Positions 1-64,000 of a stretch of DNA of 64,000 bases are shown in pieces (positions within the stretch are counted from its first letter, which is position 1; each line of letters starts with the position of its first letter). The notes beneath the pieces are model-generated. The model worked only from the letters and a program-made list of their open reading frames with translations. It made no database searches and was not told the DNA's origin. The stretch covers positions 26,674,118-26,738,117 of the forward strand of contig CM055112.1 of assembly GCA_029204225.1 (NCBI GenBank), in the 5' to 3' direction. The stretch is from Diphasiastrum complanatum (taxonomy: Eukaryota > Streptophyta > Lycopodiopsida > Lycopodiales > Lycopodiaceae). The position numbers and the translations under genes are program-made.

Positions 1-624
1 TAGCTTGCTAGTTTTGAATGGACAGCAACATTACATAATCATTTCGTTCAAGTTTGATCAAGTTCTATTGGTGTTTGTATCTCATGAAGATATCAAGTCT
101 AGATCATGGTAGAAGGGATTCTACATCAAAATTGAGTTTTTAGCTTTTGTAGATTGGATATTTTGTAGATCAAAATCCTATATAGGTCTATAAACTTTAT
201 CAATTTCGATTTTTCATTTCACATACTGGATTTGGCCCATTTTTGGATCATTAGATCAGCCCAAGTGGTGGCTAATAGATTGCATATCAAATTTTCAGCA
301 TTTGCAAGTAGATTTGGAATAGTCAAATTTTTGTGATTTTGTCAAAACCCTAATTTTGATTGGATCTCTAGATAGTGAGGTTGTTGGACTTCATTTAAGT
401 GTGTTTCAATCTTAGGAAGAGGCAAAAGTCATTAGATTGAGGATAGATCATAGGTTGATCAAGATTCCATGATTCTATGTGTTGATTTGCTTGACATAAG
501 TGCTATAAGAGAATTTGTGAGATAGTTTCAAATCTAGGTAATTTCTTTTGAAATCATTTTTTGTTGTTCAAAGGAGTGCTTTGTGCTTTGAAACAGTTGA
601 AAGAGAAGATCTGGTCATTGCTAC

Positions 625-1640
625 ATGGCAACCTCAATTGGAGTCATGTTGGAAGCCATGTAGGCTTACCTCAAGTAACTATTCATTGTGGAAAGTGGAG
701 ATGGAGTCACTTCTTTGAGATGAATGTGTTTTGGATATTGTTGTAGGTTTGGGAGGAGAGACCAGCAATACAACAAGATCAAATGAGGTATGACAAGAGG
801 TCCAAGAAGGCTCTACACATGATAAAGATGATGTTACCAATGAGCTTCTCAAGGAAGTTGGTAAGTGTACATCATCTTTGAAGCTTGGAATTCATTGAAG
901 AAGCTTTATGAGTCCAGTCTACTTCTAGAGGTGTTGACTCTAAGAAGGAAAATATTTTCTTGTTTTGCAAATAATGAAGAATGTCCAAGTACTTTTGTTT
1001 TGAGGATGAAAGCATTGAATGATGAGTTGGCTTGCATTGATGAAAGCATCTAAGGAAGGAGAGCTTATTCAAGTAGTTCTTAATAGGCTTGTTGGATGCT
1101 CCATGCTAACATTGTTCAAAGTATTGCTATTCAAAAGACTTTACTAAGTTTGATGGATCTTCAAAGAGATCTTGATCCAATGAGGAATATAGGCTTCAGC
1201 AAGAGGTGGATCTACATCGACACTTCAAGAAGATGCTAGTTCACAAAGGGCAAATTTCAAGGGCAAAACCAAAAGTAAGTGGTCTAAAGGGCAAGATCAA
1301 ATGGATGCTTCTTCAAGTGGCAAAAGAATGATAGATCAAAGCTCAAGTGCTTCTATTGTGGCATCAAAGGACACTTTGCAATGTGAGTGCTACAAGAAGA
1401 AGAGAGATCAAGGAGACAAGCAAGGGTAATCTTACTCTTGATGAGATGGTTTGGATGTTCAAAGATACAAATGATGATGCTTTTGTGATGCTTGCTAATG
1501 ATGGAGATCTAGATCCTGTGGTGGATTGATAGTGAGCAAGTTCACACATGACCTTTCACAAAGATTACTTCACTTCTTTGTTGCATATAAGATGACAAGA
1601 GGGTGACTACACGCCAATGATGGTGAGTGTGCAATCAAAG
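625..1640 (+). pseudogene. Copia-1 gag and protease remnant
   Basis: Reading frames here match the gag of the second copia copy (start near MATSIGVMLEA, then the SNYSLWKVRMESLLEM region typical of plant copia UBN2-type gag). A zinc-knuckle remnant CFYCGIKGHFAM lies at about 1345-1385, followed by a protease-like region around 1500-1560. Several single-base insertions and stops separate the pieces, so no functional protein can be made. The zinc knuckle is informative because the second copia copy has lost it. Confidence 0.7.
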
Positions 1641-1689
1641 GGATTGGCACATTTCCCTATTCTCCTCTACTAAAAATAAGAATTTTCAT

Positions 1690-3071
1690 CTGGAGGTATG
1701 TCTTGTTTATTCTATGTATTACCAAGAATTTGCTTAGTGTGAGTCAAATGCTAAGCAAGGCCTCAAAGTTGGAGTTTGATGGAAGATGCTTGTTTGTTCA
1801 AAATGATGATGTCTTGGTTGGAAAAGGTATAACTCAAGGGAAGTTGTTCAAACTAGATGCTTGTGTTATTGATAACCGAGTTGATGTGTTGCAAGGGAGC
1901 AAATACCTATTCAAGAGGTTGTGGCATAAAAGGATGGACAACCTCAACCTTCATAGTCATTGGAGGTAATGGCTAGGAAGAAGATTGTCTAGGCCCTTCC
2001 AAGTTCCTTAAGTGGCGATCAAACATGTTTGTGAGTTTTGTGCTTTGTCCAAGTCACATAGAGTACACTATACTAGATCTTATATCTAAATCTACAAAGC
2101 CTCATCAACTTGTACATTCGAATATTCATGGATTTTACTACAATTAGCCATAGTGGAACTAATATGTATGTAACATTCATGATGAATTTAGTAGATTTTC
2201 GTTGGATCTATCATGACTAAATAGCAAGGATGAAGTGAATGATGTCTTTATCAAGTTCAAGAATGCAAGGGAGAACCAATTTTCCACAAAGATCAAGTGC
2301 TTGAGGAGTGACAATGGTGGTGAATACATATCTTCCAAGTTTAAGGCCTTTTGTGATGAGCATTGGATCAAGAGGGAGTATACAACATCAAGGACTCCAA
2401 CAACAAAATGGAGTGGCTGAAAGGAAGAAATAGGACTTTATCTGAAAGTGCTAAAGCTATGAGGTTAAGTGCTAATCTTGACAAACCATTTTGGGATCAA
2501 GCTAGAAGTCATTACATCTTCTCAATCTTCTTTCATTTGTCCAAGAGAAGTATGCTAATTCTATTCTAGAAAGATTTTATGTGGTAGATGCAAAAGCTAG
2601 TGATACACCTATGGAGTCTCATGTAAAGCTAACTATAAGAGGTAATGAAAGATCCTTCGAGGGACATTACTCTCTATAGGAAGCTAGTTGGTTCCACTCA
2701 TCTATCTAACCATTACTAGACCAGATCTAAGCTATTATGCTGGAAGATTGAGTCAATTCATGCAAGATCCTAGTGAGGAGCATTAGAAGCTAGGAAAGCG
2801 AGTTTTGAGGTACATCATTGGAACTCGAGATTTTGGCATATTGTATGAGGGATCATCACCTAATCTTTTTGAATTTTCAGATTCGAACTATTCTGGAGAT
2901 GTCATGAATAGGAAATCCATTAGTGCTCATTGTATTTTCATAGGTGATGGAGCTATATCATGGATGTCGAAGAAACAAGCCACTATCTCATTGTCATCTA
3001 GTGAGGCCGAGTACAAAGCTCTTACACATTGCACAAAGGAGATGGTATGGATCAAGAGGATTGTAGGCTGA
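1690..3071 (+). pseudogene. Copia-1 integrase, RT tail and RNase H remnant
   Basis: Segments correspond to the pre-integrase domain (TKNLLSVSQML, 1725-1755), the zinc-binding H-C-C motif region (1920-2040), the integrase core (DNGGEYISSKF near 2310) and, from 2580, the end of reverse transcriptase plus RNase H. The clearest stretch is 2805-3071, with SWMSKKQATISLSSSEAEY, the hallmark of copia RNase H. Most of RT proper is missing between 2480 and 2580. Frameshifts and stops are frequent. Confidence 0.75.
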
Positions 3072-3099
3072 TATTCTAAGGAATATTCGAGCCATCTTG

Positions 3100-3806
3100 A
3101 AAAAGATACAAACTTAAGCCTAGAACTGGATCAGCCAAGTTTAGGGCCTTTGCGCCATGTCGTAACGGCTTAAAAGTTGTTTAGTTCTAAGCCTAAGTCT
3201 AGAAGATTGAAACTTAAACTAGTCTGAATAAGTTCAACTTAAGTTAGTTCAATTGTTTATGGTCCATTGGGAGTTTGTCTCATGGTACCAAGTTAAGCCT
3301 ATGTGGTCTATTTGTCCCATAGTGCCTTTTTGTAAGTGACCACCAATCCAAGTATATATATAGGAGTGGAAGAGTCCACTTTGTGGAAGAGCCTCATTTG
3401 CAATACATGCCTATCTTTCTCTCTGAGTGTTCTCCCTTGTGTGGTTTCATGTATTGTCTTACTTCACATTGTATTGTATATTATTCATCTAGCAACAAGT
3501 TAAGTTAATCTAGGCCATCCATTCTCTAGTAGGGTAAGCCTTAGAGGAGGAGATTATTAGGTTAAGCCGTCATTTGAGTCAGTTCTGAAGTAGAGAAACA
3601 AGAGAAGAGTGGATCTTGCCCGAAATACTCACCCACTCACTGTAGATCTTCTCATCCTTCAACCTCTCGGTTAGTTGGAAGCCATAGCCATTGGTTGGGA
3701 AAGCCACAATGCCTAGTTGGAGCCATAACATGTTTTAGTTGGGAATCCGCCATAGCACTCATTAGTTGGAGCCATAGCCAGAGTTGAGGGATGCGAACAG
3801 CCAACA
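3100..3806 (+). repeat. Probable 5' LTR of Gypsy-1
   Basis: The right edge is well placed: CCAACA at 3801-3806 abuts the primer site. A TATA-like run (TATATATATAGGAG) at 3354-3367 is a plausible LTR promoter, and the following 400 bp has no coding signal. The left edge is only an estimate, set where copia RNase H homology stops, because no second LTR is available for comparison. Confidence 0.5.
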
Positions 3807-3821
3807 TTGGCGTCGTTGCCC
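3807..3821 (+). promoter_or_regulatory. Primer binding site of Gypsy-1
   Basis: TTGGCGTCGTTGCCC differs by little from the TTGGCGCCGTTGCC-type primer site common in Tat/Athila-lineage plant gypsy elements, and it lies directly after an LTR-like CA end. Confidence 0.6.
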
Positions 3822-5640
3822 GCTCTATTTTCGCTTTCTCTACTTTCTCGCTACTCTTCCTGTTTTCAAGCTATTTCTTGCTTGGTGCTTTTGCTTGTTG
3901 CTGTTTTTTTTATGCTTACTGCTTTTTGTTTTTTGCTTTTTGCTTTTTTTCAAGCATCCTTCCTTGCTTGCTTTCCTTCAAGAAATCTCAAAGCGTGTTT
4001 TTTTTTAACAAAGAGGGTTTATGGAGTAGATTTAGCAGCCATCCTCAAGGCCACACTCGAGGGCTTATGCAAAGCCCTATCACGTTTTTAGAAGGGGGCG
4101 CATCTAAGATCTTGAACTCTCACATTTTTAGCTCGTTCAGCAGCTCGTTTTGCCTGTTTTCAATCCATTTTCTACCTTCGCATGTCCCAGTGAAACGGCA
4201 GATCAAAGCCCATCAGCGCTTTATGGATGAATCTTTTGCTCAGAGGTTCATCTGCTTATTGCCCACACGTGAGCAACTCCTCGAATTGCCTGGCATCTGA
4301 AGGTGTCAGCAGGGTGACCCATCACTAATCGCACTTCCATCAGGTGATTTCGTAAGAGCAACATCCATCTGATGACCTGCCCTCTGCTGCTTCTTCAAAG
4401 CATAGTGTTGTTTTGCCTACAACGTGTTTTTGAACAAGAGGAGCATGCCATGTGTTGTCTGTCTTTGAAGGCATGAAGGGGACGTTGCATCTGCAGCTTC
4501 TCTAGCGTGTGACGGGGACACTTTTTCTTCATCTGTGGTCTTCTTCATCTACAGCTGCATCAGGCGTGAAGGGGACATTTCATCTGCAACTCACTTTTAG
4601 CATCCATCAGGTTTTCAACGGCCATCAGAGGGCACACCAGCCGCATCTTGGAGCAAGCCCTCATCCACGCTATCCTTTCTCAAATCAAATTTGCACATCA
4701 ACTCCCTCACAGTTTGTGAAACTCCCTCACGATTTGTGAAACTCCTTCATGGTTTGTGAAACTTCAGGATTGTAAGTGAATTTTGGGAGTGCAGTAACCA
4801 GGCAAGTAGGCTCTCAATGAAGAACAGGCAGTCGATAGCGCTTCATCAGTGTTTTTTTTTTCAGTCCATGCCAGTTCTTCTATCTGTAGCCCACCACCTA
4901 CTAGAGTTCTCTTCATCAACGTTTAGTTTGGTGTGCTCTGCAGCGCTGGAGTTCCCTTCTAATACAACCTTCTCCGTTTTGAACACGTCTTCCACTCATT
5001 TTGAGCACACCAACAGCCCATTTTTTTGCTTGCAGGACTACCAACCCACATAGCAGCACACCATTAGTCCGTTTTCAGTTTTGCGTCCTTTTCTGTTGCC
5101 TTCGATATGGTTGCATGTGCAATCGCCAAAGCTGCAACACCATCAGGTTCTACATAGCCGAACTTTACTACAAATTTCTCTGCTGATTGAGATTGGTGTA
5201 ATGTGGACAGAAGAGATTAAGCTGCTTTCTGCACAGCTAGCTTTCAATTTTAGTCATTTGTTTGTTTTTGAATGATCGCTTACATCTGCGTTTTTCAGCC
5301 TAGTTTAGTTTGTTAGATGCTTCATGCATACTTGCATCTATAGCACTTCTTGTAATTTTTTCATAGTGTTTTCATGCTTGCATCCTCCCTCAGCCCTGTG
5401 CACTTAAATGGCGTTCATCGACATGTTTTAGACATTTTCAACGGTTTTCATAGACATTTTCCCGGCAGTTTTTCAGTACTTCATCGGTTTTGCGCATAGT
5501 TTTCCGGCTTCTTTTCCGATTTTAGAGGCTTTTGTCATCCGTACTTCTGCCATTTCTAGCCATTTTTCAGTCATTTTCAGTGGGTTTCCGACTGATTTTT
5601 ACTACACGTTTTTCATTAGTGTTCATAGTCGTTTACAATT
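3822..5640 (+). other. Gypsy-1 leader, no recognised gene
   Basis: This is the stretch between the primer site and the CGAGTCAT repeats. The longest open frame (3791-4300) starts inside the LTR and has a low-complexity Phe/Cys/Leu-rich composition, so I do not call it a gene. No gag matrix or capsid signature and no zinc knuckle is visible. Either gag has been deleted or this is an unusually long leader. Confidence 0.5.
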
Positions 5641-5649
5641 AGTTTGTCA

Positions 5650-5990
5650 CCTTCTGAGTCGTGTACGAGTCATATTCCTGTGCGAGTCATCTTCTGTGCG
5701 AGTACCCCATGGTTTCTAGCGAGCCCACGGTTGGATCTTATGTGCGAGTACTTCATGTGCAAGTACCCCACGGTTTCTAGATCCACGGGTACAGGGTTTG
5801 CACGAGTCATTTTTTGCAAGTCATCTTCTGTACGAGTCATATGCGAGTGGTAAGTTACCCGTCAACGAGTCATTTTTTGCACTTTCCACACCTCTACGTG
5901 TAATACGTTTCCGTCCACGAGTCATCTCCCACCCTTGCACGAGTCATTTTTTTTGCAAGTCATCTGCGAGTAGTACGTTTCCGTCCACGA
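5650..5990. repeat. Degenerate CGAGTCAT repeat tract
   Basis: The core CGAGTCAT (or GCGAGTAC and GCAAGTCAT variants) recurs about a dozen times with irregular spacing. It is often followed by TTTTTTGC or CTTCTGTG and interspersed with CCCCACGGTTTCTA. The tract lies just before pol of Gypsy-1 and probably arose by local tandem duplication within the element. Confidence 0.6.
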
Positions 5991-6018
5991 ATCTCATCAG
6001 ATGTAGCTATTCTGCGCT

Positions 6019-6229
6019 TCATGGACGCCATTCCCCCACGGCTACTCCCTGAGAAGGTCCGAGAGATAGAGCCTAAGGCTAGCATTGCTGCAGCCAAACT
6101 GGACCAAAGTAAACTATATCGTGTCAAATGACCGGTATACGAATGGGAGATACCTGATACTGAATCTATCTACGCGCTTAACCGAAGTCCCTCAAGCATC
6201 CAAGCCACACAAAAAACGCCGCTCACAAG
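6019..6229 (+). pseudogene. Possible end of gag-pro or start of pol, Gypsy-1
   Basis: From an ATG at 6019 a frame runs through a segment rich in charged residues (EKVREIEPKASIAAAKLDQ) before a TGA at 6128-6130. It then continues into sequence just upstream of the RT frame. It has no recognised domain. Its position suggests the linker between protease and reverse transcriptase. Confidence 0.3.
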
Positions 6230-7540
6230 GTGCATGCGAAACCAACTAGGGAGGAAGCTATCCGCGAGAAAATGAAAAAGATTATAGAGGTGGAGCTTCC
6301 TCGCGATCTTACGATAGCTCAAGAAACCTCGGGCGAAGCACAATCCTCTAGGTCCACAAGCCACACAGCTAGAACCCCTAAGGATCCACCTAAGGCTATG
6401 ACTAAGAAGCCCTACGCCCCTGATAAAATTGATGTGTCCATCCATTTCAAGGACTTCACCATTGAAGATGTAACTATCCACCTGCCTCAAGCTCAATGGG
6501 AGCCAAAAGTGAATGAGCCATATGATGGCCCCCGCTCAAACCATAAAGTTAAATCTTCAAGAGCCTCAGAGGAAAAGTTTGTCCATATTGGAGCACACCT
6601 CAACACCGAACAACGTCTGGCCTTAGAGAAGCTCCTTAGAAAATATCGTCATAACTTCGCATGGAACTACAAGGACATGAAGGGGGTAGATCCCTCGGTT
6701 GTCGTGCATAGAATCCCATTAAAGAAGGATGCTAAACCCCATGCCAGTAGACCTTATCATTGTCATCCGATCTACAGAGCATGCATCAAAGAAAAACTCC
6801 AAAAGCTCTTGGAGGCAGGTTTCATCTACGAGGTGGAACATACAGATTGGGTATCACCTATCATTGTGGTCCCAAAGAAGAATGGGAAGCTTCATATCTG
6901 TGTTGACTATCGCAAATTAAACGCTTCCACAGAAAGAGATCATTTTCCAATCTCGTATGGCGAATCCATATTGGAAAACCTAGCTGGGGATGAAGTTTAC
7001 TCCTTCCTAGATGGCTTCAGTGGATACAACTTAGTTGTTATCTCTGAAAAAGACCACCCCAAAATGGCTTTTGCTATGGAATGGGGTATCTTCTGTTGGT
7101 GCGTTATGCCCTTTGGATTGTGTAATGCGCCATGTACCTTCCAACGTGTCATGCAAGTAGCATTTTATGATCTCATTGGTGACAACCTTGAGATCTATCT
7201 TGATGACATTGGGGTGCACTCGGAAGAATCCACGCACTTGACCATACTCGAACGTATTTTCATACAATGCCAGAGGTATGGTATTTCTCTTAATCCTGAA
7301 AAATTTCAGATATGGGTCACCCACGGTGTCGTACTTGGTCACATTGTATCGCGCAATGGGATTGCCACTGACCCAGAGAAGATCAAAGTCATCGTTGAGA
7401 GGCCAGAACCTAAAACGGTCCGAGACGCTTATTGTTTTATGGGTCACGCTAATCACTATCGTTGCCATATTCGCGATTTTGCTAGTAAAGCACGATGGAC
7501 ATACAGAGTGACCGTAAATCCTAAGTGGACGGATGAATAG
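6230..7540 (+). pseudogene. pol: Gypsy-1 reverse transcriptase
   Basis: This open frame of 436 residues carries Ty3/gypsy reverse transcriptase motifs in order: VDYRKLN (about residues 225-231), FLDGFSGYN, MPFGLCNAPCTFQRVM and the catalytic IYLDDIG with its two aspartates. An N-terminal linker of about 150 residues precedes them. The frame ends in TAG at 7538-7540, just after KWTDE, exactly where family members continue into the connection and RNase H domain, so the stop is a mutation. The ATG is internal to pol and is not a true start. The original product would be the retroelement polyprotein acting in cytoplasmic virus-like particles. Confidence 0.85.
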
Positions 7541-8452
7541 AGAAAGGCCTTCCAAAAACTCAAACACGCCTTGACAACTGCTCCTGTCTTGCAAGCTCCA
7601 GATTACATGAAGGAGTTTCATGTGCATACTGATGCATCGAAGTTTTTCATCGGTGCAGTGCTAACTCAACCCGGAGAGTACAAGAAAGACTATCCAATTC
7701 GTTTCCTTAGTAGACATTTAACATCTGCGGAAAAGAACTACACCACAACCGAGAGAGAAGCATTAGCGATGATTTAAGCCATCCAGAAGTTTCGACATTA
7801 TCTTCTAGGTAAACCCTTTGTATTTTTCACAAATCATCAAGCGTTACTTTACCTCATGAACAAAACTTGCACAACAGGTAGAATCACATGTTGGTTGCTA
7901 TTACTACAAGAATTCGAATTTTGTATTGTTGTGGGCAAAGGATCGCAACATTTTGTTGTTGATCATCTATCTAGAATATCGAGTGATGAGAAACCAATGG
8001 AGGACATCAATGATGACCTACCCGATGCAATACTTTTTCAAGTTGACTATACTCCCATGTGGGCCAAAGACATCACAGAGTTTTTAACGATGGGGGTGCT
8101 AGATCCGACGTTGTCGAAACCTGCCCAATGTGCACTTATCGACAAGGTGGCACCCTATACACTTATAACAGGGCAACTTTATAAAAAAGGGTGTAGACGG
8201 TGTGATTAGACAATGTTTGACTGAGGGCGAGATTATTTCCATCATATCCTTGCTACACGAAGGAGTTGGTGGTGGACACTTTGCCTCAGAAAAAACAGCT
8301 AGGAAGATCTTACTAGCTGGGTATTGGTGGCCTTCGCTATTTAAGGACACTCATAACTTTGTAAAGGCTTGTGATGTGTACCAAAGAGCCAAAAGGCCAC
8401 AATTTTCAGATTATATGCCTTTAACCCCCATCTTATCTGAACAAGCTTTTTT
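7541..8452 (+). pseudogene. pol: Gypsy-1 RNase H and integrase zinc-binding region
   Basis: After the 7538 TAG the same frame continues through VLQAPDYMKEFHVHTDASKF and TTTEREALAMI (RNase H), stops at TAA 7775-7777, and resumes with KFRHYLLG. A frameshift near 8190-8215 leads into the integrase zinc-binding part (LHEGVGGGHFASEKTARKI, then VKACDVYQRAK). The second cysteine of the usual CDVCQ is replaced by tyrosine. Two stops, one frameshift and a lost zinc ligand make it non-functional. Confidence 0.8.
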
Positions 8453-8737
8453 TTGAAATGGGGTATTGATTATGTAGGACCAATCAGTCCCGCCGCGCGA
8501 TTCACACAGGCAAGATATATTATCGTGATGACAGATTATTGCACGAAGTCGGCAGAGGTTCAGGCGGTAAAGAACGCCGATGCCAAAACCACTGTTCGGT
8601 TCCTTTATGAGCAAATCATTGTACGATTTGGTTGCCCACTCAAAATCGTCAACGATAGGGGTACACACTTTTTGAACATAGTAATTGAACACTTGTTGTC
8701 GACCTTCCTAGTTGTTCATCGCAAAAGTGCCCCATAG
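8453..8737 (+). pseudogene. pol: Gypsy-1 integrase core, first half
   Basis: WGIDYVGPISP contains the first catalytic aspartate and IVNDRGTHF the second of the DDE retroviral-type integrase core. The frame reaches SAP and then a TAG that lies in the 5-bp target duplication of the copia insertion at 8738. The second half of the core, with the catalytic glutamate, resumes after the copia element at 13890. Confidence 0.85.
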
Positions 8738-9387
8738 TGTGAAAGATTCAACTAGTTTCATCACATTTTGCAATATTTTCATATTTGGCATATTGAGGCC
8801 AAAACTTGCTTTAGACTTAGAGGTTGACTTTTCAAAGTTCATTAGTCTAAATTTCATTTGAATAAACACTTTTTGAAAGTGTGGGAAAGATAGAATGTGA
8901 GTTTGAGTAAATTCAATTTGAATAAGTTGGGTACATTGAATCTAGACCCAAAATTAGTAGGGTTAGCATTTTGGTGGAAAAGCCAAGTGGCCAAATAGGG
9001 TTTGGACCTGTTATAAAAGGATGTAACTTGTGGAGAGAGTGATCTTCTCTCTTCTCTATTTCATTTCATGCTTATACATGGTTCTCTTGGGTTCTACTAT
9101 CCATTGGTGCACTATCTTGGTGATTGCTTGCAATTCTATGTGTAGAATGATCTATATGTGCTATTTTTGGATCCACACGTGTGAAATACAATAGCTTGCT
9201 GGTTTTGTACGGACAGCAACAGTACATAATCATTTTATTCAAGTTTGATCAAGTTCTATTAGTGTTTGCATCTCAAATTGTGTGTAGATGCTGATTTTTC
9301 TACATTGGTGAGATTGGTAGTGTATTTCTCTTTCTAACCAAAGATCATTCAAGTAGATTGGATCTTAAGGATCTAAAATCTTTCACA
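8738..9387 (+). repeat. 5' LTR of Copia-2
   Basis: It is bounded by TGTGAAAG and CTTTCACA. A TATA-like TTATAAAAGG lies near 9012. The palindrome CACACGTGTG sits near 9175, downstream of the presumed transcription start. Confidence 0.95.
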
Positions 9388-9399
9388 TGGTATCAGAGC
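9388..9399 (+). promoter_or_regulatory. Primer binding site of Copia-2 (initiator tRNA-Met type)
   Basis: TGGTATCAGAGC directly follows the LTR. This is the standard plant Ty1/copia primer site complementary to initiator methionine tRNA. Confidence 0.95.
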
Positions 9400-9987
9400 T
9401 TGTGTTTCAGTTTATGAAGGAGGAAATCAGATCTATCAATGATTTGGTGAAGATATCGAGTCTAGAGCATGCTAGAGAGGATTCTACACCAAAATCGGAT
9501 TTTTTGCTTTTGTAGATTGGATATTTTGTAGATCAAAACGCTAAATAGGTCAATATACTTATTCAATTCCGATTTTTGAATTCACATACTGGATTTGGCC
9601 GATTTTCGGATCATTGGTTCAGCCTAAGTGGTGGCTTATAGATTGCATATCAAATTTTCAGCATTTGCATGTAGATTTGGAATACTCAATTTTTTGTGAT
9701 TTTGTCAAAACTCTAATTTTGATTGGATCTCTAGATAGTGAGGTTGCTAGACTTCATTTGAGTGTGTTTCAATCTTAGGAAGTGGCAAAAGTCATTAGAT
9801 TGAGGATAGATCATAGGTTGATCAAGATTCCATGATTCTATGTGTTGATTTGCTTGGATAAGTGCTAGAAGAGAATTTGTGAGATAGTTTCAAATCTTGG
9901 TGATTTCTTTTGAAAGCATTTGTTGTTGTTCAAAGGAGTGCTTTGTGCATTGAAGCAGGTTGAAAGAGAAGATCAAGTCATTGCTAC

Positions 9988-10522
9988 ATGGCAACCTCAA
10001 TTGGAGTCATGTTGGAAGCCAATGATAGGCTTATCTCAAGTAACTATTCATTGTGGAAAGTGAGGATGGAGTCACTTCTTGAGATGAATGATGTTTTGGA
10101 TATTGTTGTAGGTTTGGAGGAGAGACCAGCAACACAACAAGATCAATTGAGGTATGACAAGAGGGCCAAGAAGGCTCTACACATGATAAAAATGAATGTT
10201 ACCAATGAACTTCGCAAGAAAGTTGGTAAGTGCACATCATCTTTGGAAGCTTGGAATTCATTGAAGAAGCTTTATAAAGTCCAAGTCTACTTCTAGAGTG
10301 TTGACTCTAAGAAGGCAAATTTTTTCTTTTTTGCAAAAGAATGAAGAAAGTCCAAGTACTTTTGTTTTGAGGATGAAAGCATTGAATGATGAGTTGGCTT
10401 GCATTGATGAAAACATTAAGGAAGGAGAGCTTATTCAAGTGATTCTTAATGGCTTGTTGGATGCCCATGTTAACATTGTTCAAAGTATTTCTATTCAAGT
10501 GCAAATAATGATGCTTTCGTGA
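9988..10522 (+). pseudogene. gag: Copia-2 gag
   Basis: The start MATSIGVMLEANDRLISSNY is followed by the plant copia gag core (WKVRMESLLEMNDVLDIVVG, KKALHMIKMNVTNELRKKV, EAWNSLKKLY). A frameshift at about 10297 splits the frame and the second part continues to 10522 (VLRMKALNDELACIDE, VILNGLLDAHVNIVQSI). Compared with Copia-1, the segment holding the CCHC zinc knuckle has been deleted, so the sequence passes from gag directly to the protease boundary. The capsid-like product would not package RNA normally. Confidence 0.8.
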
Positions 10523-10532
10523 TGTCTCATGT

Positions 10533-12249
10533 ATGTTTGCTAATGATAGAGATCTAGATCCTTGGTGGATTGATAGTGGAGTAAGTTCACACATGACCTT
10601 TCATAGAGAGTACTTCACTTCTTTGTTGGCATATGGAGATGACAAGAAGGTGATCTACACGGCCAATGATGGTGAGTGTGCACTCAAAGAGATTGGCACA
10701 ATTCCTATTTCTCTCTCTAAAAATAGGAATTTTTATTTGGAGGATGTCTTGTTTATTCCATCTATTACCAAGAATTTGCTTAGTGTGAGTCAAATGCTAA
10801 GCAAGGCCTCAAGTTGGAGTTTGATGGAGATGCTTGTTTGATCAAAAGGAAGGATGTCTTGGTTGGAAAAGGTAAAAGTCAAGGGAAGTTGTTCAAACTA
10901 GATGCTTGTGTTATTGCTAACCAAGTTGGATGTGTTTCAAGGGAGCAAATACCTATTCAAGAGGTTTGGCATAAAAGGATGGGACACCTCAACTTCAAGT
11001 CATTGGAGGTAATGGCTAGGAAGAAGATTGTGAAAGGTCTTCCAAGTTCCTTAAGTGGCATCAAACATGTTTGTGAGTCTTGTGCTTTGTCCAAGTCACA
11101 TAGAGTACCCTATACTAGATCTATATCTAAATCTACAAAGCCTCCTCAACTTGTACATTCGAATATTCATGGATTTATTACAATTAGCAATAGTGGAGCT
11201 AATATGTATGTAACATTCATTGATGATTTTAGTAGATTTTGTTGGATCTATCATGACTAAATAGCAAGGATGAAGTGAATGATGTCTTTATCAAGTTCAA
11301 GAATGCAAGGGAGAATCAATTTTCCACAAAGATCAAGTGCTTGAGAGGTGACAATGGTGGTGAGTACATATCTAACAAGTTCAAGGCCTTTTGTGATGAG
11401 CTTGGGATCAAGAGGGAGTATACAATATCAAGGACCCCACAACAAAATGGAGTGGCTGAAAGGAAGAATAAGACTTTATGTGAAAGTGCTAAAGCTATGA
11501 GGTTAAGTGCTAATCTTGACAAACCATTTTGGGATCAAGCTTTGTTGTGTGCCAATTTCTTGTGCAATAGGTGGTCGAGTGCTATTTTGGATGGAAGGAT
11601 ACCTTTTGAGATGCTATTCAAGAGGAGGCCGAGTGTCAACTTTCTAAGAACCTTTGGATGCACATGCTATGTCAACATTACTCTTGATGATAGGACCAAG
11701 GAGGATTCATCTTCAAGAAGAGGTATTTTTGTTGGATATAGTGAGGTGAGTAAAGCCTACAAGGTTTACATTCCTTCTACTAACAAAGTGATTGCTGATA
11801 GAGATGTCATTTTTTATGAGGGGAACATTCCAAAGGTGTCTTCAAGCATGATTGATGGTAGAGTGGATGGATCTAACATTCTCGATGTTGATGAGAAGGA
11901 TCATACTTTGGATGGTGGTGATGATGGACCTTCATCAAGTCAAAAGCCAAGGAGAACATCAAGAGAAAGACAATTACCTTCAAGGCTCACATATGATCAA
12001 AAGGGTAAGCAAGTAGTTTCTGGAAATTATGTTGCTTTCCTAACCTCTTTGGATGAGCCTACAAATGTAGATCAAGCAAGGAAAGAAGAGGAGTGGATCC
12101 AAGCAATGCCATCTCGAGTATCAAGCTCTTATGAAGAGTGGAACATCTTTTGGAGGATCTTCTTGTGTACATGGAGCTATGCAAGTGGGTGGATGTTATC
12201 TTGTTGTGAAATCAAGTATTGGATCTGGAAAACAAAGTTTGTTCAATGA
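10533..12249 (+). pseudogene. pol: Copia-2 protease remnant and integrase
   Basis: WWIDSGVSSHM (about 10562) is the protease active-site region, with DSG. TKNLLSVSQML marks the pre-integrase domain, HKRMGHLNFKS and CESCALSKSHR the zinc-binding H-C-C module, FIDDFSRF and DNGGEYISNKF the two catalytic aspartates, and TPQQNGVAERKNKT the catalytic glutamate region. Frame breaks lie near 10815 and 11260. From about 12090 the homology is lost and RT is not present. The last 60 or so residues (after EEEWIQAM) do not match copia pol. Confidence 0.8.
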
Positions 12250-12960
12250 CTTTGATGATTAAGTTGTTGATCAAGAGGTTGATCTCAAAGCGCTTCAACT
12301 AGTCAAAAGGGAAGTTGGCAATTTGGAACTAGTCAAGAGCATCAAAGGAGAGGTAATTGGCAAAGGTATTATGGATCTATTTTTACAGCATATTGAAGAC
12401 TCAAGTAAGGTCAAAGGAGCAGCAAGGAAGTGTTGTTCAAGTTTTACTTTATTTGTTCTATCTCATGTTTGAGCAATTTCATGTGGATGTAAGCAAATTG
12501 TCAAGATATGATAAAACTAACTACATTGGTGAGCATTGTTTTGATGTTGGGTTAGTACTAGAATTCTTGGCTGGTTTTGCTGATGAAAATGAAGCTATTG
12601 GAGGCTCATTATGTCACTCATTCATGGCCAAATCATCAAGGCTTGATGGCATCTTTTGGCAAGATGGAGATGGAAGCTCATTCATGGAGTATCATGGTGG
12701 ATACATGGCAACAAAGGACAAAGAAGGAGGAGACATGCAAGCAAAAGTTGATCACTCACATTAATTGTTTGTTTGCTGTATTTTTCCAGAGAGTTCAAAG
12801 TTGGAAGCATGGTGGAATTATTTCATTTACATTCTAATTGATTCTTCATGTTCTAGTTACATCTTGATATGTAAAATTGATGTAAGAAATAGTGAAGCAT
12901 CCCAAGTGGACACTATTCTCTATATCAATTATGGTTGTTTCTATTTTGAGCATTACATGA
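12250..12960 (+). other. Copia-2 deleted RT region
   Basis: This segment takes the place of reverse transcriptase. I see short open frames only (for example 12357-12764) and none of the RT motifs. It is probably a patchwork left by internal deletions. Confidence 0.5.
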
Positions 12961-13241
12961 TCATTGAAAGGAGATCTATTCTTAGGAAGAAGATCATTCT
13001 TATGATGGATCAAAGTTCTATTGTCAAAAACTATGCTAGGAGCAAGCATATTGAGATACAATATCATTTTGTGAGAGAGCAAGTCATTGCAAAGGAGGTA
13101 GAGCTTCAACATGTGTCTTCAAGGGAATGTGTAGCTGATATCTTCACCAAAGCATTGGGAAAAGACTTGTTCATGAAGCATAGGACTTCACTTGGAGTAT
13201 TATTAAAGTCTATGCTAAAACTAGTTGAAGAGGGAGTGTGA
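12960..13241 (+). pseudogene. pol: Copia-2 RNase H tail
   Basis: KHIEIQYHFVREQVIAKEVE and VADIFTKALGKDLFMKHR are the conserved C-terminal end of copia RNase H. The frame closes with LVEEGV and a TGA that overlaps the first bases of the 3' LTR. The catalytic part of RNase H upstream is absent. Confidence 0.8.
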
Positions 13242-13884
13242 AAGATTCAACTAGTTTCATCACATTTTGCAATATTTCCATATTTGGCATATTGAGGCCA
13301 AAACTTGTTTTAGACTTAGAGGTTGACTTTTCAAAGTTCATTAGTCTAAATTTCATTTGAATAAAAACTTTTTGAAAGTGTGGGAAAGATAGAATGCGAG
13401 TTTGAGTAGATTCAATTTGAATAAGTTGGGTACATTGAATCTAGACCCAAAATTAGTAGGGTTAGCATTTTGGTGGGAAAGCCAAGTGGCCAAATAGGGT
13501 CTGGACTTGCTATAAAATGATGTAACTTGGAGAGAGTGATCTTCTCTCTTCTGTATTTCATTTCATGCTTATACATGGTTCTCTTGGGTTCTACTATCCA
13601 TTGGTGCACTATCTTGGTGATTGCTTGCAATTCTATTTGTAGAGTGATCTATATTTGCTATTTCTGGATCCACACGTGTGAAATATAGTAGCTTGCTGGT
13701 TTTGTACGGACAGAAATAGTACATATTCATTTCATTCAAGTTTGATCAAGTTCTATTAGTGTTTGCATCTCAAATTGTGTGTAGATGCTGATTTTTCTAC
13801 ATTGGTGAGATTGGTAGTGTATTTCTCTTTCTAACCAAAGATCATTCAAGCAGATTGGATCTTAAGGATCTGAAATCTTTCACA
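13236..13884 (+). repeat. 3' LTR of Copia-2
   Basis: It is a direct repeat of 8738-9387, preceded by the purine-rich GTTGAAGAGGGAG. It ends ATCTTTCACA and is followed by the CATAT target duplication. Confidence 0.95.
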
Positions 13885-13889
13885 CATAT

Positions 13890-14403
13890 TACCCAAGATG
13901 TAACGGGCAGGCTGAGTCCACGAATAAGGTTCTGTGTGAAATCCTCATGAAGACGATGGAAGCCAGTATGTTGGATTGGGAGTTCAAGTTATATGCCGCT
14001 TTATGGGCATATCGAACAACACCCAAAAAGGCCATTGGCACGACACCATTCCAACTCACGTATGGACAAGAGGCCATGATGCCTGTAGAATTCTATGTCC
14101 CGTCTTTACGGGTAGCCTACGATTTGAAACTAGACGAAAGTCAGATCCTTGCCCATAGGCTATTCCACCTCCATAAGCTTTGCAAAACAAGAGTCATTAG
14201 TGTGCATGCACGACAAGCTCTATCAAACGAAAGTACATACGGGCAAACTTAAGTTTACTGGCCAAGGTCCCTATATCATTGATTAGATCTTTGCTTCGGG
14301 CTACGCTAAACTTAAAACCCTCAAAGGCATCCCGCTGGACACGGTAGTGAACGAGAGTAGATTACGGCGATATCATGAGCCCTGCTATTCCTTAGACATG
14401 TAC
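13890..14403 (+). pseudogene. pol: Gypsy-1 integrase, second half
   Basis: Right after the copia insertion the frame resumes as YYPRCNGQAESTNKV, which contains the catalytic glutamate. It continues with LWAYRTTPKKAIGTTPFQLT and YGQEAMMP, typical of the end of a Ty3/gypsy integrase core. Frameshifts near 14165 and 14250 lead into FTGQGPYII and the terminal RRYHEPCYSLDMY with stop at 14403. Together with 6230-8737 this completes the pol order RT, RNase H, integrase. Confidence 0.85.
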
Positions 14404-14821
14404 TGATTGATTCTGTGTTATGTGTGTGTGTGTGTGCATGCATGTCTATAATTTCTGTCATTTTGTGATAATGTTCATTTTGTTTTTAATTCATTTTTTA
14501 CACCCTTTTTTGTTGAATTGTCTGCATGTTTAACAATCAATACTTAGGATAGTTTAGGTCCGAATTCTTGCAAATCTACCTCACTTCTATCACTATTGTA
14601 TAGGTTTCAGGTAACAACATGCATGACCAGTGACAATCATGTCCCAAAACAGTAATTATCTTCCGGGTTGGAGCTAGCATCACTTATTTATGCAATCGAT
14701 TGCAAGGAATTTATCTTTCTCTCTAAAAAAAAAAAAAAAGACAGACCACTCACATAAGCTATCAGGCAGCATATTATCTATATTGTGGAGTCCCAGAACT
14801 AAGCAAAGTGCTTGATCAGAC
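14404..14821 (+). other. Spacer between pol and the extra ORF of Gypsy-1
   Basis: This AT-rich sequence has a (GT)n run near 14422-14440 and an A16-like run near 14725. I see no gene in it. Confidence 0.5.
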
Positions 14822-16122
14822 ATGAAACCTAGCAGGTACACTCAAGAAATTCACTTGGTCTCATTTACTGATTTTTTTCGAAAGTTAGCAATGGCTTTCT
14901 TGGAGCGGCTAAACTTCGACACACAACTTATCTCCGGTGTGCAACATGAATGCCCGATGCGTGCGGCTTATTCTACATTTGATGACGAGCTCCAGACATT
15001 CAGGATTCCTAGACGAAACGATGAGGTTCCAATTCCTATCTCACCACATATCCTAAGCCACTTGGGGTTCCCGAATGAAGGAGAGCCTATGCACGGCAGA
15101 GGGCAATCTTTTGATAGAAATTATTTGACGCATATTTGTACAGAAGATGGTGACACCTCCATCTATAACAATGACAATGACGTTGTCAAACTCATCTCGG
15201 ATCCAGGACTTAGGGCAACGGCGGACCTTCTTGCATTACTCACTGAGGTACAATCGTCAAGAATTGACAAAATTCCGAACAGCACTTTATTTGCCCCATC
15301 ATTTGGCTAGGAGGAACCTATTACCCGTCACTTCATGTGGGCAGAAAAGATAAGTATCAAATTATGTGCAGCGCTCAAAGCAAGAAAACCTCTCACAAAG
15401 TGCGGATATCTCCTACATATGCTCGTAAACAAACATTACTTGGGTGACTTCTCTAGCATTCTCACTCGAGTGCAAGAGAAATATCCAAACGTGCCACATA
15501 CCACCTCGACACGAGCTCAGCACCCCAAGAGGATAAAAGGGGGAGAGGCAAAGGCAACAAGAAAGCCAGAACACAAACGATGCCACATCACTAGCAGAAA
15601 CACACCAGTGTCACTCACACAATGCACGGTAGCAGAGTTAGAGTCACAGCGGTTAAAAGAGCATGCCCATAGCCAACACACAAAAGAACATTCCGAGGGC
15701 CACACACAAGGTACAGACTCATCCAGTAACAACAAACAACACTTGTGCAAATCCACTAGCCAAGGGCATGGAAATATCAACGAAATGGGAGACACAACAC
15801 AATCACCTTATCCAATGCCTAAAGACACCTCAACAGTGAAAATCATGGAAGCCATTGAAGAAGAATTGACTACAACATCAAATCCTTCGACGAGACATTC
15901 TGAGGCAAAGGAGCCAGAGGCTGAACCTGGTGTCCCACCTGTGTCGTTCGTGGTAAGTGACCCACCAACCACCATCTCATCAACTCCCATCACATCACTG
16001 TCACACTACCCATCACACTCACCCTCACCACTACACCCCCTATTGTCTCCACAAACACACTCCCACTCTCCACCACACCAGTCACAACCACCTCTACGCA
16101 ATCTCCGATGCATTTTGCAAAT
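14822..16122 (+). pseudogene. Extra ORF downstream of pol in Gypsy-1, truncated
   Basis: A single frame runs from ATG 14822 to the 16123 breakpoint with one stop (TAG 15308-15310). The N-terminal half is globular-looking (about 220 residues, including FRKLAMAFLERLNFDTQL and ITRHFMWAEKISIKLC). The C-terminal half is disordered: rich in His, Ser, Thr and basic residues, then Pro/Ser/Thr/His repeats. No transmembrane segment is obvious, so an envelope role is not supported. Sense-strand extra ORFs after pol are known from Tat-type gypsy elements and a gag-like or RNA-binding role is conceivable, but I do not recognise a domain. The frame runs into inverted LTR sequence, so the natural C-terminus is lost. 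Confidence 0.55.
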
Positions 16123-16673
<551 letters not shown>

Positions 16674-17354
16674 CTGAGAGTTGCAGCTCTTAGGAAAAGT
16701 CTCTATCATGTACTAAAGGTACAAATGTGATCAATGTGTCAATTCTCACTTCTCATATCACAATTTCCATTCAAAATTAGGATCATACTCATGGTCCTAT
16801 ACATATACAATATGAATTCTACCTAACGAATTCAACTACCAGTATTATGCAATTTTCTCACCAGAATTCACAAAAATCCAAATTACATAATACAAGCACG
16901 TTCAATATCCCTTATGTCCATTTCGTCCCCCCTTAAGATTTTCGGTCCCTCAAAAAATTTCATCGACTGAGGTACATGAAATTTCCTTAGACATATGCAA
17001 ATGATAATGAAAAGTCGATTTTCATTTTCATTTCACTGGTTTTGGCATTACTTCGTTAAGGTCTATCAATTTAATGCAACTAATGAAAGTACACGAATAA
17101 AAAATCCACAAAATTTGGATTCCAGTACTTCTCTTACTGTATTCAACAAAAATCCATTTTGTTGAATAAAGAAGTTGCCTCCATTCAGCAATTATGACTT
17201 ACTTTATTAGTTCAACTATATTTCACCTTCAATGAGTATCTTGCAAAAAGCTTTTGCATGCAAATTACTAACGACCAAAATTAATTAGAATGCAATAACA
17301 AAACCATTGGTATTTTACCGACCAAAAAAGAGAAAAAAACTCCCAAACACAATT
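16674..17354. other. AT-rich sequence without a gene
   Basis: No ORF or repeat is recognised. It probably belongs to the older sequence into which the 17360-25518 element inserted, continuing at 25524. Confidence 0.4.
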
Positions 17355-17359
17355 TAACT

Positions 17360-18546
17360 TGTTTACAGGGTCTCTGTCTTAGAATCTGTTAACTAGTTCT
17401 TTGTTTCGTTACTTCTTTTGCTGTTTGTTTTACAGCTTTGACAACTTGGTATTCTGCCTGTCAACAGAGACTGTGGGCACTTCTTGAGATTATCTTTCTT
17501 GTTTTAAGACCCAGATTAGGCAGAAGGGGTTGATAATCATTGTAGTATTGTCTTGCCTGTCAGAGGACATCCGGATGGGTCACTCTTGAACTGAATGCAC
17601 ATGCATAATCAATCAAAATGCAAGCCAATGCGTTCAACAAATGATCTACATTACTGTTTAGTTGAACAACGATGGATTCCTACTTCTACTTTGCTGCAAA
17701 ATGAACTAAAATTAGATCCTACACTACTTTACTTGCATAATTTGATAAAACAAAAAACAAAAACTAATCTACAGCACTTAGAAGTCCAAGAATCAAGAAA
17801 CCAACCAGTCTTTTGATTCTTGGACATCCCAAGAACATCAAACTGGATTGTAAAGAGATATGCAAGAACTACACCACAAATCCAGCCTATTTAGTTTACT
17901 TGAATGCTGGCTCCTAAATTAATCTACAAACAAGAAAAGAAAACTAATCCACTCTAGGAAAACAACAAATCTAATCCACTCTAGGAAAGCAGCAAATCTA
18001 ATCCACCCTATAATCCACAACCACACACGAAGGAGAGAAGGGTAGGATCATAAATGCATCACTCAATAAACAAGCATGATCAAGGAGCTCAATGGATGCA
18101 CCAAACTCGTGAAGGATCTTCTCATTTTAGCATGGAGTTGATACAATACACAAAAAGCTCCTCTTCACAAAGAGGGAGTCTCTTAAATAAGCAAGAGAGC
18201 TCCTTAGGTGGCATCCTAGTGGAATTTCCACATTTTACAAATTACAAGTGGAATAATGCTCTCCACTAGAGGTCACCATCAAAAGGTGGCTCACTCTACT
18301 TTCTTTAAGAGGGGTGTACTCGCATTTATTACATTTGCTTAGAAATACTAGTTTCTACATGGCCATTCCATCTTTCGAGATTCACCATGAGGCTTACACA
18401 GTTCTTGCATGTCTTTTTAGCTAGTATTTCTCAGCTCTCAGTCTTTGTTAGTCTCGTCTTCTCAGAGGCCTCCTTGGTCTAAGGTGAGAGGTGCTCTTGA
18501 GTTGCTCTGTCCAAGTATCTTGGGGATTCGTCAGAATCAGCCAACA
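17360..18546 (-). repeat. 3' LTR of Gypsy-2 (left copy)
   Basis: This 1187-bp direct repeat of 24326-25518 starts TGTTTACAGGG and ends CAGCCAACA on the plus strand. Differences from the other LTR are scattered substitutions and small indels. Confidence 0.95.
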
Positions 18547-20750
18547 TCATCCCACCCCTAATGTGTTGCAAGACCCACTGCAACTCATATTGGACGATGT
18601 CGCTCCGCTTCCGCATTGGCGTCTTCGATCGGCACTTGGAAAAGCGTAGATCCTTGTTCGCTTGCATAAAGTGTTTATTGTTGTCAGTCTTTATCAAAAA
18701 CTGTTTTTGCAATTGTCGCAATTTAACCAAAATGTCTTATTGTTGTAATGGGTTGACATTCTCAAAATTTGGAGAGCTCTCAGCAGCTTCACAACTCTGC
18801 ATGCATGAGTGCTTCTCGTGTGTCTTCTTTTTTACCACTTGTATCTGCCATTGACAGTTTCATATTTGGTTTCTTGGTAGGTTCTAACTTTTGGGAGGTC
18901 TGTATCCTCCATTTGCTTCTGGGTGTTTCCGCAGTTCTTTGCTCAGCCGAAGTCCCAGCCTTAAGGAAAACCTTTGATCTGCAGATTGCACAAACTCGAT
19001 TATCAATCTCATGGGATGGAGCCATCAAAATTGGTGGTAGGAATAGATTTGGGTGGATGGTTTGGTAAAGGTAAGGAAAATGATGAAGGCTTGGTGGTAG
19101 GGTGAAGGAACTAATAGTTCTACAGTTGCAGCCTTGGACCCTTGCAATGCCGAGCTTCGACCACCACTTGCTGGGTGAGGAACTCGCTTTGATTCAGCTA
19201 TCATTGCTCCAGAGAGTTTCTTTTGATCAAGGTTGATCTGACTCATCTGTTGCTTAAGTTTTGTCCTTTCCTCCTCAGCTTCTTTGCTTAATTTTTTATG
19301 TCTTCTAGCTGCTTCGCCTGCTTTTGTAGGTCTTCTTTTGGCTGATCATCCATTGTAGGTGGCAGTTAGTCTTCGCAAGACACTTGCAATGATCTTTCAA
19401 CTACTTCGGTAGGACTATAAAAAACTAGGGATTTCTCAGAAGAAGATGATAAACAAACAGATGGAAGGTAGGGCGGAGGTGGTGACATCGGTAGATGGTG
19501 TGGACGATAGGCATGAGAATGGCGCAGAAGTATGGCAAGAGGTCAGTTGAAGAAAGAGATTGATTTCCCAATGCTTGTGTTTCCCTTTCTAAAGGATCCT
19601 CGTCATGACTAGGGAACTTCTTCTGATTGAGTATCTTTGAATTGCCCATCTGTCTTCTTAGCCATGTCGTTGTCGACTTTGGATTTGTGACCTTGGCTGT
19701 TGATCTTGCTGGTGTTGTTGCTGGTAGCGTGACTGCTCTAGTGGATCTAAGCAGATCCACTCTCTCCCCCCCCTCCCAAAATATGTTGGTGGGGATGTTG
19801 TTGTTGGTAACTGTTTATGTTCAGGATTGGATCGACGTGTGGAACACGTATTTGAAACACGTTGAACATGGGACTGGACTGAACAAATTTTAACTAAATT
19901 TGTTTCGATCTTGCTGTAGTTGACTCAAAGATGAATATGACAATGAGAGTCAGGAATCAACTCTAACGTGACAAAGATTTCTCAAAGTTTCAGTATGCCC
20001 AGAGATTGTAAACTCTGTGCAAGGTGATTTGAAGGTGGATATATGAATGAAAATGTATTCTTGAGATGCTCTATGGAAGACTCTCGTGCAGTAGGTATTT
20101 CTCATGCAAAAATCAATCACACACTAGGAATGAAGAGCAATAAGGAAATAAACAAACTGTACAAAGAGTGAGAACTGTAGTGCACTTGTCGAACACAACT
20201 TGCATTCATCGACATTGATAATTTACCTTGATAGTTGCAATATTTCAGTGCTGTAGAGTAATGTGACTTACTTTGATATGCCCTTGGCAAAACAAGGCAG
20301 GATTGGTGACACAAAAATCTACCATCATTGATAGCAGATGTTGTAAGATATAGCTTGAGATGCATGTATGTTGAGGTACTATGTCTGAAGGACCTCTGTG
20401 AACAAGAAATTCAGAACCGAATCTCTATCTGGATTTCCAAATCCTAGATGTGTTGTGTACTGGCATATTGGAAATTTTATCAGCATATGGAAAGACAAAT
20501 AGATTTGAGGTTGTAGAAGTGGAGAAAAACTGTCAATTCTCTATGGAGGTTGCCCTTGGTTGGACATTGTAGCAGATGACGGAAGATCGGTTTCACTTTC
20601 TTTTGACAAGGACTCATTTCATATTAATGTCTTTTGCATTATGGAGCTGGTGTATTGTGCGATAATGTAGAAGTTTGCAAGAAACTTCTCGATTGAGCAG
20701 CAGGTTTAACTGTTCATTGCTATGGTGCTCGTGTTGTTGTGGTGAGGATC
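18547..20750 (-). other. Gypsy-2 region downstream of gag, no pol recognised
   Basis: About 2.2 kb lies between the zinc knuckle and the left LTR, where pol would be expected. Minus-strand frames (for example 19760-19425, 20365-20117) are short and have no protease DTG, RT YxDD or integrase motifs. A Lys/Gln-rich frame near 19350-19200 is the only coding-like composition. I cannot assign a function. Confidence 0.5.
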
Positions 20751-21098
20751 CTATCGTGATTCATAACTGACGTAACGGGTAGGTAGGATCTTAGTTGGTT
20801 GTTTCGGACAATCTTTGAGACTGTGTTTTCTGATACAGTCAGGACACTCAGCATGGTACTTGGCCTTGACTGGACAATCAGCCATGAAGTGGCCATTTTC
20901 ACCATAGATGAAACATCTGGTGTGCAATGGCCCTTGTATAACAGCATAACCATCTTGTATGTTGAATGGTTTTGGACTTTCAGGTGGATATTCATGATAA
21001 GTCAAGGAATGTCTAGATTGTGACGGGTGGTCTTCATATTGTTGGACTGTATGTGCTTGGATAGGCTGATATGAAGGACAAGCATCAACAGGATGCAT
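20751..21098 (-). pseudogene. gag: Gypsy-2 gag C-terminus with damaged zinc knuckle
   Basis: On the minus strand the frame contains CFIYGENGHFMADC, a CCHC zinc knuckle in which the second cysteine has become tyrosine. A second cysteine cluster (CPDCIRKHSLKDC) follows. It lies in a different frame from the main gag (22006-21224), separated by a TAG after NKQHQL and a frameshift near 21100. In an active element this nucleocapsid part would bind genomic RNA. Confidence 0.7.
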
Positions 21099-21223
21099 AG
21101 CCCGGCAGTGTGGGCACCATATTGTTTTTGTCTATAAGGTACATGTGCAGGGTTTGGCTGACCAGGCATACTACTTTGGATAGACTTCAAGGTAGTTTGA
21201 AAGTCATTGGTGAGTTTCTCCAT

Positions 21224-22006
21224 CTATAGTTGATGTTGCTTATTAAGCAACTCCAACTGGGATTTCCAAAGCTGATCTCGGGTGTCCTCGATCGGCTTCG
21301 ACTCATGGACATGAGCACGTGGTGCTCGTCTTTCTTTGGATTCGTCAATATCGGATTCTTCATCTTCTTCCTTGATGGCATCAGACATAGCTAACTTTAG
21401 GCTCGTATATTCATCATTGGATTTAAGCTCACGTCTAATCCATCGTGGAAGGCCAACTAAGAACCAGATGATGAGCATCTGTTCAGAGGGTTGTTCTTGT
21501 ACTTGACTTTTGAGGCGTTTGAAACACTCGATATAGTGTCGTATTCGTTCTTCTTTTGTCATTTTGATGTTACTCAATTTGACGAAAGGGCTCTCGATCA
21601 AGCAAAATGGCTTAAAACGCTTGACAAAGGACTCTTTTAAAATTGACCAATCTGTCTTTTCTTCACGATCAAGGTTGAAAAACCAATCACATGCTTTAGT
21701 GATCATGGTCATCAAAAATATTTGGAACATAGCAATAGGAGATGTTTCACCATACACATCACATGCATTCTCAAAGATTTGCAAAAATCTTTGAGGGTCC
21801 GAACTACCGTCAAACTTGGGTAGATCTAGCTTGGGTGTACGTCTCGCAAGATGAGCTCCGTGGGTAGCAGAAATTCCATTAGGGTTGGTTCTGACCCGTG
21901 AGGGCTCAACACCAGAAAAATGGGCTCGTGCTCGTGAAGACTCGGCTCTATCAGATTCTTGTCCCTCGAATGGGTTTGTTGATTGGTCTTGTAGTCCGGC
22001 CCTCAT
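21224..22006 (-). CDS. gag: Gypsy-2 gag (capsid) ORF
   Basis: This is an open frame of 260 residues with Ty3/gypsy gag hallmarks: LDLPKFDGSSDPQRFLQIFE (about residues 60-80), ACDWFFNLDREEKTDW and LKESFVKRFKP (about 110-140), and VGLPRWIRRELKS near 200. The N-terminus is basic and Ser-rich and the C-terminus is Glu/Asp-rich. Gag assembles retroelement particles. The ATG at 22006 is the first in frame and fits. The frame stops at a TAG that is probably secondary, because gag-like sequence and the zinc knuckle continue downstream. Confidence 0.75.
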   Translation of the reverse strand: MRAGLQDQSTNPFEGQESDRAESSRARAHFSGVEPSRVRTNPNGISATHGAHLARRTPKLDLPKFDGSSDPQRFLQIFENACDVYGETSPIAMFQIFLMTMITKACDWFFNLDREEKTDWSILKESFVKRFKPFCLIESPFVKLSNIKMTKEERIRHYIECFKRLKSQVQEQPSEQMLIIWFLVGLPRWIRRELKSNDEYTSLKLAMSDAIKEEDEESDIDESKERRAPRAHVHESKPIEDTRDQLWKSQLELLNKQHQL

Positions 22007-22190
22007 TCGGTAGAACCTATGACATCTGATTTGTTCAGCTACAGGGACCCGACTTTATATGGATAATCGTCTAGGATTTTAGGGTCCTTTTGGTGGTCCA
22101 TTGGATACTGGTGTGTTTTTTTTATTGTTTTTTATTTTGCAAAATTTTGGTGGTTTTGGAAAAGTTTTTTTTTTTTTTTGACAGTCCTAC

Positions 22191-23060
22191 GGTTTACGGT
22201 GAATGCGGTTTGCGGTTTGCAGTGGGGTGCAGGTGATTGCGATCTGATGTTGTTGACGGATGGTTGCGGTTAGTTGCATTTGATTACGTTTAGCTGCGGT
22301 TGATTGCGATTGCAATGGCTACGGTAGATTGCAGTTGATTACGAAGGGATGCGGTCGATTACCATGGAGATGGGTGAGTGTGGTTTCAGCGAATGTTAGC
22401 GGGCACTGGTGGTGCTATGCGGAGGCAGCCGGTGTGTAGTCATGATGGGACGAGGGCAGACTATTGCGGTTGGGACGAGTGAAAACGGTGGTTCGCGGTG
22501 ATAATGTGGAGGCGGTTAGAGGGTTGTTGTTTGTGGATGGAATGCGGCCTAAGGTGAGGTACTACAGTGCGAGGGTGAATGGAGATGGGGTGCGGGTGTG
22601 TGCGTCTGTGGACGACTGTGATGTGTCTGCGGTTCAAGGCGGGCATAGTTAGAGGATGGCTTGTTTGCGGGTGTAATGCTGTGGGGGTGCTGGCGTGAGG
22701 CGATGTGAGTGTAAGCGTAAGGTGATGTTTGCGGGAGAATGGGGTGGGAAAGCCGTCTATTGCGGTACTGGTTGTGATGGAGGTGGAAGGTTGGGTTACT
22801 ACGATGCAATGCGGTCAGTTGCAATCTAATGCGTGTAGTATGGGTGAATGTGCTCTGTTTGCGACTACTAATCTGTTTGCGTTCTAAGGTGGATGCGGTT
22901 AGGTGTTTGAGTAAAACAGGTGTAGAGGCATGGAAGACGAACAAAGGCAGAGTGTAGCAGATGCAAACGGAGATAGACGGAGTCAGATGCAAACGAAGGA
23001 AGAGGTGGTGGATGCAAAGAATATGCGGATGCGATGTCAGATGGCCGATGTACTCGTTGT
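22191..23060. repeat. TGCGGTT-rich degenerate repeats in Gypsy-2 leader
   Basis: TGCGGTT, GATTGCGGT and related motifs recur irregularly through this G/T-rich stretch, beginning with ACGGTTTACGGTGAATGCGG. It lies between the 5' LTR and gag on the minus strand and has no credible coding frame. Confidence 0.6.
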
Positions 23061-23431
23061 TTGTGATCGTCGTTTGAGATTGTTATGGTCTGGCGTAGAT
23101 GTGGTCCGGCTAAGATGGTGAGGGACCCCTTCGGTCGAGATCTAATGTTGGCTCTGGCTCCGGATAAGATGGAAGTGTGAGGGGAGTGATGGAGTGTGGA
23201 TTGCGGCTGAGGCAGTGTGAGGCTGTTAGGGGGTGATTGTACAGGTCTATCTGGGAGAAGGATGGGGTTACATGTTACGGTTGGTTGGGATGCAGGTGTT
23301 TACGAATGAATGCGATGGAATATGATTAAGTTGTGTGCTGCGGTGGATTGCAATGTCTACGGTGGACTAGTGTGAAACTATTTGTGGTCTAGTGTGGATC
23401 TGGGCCGGTTGAAGCAGGTTGTCGGGTGAGA

Positions 23432-24066
23432 TTGGACTGAATGGTTGTTGGTTGAGATTTCACTGAGGCTGTCGGTTGAGATTTGATAGAATGGCCATCG
23501 GTTGAGATCTCACTGAGTCTGTCGATTGAGATTTGATAGCAGGCCGTCGGTTGAGATCTGACTGTGGCCTCCGGTTGAGATTCAACAGATGGGTGCCGGC
23601 TTTGGGAAATGGCTGGCTATCCAAACAAGTGTTTGCTGAATAGGTCATTCAGGCCTATCAAAATTGTAGGGATCGTGGCGATTGAGGTCTGAACAAGTAC
23701 CCTGGTTGAGATGGCAGCGAGCACTTCGGCTCTGGTTGAGATTTGAATGATGGGTGTCGAATCTGGTTGAGATCTAATACAATGTGTCGGTAGAGATCTG
23801 ACATATTGGCTTTGGTTGAGATCTGACACTGGCTGTCGGTTGAGATTGGACAGTGTGTGTCGGTTGAGATTTAAAAGCTCACTCCGGTTGAGATTTAACT
23901 GAGGGGTGACGGTTGAGATGTGAGGTAGCACGTTGGTTGAGATCTGATAGATTACTCCGGTTGAGATGGGAGTCAGTGCATCGGTTGAAATCTGAACGAG
24001 CACTCCGGTTGAGATGTAAGCTGGTCCTTCGGTTGAGATTTAGGCTAGGCTCCGATTGAGATTTGA
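23432..24066. repeat. About 25-bp tandem repeat, CGGTTGAGATYTGA core
   Basis: The core GGTTGAGAT recurs every 24-30 bp, with variable 10-14-nt spacers, in two blocks (about 23440-23590 and 23690-24066), roughly 20 copies. On the minus strand it reads as repeated LNRQP or ISTxx peptides, which is coincidental. It forms the distal part of the Gypsy-2 leader. Confidence 0.8.
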
Positions 24067-24325
24067 AGCGTGAGAAAATTAGAGGAGCGGGAGCTTGGAT
24101 AGAAGGGAATGCAGGTTTGTGAGTGTGTTTGCGAACAACGAATTTGCAAATTTAGCAACCCATAGTTGTGGGCGAGGAGATAGCCATTAATGTGGCTCTG
24201 TTCAGTTGCAGAAACTCAGATGTGCTTAAAGATTCGGAGTTTGTTTGCAGGGATCTGAATGTGGACAAGACTGCGTTGCTTATGTATGTAGAATGTTGTG
24301 GAGTTTAAGTTGCAACGGTGTTAAA

Positions 24326-25518
24326 TGTTTACAGGGTCTCTGTCTTAGAATCTGTTAACTAGTTCTTTGTTTCGTTACTTCTTTTGCTGCTTGTTTTACA
24401 GCTTTGACAACTTGGTATTCTGCCTGTTAGCAGAGACTGTGGGCACTTCTTGAGATTATCTTTCTTGTTTTAAGGCCCAAATTAGACAAAAGAGGTTGAT
24501 AATCATTGTAGTATTGTCCTGTCTGTCAGAGGACATCTGGATGGGTCACTCTTGAACTGAATGCACATGCATAATCAACCAAAATGCAAGCCAATGCGTT
24601 CAACAAATGATCTATGTTACTGCTCAGTTGAACAACGATGGATTCCTACTTCTACTTTGCTGCAAAATGAACTAAAATCAGATCCTACACTACTTTACTT
24701 GTATAAATTGACAAAACAAGAAACAAAAACTAATCTACAGCATTTAGAAGTCCAAGAATCAAGAAACCAACCAGCCTTTTGATTCTTGGACATCCCAAGA
24801 ACATCAAACTGGATTGTAAAAAGATATGCAAGAACTACCCCACAAATCCAGCCTATTTAGTTTACTTGAATGCTGGCTCCTAAATTAATCCACAAACAAG
24901 AAAAGAAAACTAATCCACTCTAGGAAAGCAGCAAATTCAATCCACTCTAGGAAAGCAGCAAATCTAATCCACCCTATAATCCACAATCACACACGAAGGA
25001 GGGAAGGGTAGGATCATGAATGCATCACTCAAGAACAAGCATGATCAAGGAGCTCAATGGATGCACCAAACTCGTGAAGGATCTTCTCATTTTAGCATGG
25101 AGTTGATACAATACACAAAAAGCTCCTCTTCACAAAGAGGGAGTCTCTTAAATAAGCAAGAGAGCTCCTTAGGTGGCATCCTAGTGGAATTTCCACATTT
25201 CACAAATTACAAGTGGAATAATGCTCTCCACTAGAGGTCACCATCAAAAGGTGGCTCACTCTACTTTCTTTAAGAGAGGTCTACTTGTATTTATTACATT
25301 TGCTTAGAAATACTAGTTCCTACATGGTCATTTCATCTTTCGGGATTCACCATGAGGCTTACATAGTTCTTGCATGTCTTTCCTAGCTAGTAGCTCTCAT
25401 ACTCGGCTCTCAGTCTTCATTAGTCTCATCTTCTCAGAGACCTCCTCGGTCTAAAGTGAGAGGTTCTCTTGAGTTGCTCTGTCCAAGTATCTTGGGGATT
25501 CATCAGAATCAGCCAACA
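24326..25518 (-). repeat. 5' LTR of Gypsy-2 (right copy)
   Basis: This 1193-bp direct repeat of the left LTR is followed by the TAACT duplication. Next to it (24312-24325) the minus strand reads TTTAACACCGTTGC, a C-to-T/G-to-A decayed version of the TTTGGCGCCGTTGCC primer site. Confidence 0.95.
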
Positions 25519-25523
25519 TAACT

Positions 25524-26830
25524 CAATTCACTAGGAGGAACCTTACTTCAGAGTTAAATCGTTAAAAATCAACCAGATACCTAGGAGGAATCACCATGAA
25601 AAAAATATTTTACTGTCAATCCTAAATCTACTGACCTATCTTATAAACAAACAGTTAGGATAGTAAAATTATTCCTTTCACAATTTCCTGGATAAGGTCT
25701 GGAGGATTGATAATTCCACTCACAACTATGCGTTTAGTGCATTTCACAAAAATCTACACTCAGAATTAGACCATTCTAACGATGCTAAGATTTTCATAAA
25801 CCATGGTTTATTGGTATGCGACATGCAATACCCCTTTGAGAAAGCCATGCTAATGCATGAAAATAAATTCTCCAAGACCCATACAAAGGGTGAGGACTCA
25901 TTCATGCAATTACCACATGAAGCCCTAACCACAGATTCTCAAAGCATAAAATTAGGTCGTTACAACCTTTCCCACATTCGCTACAGCTACAACAATTGAA
26001 TGGAGTGACTTACAATTTATTGTACTACCACTTCCAAAAGTGTAGAAGTATAGTCAAAGGAGAAGGGTCTTTGGCAATCAGAAGTTCAAAGCTTTGTAAA
26101 TCCTCACAACTCTTCAAACAGAGTTACCTCCTCATGATCACTCCTTGCTTTTTCACAAGATCTATAAAAGCAAAAAACTAATATAGATCTAATTTGTAGG
26201 AAACGACAAATCCAAGGAGATGGTCACTCTCATTCAAATGTTACTAGCTTTACTTTTTGCTAACAGAAAAAAAAAATTAATTTAACTGCAATCACCAATC
26301 TATGCTCTATAGGTTGCATGTTCCAGTAGAGGATTAGTTTCTAAAAACTTTCAATTCTCAACATGCAATCATTAGATTTATGAGTTCAACCAACTAGCTG
26401 GTTATTTCAGCATGATAGATCAATCCAAATTAATCTATCAACAACTTAGCTAGTCCTACATGAATCTAACTCTATAGAATACTATGGTCCTATGCATGTT
26501 ACTCCATCTAGTAGATTTAAGCAATAAAACAAACAACAAGATCTTCCACAACAGGTCAGTCTACATCAATTTGAAAGCTTCTCAAGAGCAAGAAATTACA
26601 AATAAATTCATACTAATTCTCAGCATCTTTACACAAAATCGAACAAGTAGAAGAGCACTTTACCACAAATTTCGAAAAGCATGCTTCAAAACAAGAATTA
26701 GTGAATCCATATTTGAAATTCTCTTGAGAAAATCAACACTCCATTTCGGGATACAAATCCAAGCAATTATTCCTTTCTAATCAGATGTAGAGCTTGTTTT
26801 CAAACCCATCCAAGACTACATCTTAGCCGA
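25524..26830. other. Interior of an older minus-strand LTR element, no gene recognised
   Basis: This stretch lies between the Gypsy-2 insertion and the primer site at 26831-26842. It should therefore be leader or internal sequence of the element whose 5' LTR begins at 26844. No ORF with a known motif is visible. Confidence 0.4.
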
Positions 26831-26842
26831 GCTCTAATACCA
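26831..26842 (-). promoter_or_regulatory. Primer binding site (tRNA-Met type), minus strand
   Basis: The minus strand reads TGGTATTAGAGC, one base from TGGTATCAGAGC, and lies one base inside the CA-ending LTR at 26844. Confidence 0.75.
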
Positions 26843-26843
26843 A

Positions 26844-27240
26844 TGTAAGGACCAACCAGGAAAACTACTAGTATGAGGACAAGAGCAACATATAAAGAGA
26901 CTGGTGGGAGCCAAAAAAACCACCCAACCAATTGAGATGTATCCAAACACCTCACCCACGAGCCATGGCAATTGAATACATGAGGAGAGGAGAGAAAAAC
27001 CTAGAGCTTGAAAGCTTAGAATGGAGGAGGATGTGTCCCTACCCGTATACATAGGGGTAGGAAGCCTGTGCATGCACCCATGCAACCTCCCATGCAGTCC
27101 ATCTAACCATAGGTCACATATCCCATGCAATCTTCATGTGTAAGACCGTCACAAGCCATGCACTGCCCCACATGTCTCAATAGGAGTCTTTGGGTCCTCT
27201 CAAGATTATTAGATACAAACTGGCCTTGACATGAAATTAA
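26844..27240 (-). repeat. 5' LTR of a minus-strand element related to the 51-kb chromovirus
   Basis: The minus-strand sequence ends GGTCCTTACA next to the primer site. Its interior (TCTAATAATCTTGAGAGGACC, then GCATGGCTTGTGACGG) resembles the LTR at 50957-51305, which has TTAATAATCTTATGAGGGTCC then GCATGGCGTTTGATGG. Chromodomain gypsy elements commonly use the methionine initiator tRNA, which fits. The distal edge is an estimate. Confidence 0.55.
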
Positions 27241-27254
27241 ATTGATGCATAATT

Positions 27255-27783
27255 CAGTGTTTTTTAATCACTTGCAAGATGCCATAAAATTTGAAACGTG
27301 CCACAGTTTGGCACAAATATTTTGTTTCCACCCATGTGCCCTTCAATAATCTTCGCATAAGTTGTTGTCGAAAAAATCCACGACAAGATAGCATGGTCTT
27401 CTTTTAAAACCTGAACATTGACATTAGCAAACTTAGGGAATAAATAAATCATAGCATTCTGGTAAACAATAATAAATAAAATTGAAATATACCTGAAATG
27501 CTGCTAACCACCATATTTCATTCTCTGATTGAACACTAAATGATGAATCCTCTGCAACATTTTCAATATTTTTTAATGCTTTGTTCATAAAGATGATATT
27601 TACCCATTCCAATTTTTGTCCCTTAACAATTTCAGACTCATCAAGTTTAATAGCCAATATTAAGTTTCCATGGACTTCTCCTTCAACTATTTTGTAATTC
27701 TTTCTTATAGGTCTCATTACTCTCACTAGCTTTGGTGGTACAATATGAAGATCAAACTTTTCCATTATTTCAAAATTGGACAA
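27255..27783 (-). pseudogene. Transposase fragment of copy B
   Basis: The first exon carries LILAIKLDESEIVKGQKLEW, NEIWWLAAFQ and related blocks, matching VIFVIKLDEAEIVKGHKLER and NHIWWIAAFE in the 38-40 kb gene. After an intron (donor TTTCAG/GTATAT, acceptor AATGTTCAG/GTTTTA) the protein resumes as VLKEDHAILSWIF, matching VPKESHDVLEWLF. The large copy has no intron at this exact point. The match ends in WHLASD followed by TAA where the other copy has WHLAADLKTL, so a leucine codon has become a stop. It is a clear pseudogene. Confidence 0.8.
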
Positions 27784-27877
27784 ACTAAATCATGTAATGA
27801 GAAAAATGATTCACACAAAACGTCAACAAGCATGTAGATCATTAAGCAATAGCAATGGATGTTATATAATCTACCTT

Positions 27878-28066
27878 TCAAATGCTTTCAAAGATTTTTG
27901 GAGGGAACACCATGCTCAACCAAAATTTATCCTCTTTTCCTCCTCCCGCTAGTGATATGGCGCAACCAAACTCCTTCACAAACGTATGAATAAAAGCTTC
28001 TTGGCAGTGTGGATAGTCGACCATGTGCTTAATTGACGTGTTTATTTCGTTTGAGTTAAAAGTCAC
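27878..28066 (-). pseudogene. Upstream exon-like ORF of copy B, unrecognised
   Basis: This minus-strand frame of 62 residues (includes PHCQEAFIHTFVKEFGCAIS) lies between the transposon terminus and the recognised transposase exon. It may be a 5' exon. It does not match the N-terminal region of the large copy, so copy B either belongs to another subfamily or has a rearranged 5' part. Confidence 0.35.
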
Positions 28067-28220
28067 TTAACAACTAGTTAGACGGTGGGCAACACCGGAA
28101 ACTAAAAAAAGACGGCAACAAATCTTGCGTTTATACTCTCTCTCTCTCTCTCTAATCATTCTCTCACTAAGTTTGGGTTCCTTGTAGGGCCCTTTTTGAG
28201 TTGAGATTTTCCCTAACGTG

Positions 28221-29812
28221 ACAAACTTTCTTGACCAAGATGAACACATAGCATTTTCTTTGCAAGGCAAGATAAATAAATTACATTATTGGGTCAATTC
28301 CACTGTGGCCTAAACATGTAATGGGATTCAATGTTCAAGGTTATTGTTTTGTTCATATCGAATAGGTGGGTATGCCAACAAGGTTGTGCACATGTGCATA
28401 GGGGCATGCTCCATGTACTCACCATCTTCTTTAAGGCTTCAACAAGATACACTAGAATTTCAAACATATCCCTTAACTTTAATTGGAATCTCGAACTTCC
28501 ATTAGCCACTTGAAGATAATATACAAGACAAGGCCAAAAATATGTACAAAGTTAGAAAGCCAATGTGTGTTTTAATAAATGGTTGGACTATATGAACATT
28601 TTACTTTACTTTGGTTTTGGTCAATGTTTTCAAAAGAGGTTAAAGTACCATTCATAGTTGTTGAAATTTGTCATCCATGTACTTTCTTTTGACAATTTGT
28701 ATGGTAAAATGATAGTGAAGAAAAATACCACTATGCTTTGAGTAGAACCTTGCATCGTTAAAATAAGATAGGATGTTTCTTCATGAGTCACCATGATGGA
28801 ATTTGGTAATGTTATGCTAATATCACGGCTACACCACCTTGAAAATAAATGTTCAAATTATCTAAGCTCATTTCAACAAGTTTTCACATGTAAGAACTAA
28901 AGGTGTGTCCATTTGGACAGGGCTTTTGCAAAAAATCCACAATTTTGGGTAGTAAGATGCTCTACACCCAAAAAGTATGAGTGTAGATAACTTTATGCCT
29001 TAATAAGCTAGTGATTTTTATGGGAAAGAACACCATATTAAGGAGGCTTTAAGATCGGTAAAAACATGGTGCATTAAGTCGTGTATAAATTTGTATTCCT
29101 TTGGAATGTATGGAGAATGTTGTGAATACCATGTTCGGAACATTTACCCAAATTCCACGTGTAAGTCATTGAAAAGTTATGAATATATTTTACTGACTAA
29201 AGAAACCTACATGACACAACTAGTCATATTACAAAGGGAGAGTTCCAAGCATAATACAACCCACAAAATCTCATAATGTTTGGTCCATAAAAAAAAATCA
29301 ACAATAAGAAAGAGATGACTTTGGCATTCATTGTACTCGAGAAAGGATATCTTCAATGACCTTTCCATCAAGTTTGAAGATCATTCTATTTTTACAATAA
29401 TTGCTTTATTCCAAAAAAGGGTAAAGTCACAAAAGATTCCATTTATGGATACAAGAAACCAAGTAGCAAATATCAAATTAGGGTCCCACCCCCATCCAAG
29501 GTTGGAAGAGCTTTTGGGATCATGCAAAGATCATTCTTGCAACTCTCAAGTAGTCACCACCTTTGGATTTGTGTGGAGCCCGTGGATTGCACTTTTATTG
29601 CAAATATATGGCACTATCCCCCATAAAAGATTGTGTTGAAAATTGTGACCATGTACAACAACACATCATCTAGGTTCAAAGCTACAACCTACATTTCCAT
29701 TCTAAACTCCTCCCTATGTGCTTATCAAAACCAAATGTGATGATGGATCACTTGTGGAAATCATCATGACATTTTGTATCAAACGTCACCACACAATTGT
29801 ATTTGCACACAA

Positions 29813-29815
<3 letters not shown>
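28221..29815. other. No gene recognised
   Basis: AT-rich sequence with short frames only. A 102-residue plus-strand frame (29331-29639) has no motif I know. Nothing supports an annotation. Confidence 0.4.

Positions 29816-29887
<72 letters not shown>
29816..29887. repeat. (GA)n microsatellite
   Basis: An uninterrupted GA run of about 36 units. Confidence 0.98.
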
Positions 29888-29891
<4 letters not shown>

Positions 29892-30047
29892 TGGCATATG
29901 CTATGTCTAGCTAACTTGCGGTCCTTCACGTAATGCCAAGTGCTTAGATTTTCTTTGTATTTGGAGGACCTCCAGAAGTGTAATGTTCATGTACATTAAA
30001 AACCAAAAACATTTATTTGTGTTATAATTTTCAAGCGGACAGAGTCA

Positions 30048-30165
30048 TGACGGAATGTGCATGTGGATAGCCAATGATGGGCTGCCACATTGCGCATGCA
30101 CACACCACACATGTGAAATGTGCATGCGTTATGTGGCAGTATGTCATTGGTTGCATATTCCGTCA
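30048..30165. repeat. Foldback (hairpin) repeat, 118 bp
   Basis: TGACGGAAT at 30048-30056 and ATTCCGTCA at 30157-30165 are perfect inverse copies. Further pairing follows inward: CCAATGA with TCATTGG, CTGCCACA with TGTGGCAG, and GCGCATGCACA with TGTGCATGCG. The two arms of about 50 bp enclose a short ACACCACACATG loop. It could be a small MITE or foldback element; no target duplication is clear. Confidence 0.65.
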
Positions 30166-30290
30166 AAAAAGAATTAAAAAATGTACAAAAAAAAATCAAA
30201 AATTGAAAAAACCAAAAAACATAGAAATCTGCAACAAAAAAAAAATCGAAATTTTTCTTTTGAAAAAACAACTCGAAAAAAAAACCCTCA

Positions 30291-30420
30291 CACGTGTCAT
30301 TACCCAGTGGAAGGCCCTTGCCCTCGGGCCTTCCGCCTACTCGGTGGGGCCCTCAGACACCCACCTCCCAGGGCGCAAGGCCCTCAAATGGAGGCCTTCC
30401 CCCCCACTTAAGTTGGCCAG
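30291..30420. other. GC-rich island with 9-bp hairpin
   Basis: In an A-rich surrounding this block is strongly G+C rich. GGAAGGCCC (30309-30317) and GGGCCTTCC (30326-30334) form a perfect stem with an 8-base loop, and GGCC clusters recur. The function is unknown. Confidence 0.5.
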
Positions 30421-30577
30421 TGACACACGGCTCATAAGGTTAGATTTGAGATTGAATAGTACTGAAGGGTCGTGTCAAATGCAATCCAGTTGAGCATGTG
30501 TCACTTGACAAGGATCTTAAACAAAAATGTGGCATTCTTTCTTGCTCCTCTTTCTTTTATCTAGTTTTCTTTCAAAT

Positions 30578-30694
<117 letters not shown>

Positions 30695-30716
30695 CTATCT
30701 ATCTATATATATATTT

Positions 30717-30840
30717 AAACTTATGTACATTTTTGCGCATGTGTATGGGTGCACCCATGCATCCTTCTCCCATCACCCATGCATACACAATTTTTGAGCT
30801 AAAAATGATGGGGAGGGGATGCATGTATGGGGAGAGTAGT
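30717..30840. repeat. Self-complementary ATGCATCC module, copy 1
   Basis: This module (TTTTGCGCATG, CCCATGCATCCTTCTCCC, then GGGGAGGGGATGCATG) contains its own inverted repeat and would fold into a hairpin. A relative lies at 33488-33650. Both sit beside a compound (TC)n(AC)n microsatellite. Confidence 0.65.
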
Positions 30841-30845
30841 TTGTA

Positions 30846-31365
30846 GACTAGCAAAGCACAAATAACCAAATTTATCACCTGGTTAAAAATGAGCAATAGT
30901 GTCTCTCATTCAACATTTTGTCCCAAATGGAAATAAGCAGGACATTCATTTTAGAAATAAAGAGTCTATTTTAGAGATAAAATGCAGGACAAGTATTTTC
31001 AGAAATTGCCATGAGTTCTAGACATCGTCATGATTTAGGACTCATTGACCTCTCTAAAATCAGGTTGTTTAGTATTCATAAAGCTGAAAATAGATTCTCA
31101 ACATATATAGGACACCTAAAAGCTAAATGAGTGATCATTTAGTTTCTATAGGGGGGCCTAAATTAAGCAAAATAGTTTGGAAGTTACCAACTATTGTAGA
31201 CACCTACAGTACACACTGCACATGCTGAAACTGATTGTTAATATTTGGCAGACAGACAGATTCCAGGTCTTCGAATCTGTTCAGTTGCTATCCTTGACAT
31301 GGAGGTGCATTTTTAGTATGGTCTACAATCCAGCACACAACTTAGGAATTGCATGGTTTTTAACA
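30846..31365. other. No gene recognised
   Basis: AT-rich sequence with no credible ORF or repeat that I can identify. Confidence 0.4.
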
Positions 31366-31835
31366 GTTCAATACTCATAGCGAAACATGCATCCGAACCA
31401 GAAACCCTAAACGCAATTTTGGAAATCTAGGCCCATCGAGCCAGAAATTGAACGGATTCAGTAAAAAACGATCAGAACTTCGGACAGGAGGTGTCCATAG
31501 GTTTGTGGGCTAAACACGAACCCACAGGACCATTTGTAGCTCAATTCCGATGTCGTTTGTCCGGAAACACCTTTTTTGTTTGGGAGAATGCCACTAAATG
31601 GACTACTTTCTAACATCCCCGAGAACTGGTCCAATGTCGTTGAACGAAGTCCATTTTCTAGGTCATCATTTTCGTCTTGTGCTGCACGTCAAGACGAACC
31701 CACAGGTCTAAATCGGGCTCCAAACGGTTCAATACTCACAACAACGAAACGTGCGTCCAAACCAGAAACTCTAAACGAAGTTTTGGGATTCTAGGCCCTC
31801 GTCGAGCCAGAAATCGGTCGGATTGAGTAGAAAAC
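31366..31835. repeat. Local direct duplication
   Basis: A segment of about 105 bp at 31366-31475 (CAATACTCATAGCGAAACAT onward) recurs at 31728-31835 with scattered differences. Shared blocks include ACCAGAAAC, CTAAACG, TTCTAGGCCC/ATCTAGGCCC, TCGAGCCAGAAAT and GGATT. The offset is about 360 bp, so it may be a two-copy tandem duplication of a 360-bp unit. Confidence 0.65.
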
Positions 31836-32368
31836 AGTCACATTTTAAACAGATTGAGGTACTACAGGTTTTGAAGTAAATTTAGCATGATTTGTAGAGG
31901 TTGTTCAATCCAACCGTAACATTTCAAAGAATCTCATGGCATCTGTTCACAGCACACACATTTCAGAAAGTGATCTCTCTCTCTCTCACACACACGCACA
32001 CATTCCGCTGTCATTGTAACAGGTCACAGACACAGTAGCAGCACACACGAGCAGACTAGAACTATCATGGAGGAAGCAGTTCATGGAGGATAGTATTTGC
32101 AATATTGATGATACGAACGTTAGCAGCATTGCGACGATTCCTTGACGAATGGTCGTTTGATTTTCTTGAGATCTTAGATGGAGGTCTGAGATGTTGATAT
32201 TTGCACCGATATTGGTTCAGTGCAGGTTCCAAACTCATAAGATCTGGAGCTTGAATAGTAGGTCCAGTAATCTTCATCATCCACGATTGTTGAGATCTTT
32301 CATGAGTAGTAATTGCTGCAGATCGCATGCCAACATCAGTTTCAATAGGCCCATGAAACTCAGGAGGC
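31836..32368. other. No gene recognised
   Basis: It holds a short CT/CA run near 31976-32000. No ORF with known motifs is seen. Confidence 0.4.
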
Positions 32369-32378
32369 GTAGTGGATG

Positions 32379-32464
32379 CTTCTTGGTTTCCAAGGGGAGG
32401 CTCGAACCTAAGACCAAAGAAACTTTGGATGTCAAGCTAACCAACTAAGCCAACCCCATTGGCT
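32379..32464 (-). repeat. Ultra-short tRNA-derived SINE, copy 2
   Basis: This is an 86-bp body on the minus strand, flanked by perfect 10-bp duplications GTAGTGGATG at 32369-32378 and 32465-32474. It carries an RNA polymerase III B box (GGTTCGAGCC) and an A-box-like GGCTTAGTTGG. It aligns over its full length with 35107-35192. The six differences are all transitions of the C-to-T or G-to-A type in this copy, as expected from decay of methylated cytosine. Confidence 0.85.
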
Positions 32465-32474
32465 GTAGTGGATG

Positions 32475-32902
32475 ACTGAACCGGGACTTTAATAATAATC
32501 TTTGTTTTTTTTTTTTTTTTTGGATTCTGCATTCAGTGAACAGATTGAACCAACACTACTCATAGAGTTGTCCCGCATAAAGTAATAAAAATACATACCT
32601 CACACTTACTAAATATTCTGATTTCCTATTTTACAAACCAGTTTTATTACATGATAAGTACCTTCAAGGATATCCAACTTACATCAATGTCCTCATTCAT
32701 TATCATTAATTGTGCAATTCACAAGATCACAAAAATATGCCAAAACATACTTTGCATATCACAATACATATTATATATATTAATTAATTGATTAATTAAT
32801 TACATGATTTGCATATCACAATACATATTATATGTATTAATTGATTAATTACATGAACCGTGGCACGGTTCACCCCACGGTTCCCAAGACCCACGGTTCT
32901 AT

Positions 32903-32957
<55 letters not shown>

Positions 32958-33487
32958 TGACGAAGTTTTTGGAGGGCGGAGTGTAGTGTTGATGACGCTC
33001 TCAAGGTTGTCGATCTGCTCATTGCTCAGCACTAGCATTTCACTTTTGTCCAATTTAGCGAAGACCATGAATCGGGATTCAGACTCTAGAGTCTTCTAAC
33101 GAGGTTATGTTGGTGTGAAAATTGCTATTTCTAAGGCTTCAGCCTTCCTTGATGAGCAGTTGGAAGGTTAGAGCAACCTGAAAGATTGTCGTTGAAGTTT
33201 ATATTCTTTTCTTGATGACTCTTGGAGCCTTTTTTTCGACTCCTCTATTGCTTCATTCTATATCTTCTTAGCCCTCTATAGCTAATCGCAACTCCATTCT
33301 ATATCTTCTGAGTCCTCTATTGCTTCTTTATGTATCTTTTGAGTCCTCTATAACTAATCGCAACTCCAATCTGTATCTCCTGAGCCCTCTATTGTTGATC
33401 TGTGAATATGGAAGCTTTATTAATATTTTCTGACAGGCGAGAATGGATTGAGTCCAGGTTTAAATCGCCTCAATCTATAGATATATT
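32475..33487. other. Gene-free stretch with simple repeats
   Basis: It contains a T16 run (32504), a 50-bp tandem duplication of an ATTAATTGATTAAT-rich unit (32751-32857), an (AC)n run at 32904-32942 followed by (AT)n, and a short tandem array at 33238-33400 built on TCTATATCTTCTGAGTCCTC. No coding sequence is recognised. Confidence 0.6.
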
Positions 33488-33650
33488 TAAATTTACGTAT
33501 AGTTTTGCGCATGGGTGAGGGACCCCATGCATCCTCCTCCCCTTACCCATGCATGCACGTCTTTTGAACTAAATTTTTTTAAAAAGAGGATGCATGTATG
33601 GGGAGGAGGATGCATGGCCCTCCTCTCCATGCATGCATGCATATTCATAA
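33488..33650. repeat. Self-complementary ATGCATCC module, copy 2
   Basis: It is a relative of 30717-30840, sharing TTTTGCGCATGGGTG, CCCATGCATCCTCCTCCCC and GAGGATGCATGTATGGGGAG. This copy has an additional GGATGCATGG/CCATGCATGC section and runs directly into a (CT)n array. Confidence 0.65.
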
Positions 33651-33651
33651 G

Positions 33652-35090
<1,439 letters not shown>

Positions 35091-35106
35091 CATAACTACC
35101 CTTCGG

Positions 35107-35192
35107 AGCCAACGGGGTTGGCTCAGTTGGTTGGCTTGGCATCCAAAGTTTCTTTGGTCCCAGGTTCGAGCCTCCCCTTGGAAACCAAGAAG
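35107..35192 (+). repeat. Ultra-short tRNA-derived SINE, copy 1
   Basis: This 86-bp insertion lies between perfect 16-bp duplications CATAACTACCCTTCGG at 35091-35106 and 35193-35208. The A box TGGCTCAGTTGG (35119-35130) and B box GGTTCGAGCC (35163-35172) are spaced as in a tRNA gene, and GGGG/CCCC ends suggest an acceptor-like stem. There is no tRNA-unrelated body or long A tail, which most SINEs have. It is not a tRNA gene: the flanking duplications mark it as a retroposed insertion. Confidence 0.9.
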
Positions 35193-35208
35193 CATAACTA
35201 CCCTTCGG

Positions 35209-35598
35209 GTTGTAGTCCTTTTAGATTCATTTATTAAGGTATTTTTGCCTTCAATATATCGTTGAATAACTTGTCATTGCTACGCCCATTAGATATTCAA
35301 TGCTAATCTTTATCAATTGAGTAGGTTCATTGGGGTTTTGCATCACAAAGTAGTAATTCAAGAAAAATATGCATGTAATAGGGTATTACATATCATCTAC
35401 ATTTGGATATCCCTACTGATTTGTCCATTTTATAGAAAAGAGGAGGCATTGATTTTAGTTACTTGATCAATTAGATATAGATATATTTCAGCTACTATGA
35501 TTATATACTAACTATCTGGTGTTTCTTGCAGATCTACATTAGTTGCTCCTCATAATATTAAGGACAATGCTTTAATTTGAAAGACATCGGGTTCAATA
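35209..35598. other. No gene recognised
   Basis: AT-rich, no supported feature. Confidence 0.4.
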
Positions 35599-35874
35599 TT
35601 GACAAGAAAATCTATTGAATACATTATGATGAACAATAGGAGCTCTAATATTAAGTGCAAAATTACAGAGTCTTTGATGGTGGACATTCAGAAAATTTTA
35701 GATCAGACTATAGTCCAAGGTGCCGATGATTTTGTTGGTATTGGCAGAGAAGCATATGCAACAATATTTCAGCTATTAGAGAAGCTTTTAAGAAAGTTTG
35801 AACTAAAAAAAGTCCCTATCCCAAGGTTATATCACTTGAAAAAAGACAAACAAGTTAAACATAGGAATGCATAA
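35599..35874 (+). CDS. Unidentified 91-residue ORF
   Basis: The frame has balanced composition and a helical pattern (MVDIQKILDQTIVQGADDFV, IFQLLEKLLRKFELKKV) and ends in a Lys-rich tail. I recognise no family. The stop codon lies in the left arm of a perfect 26-bp palindrome, so the present C-terminus may be an accident of that event. It could be a remnant exon. Confidence 0.25.
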   Translation: MTRKSIEYIMMNNRSSNIKCKITESLMVDIQKILDQTIVQGADDFVGIGREAYATIFQLLEKLLRKFELKKVPIPRLYHLKKDKQVKHRNA

Positions 35875-35908
35875 GATGTTAACTTATGCATTCCTATGTT
35901 TAACTTGT
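35850..35908. repeat. Perfect 26-bp inverted repeat with 7-bp loop
   Basis: Bases 35850-35875 and 35883-35908 are exact reverse complements (ACAAGTTAAACATAGG through GCATAAG), with loop ATGTTAA. Pairing stops abruptly on both sides. A perfect match implies a very recent origin, such as template switching, or maintained function. Confidence 0.9.
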
Positions 35909-36053
35909 GATGGCAAGAGTCATAAACGGAGAAGACGTGGAAATTGTGGCGTATGATGGGATGGGTGAAGTAATGGAGGGTCTGATTGGACTATGGGTAG
36001 GGGATGCAGTAATGGTGATGGGGGAGGTGTGGCTAGGGCTCGTATAGACGAAG

Positions 36054-37026
36054 ATGGGTGGCGGAGATGGGGATGTGTCGAAGATCGGTTACTATTGGAC
36101 GTTGCGTGATCAAGGGTGTTGTCATCATCACTTCTTCACCACCTACTTCTCCAACTCGACCCCAGACTCTTTCCTCGCCTCCAAAGACACCCATTCCTTT
36201 AAACTTTCCCCAGACAATGAACAATTCGTACTTGATCTTTTGGGAAAGCCTCCAGTAGGTTTCCCCTCTCAGCTTCTACAAACTCAGCTAGATTTTTCTA
36301 TCCCCCAATCCTCTCCCTCCTTTGAAGAACACATGGACCTTGGTCAAGAGAGATCCTTCGACCAATTGTTGGAATATCAAGGTGAGCAGGCTACCACAGT
36401 TGCTCAAAATGTAGAGTCAGGCCTGGCCCCTAATGATGACACATTTCTTGGTGTTTCACCATCAGGACCCAGTCCCAAGGATGTCATAGTCCCAGAAGGC
36501 TATGACTGTGAAGACAATTTTGTGGATATAGAGCCTAAAGTAGTGGAAACAATAGCTGTCTCAATATCGTTCAGAGCAGCCAGTACTTCCACAACAATCT
36601 CATTGGATTTAACAGACATCCAAAAAATTTATCAACACCTTGGCATTCTGCTAACCTAGTTGCTGCAAGAAAAACAAACATGTCAGCTTGCATCTACAAA
36701 CTCAATTCAAAAGGGACAATGTAGGCCCAAGAGCTGCAAAAGGTCAAAAAAGAATTGGAAGTGGCACAATAACATGAAAGGGTTACTCAGAAGGAGTTAG
36801 AATAGAACCAGGAAACAGAGGCAACCTGGGATCCTATGCACAACAATTACAAAAAAGTTTGATGGATGCCAGTGGTCAAGTCTCCCAAGTAGTACAAAGC
36901 GTGCAACAACATGTGTCATTACTACATGAACAATTGGATATGGAAACTATTGAGAAGGAGCATCTTAGCAAAGCATTAGTAGAATTAATGACTGAATGTG
37001 ATGAGATCCTAACAGGTGACATTTGA
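36054..37026 (+). pseudogene. Unidentified ORF with coiled-coil tail
   Basis: The plus-strand frame from 36054 (201 residues to TAG at 36657) has Ser/Pro-rich and acidic composition (for example DILQTQ-like and DDTFLGVSPSGPSPKDVI segments) and no known domain. Beyond the stop, broken frames read as a coiled coil: ELQKVKKELEVAQ near 36730 and, from 36854, LQKSLMDASGQVSQVVQSVQ through EILTGDI to a stop at 37026. It may be gag-like or an uncharacterised element protein. Several stops and frameshifts indicate a pseudogene. Confidence 0.4.
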
Positions 37027-37532
37027 ATTTTTCCTTGACAAGGAAAACCTATATGCCATAGGGAGGGAATATACGTAGTGATATTTTGAAATATGACATA
37101 ACCATAAGGTTTGAGTGTTTTAGTTAATACATTGAACTCTAAAGTATACAGGTGATTAATCTTAAAGGTAAATTTTGAAGATGTATATTTGTGGGTGAAG
37201 AATCTTAATTAACAATGGAGGATATTTTGAAAGGACGGACATATATATCATATCTACACTCCATGTTTAGAATGTGGAACATCAAATGTATTAGAAAAAT
37301 TATGCTTTCATTTAAGGATATAAATGTGCAGGGTAATAAATGTGAAAGAAAATGAAAAACATTCATCTACTTTGAAGTATCTACAACCCAAGTGATTGCA
37401 TAAACACATATGACACAATGTTTGACAAGAGCACTTGCACTATAGCATGAATGATGAAAGTACTAACACAAATAGAAGAACCCTAAAATGGATCTTGAAC
37501 ATACATTTTGATGTACATATGCAGATCACATT

Positions 37533-37620
37533 TGCATTAGGGCCCTTTTTGGACTCAAACAGGGCCTCTTCCTTGCCTAAACAAGTTTTCTAATCATAAT
37601 TAATTTAGTGCTAATCAATC
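37533..37620 (+). repeat. Left terminal inverted repeat of copy A
   Basis: It matches the reverse complement of 50860-50956. The first 40 bp are near-perfect; further in, CTAATCATAATTAATTTAGTG pairs with CTAATTATAATTAGTG after a short gap. Confidence 0.85.
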
Positions 37621-38034
37621 CTACGTGGCACCTTTACCTTGGGTTACCATACAAGGTGAGCAAGAGTTAAGGCCTAAATGTAGGTCTCCTTTTCATAGAC
37701 TATTGTAGGTTATTTGCATAGACTATAATAGGCAAGTAATAGGTAAGTTACAAATTACAACTAGAGTAGGGTTAGTATAGGACGACCTTTCATTGTCCTA
37801 ACTACAATAGGACCCTAGGGATGGAAACTAGTATATGCCTAATAAAGCTTATATCATTGTTAGTTCACATTGAGCTTTGACACCATTTGATTAAGGTATA
37901 TTGTAATGTTCTACATAGATTCTTTTGGGAAATTTCATTACATGTATCACTTACATGTGAAGTTAGAGAAGGATTATGCGACCACCAAAGCTGCATGGGG
38001 TGTTAACTTAAATCCGTATGACATGCATTGTTAG

Positions 38035-40623
38035 AGATTAGAAGGAAAAAAACATATTGACCTATGGGTAAGAGGTGATTTATACCCTCATAATCCACTG
38101 GTAGATGCTCCTCCTAAATTTTCTAATGTACATAGTTTGTTAAGGTTCGTTGGGGATGGTCGGAATGGACTGCTTGGCTATTGTCAAGCAATGGATTCTC
38201 GAAGAATCCAAGCTGAGACATTGGCAAATACGACATTCATTCGTATCTTGAGTATGAATGACAATTTAAAGTCATTGCATGGAATAAATATGAAATTGGA
38301 GCAGGAGATAAATGGTTTGAAAATAGAGCTTGCCAGTTCTATCGCAAAAATTGAAGAATTGCAATCTTCAATCAGTATATTTCAGAGGACAATATATGGC
38401 TTACAACGAAAGCGTAGAGTCTCGATGGATCAGCAAGCAGAAAATGAAAACCCTAAGAGACACAAACTAGAAGCTTTGGCACCAGGTGGTGGTGCCAGTA
38501 AAAGACGTATGAGGGACACAAAAGAGTTCTTGAGAAAGACGGTTGGAAAAGATTTTATTACCGAAAAATATATGAAACATTTTTTGAAGGGTAAAGATTT
38601 GATTAAGATTGTGGAAGATGAAACAAGTGATTCAATTCACTTGAGAATTGCAAAAAAGCTAGTCGACAAGTTCAAGCCAAATCCAAATGTTAAAGAGATA
38701 GTGTACGCATGTGACCAAGGAGGTGTGAGTCGCAAGGGGTATAGAGCTTTGAAGAAGTATATGAAACGCTCTGACAAAATTGGGTTAAAACGCCATCAAA
38801 TAATACCTACTTATAAACTTGTTGAATCCGCCAAACGAGAATGCAATTCGATTTTGCTCTCTGAATTAGGAGAGTTTCAACATATTGAGGATTCTTTTAC
38901 AGTAACCAATAAGAAGAAAGGACCTCCGACAAAACAATTATCATCAAGGCAATAATATATTCTTAGATCTGGAAAAGGTCCAAGCGATGATGATCCGACA
39001 TTACGAAGTTAGAACAAATGGTAAGAACATTTATTGTGGATTTCGGTTTTCAATTGTATGCTTTTCTTCAACTAATATGTTTTTGTAATGAAATTTCTGT
39101 TTTACAGATTTGCAGAGGTAAAGTTATATTTGTTATTAAGTTGGACGAAGCAGAAATCGTAAAAGGGCATAAACTTGAACGTGTCACAATCACCTTGATG
39201 AATTGTGAATTGCAACAGTTTGGCGGAAGTTATTGTAAAGAATTTAGCGTGCAATCTGAAAACCACATATGGTGGATAGCTGCATTTGAAGTTCCTAAGG
39301 AGTCTCACGACGTACTGGAGTGGCTATTTGAAAAATGTAGTATATCTAAGATAATACATGCACAAAATGAAGGCAAATTGCTCAATGTTGAAGGAGAAAG
39401 CTTTGTTGTAGAATGGCACCTAGCTGCTGATTTGAAGACTTTGAAATGCATGTACGGTTCTGGTCTCGGTGCAAATGCAAAGAATTTTTGTATATATTAT
39501 ATGTTTGAATCTGGGCAGAACAAAAGCATTTTGAATTGCAACCAACGTCTTGCACCAAATAGGCACAATCTAGACAAAGCTTGGAAACTTGTGTTGAACA
39601 TTCCTCTCGAAAGAGTCCATTTTTGCACAATGCATGGTGAATTACGAATACTGGACAAATTATTATTTTTGCATTGTTGTTGCGCATGGAACATGCAGCC
39701 CAAATCAAGAGCAGATGTTAGCATTAAAAATCTAGAGATAATTTTATCCGATATGGGATTGCACGGGGGCCACGTGAGTCTTACCAAAGACGTTGAGATG
39801 AGTGGAAAAATGCAAGATCTTCCAGCAAAAGTTTCAATGGGTGGTGCAAAAGTGAGACACCTATTGTCAAATCATACTGCACGTGAAAGCAGTGTTGAAT
39901 GGGAGTACTGGAAGAAAATATGTCAATGCACAACAAATATGGGCTCAGATCCTCGCATGGCAAGTACACGTGCTAAGGTTTGGCAAGCATTTGATGTCTT
40001 GTCACAAACTATCAACAAAAAGATTGTGAGAGATGAAGATTTGGATAGATACGCAAGAGAAGTCAAAATATTTACTGAATTGATGATCGATGCATGGGGA
40101 GAAACACACGTAACTCACTATATGGTATGTGTGTCTCATATTTTTTACTTTTGTATTTATGTATTTGTAAAGATTTAAATTAATATGAAATTTCTATTAA
40201 TAGCACATCTTCTATGCTCATGGACCTTGGTTTATGAAAACCTATGGATCATTAACTATTTGGAATACGCAAGGCATGGAAAAGAGTCATTACAGGGCAA
40301 AGGCTACATATTTCAAAAATTCACGGCATGGCGGAGGAAAGGGTCGTAGCAATGCATTGGTTGAGATATTCCAATGGTTTTACAGAGGAGTTTTGGGCCG
40401 AGGACACTTTCAAAACACAAGAACTGAAGAGTTGTGTTCAATGATCCCCAATTCAAATTCAGTCAGAAAGACAGCATGGCAATCCTCTAATGCTAGAACA
40501 AGGCATCAAGAATGGAGGATGTCTAGAGTCCGATTTGGAAAGAGATGGATGCCGAGGACACCAACATCCAATGTTTTGGAAAACAGCGCTAGAGAAGCTA
40601 CGGAAACTGATGAGATGGAATAG
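38035..40623 (+). pseudogene. DDE-like transposase of copy A
   Basis: Exons are about 38035-39020, 39108-40124 and 40204-40623, with introns 39021-39107 (GTAAG...TTACAG) and 40125-40203 (GTATGT...TTAATAG). The N-terminal part has KKHIDLWVRGDLY, LLGYCQAMDSR, a coiled coil (about 38260-38410), a basic stretch and GGVSRKGYRALKKYMKR. The core has candidate acidic residues in IKLDEAE, WHLAADLKTL and TQGMEKSHY, plus HGELRILDKLL and NSRHGGG near the C-terminus. That spacing suggests a DDE enzyme with a large insertion, an inference. Two frameshifts around 38900-39000 break the first exon end. Related fragments occur at 27255-27783 and 61180-61700. Confidence 0.7.
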
Positions 40624-40751
40624 AAACAATTCATGTTGAATTGTAATTCGAATATTCCTTTGTGATAAATATTACTGCCGAACTGGATTGTTGTTGTAAA
40701 TAGAAATTGTTTTATTTGGTTTTATAATAATATCTATTTTTGAAAACACGT

Positions 40752-40763
40752 CCCTCTATATAA
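40752..40763 (+). promoter_or_regulatory. TATA box of the unknown gene in copy A
   Basis: CTCTATATAAGA lies about 125 bp before the ATG at 40888, at a normal distance for a plant core promoter. Confidence 0.6.
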
Positions 40764-41474
40764 GAGTGGGGTTTTCATTTTGTTGTCACTTCTTGCTTTG
40801 TTGAAATTTCTTTCCTCGTAATTTAGCTTGTCTTGTTCAATTAGACTACTAGTTTGCTGGTCAATTAGTGTTCTTAGTTGCATAACAATGTCGTCCTCTA
40901 AAATAGAGTTGGCCAATCTGCTAGCCCCCACAGAGTTTTTAGATTAGTTAGATCGTATTTATTGTATGTTTACCGGTAGAATAGACACGCTTGCCACTCT
41001 ACGGGCTAATACAGATGCATTCACGTACGTGAGTGAGTATATAGATGAAACTTTGAAGCCTTATGCCCTACAAATTCCTGACTCCACTATCATGTGGATT
41101 CCATATAACTTGCTTAGTTATATACGAAAAGGAGATAGACCCTTTATCGCTCGTCTCAACAGATTTATTAGTCACTTGGGTAACGATCATTACTTGGAGC
41201 TGACCAAGGATCAGCTGAAAACTTTTGATCTTAAAAGTGTAGGAAAGAAGTTTCTATCCGGTGAGATTACTGTTATTTTTTTTCTTAATGAATTTCCAGC
41301 GACTGTGGCTAGCAACAAACACAATCCTAGTGAGCAGGTGAACGAGATGAACGACCTAGGTGAAGAGGAAGATTTATCTGCAGAGCACGAAGCAGTCTTG
41401 GTTGCGCAAGAGGCAATAAGTCCTAAATATTCTTTGATGGTAAAAGCAAAATTAGACAAATATCTTGAACCTGG

Positions 41475-42283
41475 TGTTGAATTTCACACGTGTGGATTGT
41501 CCACTACATGTACTTGTGATCTCCTAAGGTGTGTAGATGCACCAAGATCAAGACTAGATTGAGATTCAAGATCTATCTTTGATTCTATGGCAAAAACACA
41601 CTACTACATGCATTCAATCACTTCCAACTCTCACTCACACGTGTGGGAAGTGTTCCAAAAGTATTCTAAGTAAAAACAAGCTGCTCTCCTCGGGTAGAGA
41701 GAGAAAAACCATCATGAGCTCTCGGGTAGAGAGAGAAAGCTAGAAATTCAATGACACTCAAAATCCACTCAATCTCAAAATCAATTAGATCCAAAAGGAG
41801 GAGTACAATGATACTAATAGATTCATGAGCTACCACTATGCTTAACTATGATTGGATCACACTTTGCCACTTCTTAATCCTATTGGACCATTGATCCATG
41901 CACCTCTAAATTCTATTGGACTATATTCAAGCACACTTCAATTTTCTATTGGACCTCACAAGGTTCCACCTCTAAATCCTATTGGACCTCTTAAGCTTCA
42001 TCAAACAAAAGCATGACACTTGTCTACACTCTAATTGGCACAAGTTTGGCTCAATATTGGCATTACAAGTGGAAATGGATAATTTGCCATCTATGCCAAA
42101 TTTGACCCTATCAACATCCTACACCTAAATGCTTGACTATGAAATTCTATGAGACCCCTATATCAAACATTTTGATTTACTTTACAATTGTCCACACGTG
42201 GGAACATCCTCCACACATGTGAGATTCACTTACAAACTTCTATCATAAAAAATATTAAGCTAGATTTTTGCCAATTTCTCACA
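41475..42283 (-). repeat. 3' LTR of Copia-3
   Basis: It is a direct repeat of 45741-46551. It contains CACACGTGTG near both ends (41485 and 41637) and repeated CTCTCGGGTAGAGAGAG motifs. Confidence 0.95.
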
Positions 42284-42409
42284 CTCCTCCTCAAAAAATA
42301 GCTTGGAAAGGTACTAGATCACTTGAGAAGTTTGTAAATCTTTTTGAGTGGATCATTTGGTATGCATAAGAAGTGAAGATCAGCCAAGGGATCCATCATA
42401 GCAGCACCC

Positions 42410-44983
42410 TTACCATATCCATGATAAGATCTCTTTGGTAGAGATCTCTTGCCAATGCCTTTGAAGAGTGCTCCACCAATATGCCACTATTATCATGGGC
42501 TTCCTCCATGCTTGATGATGATCTTTGCCTTGAAAGTTCCACTTGCATGATGGATGCACCATAAATAGAGAAATATGAGGCTTCCAAGCCTCATAAGGAT
42601 CATGGAGATCAAGATCATAAGATGTGAAACAATGATGATTATCAAGATTATGCTTTCTAGCTTGACTAGTCCACATACAATGAACTATATCCATGATGGA
42701 TCTAATCTTGATATCAAAGACTATCTTGATCTTTTTTAGGCTGGTTACTCTCTCAAGGATGTAAGTGTCCACTTTGGATGCTTCACTTAATCTCAAGAGG
42801 AGTTTACAATTTGCCTCAAAACATGTGAAAACATGATTTTCAAAAAAGTGAGTACCAAGCTCAATCTTGTTCTTACTAGAACCAAGAGCATACTTTTGAC
42901 AATACAATATCTTGCTTTTAAAAAGTATTGGAAACACATCTAAGTCAATAATGACAAGAAACATGTCCATACCATAAGCATCATACAAAACTAGTATAGC
43001 TTTTCTTGAACTTTGAGATCCAAAAAATTCAATGAAGCAAGATAGCATTTCAAGCAAAGGAAGAGAAGCATATATGAATGTGTTGTAGTAGATACCACAT
43101 GAAAGATGCCCCTCTTTGCCATGTAAGATGAGCCATAAAGACTCAGCCATGCATCTTGAAGATCTTCTTGAAATCATATGAATAAGAAACTCCTCCTCAC
43201 ACATTGGCCCCATCATAACTTGAATACCTTCAAAAAGGATAATTTGTGATGCTTCTTGAGAAGCCTTGATCTCGGCCACTTCCAAGATTGAATCTTCATG
43301 CAATATGACATCTCTATTCACCATCACATTTGAAATAGAGAGTGTAAAGACACTAAAGGTCTCCTTGATGGATGAGTATCCAATCATGATCCATGAGCTT
43401 GGATCATCCTTCCTTCTTGTTTCCAAGGGAATATGTGCAAAGCAAGCACTACCAAGTTCACTAAGGTGATCAACCTTAGGCTTCATCTTGAATAAAACTT
43501 CATATGGTGCTATTCCTTCAAGAGCTCCAATACTCCTAAAAGCTTTGATCTTCAATGAGAATTTCTTCTCAACATATGCTTTGAATAATAAGGAATAATC
43601 ATACACCATAATACTTGAAGAGAGAAGATATGTGCATCTTGTGTAATTTTCCTCCTTTGAAATATTGGAAATATAAGAAACATCAAGAGAGTTTGCACTC
43701 TCACTTGGATCCAATTTGTAGATGCCTTCAAATCTTGATCCATATGCAAGGATCTCACCATCCTTCTTAATCACACAATTGTCAATATTGAAATTGACAT
43801 CAAAGCCACTATCAAGAAGTTGGCCAACACTTAAGATGTTCTTTGTAAGCTTTGGGACAAAAAGAACATTGTTGAGAAAGAGATCTTTAGAAGATGCAAG
43901 CTTCAAGGGAATAATCCCTACTCCTTCAATATTGCACTCATGCTTACTTGCAAAGTATATGGTCTTCTTGACTCCATCATAAGGCATAATAGATGAAAAA
44001 AAGTGCTTGGAGCCACACATATGTGAAGATGCTCCACTATCAATATACCATGAGTCATCCTTGTTGAAGGTGGAAGAGGAGAAGCTTGATGCCATAAGAG
44101 AGCCTTCTCCATCACTTGCAATATAGTCTTCTTTCTCATTGGTGATGTTGGCTTGATTGAGTTGATTCTTCTTCTTGAAGCAATTGGTGGCATAATGGCC
44201 TTTCTTGCCACAATAAAAGCACTTGATCATCTTCTTCTTGAGATTTGAATTATAAGCATGAGAGGTATCCTCCTCCTCTCCATCTTGGTCTTTAGCTTTG
44301 TCATTAGAGAAATGATGGTGTTGCTTCTTACTCCTCTCTTTGTGCTTGGCAAATAGAACTTTGCCATCATCATGATTGAGTGATAGCTTGTCCATCCTCA
44401 AGAGTTTGTACTCTTGTCTTGATTCTTCAGAAATAAGCACACTTTGAAGGGCCTCCAAACTTGGTAGCTCCTCCTTAATAGCATAGGGCTGGACAAGGTT
44501 GTCATATTCATCTCTCAAGCCATTGAGAATGACTTGGACTAGCTCACTTTGATTGATTGAGTCACCAATACATGCAAGCTCCCTATGAATATCCTTGACC
44601 CTCAAAACATAATTAGATGCACTCTCGTCACTCTTTTGACTACTTTGGAATATTTGATTTCTAAGAGTGAGGAGCCTAGAGGTGTTCTTAGCCTCATAGA
44701 TGGACTTGAGACAATCCCAAGCTTCCTTGGATGTAGAACAATCACCAATCTCCCTCAATATCTCATTAGAGACATTCATCTTAATGTAGTGGAGAGCCAT
44801 CCTAGCTCTCTTCTTGTATTTTTGTACTTCTTGAAGGACTTGAGGCTCCTCCTCAATCCCAAGTACAATGTCCATCACATCTTGGAGTATCAAGATGGAC
44901 TCCATCCTCAATTTCCATATTGAATAATTGGAAGTAGACAATCTCTCACTTGGTTGCAACAAGTATGAACTCATTGAAGTCAT
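42410..44983 (-). CDS. gag-pol: Copia-3 gag-protease ORF, 857 codons, lacking integrase core and RT
   Basis: The ORF starts MTSMSSYLLQPSERLSTSNY and carries the UBN2-type copia gag core (residues 1-200), a perfect CCHC knuckle CFYCGKKGHYATNC (255-268), the protease active site WYIDSGASSHM (312-322), and the LTKNILSVGQLLDSGFDV block (379-395). The integrase zinc-binding module and catalytic core are missing, and the C-terminal integrase part resumes at about 485 (APYEVLFKMKPKVDHL to VMVNRDVILHED). The last 290 residues match no RT motif. Despite these deletions the frame stays open for its whole length, so the element may express Gag-protease and be mobilised in trans. Confidence 0.75.
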   Translation of the reverse strand: MTSMSSYLLQPSERLSTSNYSIWKLRMESILILQDVMDIVLGIEEEPQVLQEVQKYKKRARMALHYIKMNVSNEILREIGDCSTSKEAWDCLKSIYEAKNTSRLLTLRNQIFQSSQKSDESASNYVLRVKDIHRELACIGDSINQSELVQVILNGLRDEYDNLVQPYAIKEELPSLEALQSVLISEESRQEYKLLRMDKLSLNHDDGKVLFAKHKERSKKQHHHFSNDKAKDQDGEEEDTSHAYNSNLKKKMIKCFYCGKKGHYATNCFKKKNQLNQANITNEKEDYIASDGEGSLMASSFSSSTFNKDDSWYIDSGASSHMCGSKHFFSSIMPYDGVKKTIYFASKHECNIEGVGIIPLKLASSKDLFLNNVLFVPKLTKNILSVGQLLDSGFDVNFNIDNCVIKKDGEILAYGSRFEGIYKLDPSESANSLDVSYISNISKEENYTRCTYLLSSSIMVYDYSLLFKAYVEKKFSLKIKAFRSIGALEGIAPYEVLFKMKPKVDHLSELGSACFAHIPLETRRKDDPSSWIMIGYSSIKETFSVFTLSISNVMVNRDVILHEDSILEVAEIKASQEASQIILFEGIQVMMGPMCEEEFLIHMISRRSSRCMAESLWLILHGKEGHLSCGIYYNTFIYASLPLLEMLSCFIEFFGSQSSRKAILVLYDAYGMDMFLVIIDLDVFPILFKSKILYCQKYALGSSKNKIELGTHFFENHVFTCFEANCKLLLRLSEASKVDTYILERVTSLKKIKIVFDIKIRSIMDIVHCMWTSQARKHNLDNHHCFTSYDLDLHDPYEAWKPHISLFMVHPSCKWNFQGKDHHQAWRKPMIIVAYWWSTLQRHWQEISTKEILSWIW

Positions 44984-45728
44984 GTAAAGTGGAGATAAAT
45001 AAAAGTGATGAACAAAAAATGTTGCTTCTCTCTCACTATAGGATCCAATAATGGTGTGCTACCATCTCCTATGCAAGATCTTGCAACAAACTGTGAGATG
45101 ATTCTCACTAGCTATCTCAATCTCTCCAAAACTAGATCTACTTCACATCAAATGATGGAGTATGGGCAAAGTTAGGATCAAACACTCTTAGCACGTGTGA
45201 AATACACTAAGAAACCAAATTTGACTCAAATACAATGATATTGCATGAAACAAAATGGCTAAGATCTCAAAACAGTGCCTAGATCACATATAGATGAGAT
45301 TGGTAAGCATTCAACTGTGATTTTGGATCAAACAAGCAATCTTTTGACCAAACCAAATGTGTCCACCCAGGTCTAGGTGCCCTACCTAACCCTCTTCAAA
45401 AGCTTATAACTTTTGATTGGCTCAACCAAATGGAATGAAACTGATTGCATTAGAAACTAGACAAAAATAGCTTCAAAACAAGCTATCTAGCAAGATTTTT
45501 GGATCAAACATGAAAGAGAACTCCCAAACTGAAATTGGATGTTCCTCACACGTGTCTGAGCACCTGATTCCGCACAGTACCAGGTCAGACCCAATCAATG
45601 TCCTTTTGATCTCTTTTGATCCAAAATTGAACAAGATAGCTAGGAAAATGGGCCTTGACAATTTGTAGCTCAAGATTGATGAATAGTTTCTACTCAAATG
45701 GATCAAAATGCATGGTAACCTTAGGTAG

Positions 45729-45740
45729 GCTCTGATACCA
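45729..45740 (-). promoter_or_regulatory. Primer binding site of Copia-3
   Basis: The minus strand reads TGGTATCAGAGC, directly after the 5' LTR end. Confidence 0.95.
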
Positions 45741-46551
45741 TGTTGAATTTCACACGTGTGGATTGTCCACTACATGTACTTGTGATCTCCTAAGGTGTGT
45801 AGATGCACCAAGATCAAGACTAGATTGAGATTCAAGATCTATCTTTGATTCTATGGCAAAAACACACTACTACATGCATTCAATCACTTCCAACTCTCAC
45901 TCACACGTGTGGGAAGTGTTCCAAAAGTATTCTAAGTAGAAACAAGCTGCTCTCCTCTGGTAGAGAGAGAAAAACCATCATGAGCTCTCGGGTAGAGAGA
46001 GAAAGCTAGAAATTCAATGACACTCAAAATCCACTCAATCTCAAAATCAATTAGATCCAAAAGGAGGAGTACAATGATACTAATAGATTCATGAGCTACC
46101 ACTATGCTTAACTATGATTGGATCACACTTTGCCATCTCTTAATCCTATTGGACCATTGATCCATGCACCTCTAAATTCTATTGGACTATATTCAAGCAC
46201 ACCTCAATTTTCTATTGGACCTCACAAGGTTCCACCTCTAAATCCTATTGGACCTCTTAAGCTTCATCAAACAAAAGCATGACACTTGTCTACACTCTAA
46301 TTGGCACAAGTTTGGCTCAATATTGGCATTACAAGTGGAAATGGATAATTTGCCATCTATGCAAATTTGACCCTACTATCAACATCCTACACCTAAATGC
46401 TTGACTATGAAATTCTATGAGACCCCTATATCAAACATTTTGATTTACTTTACAATTGTCCACACGTGGGAACATCCTCCACACATGTGAGATTCACTTA
46501 CAAACTTCTATCATAAAAAATACCAAGCTAGATTTTTGCCAATTTCTCACA
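45741..46551 (-). repeat. 5' LTR of Copia-3
   Basis: It is the near-identical partner of 41475-42283. Confidence 0.95.
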
Positions 46552-46808
46552 CTTATGAGGATGAGGGAGATGCTCCTAAATTAGCATTAGAAATGTTAAA
46601 ACCAGTACTGTCATTAGAGAAGCGATCAGAGAAGCTGAAGTCCTCTCTGAAGGAAATGGATCAAAATAAAGATTTTGTCATTTTTTTTCTTGAGGACTCT
46701 CCTAATTCTCTGTTGTAATTATATGATGTGCTTATTCATTGAATTTAGAATTTAAATTTTTTTTCTAATAAAGATTTCTTTTCTTTTTTCCGTGGCGTGA
46801 TTTTCACA

Positions 46809-46850
46809 CCAGGGCGCGACCAGGGCCCATTTGACCAGGTCGCGCCCTGG
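46809..46850. terminator. GC-rich hairpin between convergent genes of copy A
   Basis: CCAGGGCGCGACC (46809-46821) and GGTCGCGCCCTGG (46838-46850) form a perfect 13-bp stem with a 16-base loop. GTGGCGTGATTTTCA-like direct repeats flank it. It sits in the 400-bp gap between the plus-strand gene ending at 46718 and the minus-strand gene ending at 47117, so a shared 3' end or insulating role is possible. The terminator label is an inference. Confidence 0.35.
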
Positions 46851-47116
46851 CGTGATTTTCATGCCACAACATGGAAACCTATCTTAGCTACAACATGGTT
46901 AAAGAAACTACCATTTCCATAGTACTGAAAATTTTAAATCACTGCATTCACATAGATGGTACTAAAATTTTCAAATGACAGCATTCACATAAACAATACT
47001 GAAATCAGATATTAAACTCAATCACAACAATTTGCATTCACATAATCTGAAATTCTGCAAGATACTTGACACCAAATCTTCAGTATATTATAAATAAAAT
47101 CATGTACATGATATTT

Positions 47117-48367
47117 TTAATTGCGCTCTCTCCTTAGCCTTCTAGCTAGGTGGAGATCCTTCGGGAGTATTGTGACTCTCTTCCCGTGCACTGCACACAA
47201 AAATGAGTCCTCAAAGAGCTGCATTAGGTATATTTCCGCAGACTCTTGTATTGCAGACACCGCATCTGCCGTAACTCTGTTTCCCAAGGAAAATTCATCG
47301 ACTATTTCTTTTACAAGCCTCACAAAAGGGGCCCTAGGGATCAAAAATTTTACGGACTTCTGATAGCTCTGTATATCCTGGAGCCACTTTGCGATCTTGC
47401 GCTGTCTACGCAATCGATGAGGTGGTGGCTGCATCCTGCGGAGCTCCTTTCCAGCCCATGGTGCTGCATGAGGGGCCGACCTACCCTTGCCACGCTCTAC
47501 GGTCCTACTTGGGCCAACTGCGGCAGAACTTGGAGGCGGTGGAGGTGGTGGAGGTGGAGGTGGTGGTGGTGGAGGTGGTGGAGGTGGTGGTGGTGGAGGT
47601 GGTGGTGGTGGAGGTGTTGGTGGAGGAGGTGGTGGAAGTGGTGGGGGCGGAGGCGGTGGAGGTGGAGGTGGTGGAGGCGATGTTGGCGGTGTGGGCAGTG
47701 GTGATGGCTGCTGAGCTGCAGGGTTCCGTCGCTTTCATGTAGAGCCTGCCTTGCGAGGATTCTTTCTCTTTCGCTCGTGTGCTCCTCTCTCTGACCATCT
47801 ATGGGTCGCCTTCTGCTTCATCCTTGTTGTGTGCGACATCGGGGTGCCCTCATCAGAACCACCCACCAACAACGACATCATCGGACCCATCACCGGGCCG
47901 TGACTTGGAGGTGACACGGTGGGTGTGGTGTCCCCCGATATGCCTAAATTTGATGTGTCCATGCCCATTGCTGGTGGAAATGGGTCGAAGAAAGAATCAT
48001 TCAGAACCGGCAACTCACCCGATGCCGCAAGCTCCTCATCTAGGAACTTCATTGTTTTCTCCCGCTCAGTTGCCGTCGGGGAAGGGCTTTTTTCTCGTGG
48101 TGGTTGTTGCTGCTGCTGGTCCTCCTGCTGCTGTTGGTCTTCTTGCTGCTGCTGCTCAGTCTGGTCCTCCTGTGTAGCTGCTGTATGGGCCATGTCCTCC
48201 TCAACTTCACGCTGAGTGGCCGGATCTTCCTGAGACGCTATAGGGCTACGACTCCTACTCCTGCTTCTGCTCTCCCGTCTCTCTCTCTCATCGAGGGTGG
48301 CTAGTGCATCCCTATGGAGCAATGCAGTCACTCTGGGATCTCTAGCCGTTTGTTTCGTCCGTGCCAT
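47117..48367 (-). pseudogene. Histone H3-like protein carried by transposon copy A (one TGA)
   Basis: On the minus strand a single frame of 416 codons runs from ATG 48367 to the stop at 47117, interrupted only by TGA at 47737-47735 (codon 211, probably an ancestral CGA). It begins MARTKQTARDPR, identical to histone H3 through Arg8 and then diverging, so K9, K14, K27 and K36 are absent. An RS-rich segment, a Gln-rich segment, basic HERKRKNPRKAGST and a proline run of about 45 follow. Residues 318-416 form a full H3 fold: IQSYQKSVKFLIPR (alpha-N), FVRLVKEIVDEF, AVSAIQESAEIYLMQLFED, AVHGKRVTILPKDLHLARR. Loop 1 has canonical H3 length, unlike most centromeric H3. There are no introns. A TATA box lies about 130 bp upstream. 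Confidence 0.88.
47532..47690. repeat. Proline-coding (CCACCT)n minisatellite in the H3-like gene
   Basis: GGTGGAGGTGG-type repeats (plus strand) encode the polyproline linker between tail and histone fold on the minus strand. The opposite-strand polyglycine frame is a by-product. Confidence 0.85.
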
Positions 48368-48491
48368 TTCCTCCAACATTGGTTAGCCTTTGAAAACGTA
48401 TCAGAGAACACGAGAGATGAAAAACAGAGAATTTAAAAAAACTGACACTCTGACACTCAAGGGATGAAGTGGAGAAATGAGGACCCAAGCA

Positions 48492-48503
48492 CCCTTATAT
48501 AGT
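48492..48503 (-). promoter_or_regulatory. TATA box of the H3-like gene
   Basis: The minus strand reads CACTATATAAGG about 130 bp before the ATG at 48367, a normal plant core promoter distance. It indicates the gene has its own promoter inside the transposon. Confidence 0.6.
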
Positions 48504-48995
48504 GAAGGGTTCTATTTCTAGTAAGTGCCCCTATAAAAGTTTTGGCCTCTTTTCCAAATATAGTATGTTCTTGTCTATGCTCATGAGTAAAAATCCTAAT
48601 CGCCAGTTAGCGGAAACCTTCAAAGAAAACCAGTAATAGTATTAAAATGCATATCACTAAACGATTTAAACCTTAACAAGTTTCAACCTTGGACATCCAC
48701 AAATGTAGTAACAGGCATATAAAATGTGACAACGCAAAATTAAAGTCAAAACATAACCAAATATATTAGAATAGAGTCAAAACGCAACCAACTAATTGTG
48801 TTTTCTATTTTTCATTAGATTAAATCCTTTATTCCCATTGGACTCCTAATGTCCCTGTTTGTAAAAATGAAACACATTCATGATCTTTTTTGGCTCGTCT
48901 CCGTATATGCAAAACCAAACACAAAGTTAATAATCCTATATTTATTCAACATTACTATTTAAAATTCAGGAATCTGATGGAAATTAGGGACTCAC

Positions 48996-50071
48996 ATTTT
49001 GTCCATTACGAGTAAAGACAAAATCTACTGGCACATCAACAAAAGTCAATCCAAGCATATGCCGAAGATCTTCTAGGCTGCACTCCTTATCTATTTGAAT
49101 TTCTCGTATTTCATCATGGGGCAAATGTATGGATATCTCCACTTCTTGTTGATTCGTCTCCGCATCCAGAGGGTCCCATCGGCCATGACCAAACTTATAT
49201 CACCTATAGATAAAACTTAAGGAGCATGTTTGACGTGAAATATGATACCTTATGGTCATTGTTTCACAAGAGAGCTTACACCTTATTAAATCTCCTTTAT
49301 GCTCCATTTCCTTTGAATCCCATGCGACAAATATGTTATCCAATAGTGATGATTCTGTTGCTTTCCATGCCCACATCGTGTTTGTTTTTCTAAAGGGGAC
49401 CGCCTTAAATATGGCAACAAATACGGTGATTGGCACAGAGATGCTAGTGTAGACTCGTTTGGATCCGAATGTTGGCTTCATATTACTAGTAATCTCTTTG
49501 AGAAGTTGCCTCTGCATTAATTCAATAGTCAGTTAGTCAACATATGGCCACTCGTGAGAATCGATCGCAGGCTCAGAAATTGGTGCTAATTTGCCTTGGC
49601 CAAAGTTTTTTTTTGGAACTTCGTACATGTGATCGTAAAAGAAAATGCCCATTTTGATCAGGGCAGAGGATGCCAACCCACCATATATTAGTTCTCCATA
49701 TTTGGCGTGTATGGCGGAGAATTTTCCAGTGAAGGACTTCACGTTTTGCCAGTCGAAGCTATTTGAAGGAAAGACATCTGCACCAGGCATTAATGCAACA
49801 TTATTATCCATAACAATGACATAATAATAATTCAAACATAATAGTTAACACAAGAATAAAAGAGGTGAGACCTACAATGTGACTGCATGGTTCTATCAGC
49901 AACAACCACATCCAATAAAATATCTCGACGCATGTATACGTGTTGCACATTTGCAAGGTATTCGCCGTTTTGGTCGATCTTGAATTCGTGGATCCTTCCT
50001 TTCCAATGGTAGTCTTGGTTGTTTCGCTTCCTCTTTGCAACCTTGTGAGTTCCTTTGCCCGATGGTTGCAT
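48996..50071 (-). pseudogene. Spliced BAH-like chromatin protein of copy A
   Basis: Minus-strand exons are 50071-49876, 49777-49249 and 49203-48996, with donors T/GTAGGT, AAG/GTATCA and AAT/GTGAGT; reading phases match across both inner junctions. The protein starts MQPSGKGTHKVAKRKRN. It then shows a BAH-like series: GRIHEFKIDQNGEYLANVQ, VYMRRDIL, VFPSNSFDWQNVKSFTGKF and FFYDHMYEVPKKNF, corresponding to the RpeD, F-S-xYD-I-GKC and FFCRFDY blocks of plant BAH proteins. BAH domains bind nucleosomes or modified H3 tails. The C-terminal exons (EISIHLPHDEIREIQIDKE, VPVDFVFTRNGQNV) look beta-grasp-like but unassigned. Nonsense codons are TAA 49535-49533 and TGA 49202-49200. A short last exon probably follows. 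Confidence 0.55.
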
Positions 50072-50554
50072 GTAAACTCAGTCAAAAGTTGAAAATGTAT
50101 GGGGCGTACTCTAAGCTATCTCTGAGCGACTAAAAATAAGTCTGAATTAAGCACAATGCTGATAAGCAGTAAGCGCAATAGCAATCTCTAATCAACTCTA
50201 ACGAAATTAGCTAGAATGCTCAAGAGTGTCCAAGCTCGCAAACTTGAGAGAGAACGCTAACTATTCAATACTTGATGATTGATCTTCATCCTTGAGATGT
50301 AGAATATAAATAGCTATTAATACTAAGCAATTAGACCATCAAATGCATCATCCAGTTGGCTGTGATGTGTTTGCATCCATCTAGTTAGGACTTTGATGTG
50401 TGCAACAATGGAAGCTAGTTGATTCTTGGGCTTCCTTGATTGAGTAGAGGCCATAATGGATGATGTAATGATAATGTAGGATATGCGAAATAGTGTGTAG
50501 ATCTTCAGATAAGGTGAACCAAAATAAAAAAAATAGAATATTTGTGGAGTATAC

Positions 50555-50560
<6 letters not shown>

Positions 50561-50629
<69 letters not shown>
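50561..50629. repeat. (AG)n microsatellite
   Basis: A run of about 34 units near the right end of copy A, followed by a repeat of its flank TACAAAATGAGAGAG. Confidence 0.98.
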
Positions 50630-50631
<2 letters not shown>

Positions 50632-50859
50632 ACAAAATGAGAGAGAGATGAGGGATACAAGCTTGTGAACATTCAAAATTTGAAATAAGGACTAGGCTCA
50701 CTTAGGATATGGCTGCTAGTAGATAGACAGGCTAGTTGATGTTAACTTGTAGGCATAGTTATTGCTTTATCTAGGGTTAATGTTAGAGGTGTACTTTGTG
50801 GGCCCACGCTTGATTTAATCTGCACCATTGAATTTGCCATGTCATATGGACCATTCTCT

Positions 50860-50956
50860 CTCAGTTATCAATATTTTATTGGGACACGTGTCGTCATTAA
50901 CACTAATTATAATTAGTGAAGAGGCCCTTTTTGAGTCCAAAAAGGGCCCTAATGCA
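50860..50956 (-). repeat. Right terminal inverted repeat of copy A
   Basis: It is the inverse of 37533-37620 (see there). The outermost bases on the plus strand are GGGCCCTAATGCA. Confidence 0.85.
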
Positions 50957-51305
50957 TTAGCCAATTCGTGCTTTAGAATAGCTTGTTTTTCAAAGCAATG
51001 TGAAACTGGAAAAGGCTAGTCAAGTAGAGGCATGCCAAGTGTCATCATGAGGTTGGGCCTCAATCCGCTCGTGACTTGTACAAATCAAAATGCATGGTTA
51101 AAATAAGAAAATAGACATAAAAGCCATCAAACGCCATGCAAAATCTCCATAGGTCCAATTGGAGTACATGGACCCTCATAAGATTATTAATTACATTATC
51201 GGCCAAGCCCAGAATGACGTGGCTTAACTAACAACCTATACACTAGAGTACCGGCTATCCATGCCAAATTATGCTGAATCCCACATATTGGACATGGACA
51301 TAACA
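50957..51305 (-). repeat. 3' LTR part of a chromodomain gypsy element
   Basis: On the minus strand it starts TGTTATGTCC right after a purine tract (CAAGGGGGAAGAA). It continues to 50957, where copy A's terminus abuts, so copy A may have inserted in it. It resembles the LTR at 26844-27240. Confidence 0.6.
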
Positions 51306-51380
51306 TTCTTCCCCCTTGAACTACTTCTATCCTCAGAAGTGGAAACTAAGAAAATTCTTCTTTATGCTTTCAACCCTTTC

Positions 51381-51625
51381 TCACGAATTATCATCCTCAG
51401 TCTGACCCTTCCACCTAATCAAGCACTCAGAGATAGAACAATTTCTCAATTGATTATCTCTGGTTCTAAGTACTCTTTCAAGTTCCAAAGATACACTAAG
51501 TGATAAATCCTCCAAGTGGGTAAGATCCTCATTAGGTCCAACTACATCACCTTCATGTAAACTTAATTTTAACCAGCTTACATGAAACATTGGGTGAGCA
51601 GTCGACTTATCCTGTGATGTCAATT
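51381..51625 (-). pseudogene. pol: Chromovirus pol C-terminus with chromodomain fragment
   Basis: The minus-strand frame reads HPMFHVSWLKLSLHEGDVV and then LELERVLRTRDNQLRN, ISECLIRWKGQTEDDNS. This is the end of integrase (HPVFHVS-type motif) followed by a chromodomain core ECLIRWKGQ, the signature of chromovirus Ty3/gypsy elements whose chromodomain directs integration to chromatin marks. Only about 80 residues remain, and it is cut off by copia-like sequence at 51630. Confidence 0.8.
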
Positions 51626-51632
51626 TTGATTG

Positions 51633-52062
51633 CTATACTTGCCTTATCATCAAGAAAGTAAATTTCATTGCTAAAGGGATTAGAGATGGTAGGCTTTTCA
51701 AGCTTGATCTTTGTGTTAGATCTAATCACAATTTGGATGTGATGGAAGCCAAGGAAGAGCTTGTTTTTCAAGAGGAGAAATTGGAGCATCCAGATCTCAA
51801 ATCCATGGATGTTGGTTTTGCTTTTAATGTCAAGAATGTTGTTTCAAGTGTGGATGAAAGTGTCTCTAATGTTGCTGGTGTCAAGTATCCTGCAAGGCTC
51901 AAGGAGGAGTCAAGTGAAGAAGAAAGTGTAGAGCATCAATCTCTACAACCAAGCACACCAAGGGTATCATTAAGATCCAAGGAGAAGCCAAATCTTAAAA
52001 AAAGACATATTTATAAAGATTTACAAGCAAGCACTACAACAACCCTGTGTAGAGTTTCTTGA
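51633..52062 (+). pseudogene. Copia pre-integrase and linker fragment
   Basis: The plus-strand frame has IIKKVNFIAKGIRDGRLFKL (resembling the segment before the copia integrase zinc finger). It then jumps to a Ser/Glu-rich linker (ESSEEESVEHQS, TPRVSLRSKEK) such as lies between integrase and RT. The integrase between them is deleted. Confidence 0.5.
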
Positions 52063-54200
52063 TGTAGAATTAAAATCATGAGAGCTAGATTACATCACAC
52101 ATTGCATGGTCAATAATTATAAATAAACTTTCTTTCTTGAATTACTTATCGTAATGTCTAACACTACATTTTCTTTTCGTCCAACATATCTTGAGAGATC
52201 ATACAACATTCTTTGCAAATACATATGGAAGTCTGAGTGTCTAGTCATGGAATATCACAAGCACGAGTAAGATTCCATCACTGATATGGAGGAACCAGTG
52301 ACAAAAGAAGCTACATTTCTCAATTATTTTTTCTATCGAAGAGTTCAAGTTCGACAAATAACCAAATCTTCATATTAGAAGAAGTTTAGAAAGTCATGCA
52401 AGTTTATATAACAAGAAAATAGCTAGAAATACTCACAAAAGACTTTGTAGTCTTTTTTTATGTAAAAATTACATTGTTGATAATTTTAAAAAAAATCATT
52501 TTAGTTCATCAGAATTCTCATCATGTCCAATTGTTGTGTTATCATGACAAAATTCTCTACTTGAAAATGGATCTAGGAGATGAGGATTGTCTTGATTACC
52601 ATTTAATTGTATATATGAACCATATAATGAATAACAAGATAGAAACATTCTCTTGTCCATAGCCTAAAATATTCAAAACATGAGATCTCTGAATGACAAT
52701 GGATTTATTTGCTCTAATAAACTTATGCCCTCCTAAGTAATGTGACAATGCCTTTACGACCATAATCAATGTCTCCCCAATTGGATTGAACTTACATATT
52801 TTATTTTATTTATAAATGCTTGAGGTAATGGCCCAGTTCATTGTCCCCATGGAATGAGTTTCAGTGCTTTTCGATACTTCCTCAATGAACATTAAATTCA
52901 TCTATAATAAGAGTAGTTCGCATACATCGGGAAGAGGTATCAAGTAACCATGTTTATAAAGAATTCAACATTACATGTAATTTCAAAATAAGAAAAAAAT
53001 ATATATTGGGCTTTATGAAGACAAGCAAAATATCACCACTAAGAAATTCTTCATCTTTTTCATATTCGATACCATGCACCATATCATGACTAGTCTCAAA
53101 AGTTGTGATATTCAAGAATTTCAAAACGGTGCTAGATAGGAGACATAATATTTCTTCTTCACGATATTCAAAAAAATTACATAGGTCTGTAGTAGTAATA
53201 TATACATCATTATTGACATAGTATTTTGACATATCGAACAAGTCCCTAGATTGTACATCAGAAGTGTCTTTATGTACAGAAAAATGGGAACCAATAAAAG
53301 TCTATCTCAGTTTCTTTGTGTCTACATTATTGATGTCATAATCTTTCTCAAGGGTGTCTATAAGAAAGTGGCTTACGTCTATGTGAGACGAATGAGAAAT
53401 AAAGGTGGATGTCTCAAACTATTTGAAGTTCAATGACTCCAAATCTTTTGGAGTTTGAAGAATATAACAAAAAAAGACAAACAAACTTTTTTTGGTATTT
53501 GAGATACCTATAATTTCATATGCAAATACTATAGGATGTGGAGTTTTTAAATTGTCCAAAAAGCTTGGTATACATCCTCTCTAATCTTAGTCTGTGACAA
53601 GGAGCAAAATGCACAGGTCACTAAAGTGCATGAAGGAGAGAGCACCTTACGATATTATAGGAATAGTCAAAGCATCTATAAATCTAATATAATGGTCATA
53701 AGAAGCCTCAACATTCTACTGAGCTATTTAAAAATATATACAAAAGGTCGAAATAAAGATTTGAAATAATTGACATTATTTTTTATATCAAATTCAAGAA
53801 GAAATGAGGATAGGGCAATGTCTCTATTGAAATGTGACAAATGTGCCATTTTAAATAGCTTCTATCACAAAATGAGAGCAAATATTGCTTTTGTACACAT
53901 GAGATATCTCAAGTTGATATATGATATTTGTTTGGAGTACAACATTCTCAATCAAGTGTAAATAATTGCATCATTTATCGTCAAGATTAGAAAATTCTAG
54001 ATACTTTTCCAATTCATAACGAGAGTCATTGGAAGAAATCAAAGGTGCCATATAAAGTATGAAGGAATTGTCATATCATACCATGATTTCTACATTTTTA
54101 TAAGTATATGCATTTGATTGACATAATATAATATTTCGTCTATATGTTGTGTACTATGTTGCATACCTTTATAGTAAGTAGCTCACCCATGGAATATAGA
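52063..54200. other. No gene recognised
   Basis: AT-rich with short frames on both strands; none carries a motif I can name. It may be the decayed 5' side of the CACTA-like sequence that follows. Confidence 0.4.
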
Positions 54201-54207
54201 TTTTAAT

Positions 54208-55122
54208 ATGGTTTTTTTTTTCTCTTGTAGAAATTTGGCCATAGATATGAGCTCTTTTTTGAACTTTGATTGTAGGTGTCTTGTGATATCTATCAATATG
54301 AGATGGCATGCAAAAGGAACATGTGAGGAGGGTATATGGTGCCACCTAATAAATTGCCTTGCTCAGAAGCATGATGGACTCCAAATGGTCCAAGTTTTGT
54401 TATAGAGTCCATTTTGAGATTTAAGTAATCATCGGAATACATGGCCAAGATTGATAATGAATTATAGCATGCCACCTTGTTTTATACCAAAAAGTTTTTA
54501 ATATTGCTCTTTGATTATTTTGCACCAAAGTAAAGCTTGAAAATATTAATGTCTACTTATAGGTTGTGTGGACTCACTCTAAACTCATTTGAGTTTTTAT
54601 GTTATTAGCTAAATCAATCAACAATAATTGCATGAAGTGTGATGTTTGATATTTTTTGTGAATGAGTCAAATCATTATTGATCAATTGGAGTATTTGTGG
54701 CATAGTTTATTGGCTTATGAGGTTACCAAAGATTTGTATCATTGCAAAGGGGTTTTACATTGAGGGGCATCCTTCAATGGAAATTTCATGATTTTTCAGC
54801 ATACAACTTGCTTGCTAGCGACTCAATGAAAGAGTATGTGAGATGCCTTGAATGTGGAGCCAACAACAACAAAAATACGGTTAATTCACTACCAACAATT
54901 ATTTATTGTGGGGATAAACATTGTTTACCTATGAATAGAAGATTGATGTGGAAGAGAGAGCACCACCTTATCAAAAAACATCATAAAAAATCATGCAAGT
55001 TTGTGATTAAAAAAGAAATGGCTAATGGATCCCAGAAAAAAGTGAGTGGAAGATGCATCAAAGTACACGAGCTGGAAGAGGCTAAGCACCCTCTATACTC
55101 TACCATATTGGAAAGTGAGTAG
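54208..55122 (+). pseudogene. CACTA (En/Spm-type) TNP2 transposase remnant
   Basis: Scattered plus-strand segments follow the order of plant TNP2: MRWHAKG (near 54300, like the RWHxxxR region), IIIDQLEYLWHSLLAYEVTK (54680-54740, like PLIDELxELWxxGVxTYD), then FHDFSAYNLLASDSMKEYVR CLECG and CLPMNRRL (54790-54950, like NDFPAYGMLSGW, CPxC and FLPxxHxxR). The last open frame is 54742-55122. It is heavily decayed with frameshifts and stops, and termini were not found. Confidence 0.6.
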
Positions 55123-57104
55123 TAAGTATGTTGAAGCTTTGATTCATTTTCGTTTCATGTTTTTTGACCAAGGATGATTGCATTATAAAACCAAACTTTT
55201 TTACTCCATTATGTTTTTATTTGAAATTCAATCCATTTCATGCACATGGAAAAAAAATATTGGTGAACACAAACATTATTTAATATTTGGAGAGAGAGAC
55301 TTTGTGAAAGTAAGAAAGAACATGGAAGACATGGGTAATCATCAAAAGGGGCCTATTTCTTATTATCAACCACACCTTACACATTTACAAAACTTGAAAA
55401 GCAAAAGCTTTTTGATCCTATGTCAACAATTCAAATTCATCATTATGAGCTCATGTATCAAGTGATAAGTTGGTGGCCATGAAGTCACATGCAATTACTT
55501 CCTCTAGCTATTTGATATTCTCATATTTGAGTAGGCTTGATTTGATATTATAAGGCTCTTTTTGCTTTGGGGAGGAGAACCAAAAAAAAAAAAAAAATGT
55601 CACTCTAGTTTTCTCAATAATGGTTAGGAGTTTGTTTCATTTCCAATTTTAGTATATTATTATTGGGTGTTGAAGGATACATAAAAAAATTGTTGTTTTC
55701 AACAAGATAAGGTAACATGTCGAAAGTTAAATTTTTGTTAGTTTCTCAATATGTTTTATAGACTTTTGATCATTTATCTTCTTACATTCCACTTTAAATT
55801 TCTTTATTTGAACAAGCCTTAAGTTCAATACCTAAAGCTCAAGTTTCTTCATGTTTATAACACTTAGCATTTCGTAGTTTTTATGTGTGATATTCATTAT
55901 CTAATTGGATCATTATTCCTCCTACAAAAGACTACTTCTATGACACTTCATAACTCCTAATTTTGATGGTTTGTAGTCTTTTCAAGTCTTTAAAACTAGT
56001 GAAAACTTGAAAACTACTTTTACTAGTTCTATGTAACATGAACTTGATTCATGGTACAAGCTTACAAATCTAATTATTTATGAAGGATCTCTGTAGGCAA
56101 AGGGATTTTTAATTAATGGATGTAACGAGATTGTTATGGTGATTTTTCCTTTGCATGGGTTAGTTAGCTACGAAAGATTCTTGGAGTGTCGTATAGTACA
56201 CTGGCAAGTTGGATAAAATCTAATGAGAAGCCATTTTTCACACCTTTCCAGTTACATTACCACAAAAGACATCATCACATTCATAGCAACTAAAGTAAGT
56301 CCTAAGCACAACACCACAACTATTCTGCAACACAATAGATCACAGATTACCACAATATCAACACATTATTACAATCAACAACACAATAAATGTACTACTA
56401 CTTCAAGCTAACATCCTTATTCTATCCAAATAAACCTAAGCTTTTACTCAAGCATGCTACCAAAAAATTCTACTGCATGAAGAGGAGGCATTAGCCAATC
56501 TTAATTTCACATCACATTAGCATATGACATAATAATAAAGAGCACAATGCCAAAATGAGAGCAATCACATTCACAAATGGAAATACTAACTTGATAATCC
56601 AAAACATTAACATTAAGAATATTCCTTTTTACATAAAAGGGCCTAGTTATAGCCGAAAGAGTGGTCCCATTTACTTATGGGATTAAAGAAGTCCAAGTTA
56701 CAATGCTTGACTTTGAGAGACTTTTAAAACCTTACAAGCTTAAGTTGAAAGCAGCTTAAACCTTCAATAATTCTAAAAGTCTAAGTTTAACATTGTACCA
56801 CCAAAATTTTTATCTAATCTTATCATGACAAATGTCATTACAAGCTGGACTTATACATGCATGACGCCAGGCTCGTGCCTTCTCATACAAAACTGTAAAT
56901 TACAAATACTTATGTAAGGTTCACCTTTTCCTAGAACTCTTGTCCTGAAGAAATACTCCTTGAGCCCTGTGTCCCAACCCCCACAATTGACGAACATACA
57001 AAGCAAGGACATGGATGGGTATGAGGACATACGTGGAATCAACTATACGATGTCATTCAATGATGATAGCAAGATCAACTGCATGTAGTGCATAAGGTGA
57101 AAGG
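55123..57104. other. No gene recognised
   Basis: AT-rich sequence with short frames and small poly-A/T tracts; no supported feature. Confidence 0.4.
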
Positions 57105-57323
57105 ATGTCATTTGAGATGGCCAAGAGATTATTTTTGGAAGAATACAAAGAAGCTAGTGTGGATGACAATCTTCTTTGGCCTGACGGTCATTTGACAATG
57201 AAGTTGAATTCAAATCAAGTTATGGACCATGCGAAAGCTGAGAAAGGTTACATGACTACACTCGACGATCCCTACACCTTTGATTATATTTTCAAACACG
57301 TGCCAAAGCAAAAAAAATTCTAG
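57105..57323 (+). CDS. Unidentified 72-residue ORF
   Basis: The composition is protein-like (MAKRLFLEEYKEASVDDNLL, then DDPYTFDYIFKHVPKQKKF), but there is no recognised domain and no clear promoter. Probably a gene or element fragment. Confidence 0.2.
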   Translation: MSFEMAKRLFLEEYKEASVDDNLLWPDGHLTMKLNSNQVMDHAKAEKGYMTTLDDPYTFDYIFKHVPKQKKF

Positions 57324-57926
57324 CTTGTGTCAATATGAAACCTTATTCTTCAAGCAAGGCATTTGGATTTCTAGTTGGCATTGCTCACTATGCCTATCAA
57401 CTAGCATTCTTGACTAGAAAAGCAAATGTCGTGTTTGAAGATTAAAGGGCCAAATTGATACAAATTTTCTGAAAATTCTAGTTTAGCACTTGTTTGGAAC
57501 TATACTCAGGGAAGCACGGGTCGCTACATGTAATGATACCTTTCATAGCTCTCACATCATTCATACTTGATTTAAATCTAACTTTCTTATCGTATAATGA
57601 GCGTTAGGTTAAAGAAAATTCTAATCCATCATCCACACCTAAGTCTTCATATTCTTCCAAAAAAAAAAATCAGCAATGTCATTGTGCTTTCACCTTATAG
57701 AGAGCTACATCTTCTAGTTGGCATCATCGAATGAAATGTACAATTGATTCCATCTATGTTCTTTGTACCAATCTATGTTTTTTGTTTTGGCTTTGTATGT
57801 TATCCTTTAAATAGAGATGTCTTTTGTTCAGATGAAGATCCTTCATAGTAATGGCATTTCTGAATTTATCGTACCATGAACAAGTCCATGCCACAGGAAT
57901 ACAATAGCTCATAAGGAGGCCTGAAA
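57324..57926. other. No gene recognised
   Basis: No supported feature. Confidence 0.4.
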
Positions 57927-58890
57927 TACTTGGCCAGATTGTGTAGCACAACTAAAACCATAGAAGTTATTGAAGCAGATGATAGAATAGCACAACTGAA
58001 GCCATAGAAGTTACTGAAGCAGATGATAGAATCACTTGGCAAGATTGAATAGCACAACTGAAACCATAGAAGTTACTGAAGCAGATGATAGAATCACTTG
58101 GCTAGATTGAATAGCACAACTGAAGCCATAGAAGTTCCTGAATAGAATCACTTGGCCAGATTGAATAGCACAACTGAAGCCATAGAAGTTACTGAAGCAG
58201 ATGATAGAATCACTTGGCCAGATTGAAAATGGCACAACTGAAACATAAAAGTTACTGAAGCAGATGATAGAATCACTTGGCCAGATTGAATAGCACAACT
58301 GAAACATAGAAGTTACTGAAGCAGATGAAAGAATCACTTGGCCAGATTGAATAGCACAACTGAAACCATAGAAGTTACTGAAGGAGATGATAGAATCACT
58401 TGGCCAGATTGAATAGCACCACTGAAACCATAGAAGTTATTGAAGGAGATGATAGAATCACTTGGCCAGATTGAATAGCACCACTGAAACCATAGAAGTT
58501 ATTGAAGGAGATGATAGAATCACTTGGCCAGATTGAATAGCACAACTGAAACCATAGAAGTTATTGAAGGAGATGATAGAATCACTTGGCCAGATTGAAT
58601 AGCACAACTGAAACCATAGAAGTTATTGAAGCAGATGATAGAATCACTTGACCAGATTGAATAGCAGAACTGAAACCATAGAAGTCATTGAAGCAGATGA
58701 TAGAATCACTTGGCCAGATTGAATAGCACAACTGGAACCATAGAAGTTATTGAAGGAGATGATAGAATCACTTGGCCAGATTGAATAGCACCACTGAAAC
58801 CATAGAAGTTATTGAAGGAGATGATAGAATCACTTGGCCAGATTGAATAGCACAACTGAAACCATAGAAGTTATTGAAGCAGATGACGGA
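57927..58890. repeat. 62-bp tandem repeat (minisatellite), about 16 units
   Basis: The unit contains AGATGATAGAATCACTTGGC and CAGATTGAATAGCACAACTG and ends GAAGTTATTGAAGG. The exact 62-bp step is seen, for example, at 58385 to 58447. Early units are more divergent and one or two are truncated; central units are nearly identical, with GGAG/GCAG and CACAACTG/CACCACTG variants alternating. Since 62 is not a multiple of three, the minus-strand frames across it are not conserved coding repeats. Confidence 0.95.
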
Positions 58891-59659
58891 ATTTCTCAAG
58901 TACGTCGGGATGAGGAAAACCCATGATGACAGAAAATCCTAAGCATAAGAGTACTAGAATAGAAAGGATATGGTCAGCGATTTTGACGTATGCCAAACAT
59001 TAAAAGAGCTCAATCTTGAACGATCTCTCTATTGCAATGAAAAATGAATATGAGATGTTGAAGATGCAAGGGACCAGGGTAATGCCATTACCGAAATTTT
59101 GCTGAAGGAGGAAGACCCTTTCTCTTGTTGCTCACTGCGCTGCATCCTCCGATTGAGTAAGATGGAACTCGTGAGTGAAAGACAGGTTTTTGCATATGAG
59201 TCGATCCACATCTGATGAACTAAAACTACACGCAGCTGCATCTATCTAACTATCGGTGGGTTTCAATTGAAGGTAAGAAAATTCAGATGTACTTCCTTGG
59301 ATCGGCTCAATAGCTCTTCTTCTGCCACTAGTTGTGCGAATTCGATGCTTAAATAGAAAGGCGAGCCTGGAAATCAGAAATGTGAAATGTGCATCTGTGA
59401 TCATCGTTGGCATTGCAGCAGCCGCAGCCGAGGCTTGGATTCATCATTAGGCAAAGGGGAGACGGAATCTTTTTCTGTTTCCTTTTCCTTTTGCTTTTGC
59501 TTTTCCTTTCCTTTTGCTTTTGCTTTTGCTTTTCCTTTTGATTTGGGTTTGCAGGTGCAATAAGCGGCAGACAGCTGCGTGCACGGTAAAGTTGAATGTG
59601 TTGTCTCCTCCATGTGGCCTTAGGAAGCTCAGGACACAAAAATTACAAAATGCAGTCTT

Positions 59660-59662
<3 letters not shown>
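58891..59662. other. No gene recognised
   Basis: A (CCTTTTGCTTTT)n-like short repeat lies at 59475-59540; no credible ORF. Confidence 0.4.
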
Positions 59663-59710
<48 letters not shown>

Positions 59711-59738
59711 ACACACACACACACACACACACACGCGG

Positions 59739-59782
<44 letters not shown>
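59663..59782. repeat. Compound (TC)n(AC)n(TC)n microsatellite
   Basis: TC 59663-59704, AC about 59710-59734, a GCGGGT interruption, then TC 59741-59782. Confidence 0.98.
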
Positions 59783-59784
<2 letters not shown>

Positions 59785-61179
59785 GGGTTGTGTTATGATT
59801 TGGTGTCTTGGGTCTAGGTCCAACCATCCTACCATTTACACAAGCCATCATTGAGCAATGAGTGATTTGACAACTACTATGTGGAGTGTTTAGTTGGCTT
59901 AGAGAAGGTTAGCTAACATGAAAGCCATAGCCGGCCAACAAGTAGCTTTCACCTGTTTGGTGTTTTGTGGTGTTGTGTCTCATCATTGCACAAGGTGAGT
60001 TATTTTTTTATTGATTTGTTGCTCGTATTGATCTTTGTGATTTTTTTGTTTAAATTACTGGTTTTTTTTTGGTGCAATTGTTGCTAAACTATTTTGGTAG
60101 AACGATTTGGCTACAAATCTTGCAAGGATATTTAAGGTTGGGAATGAGCTAGAGACTAGAAAGGTGGATACTAGCTAAGATGGCGAAGTTGGGAACATTA
60201 GCTATTGGAGTTTGTTGAAGTATTGTGCAAGGTAGTTAATTCAGAATTGCCATTTTACAAGTGGATGAAGGGGATTGTGGTTATGATATTTTGTGCTTAG
60301 TTTACATAGATGGCAACGTAATTATAGTTCTAAGATGTTTAATTTTGATTTAGGATTTATAAAATCGATGAAATGCGTAGTGATTTTATGTTTGTTGAAC
60401 ATAATCCACTTTTGTGATGTTCCCATCCACAACTTCAAGAATAATATGATTAAGAAACTTCAGTAAGTATAACCTAGATAGGGATTTAGTACAAAATAAG
60501 TCTTGAAATTTGAACAATGGGGCTTGCTTCAAGAGTAGATCCTCCAAAATGGATGCAACTAGAAAATGATTTGTAGAGAGCTTTGTGCTATTTTAATCAT
60601 GTGCATAGGTTGACATTTTGGGTGACTATGGCAAAGCACGAGTATAACACTTCCTGAGAGACAATGAGAGCTTTTGTTACTGGTTGCAATAAGAATAGGA
60701 ATGAAGATCTTACTAGCAATGCAAACAATTGCGACACATTGATCGAAGATTTTCTTCATAGGTTTCATGGTCGATGAGGCTTGGATAGTTGTCAAGATTG
60801 TGACGATCCACAAGCTCCTATGATTGGAAAGGAGAGATGACATTTTTTCACTTCATGGACAATGTCAGAATACACACCAAAAAAGCATATCAGCGAGGGT
60901 GAAATGTAGACAACATCGATGATATAGATGATATATATAACAAAACAATTCATTACTTTGGGCCAAGACTTTCGTTGTTGACCTGAAAGGTTTTATGATT
61001 ATAATCATAGCTACAAATGTGAAATTTTCTTGGTGGCATCCAACAATACATGCATTTTCCACTTATGGGTCTATATTTTGCAATTGATTCATTGTCATTA
61101 GGGGATATTAGAACTCAAAAAGATGCACATAACTACGTCAACAATAAACAAGTTCAAATAAACAATGTGGAATGAATGA
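59783..61179. other. No gene recognised
   Basis: Broken plus-strand frames around 60545-60770 (MRAFVTGCNKNRNEDL and so on) have coding-like composition but match nothing I know. They could be part of transposon copy C or an unrelated remnant. Confidence 0.35.
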
Positions 61180-62055
61180 CAATCATACTTGAAAGCTCTA
61201 ATTCTTTTCTTTTGATTGCCCTTGTATAAGGATAAGTCATCAATATTCTTCTTTGATATCCTTTTTCTAACATGTTTTGGTTTGAGCTCCGAAGACTAGT
61301 GATTATAGTATTCAGTTCTGATATAGATTCCTTGAGTGCAAAGATTTCATTTCTAGTGTGCTACACATAATATTGTTGCAATTGTTGACAAGGATACTGT
61401 AATTGTTGATTAGCATACAGTAATTTTGCATTATGCATGCCAAAATCTCACAACCTTTGACAATATCCAAGTAATCTGCTATGCCCTTCACATACAACTA
61501 TGAGGAAATGACTAATAGACTTAAAATTGGGACGTAAACTGATACTTGGATCTTTACGATAAACTTTTCCATCTACCCACAAATCTACATGCTTATGATT
61601 ATTTTTTCTCAAATATTCAACTAGTGCAGTAGCATTTTCTACAACTATTAAAACAAAAAATTGATCATGGAAAAGATTGATCAAAAGATGTCAAAAGAAT
61701 GATCATCATTACTTCGTATTGGCTATGTCGAGCTCATAATTCTTTTGCCTCATATTTTACTACGAGCATACAAAGATTTCAAAAGTGCTCATAGTGCTCC
61801 TGCTACATATTTTGCAACAAGCATATCAAGATTTCAAGTTGGCAGAGCATGCAAAGCAATTTTGGCTTACGTTATTACAAAGCACACTTAATTAATTAAT
61901 GTATAAAGTAACTATACTAGTTAGAATGCGAGCAATACCGGAAACTGAAAAATGGCAATCAAATGTTACCGGTTTCCATTCTCTCTCTATGTAACCTCTC
62001 TCTAAAATCAAATTTCTTAAAGGGCCCATTTTGAGTCCATATTTTCCCTAATGTG
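61180..62055 (-). mobile_element. DDE-like DNA transposon copy C, 5' part
   Basis: The minus-strand outer end (62055) reads CACATTAGGGAAAATATGGA, followed by CTCAAAATGGGCCC, matching the termini of copies A and B. An exon from about 61650 has HKHVDLWVDGKVY and RLLGYCQ, matching KHIDLWVRGDLY and LLGYCQAMDSR of copy A at the same spacing from the end. Then comes a coiled-coil-like stretch (EIFALKESISELNTIITSLR) with two stops. The catalytic core and the other end were not found. Confidence 0.7.
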
Positions 62056-63040
62056 AAACAAGTATATGTACAAAGGGATTAAGAGACAAAGAAGGGTGTG
62101 CCTCATCTAGTTTTAGGGATTTCATCGACGCACAAGTTTTGAGAATTCAATCGATTAGCTACACCATGGCTTCTTTGTGTCAACAAGAAAATGCAAAAGA
62201 TGTGTCCACAACAAGATTCATCATGGTTCAATGGAGTAATATGTGCATAATTTGCACTAGGGCATTCTAGAACGCATTCAGATCGGCATTTTGGAATTAG
62301 GGCTAGGGTTTTTCAGAACGCTATTTTTTTGTTTTTTGCTTTGCCTTAAAAAAAATTGGTTTTCCTTGGAAACAAAAGTTTAGCACAAGTGTCAAAAAAT
62401 TGAGCTGAACTACATGAAGAGCATGCAAAGGTCTCTATAGAAACCTATTGGAATTGTTCAGACTATTGACATGAAATATACATTATTGGAGTAACCTATT
62501 AAAGGCCTTGCTAGAATATGTCTTGTTGAAATATTTATATCAAAATCAAAAGAGACTTGCAATTATTGCAAATGTAGTCCGTTTCAAGAAGAAAGACTAT
62601 GATAGTATATCTTTCATTTTGTGACATTTGTTGACATACTCTCAGTTGAGCATAGATGTTTCCAAGAACGTTCTCAACAAAATGCTTCCTTGTTGCAACT
62701 ACCTATGGTAATTTGTTGCAACTACCTATGTGAACAAGCTACTATAGACTATGGTAATTTTGATTTGGTGCTTGATCATAAAAGAGAATGATACCGCTTT
62801 ACAATTTGATTGGCAACCAATTGGAGTTCAACTTAAAACTTGGGGAATTCATAGTAGAGCTTATAGCATAGTAACAAATTTTTTGTGAAAAGTACAGTAC
62901 TAAGAACCATAAATGGATCTTTGAATGATCCACAAGGTGATTGTATGCTTGTTAAACAATCTATCAGAAACTAGTCATCAGAAAACAAGATCTAGTTTAG
63001 CAGCTTGATAGGAAACAAGTAGAGACAATCAAAGCAATTA
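62056..63040. other. No gene recognised
   Basis: AT-rich sequence, no supported feature. Confidence 0.4.
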
Positions 63041-63049
63041 GTATAATCC

Positions 63050-63567
63050 AACTCCACACGTGTGGAAATAAGGCTGTAGTACGGCCTGTAGACAATGTTT
63101 ACAAAGTGCCAAAGCTGGGTTTCATTGGAAAAATAGAGTAATCACCATACAATGAGAGGAAACTCGAGTTTCTCCTTGAGGCTCCAAAAAGTTTCTATCT
63201 TCTCACTATGGAGAATGGGAATACATAGTAAAACACACTTCCTTTGCAAAGTTAGGTGAAAATCCAGCATGTAATAAGGAAGTAGACTCCATTTTCTTGC
63301 CCTAATGTGAAAACCCTAGCCTGGATCCAAGAGTCATGCTTGGTAGGTGCATGGTAGGTACAAATCTCATCATAAATCATGGTCTAGATCCTACAAAGTA
63401 GGAATCACTACCAAATAGACACAACCACTCCTCTTGACTCGCGGTAACCTACTTTAGGTGTGTATGTACAAGTGGCACTTTGGCCATTGAAGTAACCAAC
63501 AAACAATATTGACAAAATGTACAATATTCTACATGGCTAGATTTGCCAATTTAGACAATTTTTCACA
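63050..63567 (-). repeat. Possible solo or decayed copia-type LTR
   Basis: On the plus strand it begins near CCACACGTGTGGAAATAAGG and ends GATTTGCCAATTTAGACAATTTTTCACA. The Copia-3 LTR has the same layout: CACACGTGTGGATTG at one end and TTTTTGCCAATTTCTCACA at the other. The middle is not obviously similar and no duplication was found, so this is tentative. Confidence 0.3.
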
Positions 63568-64000
63568 TTTTTATCCATCATAGTAAAAAAAAAGCTTAAA
63601 CTAAATATTGATGTTTCAAAAAAAAAAAACTTGCAATCTAAGTTCTAGTACGCTCATAGTTTTGGAATTCAATGGATTATGATTGATGAAGATTTTAAAT
63701 ATTTATGATTGATAGATCATAAATAGGTATTTAATTATTATCTAAGGATTATTAGAAAATGTGATGATTCTTAAGAATGACGAGTAATTCTCAATCTTTT
63801 GAATGAGTCAAGAATTTAGATCAGTGACTTAAAAAATCTAAATCGTTTTACTCCAGTGATTCTATTGAGAACATATGTGTCTCACAGACGTTCTCATGAA
63901 GTAAATTATTTCACTTATGGAGAGTTTGCTTAGTTTAGTGGATAATACTCTACTATCAATTGTCGTCTATAAGTGCTTGTGTACAGTTTTTCAACTTGGA
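63568..64000. other. No gene recognised
   Basis: AT-rich sequence to the end of the window. Confidence 0.4.

What the first reader, a model, noticed from the sequence alone, without database searches (positions are those of the whole stretch)
47117..48367. A DNA transposon encoding its own histone H3-like protein with an ARTKQTAR tail
Seen: a single minus-strand frame starts MARTKQTAR, identical to the H3 N-terminus, and ends with a complete H3 histone fold, separated by RS-, Q- and P-rich insertions. It lies between near-identical inverted termini beside a DDE-like transposase. Known: ARTKQTAR with free K4 is what PHD, chromodomain and SET-associated readers recognise; K79 context and K9/K27 are lost here. 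Inference: the element may put a decoy or marking histone on its own chromatin, or use the tail to recruit host readers. Histone capture by a plant DNA transposon is, as far as I know, not a described class.
Basis: partly seen in the sequence, partly recalled or inferred. Interest (0 to 1): 0.95.

Follow-up and report, generated by a model that had tools for sequence, protein, structure and literature searches.

The report
Plant transposon carrying its own histone
A clubmoss genome holds hundreds of copies of a jumping gene that carries, beside its transposase, a remodelled histone H3 keeping only the ARTKQTAR tip of the tail and the histone fold; selection has kept both, so the transposon seems to use a histone of its own, though how is unknown.

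The parts
37535..37571 (+). left terminal inverted repeat, CATTAGGGCCC...GGGCCTCTTC
   Evidence: its 36-bp core occurs 831+808 times in the genome at <=2 mismatches, reversed-pattern control 0
38035..38955 (+). RAG1/Transib-like transposase gene, N-terminal open stretch (coiled coil, CDQGGVSRKGY region); its exact start and the join to the next exon were not settled
   Evidence: majority frame open
39108..40124 (+). transposase catalytic exon: first D (IKLDE), second D (AADLKTLKC) and C..C (here FCIYY; majority of copies FCIYC), ends THYM
   Evidence: (68 protein relatives); fold of the relative P0014 matches RAG1/Transib
40204..40623 (+). transposase C-terminal exon with H..H and the candidate third acidic residue (QGMEKSHY)
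40888..41474 (+). ORF2, 5' part (unknown function; one stop in this copy)
   Evidence: subfamily-B homologue 59% over 136 aa; no Pfam family above its cut-off
41475..46551 (-). Copia LTR retrotransposon inserted in the element, with loss of about 820 bp of the element there; LTRs 41475-42283 and 45741-46551
   Evidence: absent from the duplicate L009
46552..46720 (+). ORF2, 3' part
46792..46867 (.). 33-bp inverted repeat between the convergent ORF2 and H3-like genes (possible two-way terminator)
   Evidence: RNA fold -56.7 kcal/mol, z -8.4
47117..48367 (-). H3-like gene (412 aa in L030); TGA at 47735-47737 in this copy
48341..48367 (-). N-terminal tail codons MARTKQTAR
   Evidence: exact in 16 of 35 alignable copies and in the majority frame; exact in subfamily B copies L079 and L080 with 4 synonymous and 0 nonsynonymous differences from L030
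47120..47395 (-). H3 histone fold (92 residues)
   Evidence: purifying selection between subfamilies
48493..48503 (-). TATA-like box (CTATATAAGGG) upstream of the H3-like gene, also present upstream of the subfamily-B copy L055
   Evidence: sequence; L055; no promoter test was run
48984..50071 (-). ORF4 (unknown function; intron about 49779-49875; one stop in this copy)
   Evidence: 54-73% identical by piece in the subfamily-B locus, pN/pS 0.31 over 171 codons
50918..50954 (-). right terminal inverted repeat

Best explanation
Shown: this is one decayed copy of a TIR DNA transposon family of a clubmoss (7.8-9.1 kb in five complete copies; the window copy is 13.4 kb because of Copia). The family encodes a RAG1/Transib-like DDE transposase, two proteins of unknown function (ORF2, ORF4) and a chimeric H3-like protein: MARTKQTAR, an RS-rich and Q-rich stretch, a conserved GP(V/I)MGPMMSLLVG motif, basic and polyproline stretches, then an H3 fold. 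In the intact copy L030, K4 is the only lysine of the first 93 residues, so K9, K14, K18, K23, K27 and K36 have no counterpart; K79 is serine. The fold, and as far as nine codons can tell the tail, were kept by purifying selection over a span long enough to saturate synonymous sites. Inferred: the protein pairs with H4 (H3 C110, H113, D123, L126 and R129 are kept) and is placed on element or target chromatin. There it shows the K4 reader and writer platform but cannot take H3K9 or H3K27 methylation, so it helps the element stay transcribed or accessible, or guides its transposase complex. The identity part I hold at about 0.95 and the anti-silencing mechanism alone at about 0.3; the number below is for the whole statement, a histone that acts in chromatin in one of these two ways.
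For: 331 first-look candidates for the fold, 40 scored, 40 full length at 95-100%; 1,639 terminal repeats, control 0. In 20 fetched copies (not all independent: L011/L012 and L013/L017 are near-identical, L009 is the window's own insertion) ORF2 and transposase sequence are beside the histone in 20, ORF4 in 16; a TIR was found at both ends in 5, one end in 9, none in 6 (several fetched stretches end short of the expected terminus). Majority frame of 49 mapped copies open with MARTKQTAR; L030 and L061 are uninterrupted frames with the exact tail. Subfamilies A and B at 57-68% fold identity keep the tail where it was read (A MAHTKQTTR once; B MARTKQTAR twice, MAHTKQTAR once), and one locus of each keeps a 92% TIR; the B locus L055 is also flanked by recognisable ORF4, ORF2 and transposase. 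Fold pS 0.82-1.02 against pN 0.20-0.26 between subfamilies; bootstrap pN/pS 0.15-0.40 for five pairs. Tail of B against C: 4 synonymous, 0 nonsynonymous. TE histones form one clade, 98/98. Key H3 residues kept.
Against: Inside the young subfamily the replacement/silent ratio is near neutral (private 267/100, shared 79/40; one-sided Fisher p=0.11; fold alone p=0.19, tail region p=0.56): most copies read are dead, and 1 of 40 was intact. Within A the fold pair has pS 0.11, pN 0.07. Tail evidence outside subfamily C rests on four copies; L055 and L076 lack a tail, and stretches L077 and L078 did not contain one. In A the tail reads MAHTKQTTR (H3 R2 and A7 changed). No expression, binding or nucleosome data. 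R49, R63 and K79 are changed. The AF2 model of the fold was too poor to use (pLDDT 55). No Pfam reader domain was found in ORF2 or ORF4.
Confidence: 0.45

Rival explanations
1. Passenger (transduplication): the element captured an H3 gene by accident and amplified it; the histone does nothing for the element, as in Pack-MULEs or the fungal hAT cases.
For: Most copies read are broken and recent variation looks neutral. H3 capture by hAT with mass decay is published (PMC6710886, PMC3538342).
Against: Fold pN/pS 0.15-0.40 across subfamilies with saturated silent sites, like the element's own ORF4 (0.31); exact tail with only silent changes between B and C; a linker motif recognisable in three subfamilies.
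Confidence: 0.12
2. Transposase co-factor: the H3-like protein acts inside the transposition complex, for example as a DNA-bending H3-H4 unit or as a nucleosome-docking part that steers insertion, rather than changing silencing.
For: The transposase is RAG1/Transib-like; in RAG systems the partner RAG2 carries a PHD finger, and the sea urchin RAG2L PHD binds the H3 tail methylated at K4 (PMC7204232, passages), so a link between RAG1-like enzymes and the H3 K4 tail exists. The four genes stay together in many copies and in subfamily B.
Against: No PHD or other reader found by Pfam in ORF2 or ORF4; no interaction data.
Confidence: 0.25
3. Soluble decoy: the ARTKQTAR tip occupies host K4 readers or writers (a histone mimic) and the fold is only a stabiliser.
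Against: The fold is under selection and keeps residues of the H3-H3' and H4 contacts, which a decoy would not need.
Confidence: 0.12
4. A host H3-like gene that happens to lie between two termini.
For: Three D. complanatum proteins of this family are annotated as ordinary genes (hypothetical proteins).
Against: Hundreds of candidate places, with element genes beside those fetched; host H3 is a separate set, 13 full-length genes at 97-99% identity to canonical H3 among the matches scored.
Confidence: 0.01

Closest known systems
Histone H3 transduplication in fungal hAT transposons (Pyrenophora tritici-repentis H3L; Pseudocercospora fijiensis and relatives)
   Same: A TIR DNA transposon carries an H3-derived gene beside a transposase (and in Pyrenophora a further ORF) and amplifies it; 784 H3-like sequences in 471 elements of P. 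fijiensis (PMC6710886 abstract and passages, PMC3538342 passages).
   Different: hAT transposase and, in P. fijiensis, 8-bp TSD there; RAG1/Transib-like transposase and no TSD seen here. P. fijiensis copies are mostly truncated and RIP-inactivated, the Pyrenophora event very recent; here the gene is a chimera of about 400 aa with a conserved tail, linker motif and fold, selected over saturated silent divergence, in a plant.
Transib / RAG-like (ProtoRAG, RAGL) transposons
   Different: No 5-bp TSD seen, terminus CATTAGG rather than a heptamer-like end, no RAG2L-like gene recognised, no Pfam match, plant host; a passage of PMC7204232 lists protostomes, cnidarians, fungi and echinoderms as hosts of Transib. 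The extra genes here are an H3-like protein, ORF2 and ORF4.
Pack-MULEs and other plant transduplications (mentioned in passages of PMC6710886 and PMC3538342)
   Same: Host gene sequence carried between TIRs.
   Different: Here the cargo sits beside a transposase gene, has a TATA-like box upstream, and is conserved across subfamilies.
Viral histones, e.g. bracovirus H4 and giant-virus histones (recalled, not searched)
   Same: Mobile or viral genomes that encode a modified core histone.
   Different: Different histone, host and vehicle.

Membership tests
Histone H3 family | H3-type histone fold | tested here: met
   Pfam Histone E=7e-29; the 60 PDB matches shown are H3, H3-like or histone-domain; 48 of 88 aligned residues of L030 identical to host H3
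Histone H3 family | ARTKQTAR N-terminus | tested here: met
   majority frame of 49 copies; subfamily B copies L079 and L080
Histone H3 family | canonical tail lysines K9, K14, K18, K23, K27, K36 | tested here: not met
   only K4 is kept; next lysine at 94 in L030
CENH3 (centromeric H3) | longer loop 1 and grouping with CENH3 in a tree | tested here: not met
   no loop-1 insertion in the alignment; TE clade 98/98 apart from CENH3, though the deeper branches are weakly supported (reference sequences recalled)
TIR DNA transposon | terminal inverted repeats on many dispersed copies and an RNase H-like transposase | tested here: met
   (the fold was tested on the relative P0014, not on the window's protein)
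RAG/Transib superfamily | RAG1-like RNase H core with split zinc site | tested here: met
RAG/Transib superfamily | 5-bp target-site duplication | tested here: not met
   none in 9 elements by eye (L069 has a 3-bp match); empty site of L069: 40 of 4,664 candidates scored, 27 cover the whole joined sequence, 21 of them with exactly its length
RAG/Transib superfamily | heptamer-like termini (CACAGTG type, recalled) | tested here: not met
   CATTAGG in the termini read in full
hAT elements with captured H3 | hAT transposase and 8-bp TSD | tested here: not met
CACTA/Mirage/Chapaev (CMC) | transposase homology | tested here: inconclusive
   no Pfam match above cut-off; no such structure appeared among the structure matches shown; PMC4411706 places Chapaev in the Transib superfamily (passage)

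The most novel reading that the evidence does not exclude
A RAG1-like plant transposon that joins DNA without target-site duplication and encodes a silencing-proof histone: an H3 stripped of K9 and K27 but keeping K4, which the element loads on its own or its target chromatin to escape H3K9/H3K27 methylation and to be read as active.
Probability: 0.22. Interest if true: 0.95.

Novelty: new variant of a known kind. Interest (0 to 1): 0.8.

Why it matters
Transposons are controlled largely through marks on H3 tails. An element that has carried, reshaped and kept its own H3 under selection, with only the K4 segment of the tail left, makes a direct test possible of whether a transposon can supply its own chromatin. 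It also places a RAG1/Transib-like transposase in a land plant together with an H3 K4 tail, a pairing that recalls the RAG2 PHD-H3K4 link. And it appears to insert without a target-site duplication, which would be unusual for this fold.

Tried and rejected
Rejected: host gene by coincidence; CENH3 capture; an intron explaining the TGA (copies such as L013, L014, L019 and L020 read through that place with a serine codon; majority frame open); a TGCA 4-bp TSD, my first guess (other copies lack TGCA). Led nowhere: scans of viral contigs and of bacterial/archaeal contigs (28, 24 and 35 pattern matches, none confirmed); tail search of the protein database (2,225 candidates, none at E<=1); PDB sequence search with the transposase profile (one match, E=2.8); Pfam on ORF2 and ORF4; AF2 of the H3 fold with 6 sequences (pLDDT 55, not used); selection test inside the young subfamily (p=0.11). 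The IQ-TREE codon run gave a tree but no omega value was printed, so only Nei-Gojobori counts are used. Dropped rows: one search left out 5 of 49 copies (L012, L017, L032 and L035 as near-duplicates, L009 as the same insertion as the window); L023 was left out of the H3 gene counts because I fetched it with a wrong start. Not done: a second empty-site test and a genome count of tails, because the genome search was busy at each attempt.

Full report
OBSERVATION. The minus-strand frame 48367..47117 reads MARTKQTAR, RS-rich, Q-rich and P-rich stretches, then a full H3 fold. Pfam Histone scores E=7e-29 on the fold half; of 185 PDB sequences matched, the 60 shown are H3, H3-like or histone-domain entries. 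One correction: codon 211 is TGA (47735-47737). Copies such as L013, L014, L019 and L020 have a serine codon there (L009, the same insertion as the window, has the stop too), and the majority frame of 49 mapped copies is open from MARTKQTAR to the end, so the stop belongs to this insertion and no intron is needed.

THE ELEMENT. CATTAGGGCCCTTTTTGGACTCAAAnAGGGCCTCTTC stands at 37535-37571 and, inverted, at 50918-50954 (37 bp, one mismatch). Between them lie a transposase gene (+), ORF2 (+), a Copia element, the H3-like gene (-) and ORF4 (-). The Copia element (41475-46551, an LTR at each end) lies in ORF2, where about 820 bp of the element are missing. The duplicate L009, with the same flanks about 103 kb away in inverted orientation, lacks Copia and is 9.07 kb; five complete copies are 7.8-9.1 kb.

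GENOME. The window lies in a 1.745-Gb genome of 5,176 contigs. Its contig C7 has the same length (75,135,216) as the contig of a D. complanatum protein found by homology (P0003), so the source is taken to be Diphasiastrum complanatum, Lycopodiales; the contig lengths given for P0001 and P0002 differ slightly from C5 and C13. The fold gives 331 candidates by DNA; 40 were scored and 40 match over 318 of 318 bases at 95-100%. The 36-bp terminal pattern occurs 831+808 times at up to 2 mismatches and 0+0 times when read backwards. Of 20 copies fetched at about 10 kb, 20 have ORF2 and at least part of the transposase (19 in the window's order and orientation, L023 with an inversion), 16 have ORF4 (in L016 only a short piece, inverted with the right end); a terminus was found at both ends in 5, at one end in 9, at none in 6, several of these because the fetched stretch ended short of the expected terminus. 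These 20 are not all independent: L009 is the window's own insertion, and L011/L012 and L013/L017 are near-identical. Internally deleted 1.0-1.1-kb forms with both termini also exist (L069, L070). Host H3 is a separate set: 13 full-length uninterrupted genes at 97-99% identity to canonical H3 among 150 scored of 6,060 candidates.

THE TAIL. Of 40 copies (window and 39 others), 35 have an alignable tail and 16 of these read MARTKQTAR exactly; the majority codon is that of MARTKQTAR at each of the nine positions. L030 is an uninterrupted 412-aa frame with the exact tail, the only one of the 40; L061, from a second batch of 13 non-host copies, is another; L049 is open but reads MAWTKQTAR and has lost its stop. 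In L030 K4 is the only lysine of the first 93 residues.

SUBFAMILIES. A genome search with the L053 fold (150 of 5,288 candidates scored) shows a graded family. Subfamily A (L053, L076) and subfamily B (L055, L075) have folds 57-68% identical to the main one or to each other where compared. The L055 locus is flanked by ORF4 (pieces of 54-73% aa identity), ORF2 (59% over 136 aa), a transposase end (54% over 91 aa) and a 92% terminus; L053 by a 92% terminus. Tails: L053 MAHTKQTTR; L075 MAHTKQTAR; L079 and L080 MARTKQTAR. L055 and L076 have no tail, and the short stretches L077 and L078 did not contain one. A linker motif, GP(V/I)MGPMMSLLVG, is recognisable in copies of all three subfamilies, with one or two changes in some.

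SELECTION. Within the young subfamily (44 copies after dropping 5) private changes are 267 N: 100 S (neutral expectation 2.81) and shared ones 79: 40; one-sided Fisher p=0.11 with stops counted as replacements, so no significant selection is seen there; by region p is 0.19 (fold), 0.56 (tail), 0.07 (middle), 0.93 (link). Between subfamilies, fold pS is 0.82-1.02 and pN 0.20-0.26 in eight pairs, with differences at codon positions 1/2/3 such as 34/11/66; bootstrap limits of pN/pS for five pairs lie between 0.15 and 0.40. Inside A and B the single pairs give pS 0.11, pN 0.07 and pS 0.29, pN 0.07. ORF4, a gene of the element proper, gives 0.31 between C and B. The nine tail codons of B (L079, L080) and C (L030) differ at four places, all silent; against A (L053) there are replacements too. 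Decay after insertion should only raise pN, so I take the constraint on the fold as real; for the tail the sample is small.

FOLD. In a 15-row tree the TE folds form one clade (98/98) whose sister is unclear; identity is 49-53% to host H3 and 43-51% to plant CENH3 (reference sequences typed from recall). H3 C110, H113, K115, R116, T118, K122, D123, L126, R128 and R129 are kept; R49, R63 and K79 are changed. H4 pairing is therefore expected but not shown. The AF2 model of the fold is too poor to use.

MECHANISM. Best reading, inferred: a selected, element-encoded H3 that pairs with H4, shows the K4 platform and offers no K9, K27 or K36, and so keeps element chromatin readable and hard to silence, or guides the transposase complex. 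Steps shown: gene, copies, selection on the fold, residues. Steps not shown: expression, H4 binding, location, effect on silencing. Rivals are a pure transposase co-factor (0.25), passenger (0.12) and soluble decoy (0.12).

KNOWN WORK. H3 captured by a TIR DNA transposon is published for fungi: H3L beside a hAT transposase and a central ORF in Pyrenophora tritici-repentis, with ESTs (PMC3538342, passages), and 784 H3-like sequences in hAT elements of Pseudocercospora fijiensis, inactivated by RIP, with a similar event in five further genomes (PMC6710886, abstract and passages). This finding is thus a new variant: plant host, RAG1-like enzyme, chimeric protein with only the tail tip, long-term selection, no duplication seen. 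I saw no plant case in the listings of the four literature searches that returned; eight others failed, so absence from print is not established.

Noticed in passing
L052 (G000:C7:61150800-61152300; a second match at C7:61.42 Mb) and L051 (G000:C8:18045900-18047100): Other H3-like genes outside the TE clade: L052 begins MARTKQIARPKST (one stop inside the fold), L051 begins MDRKKQTRR; both lack the usual LARRIRG end. They could be centromeric H3 or a second captured H3.
   Followed up: partly
window 46792-46867: 33-bp inverted repeat (RNA fold z -8.4) between two convergent genes of the element; perhaps a two-way terminator.
   Followed up: partly
window 37535-50954 and L009 (G000:C21:26566465-26576364): The same insertion occurs twice, about 103 kb apart and inverted, one with and one without Copia: a duplicated stretch, or a haplotype placed twice in the assembly.
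   Followed up: partly
L023 (G000:C3:933869-943168) and L016 (G000:C19:11021182-11031081): Copies with internal inversions: in L023 the left half (terminus, transposase, part of ORF2) is inverted relative to the right half; in L016 the right end is inverted.
   Followed up: no
L069 and L070: Internally deleted 1.1- and 1.0-kb forms with both termini; the genome has 1,639 termini, so such short forms may be many.
   Followed up: partly
P0006-P0073: Relatives of the transposase are mostly unnamed metagenome proteins with no precomputed Pfam domain; their hosts, and whether a histone gene lies beside them, could not be checked here.
   Followed up: no
window 48984-49199: ORF4 ends in a stretch (EIREIQIDKECSLEDLRHMLGLTFVDVPVDFVFTRNGQ) that looks ubiquitin- or PB1-like by eye only; no Pfam match.
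   Followed up: no
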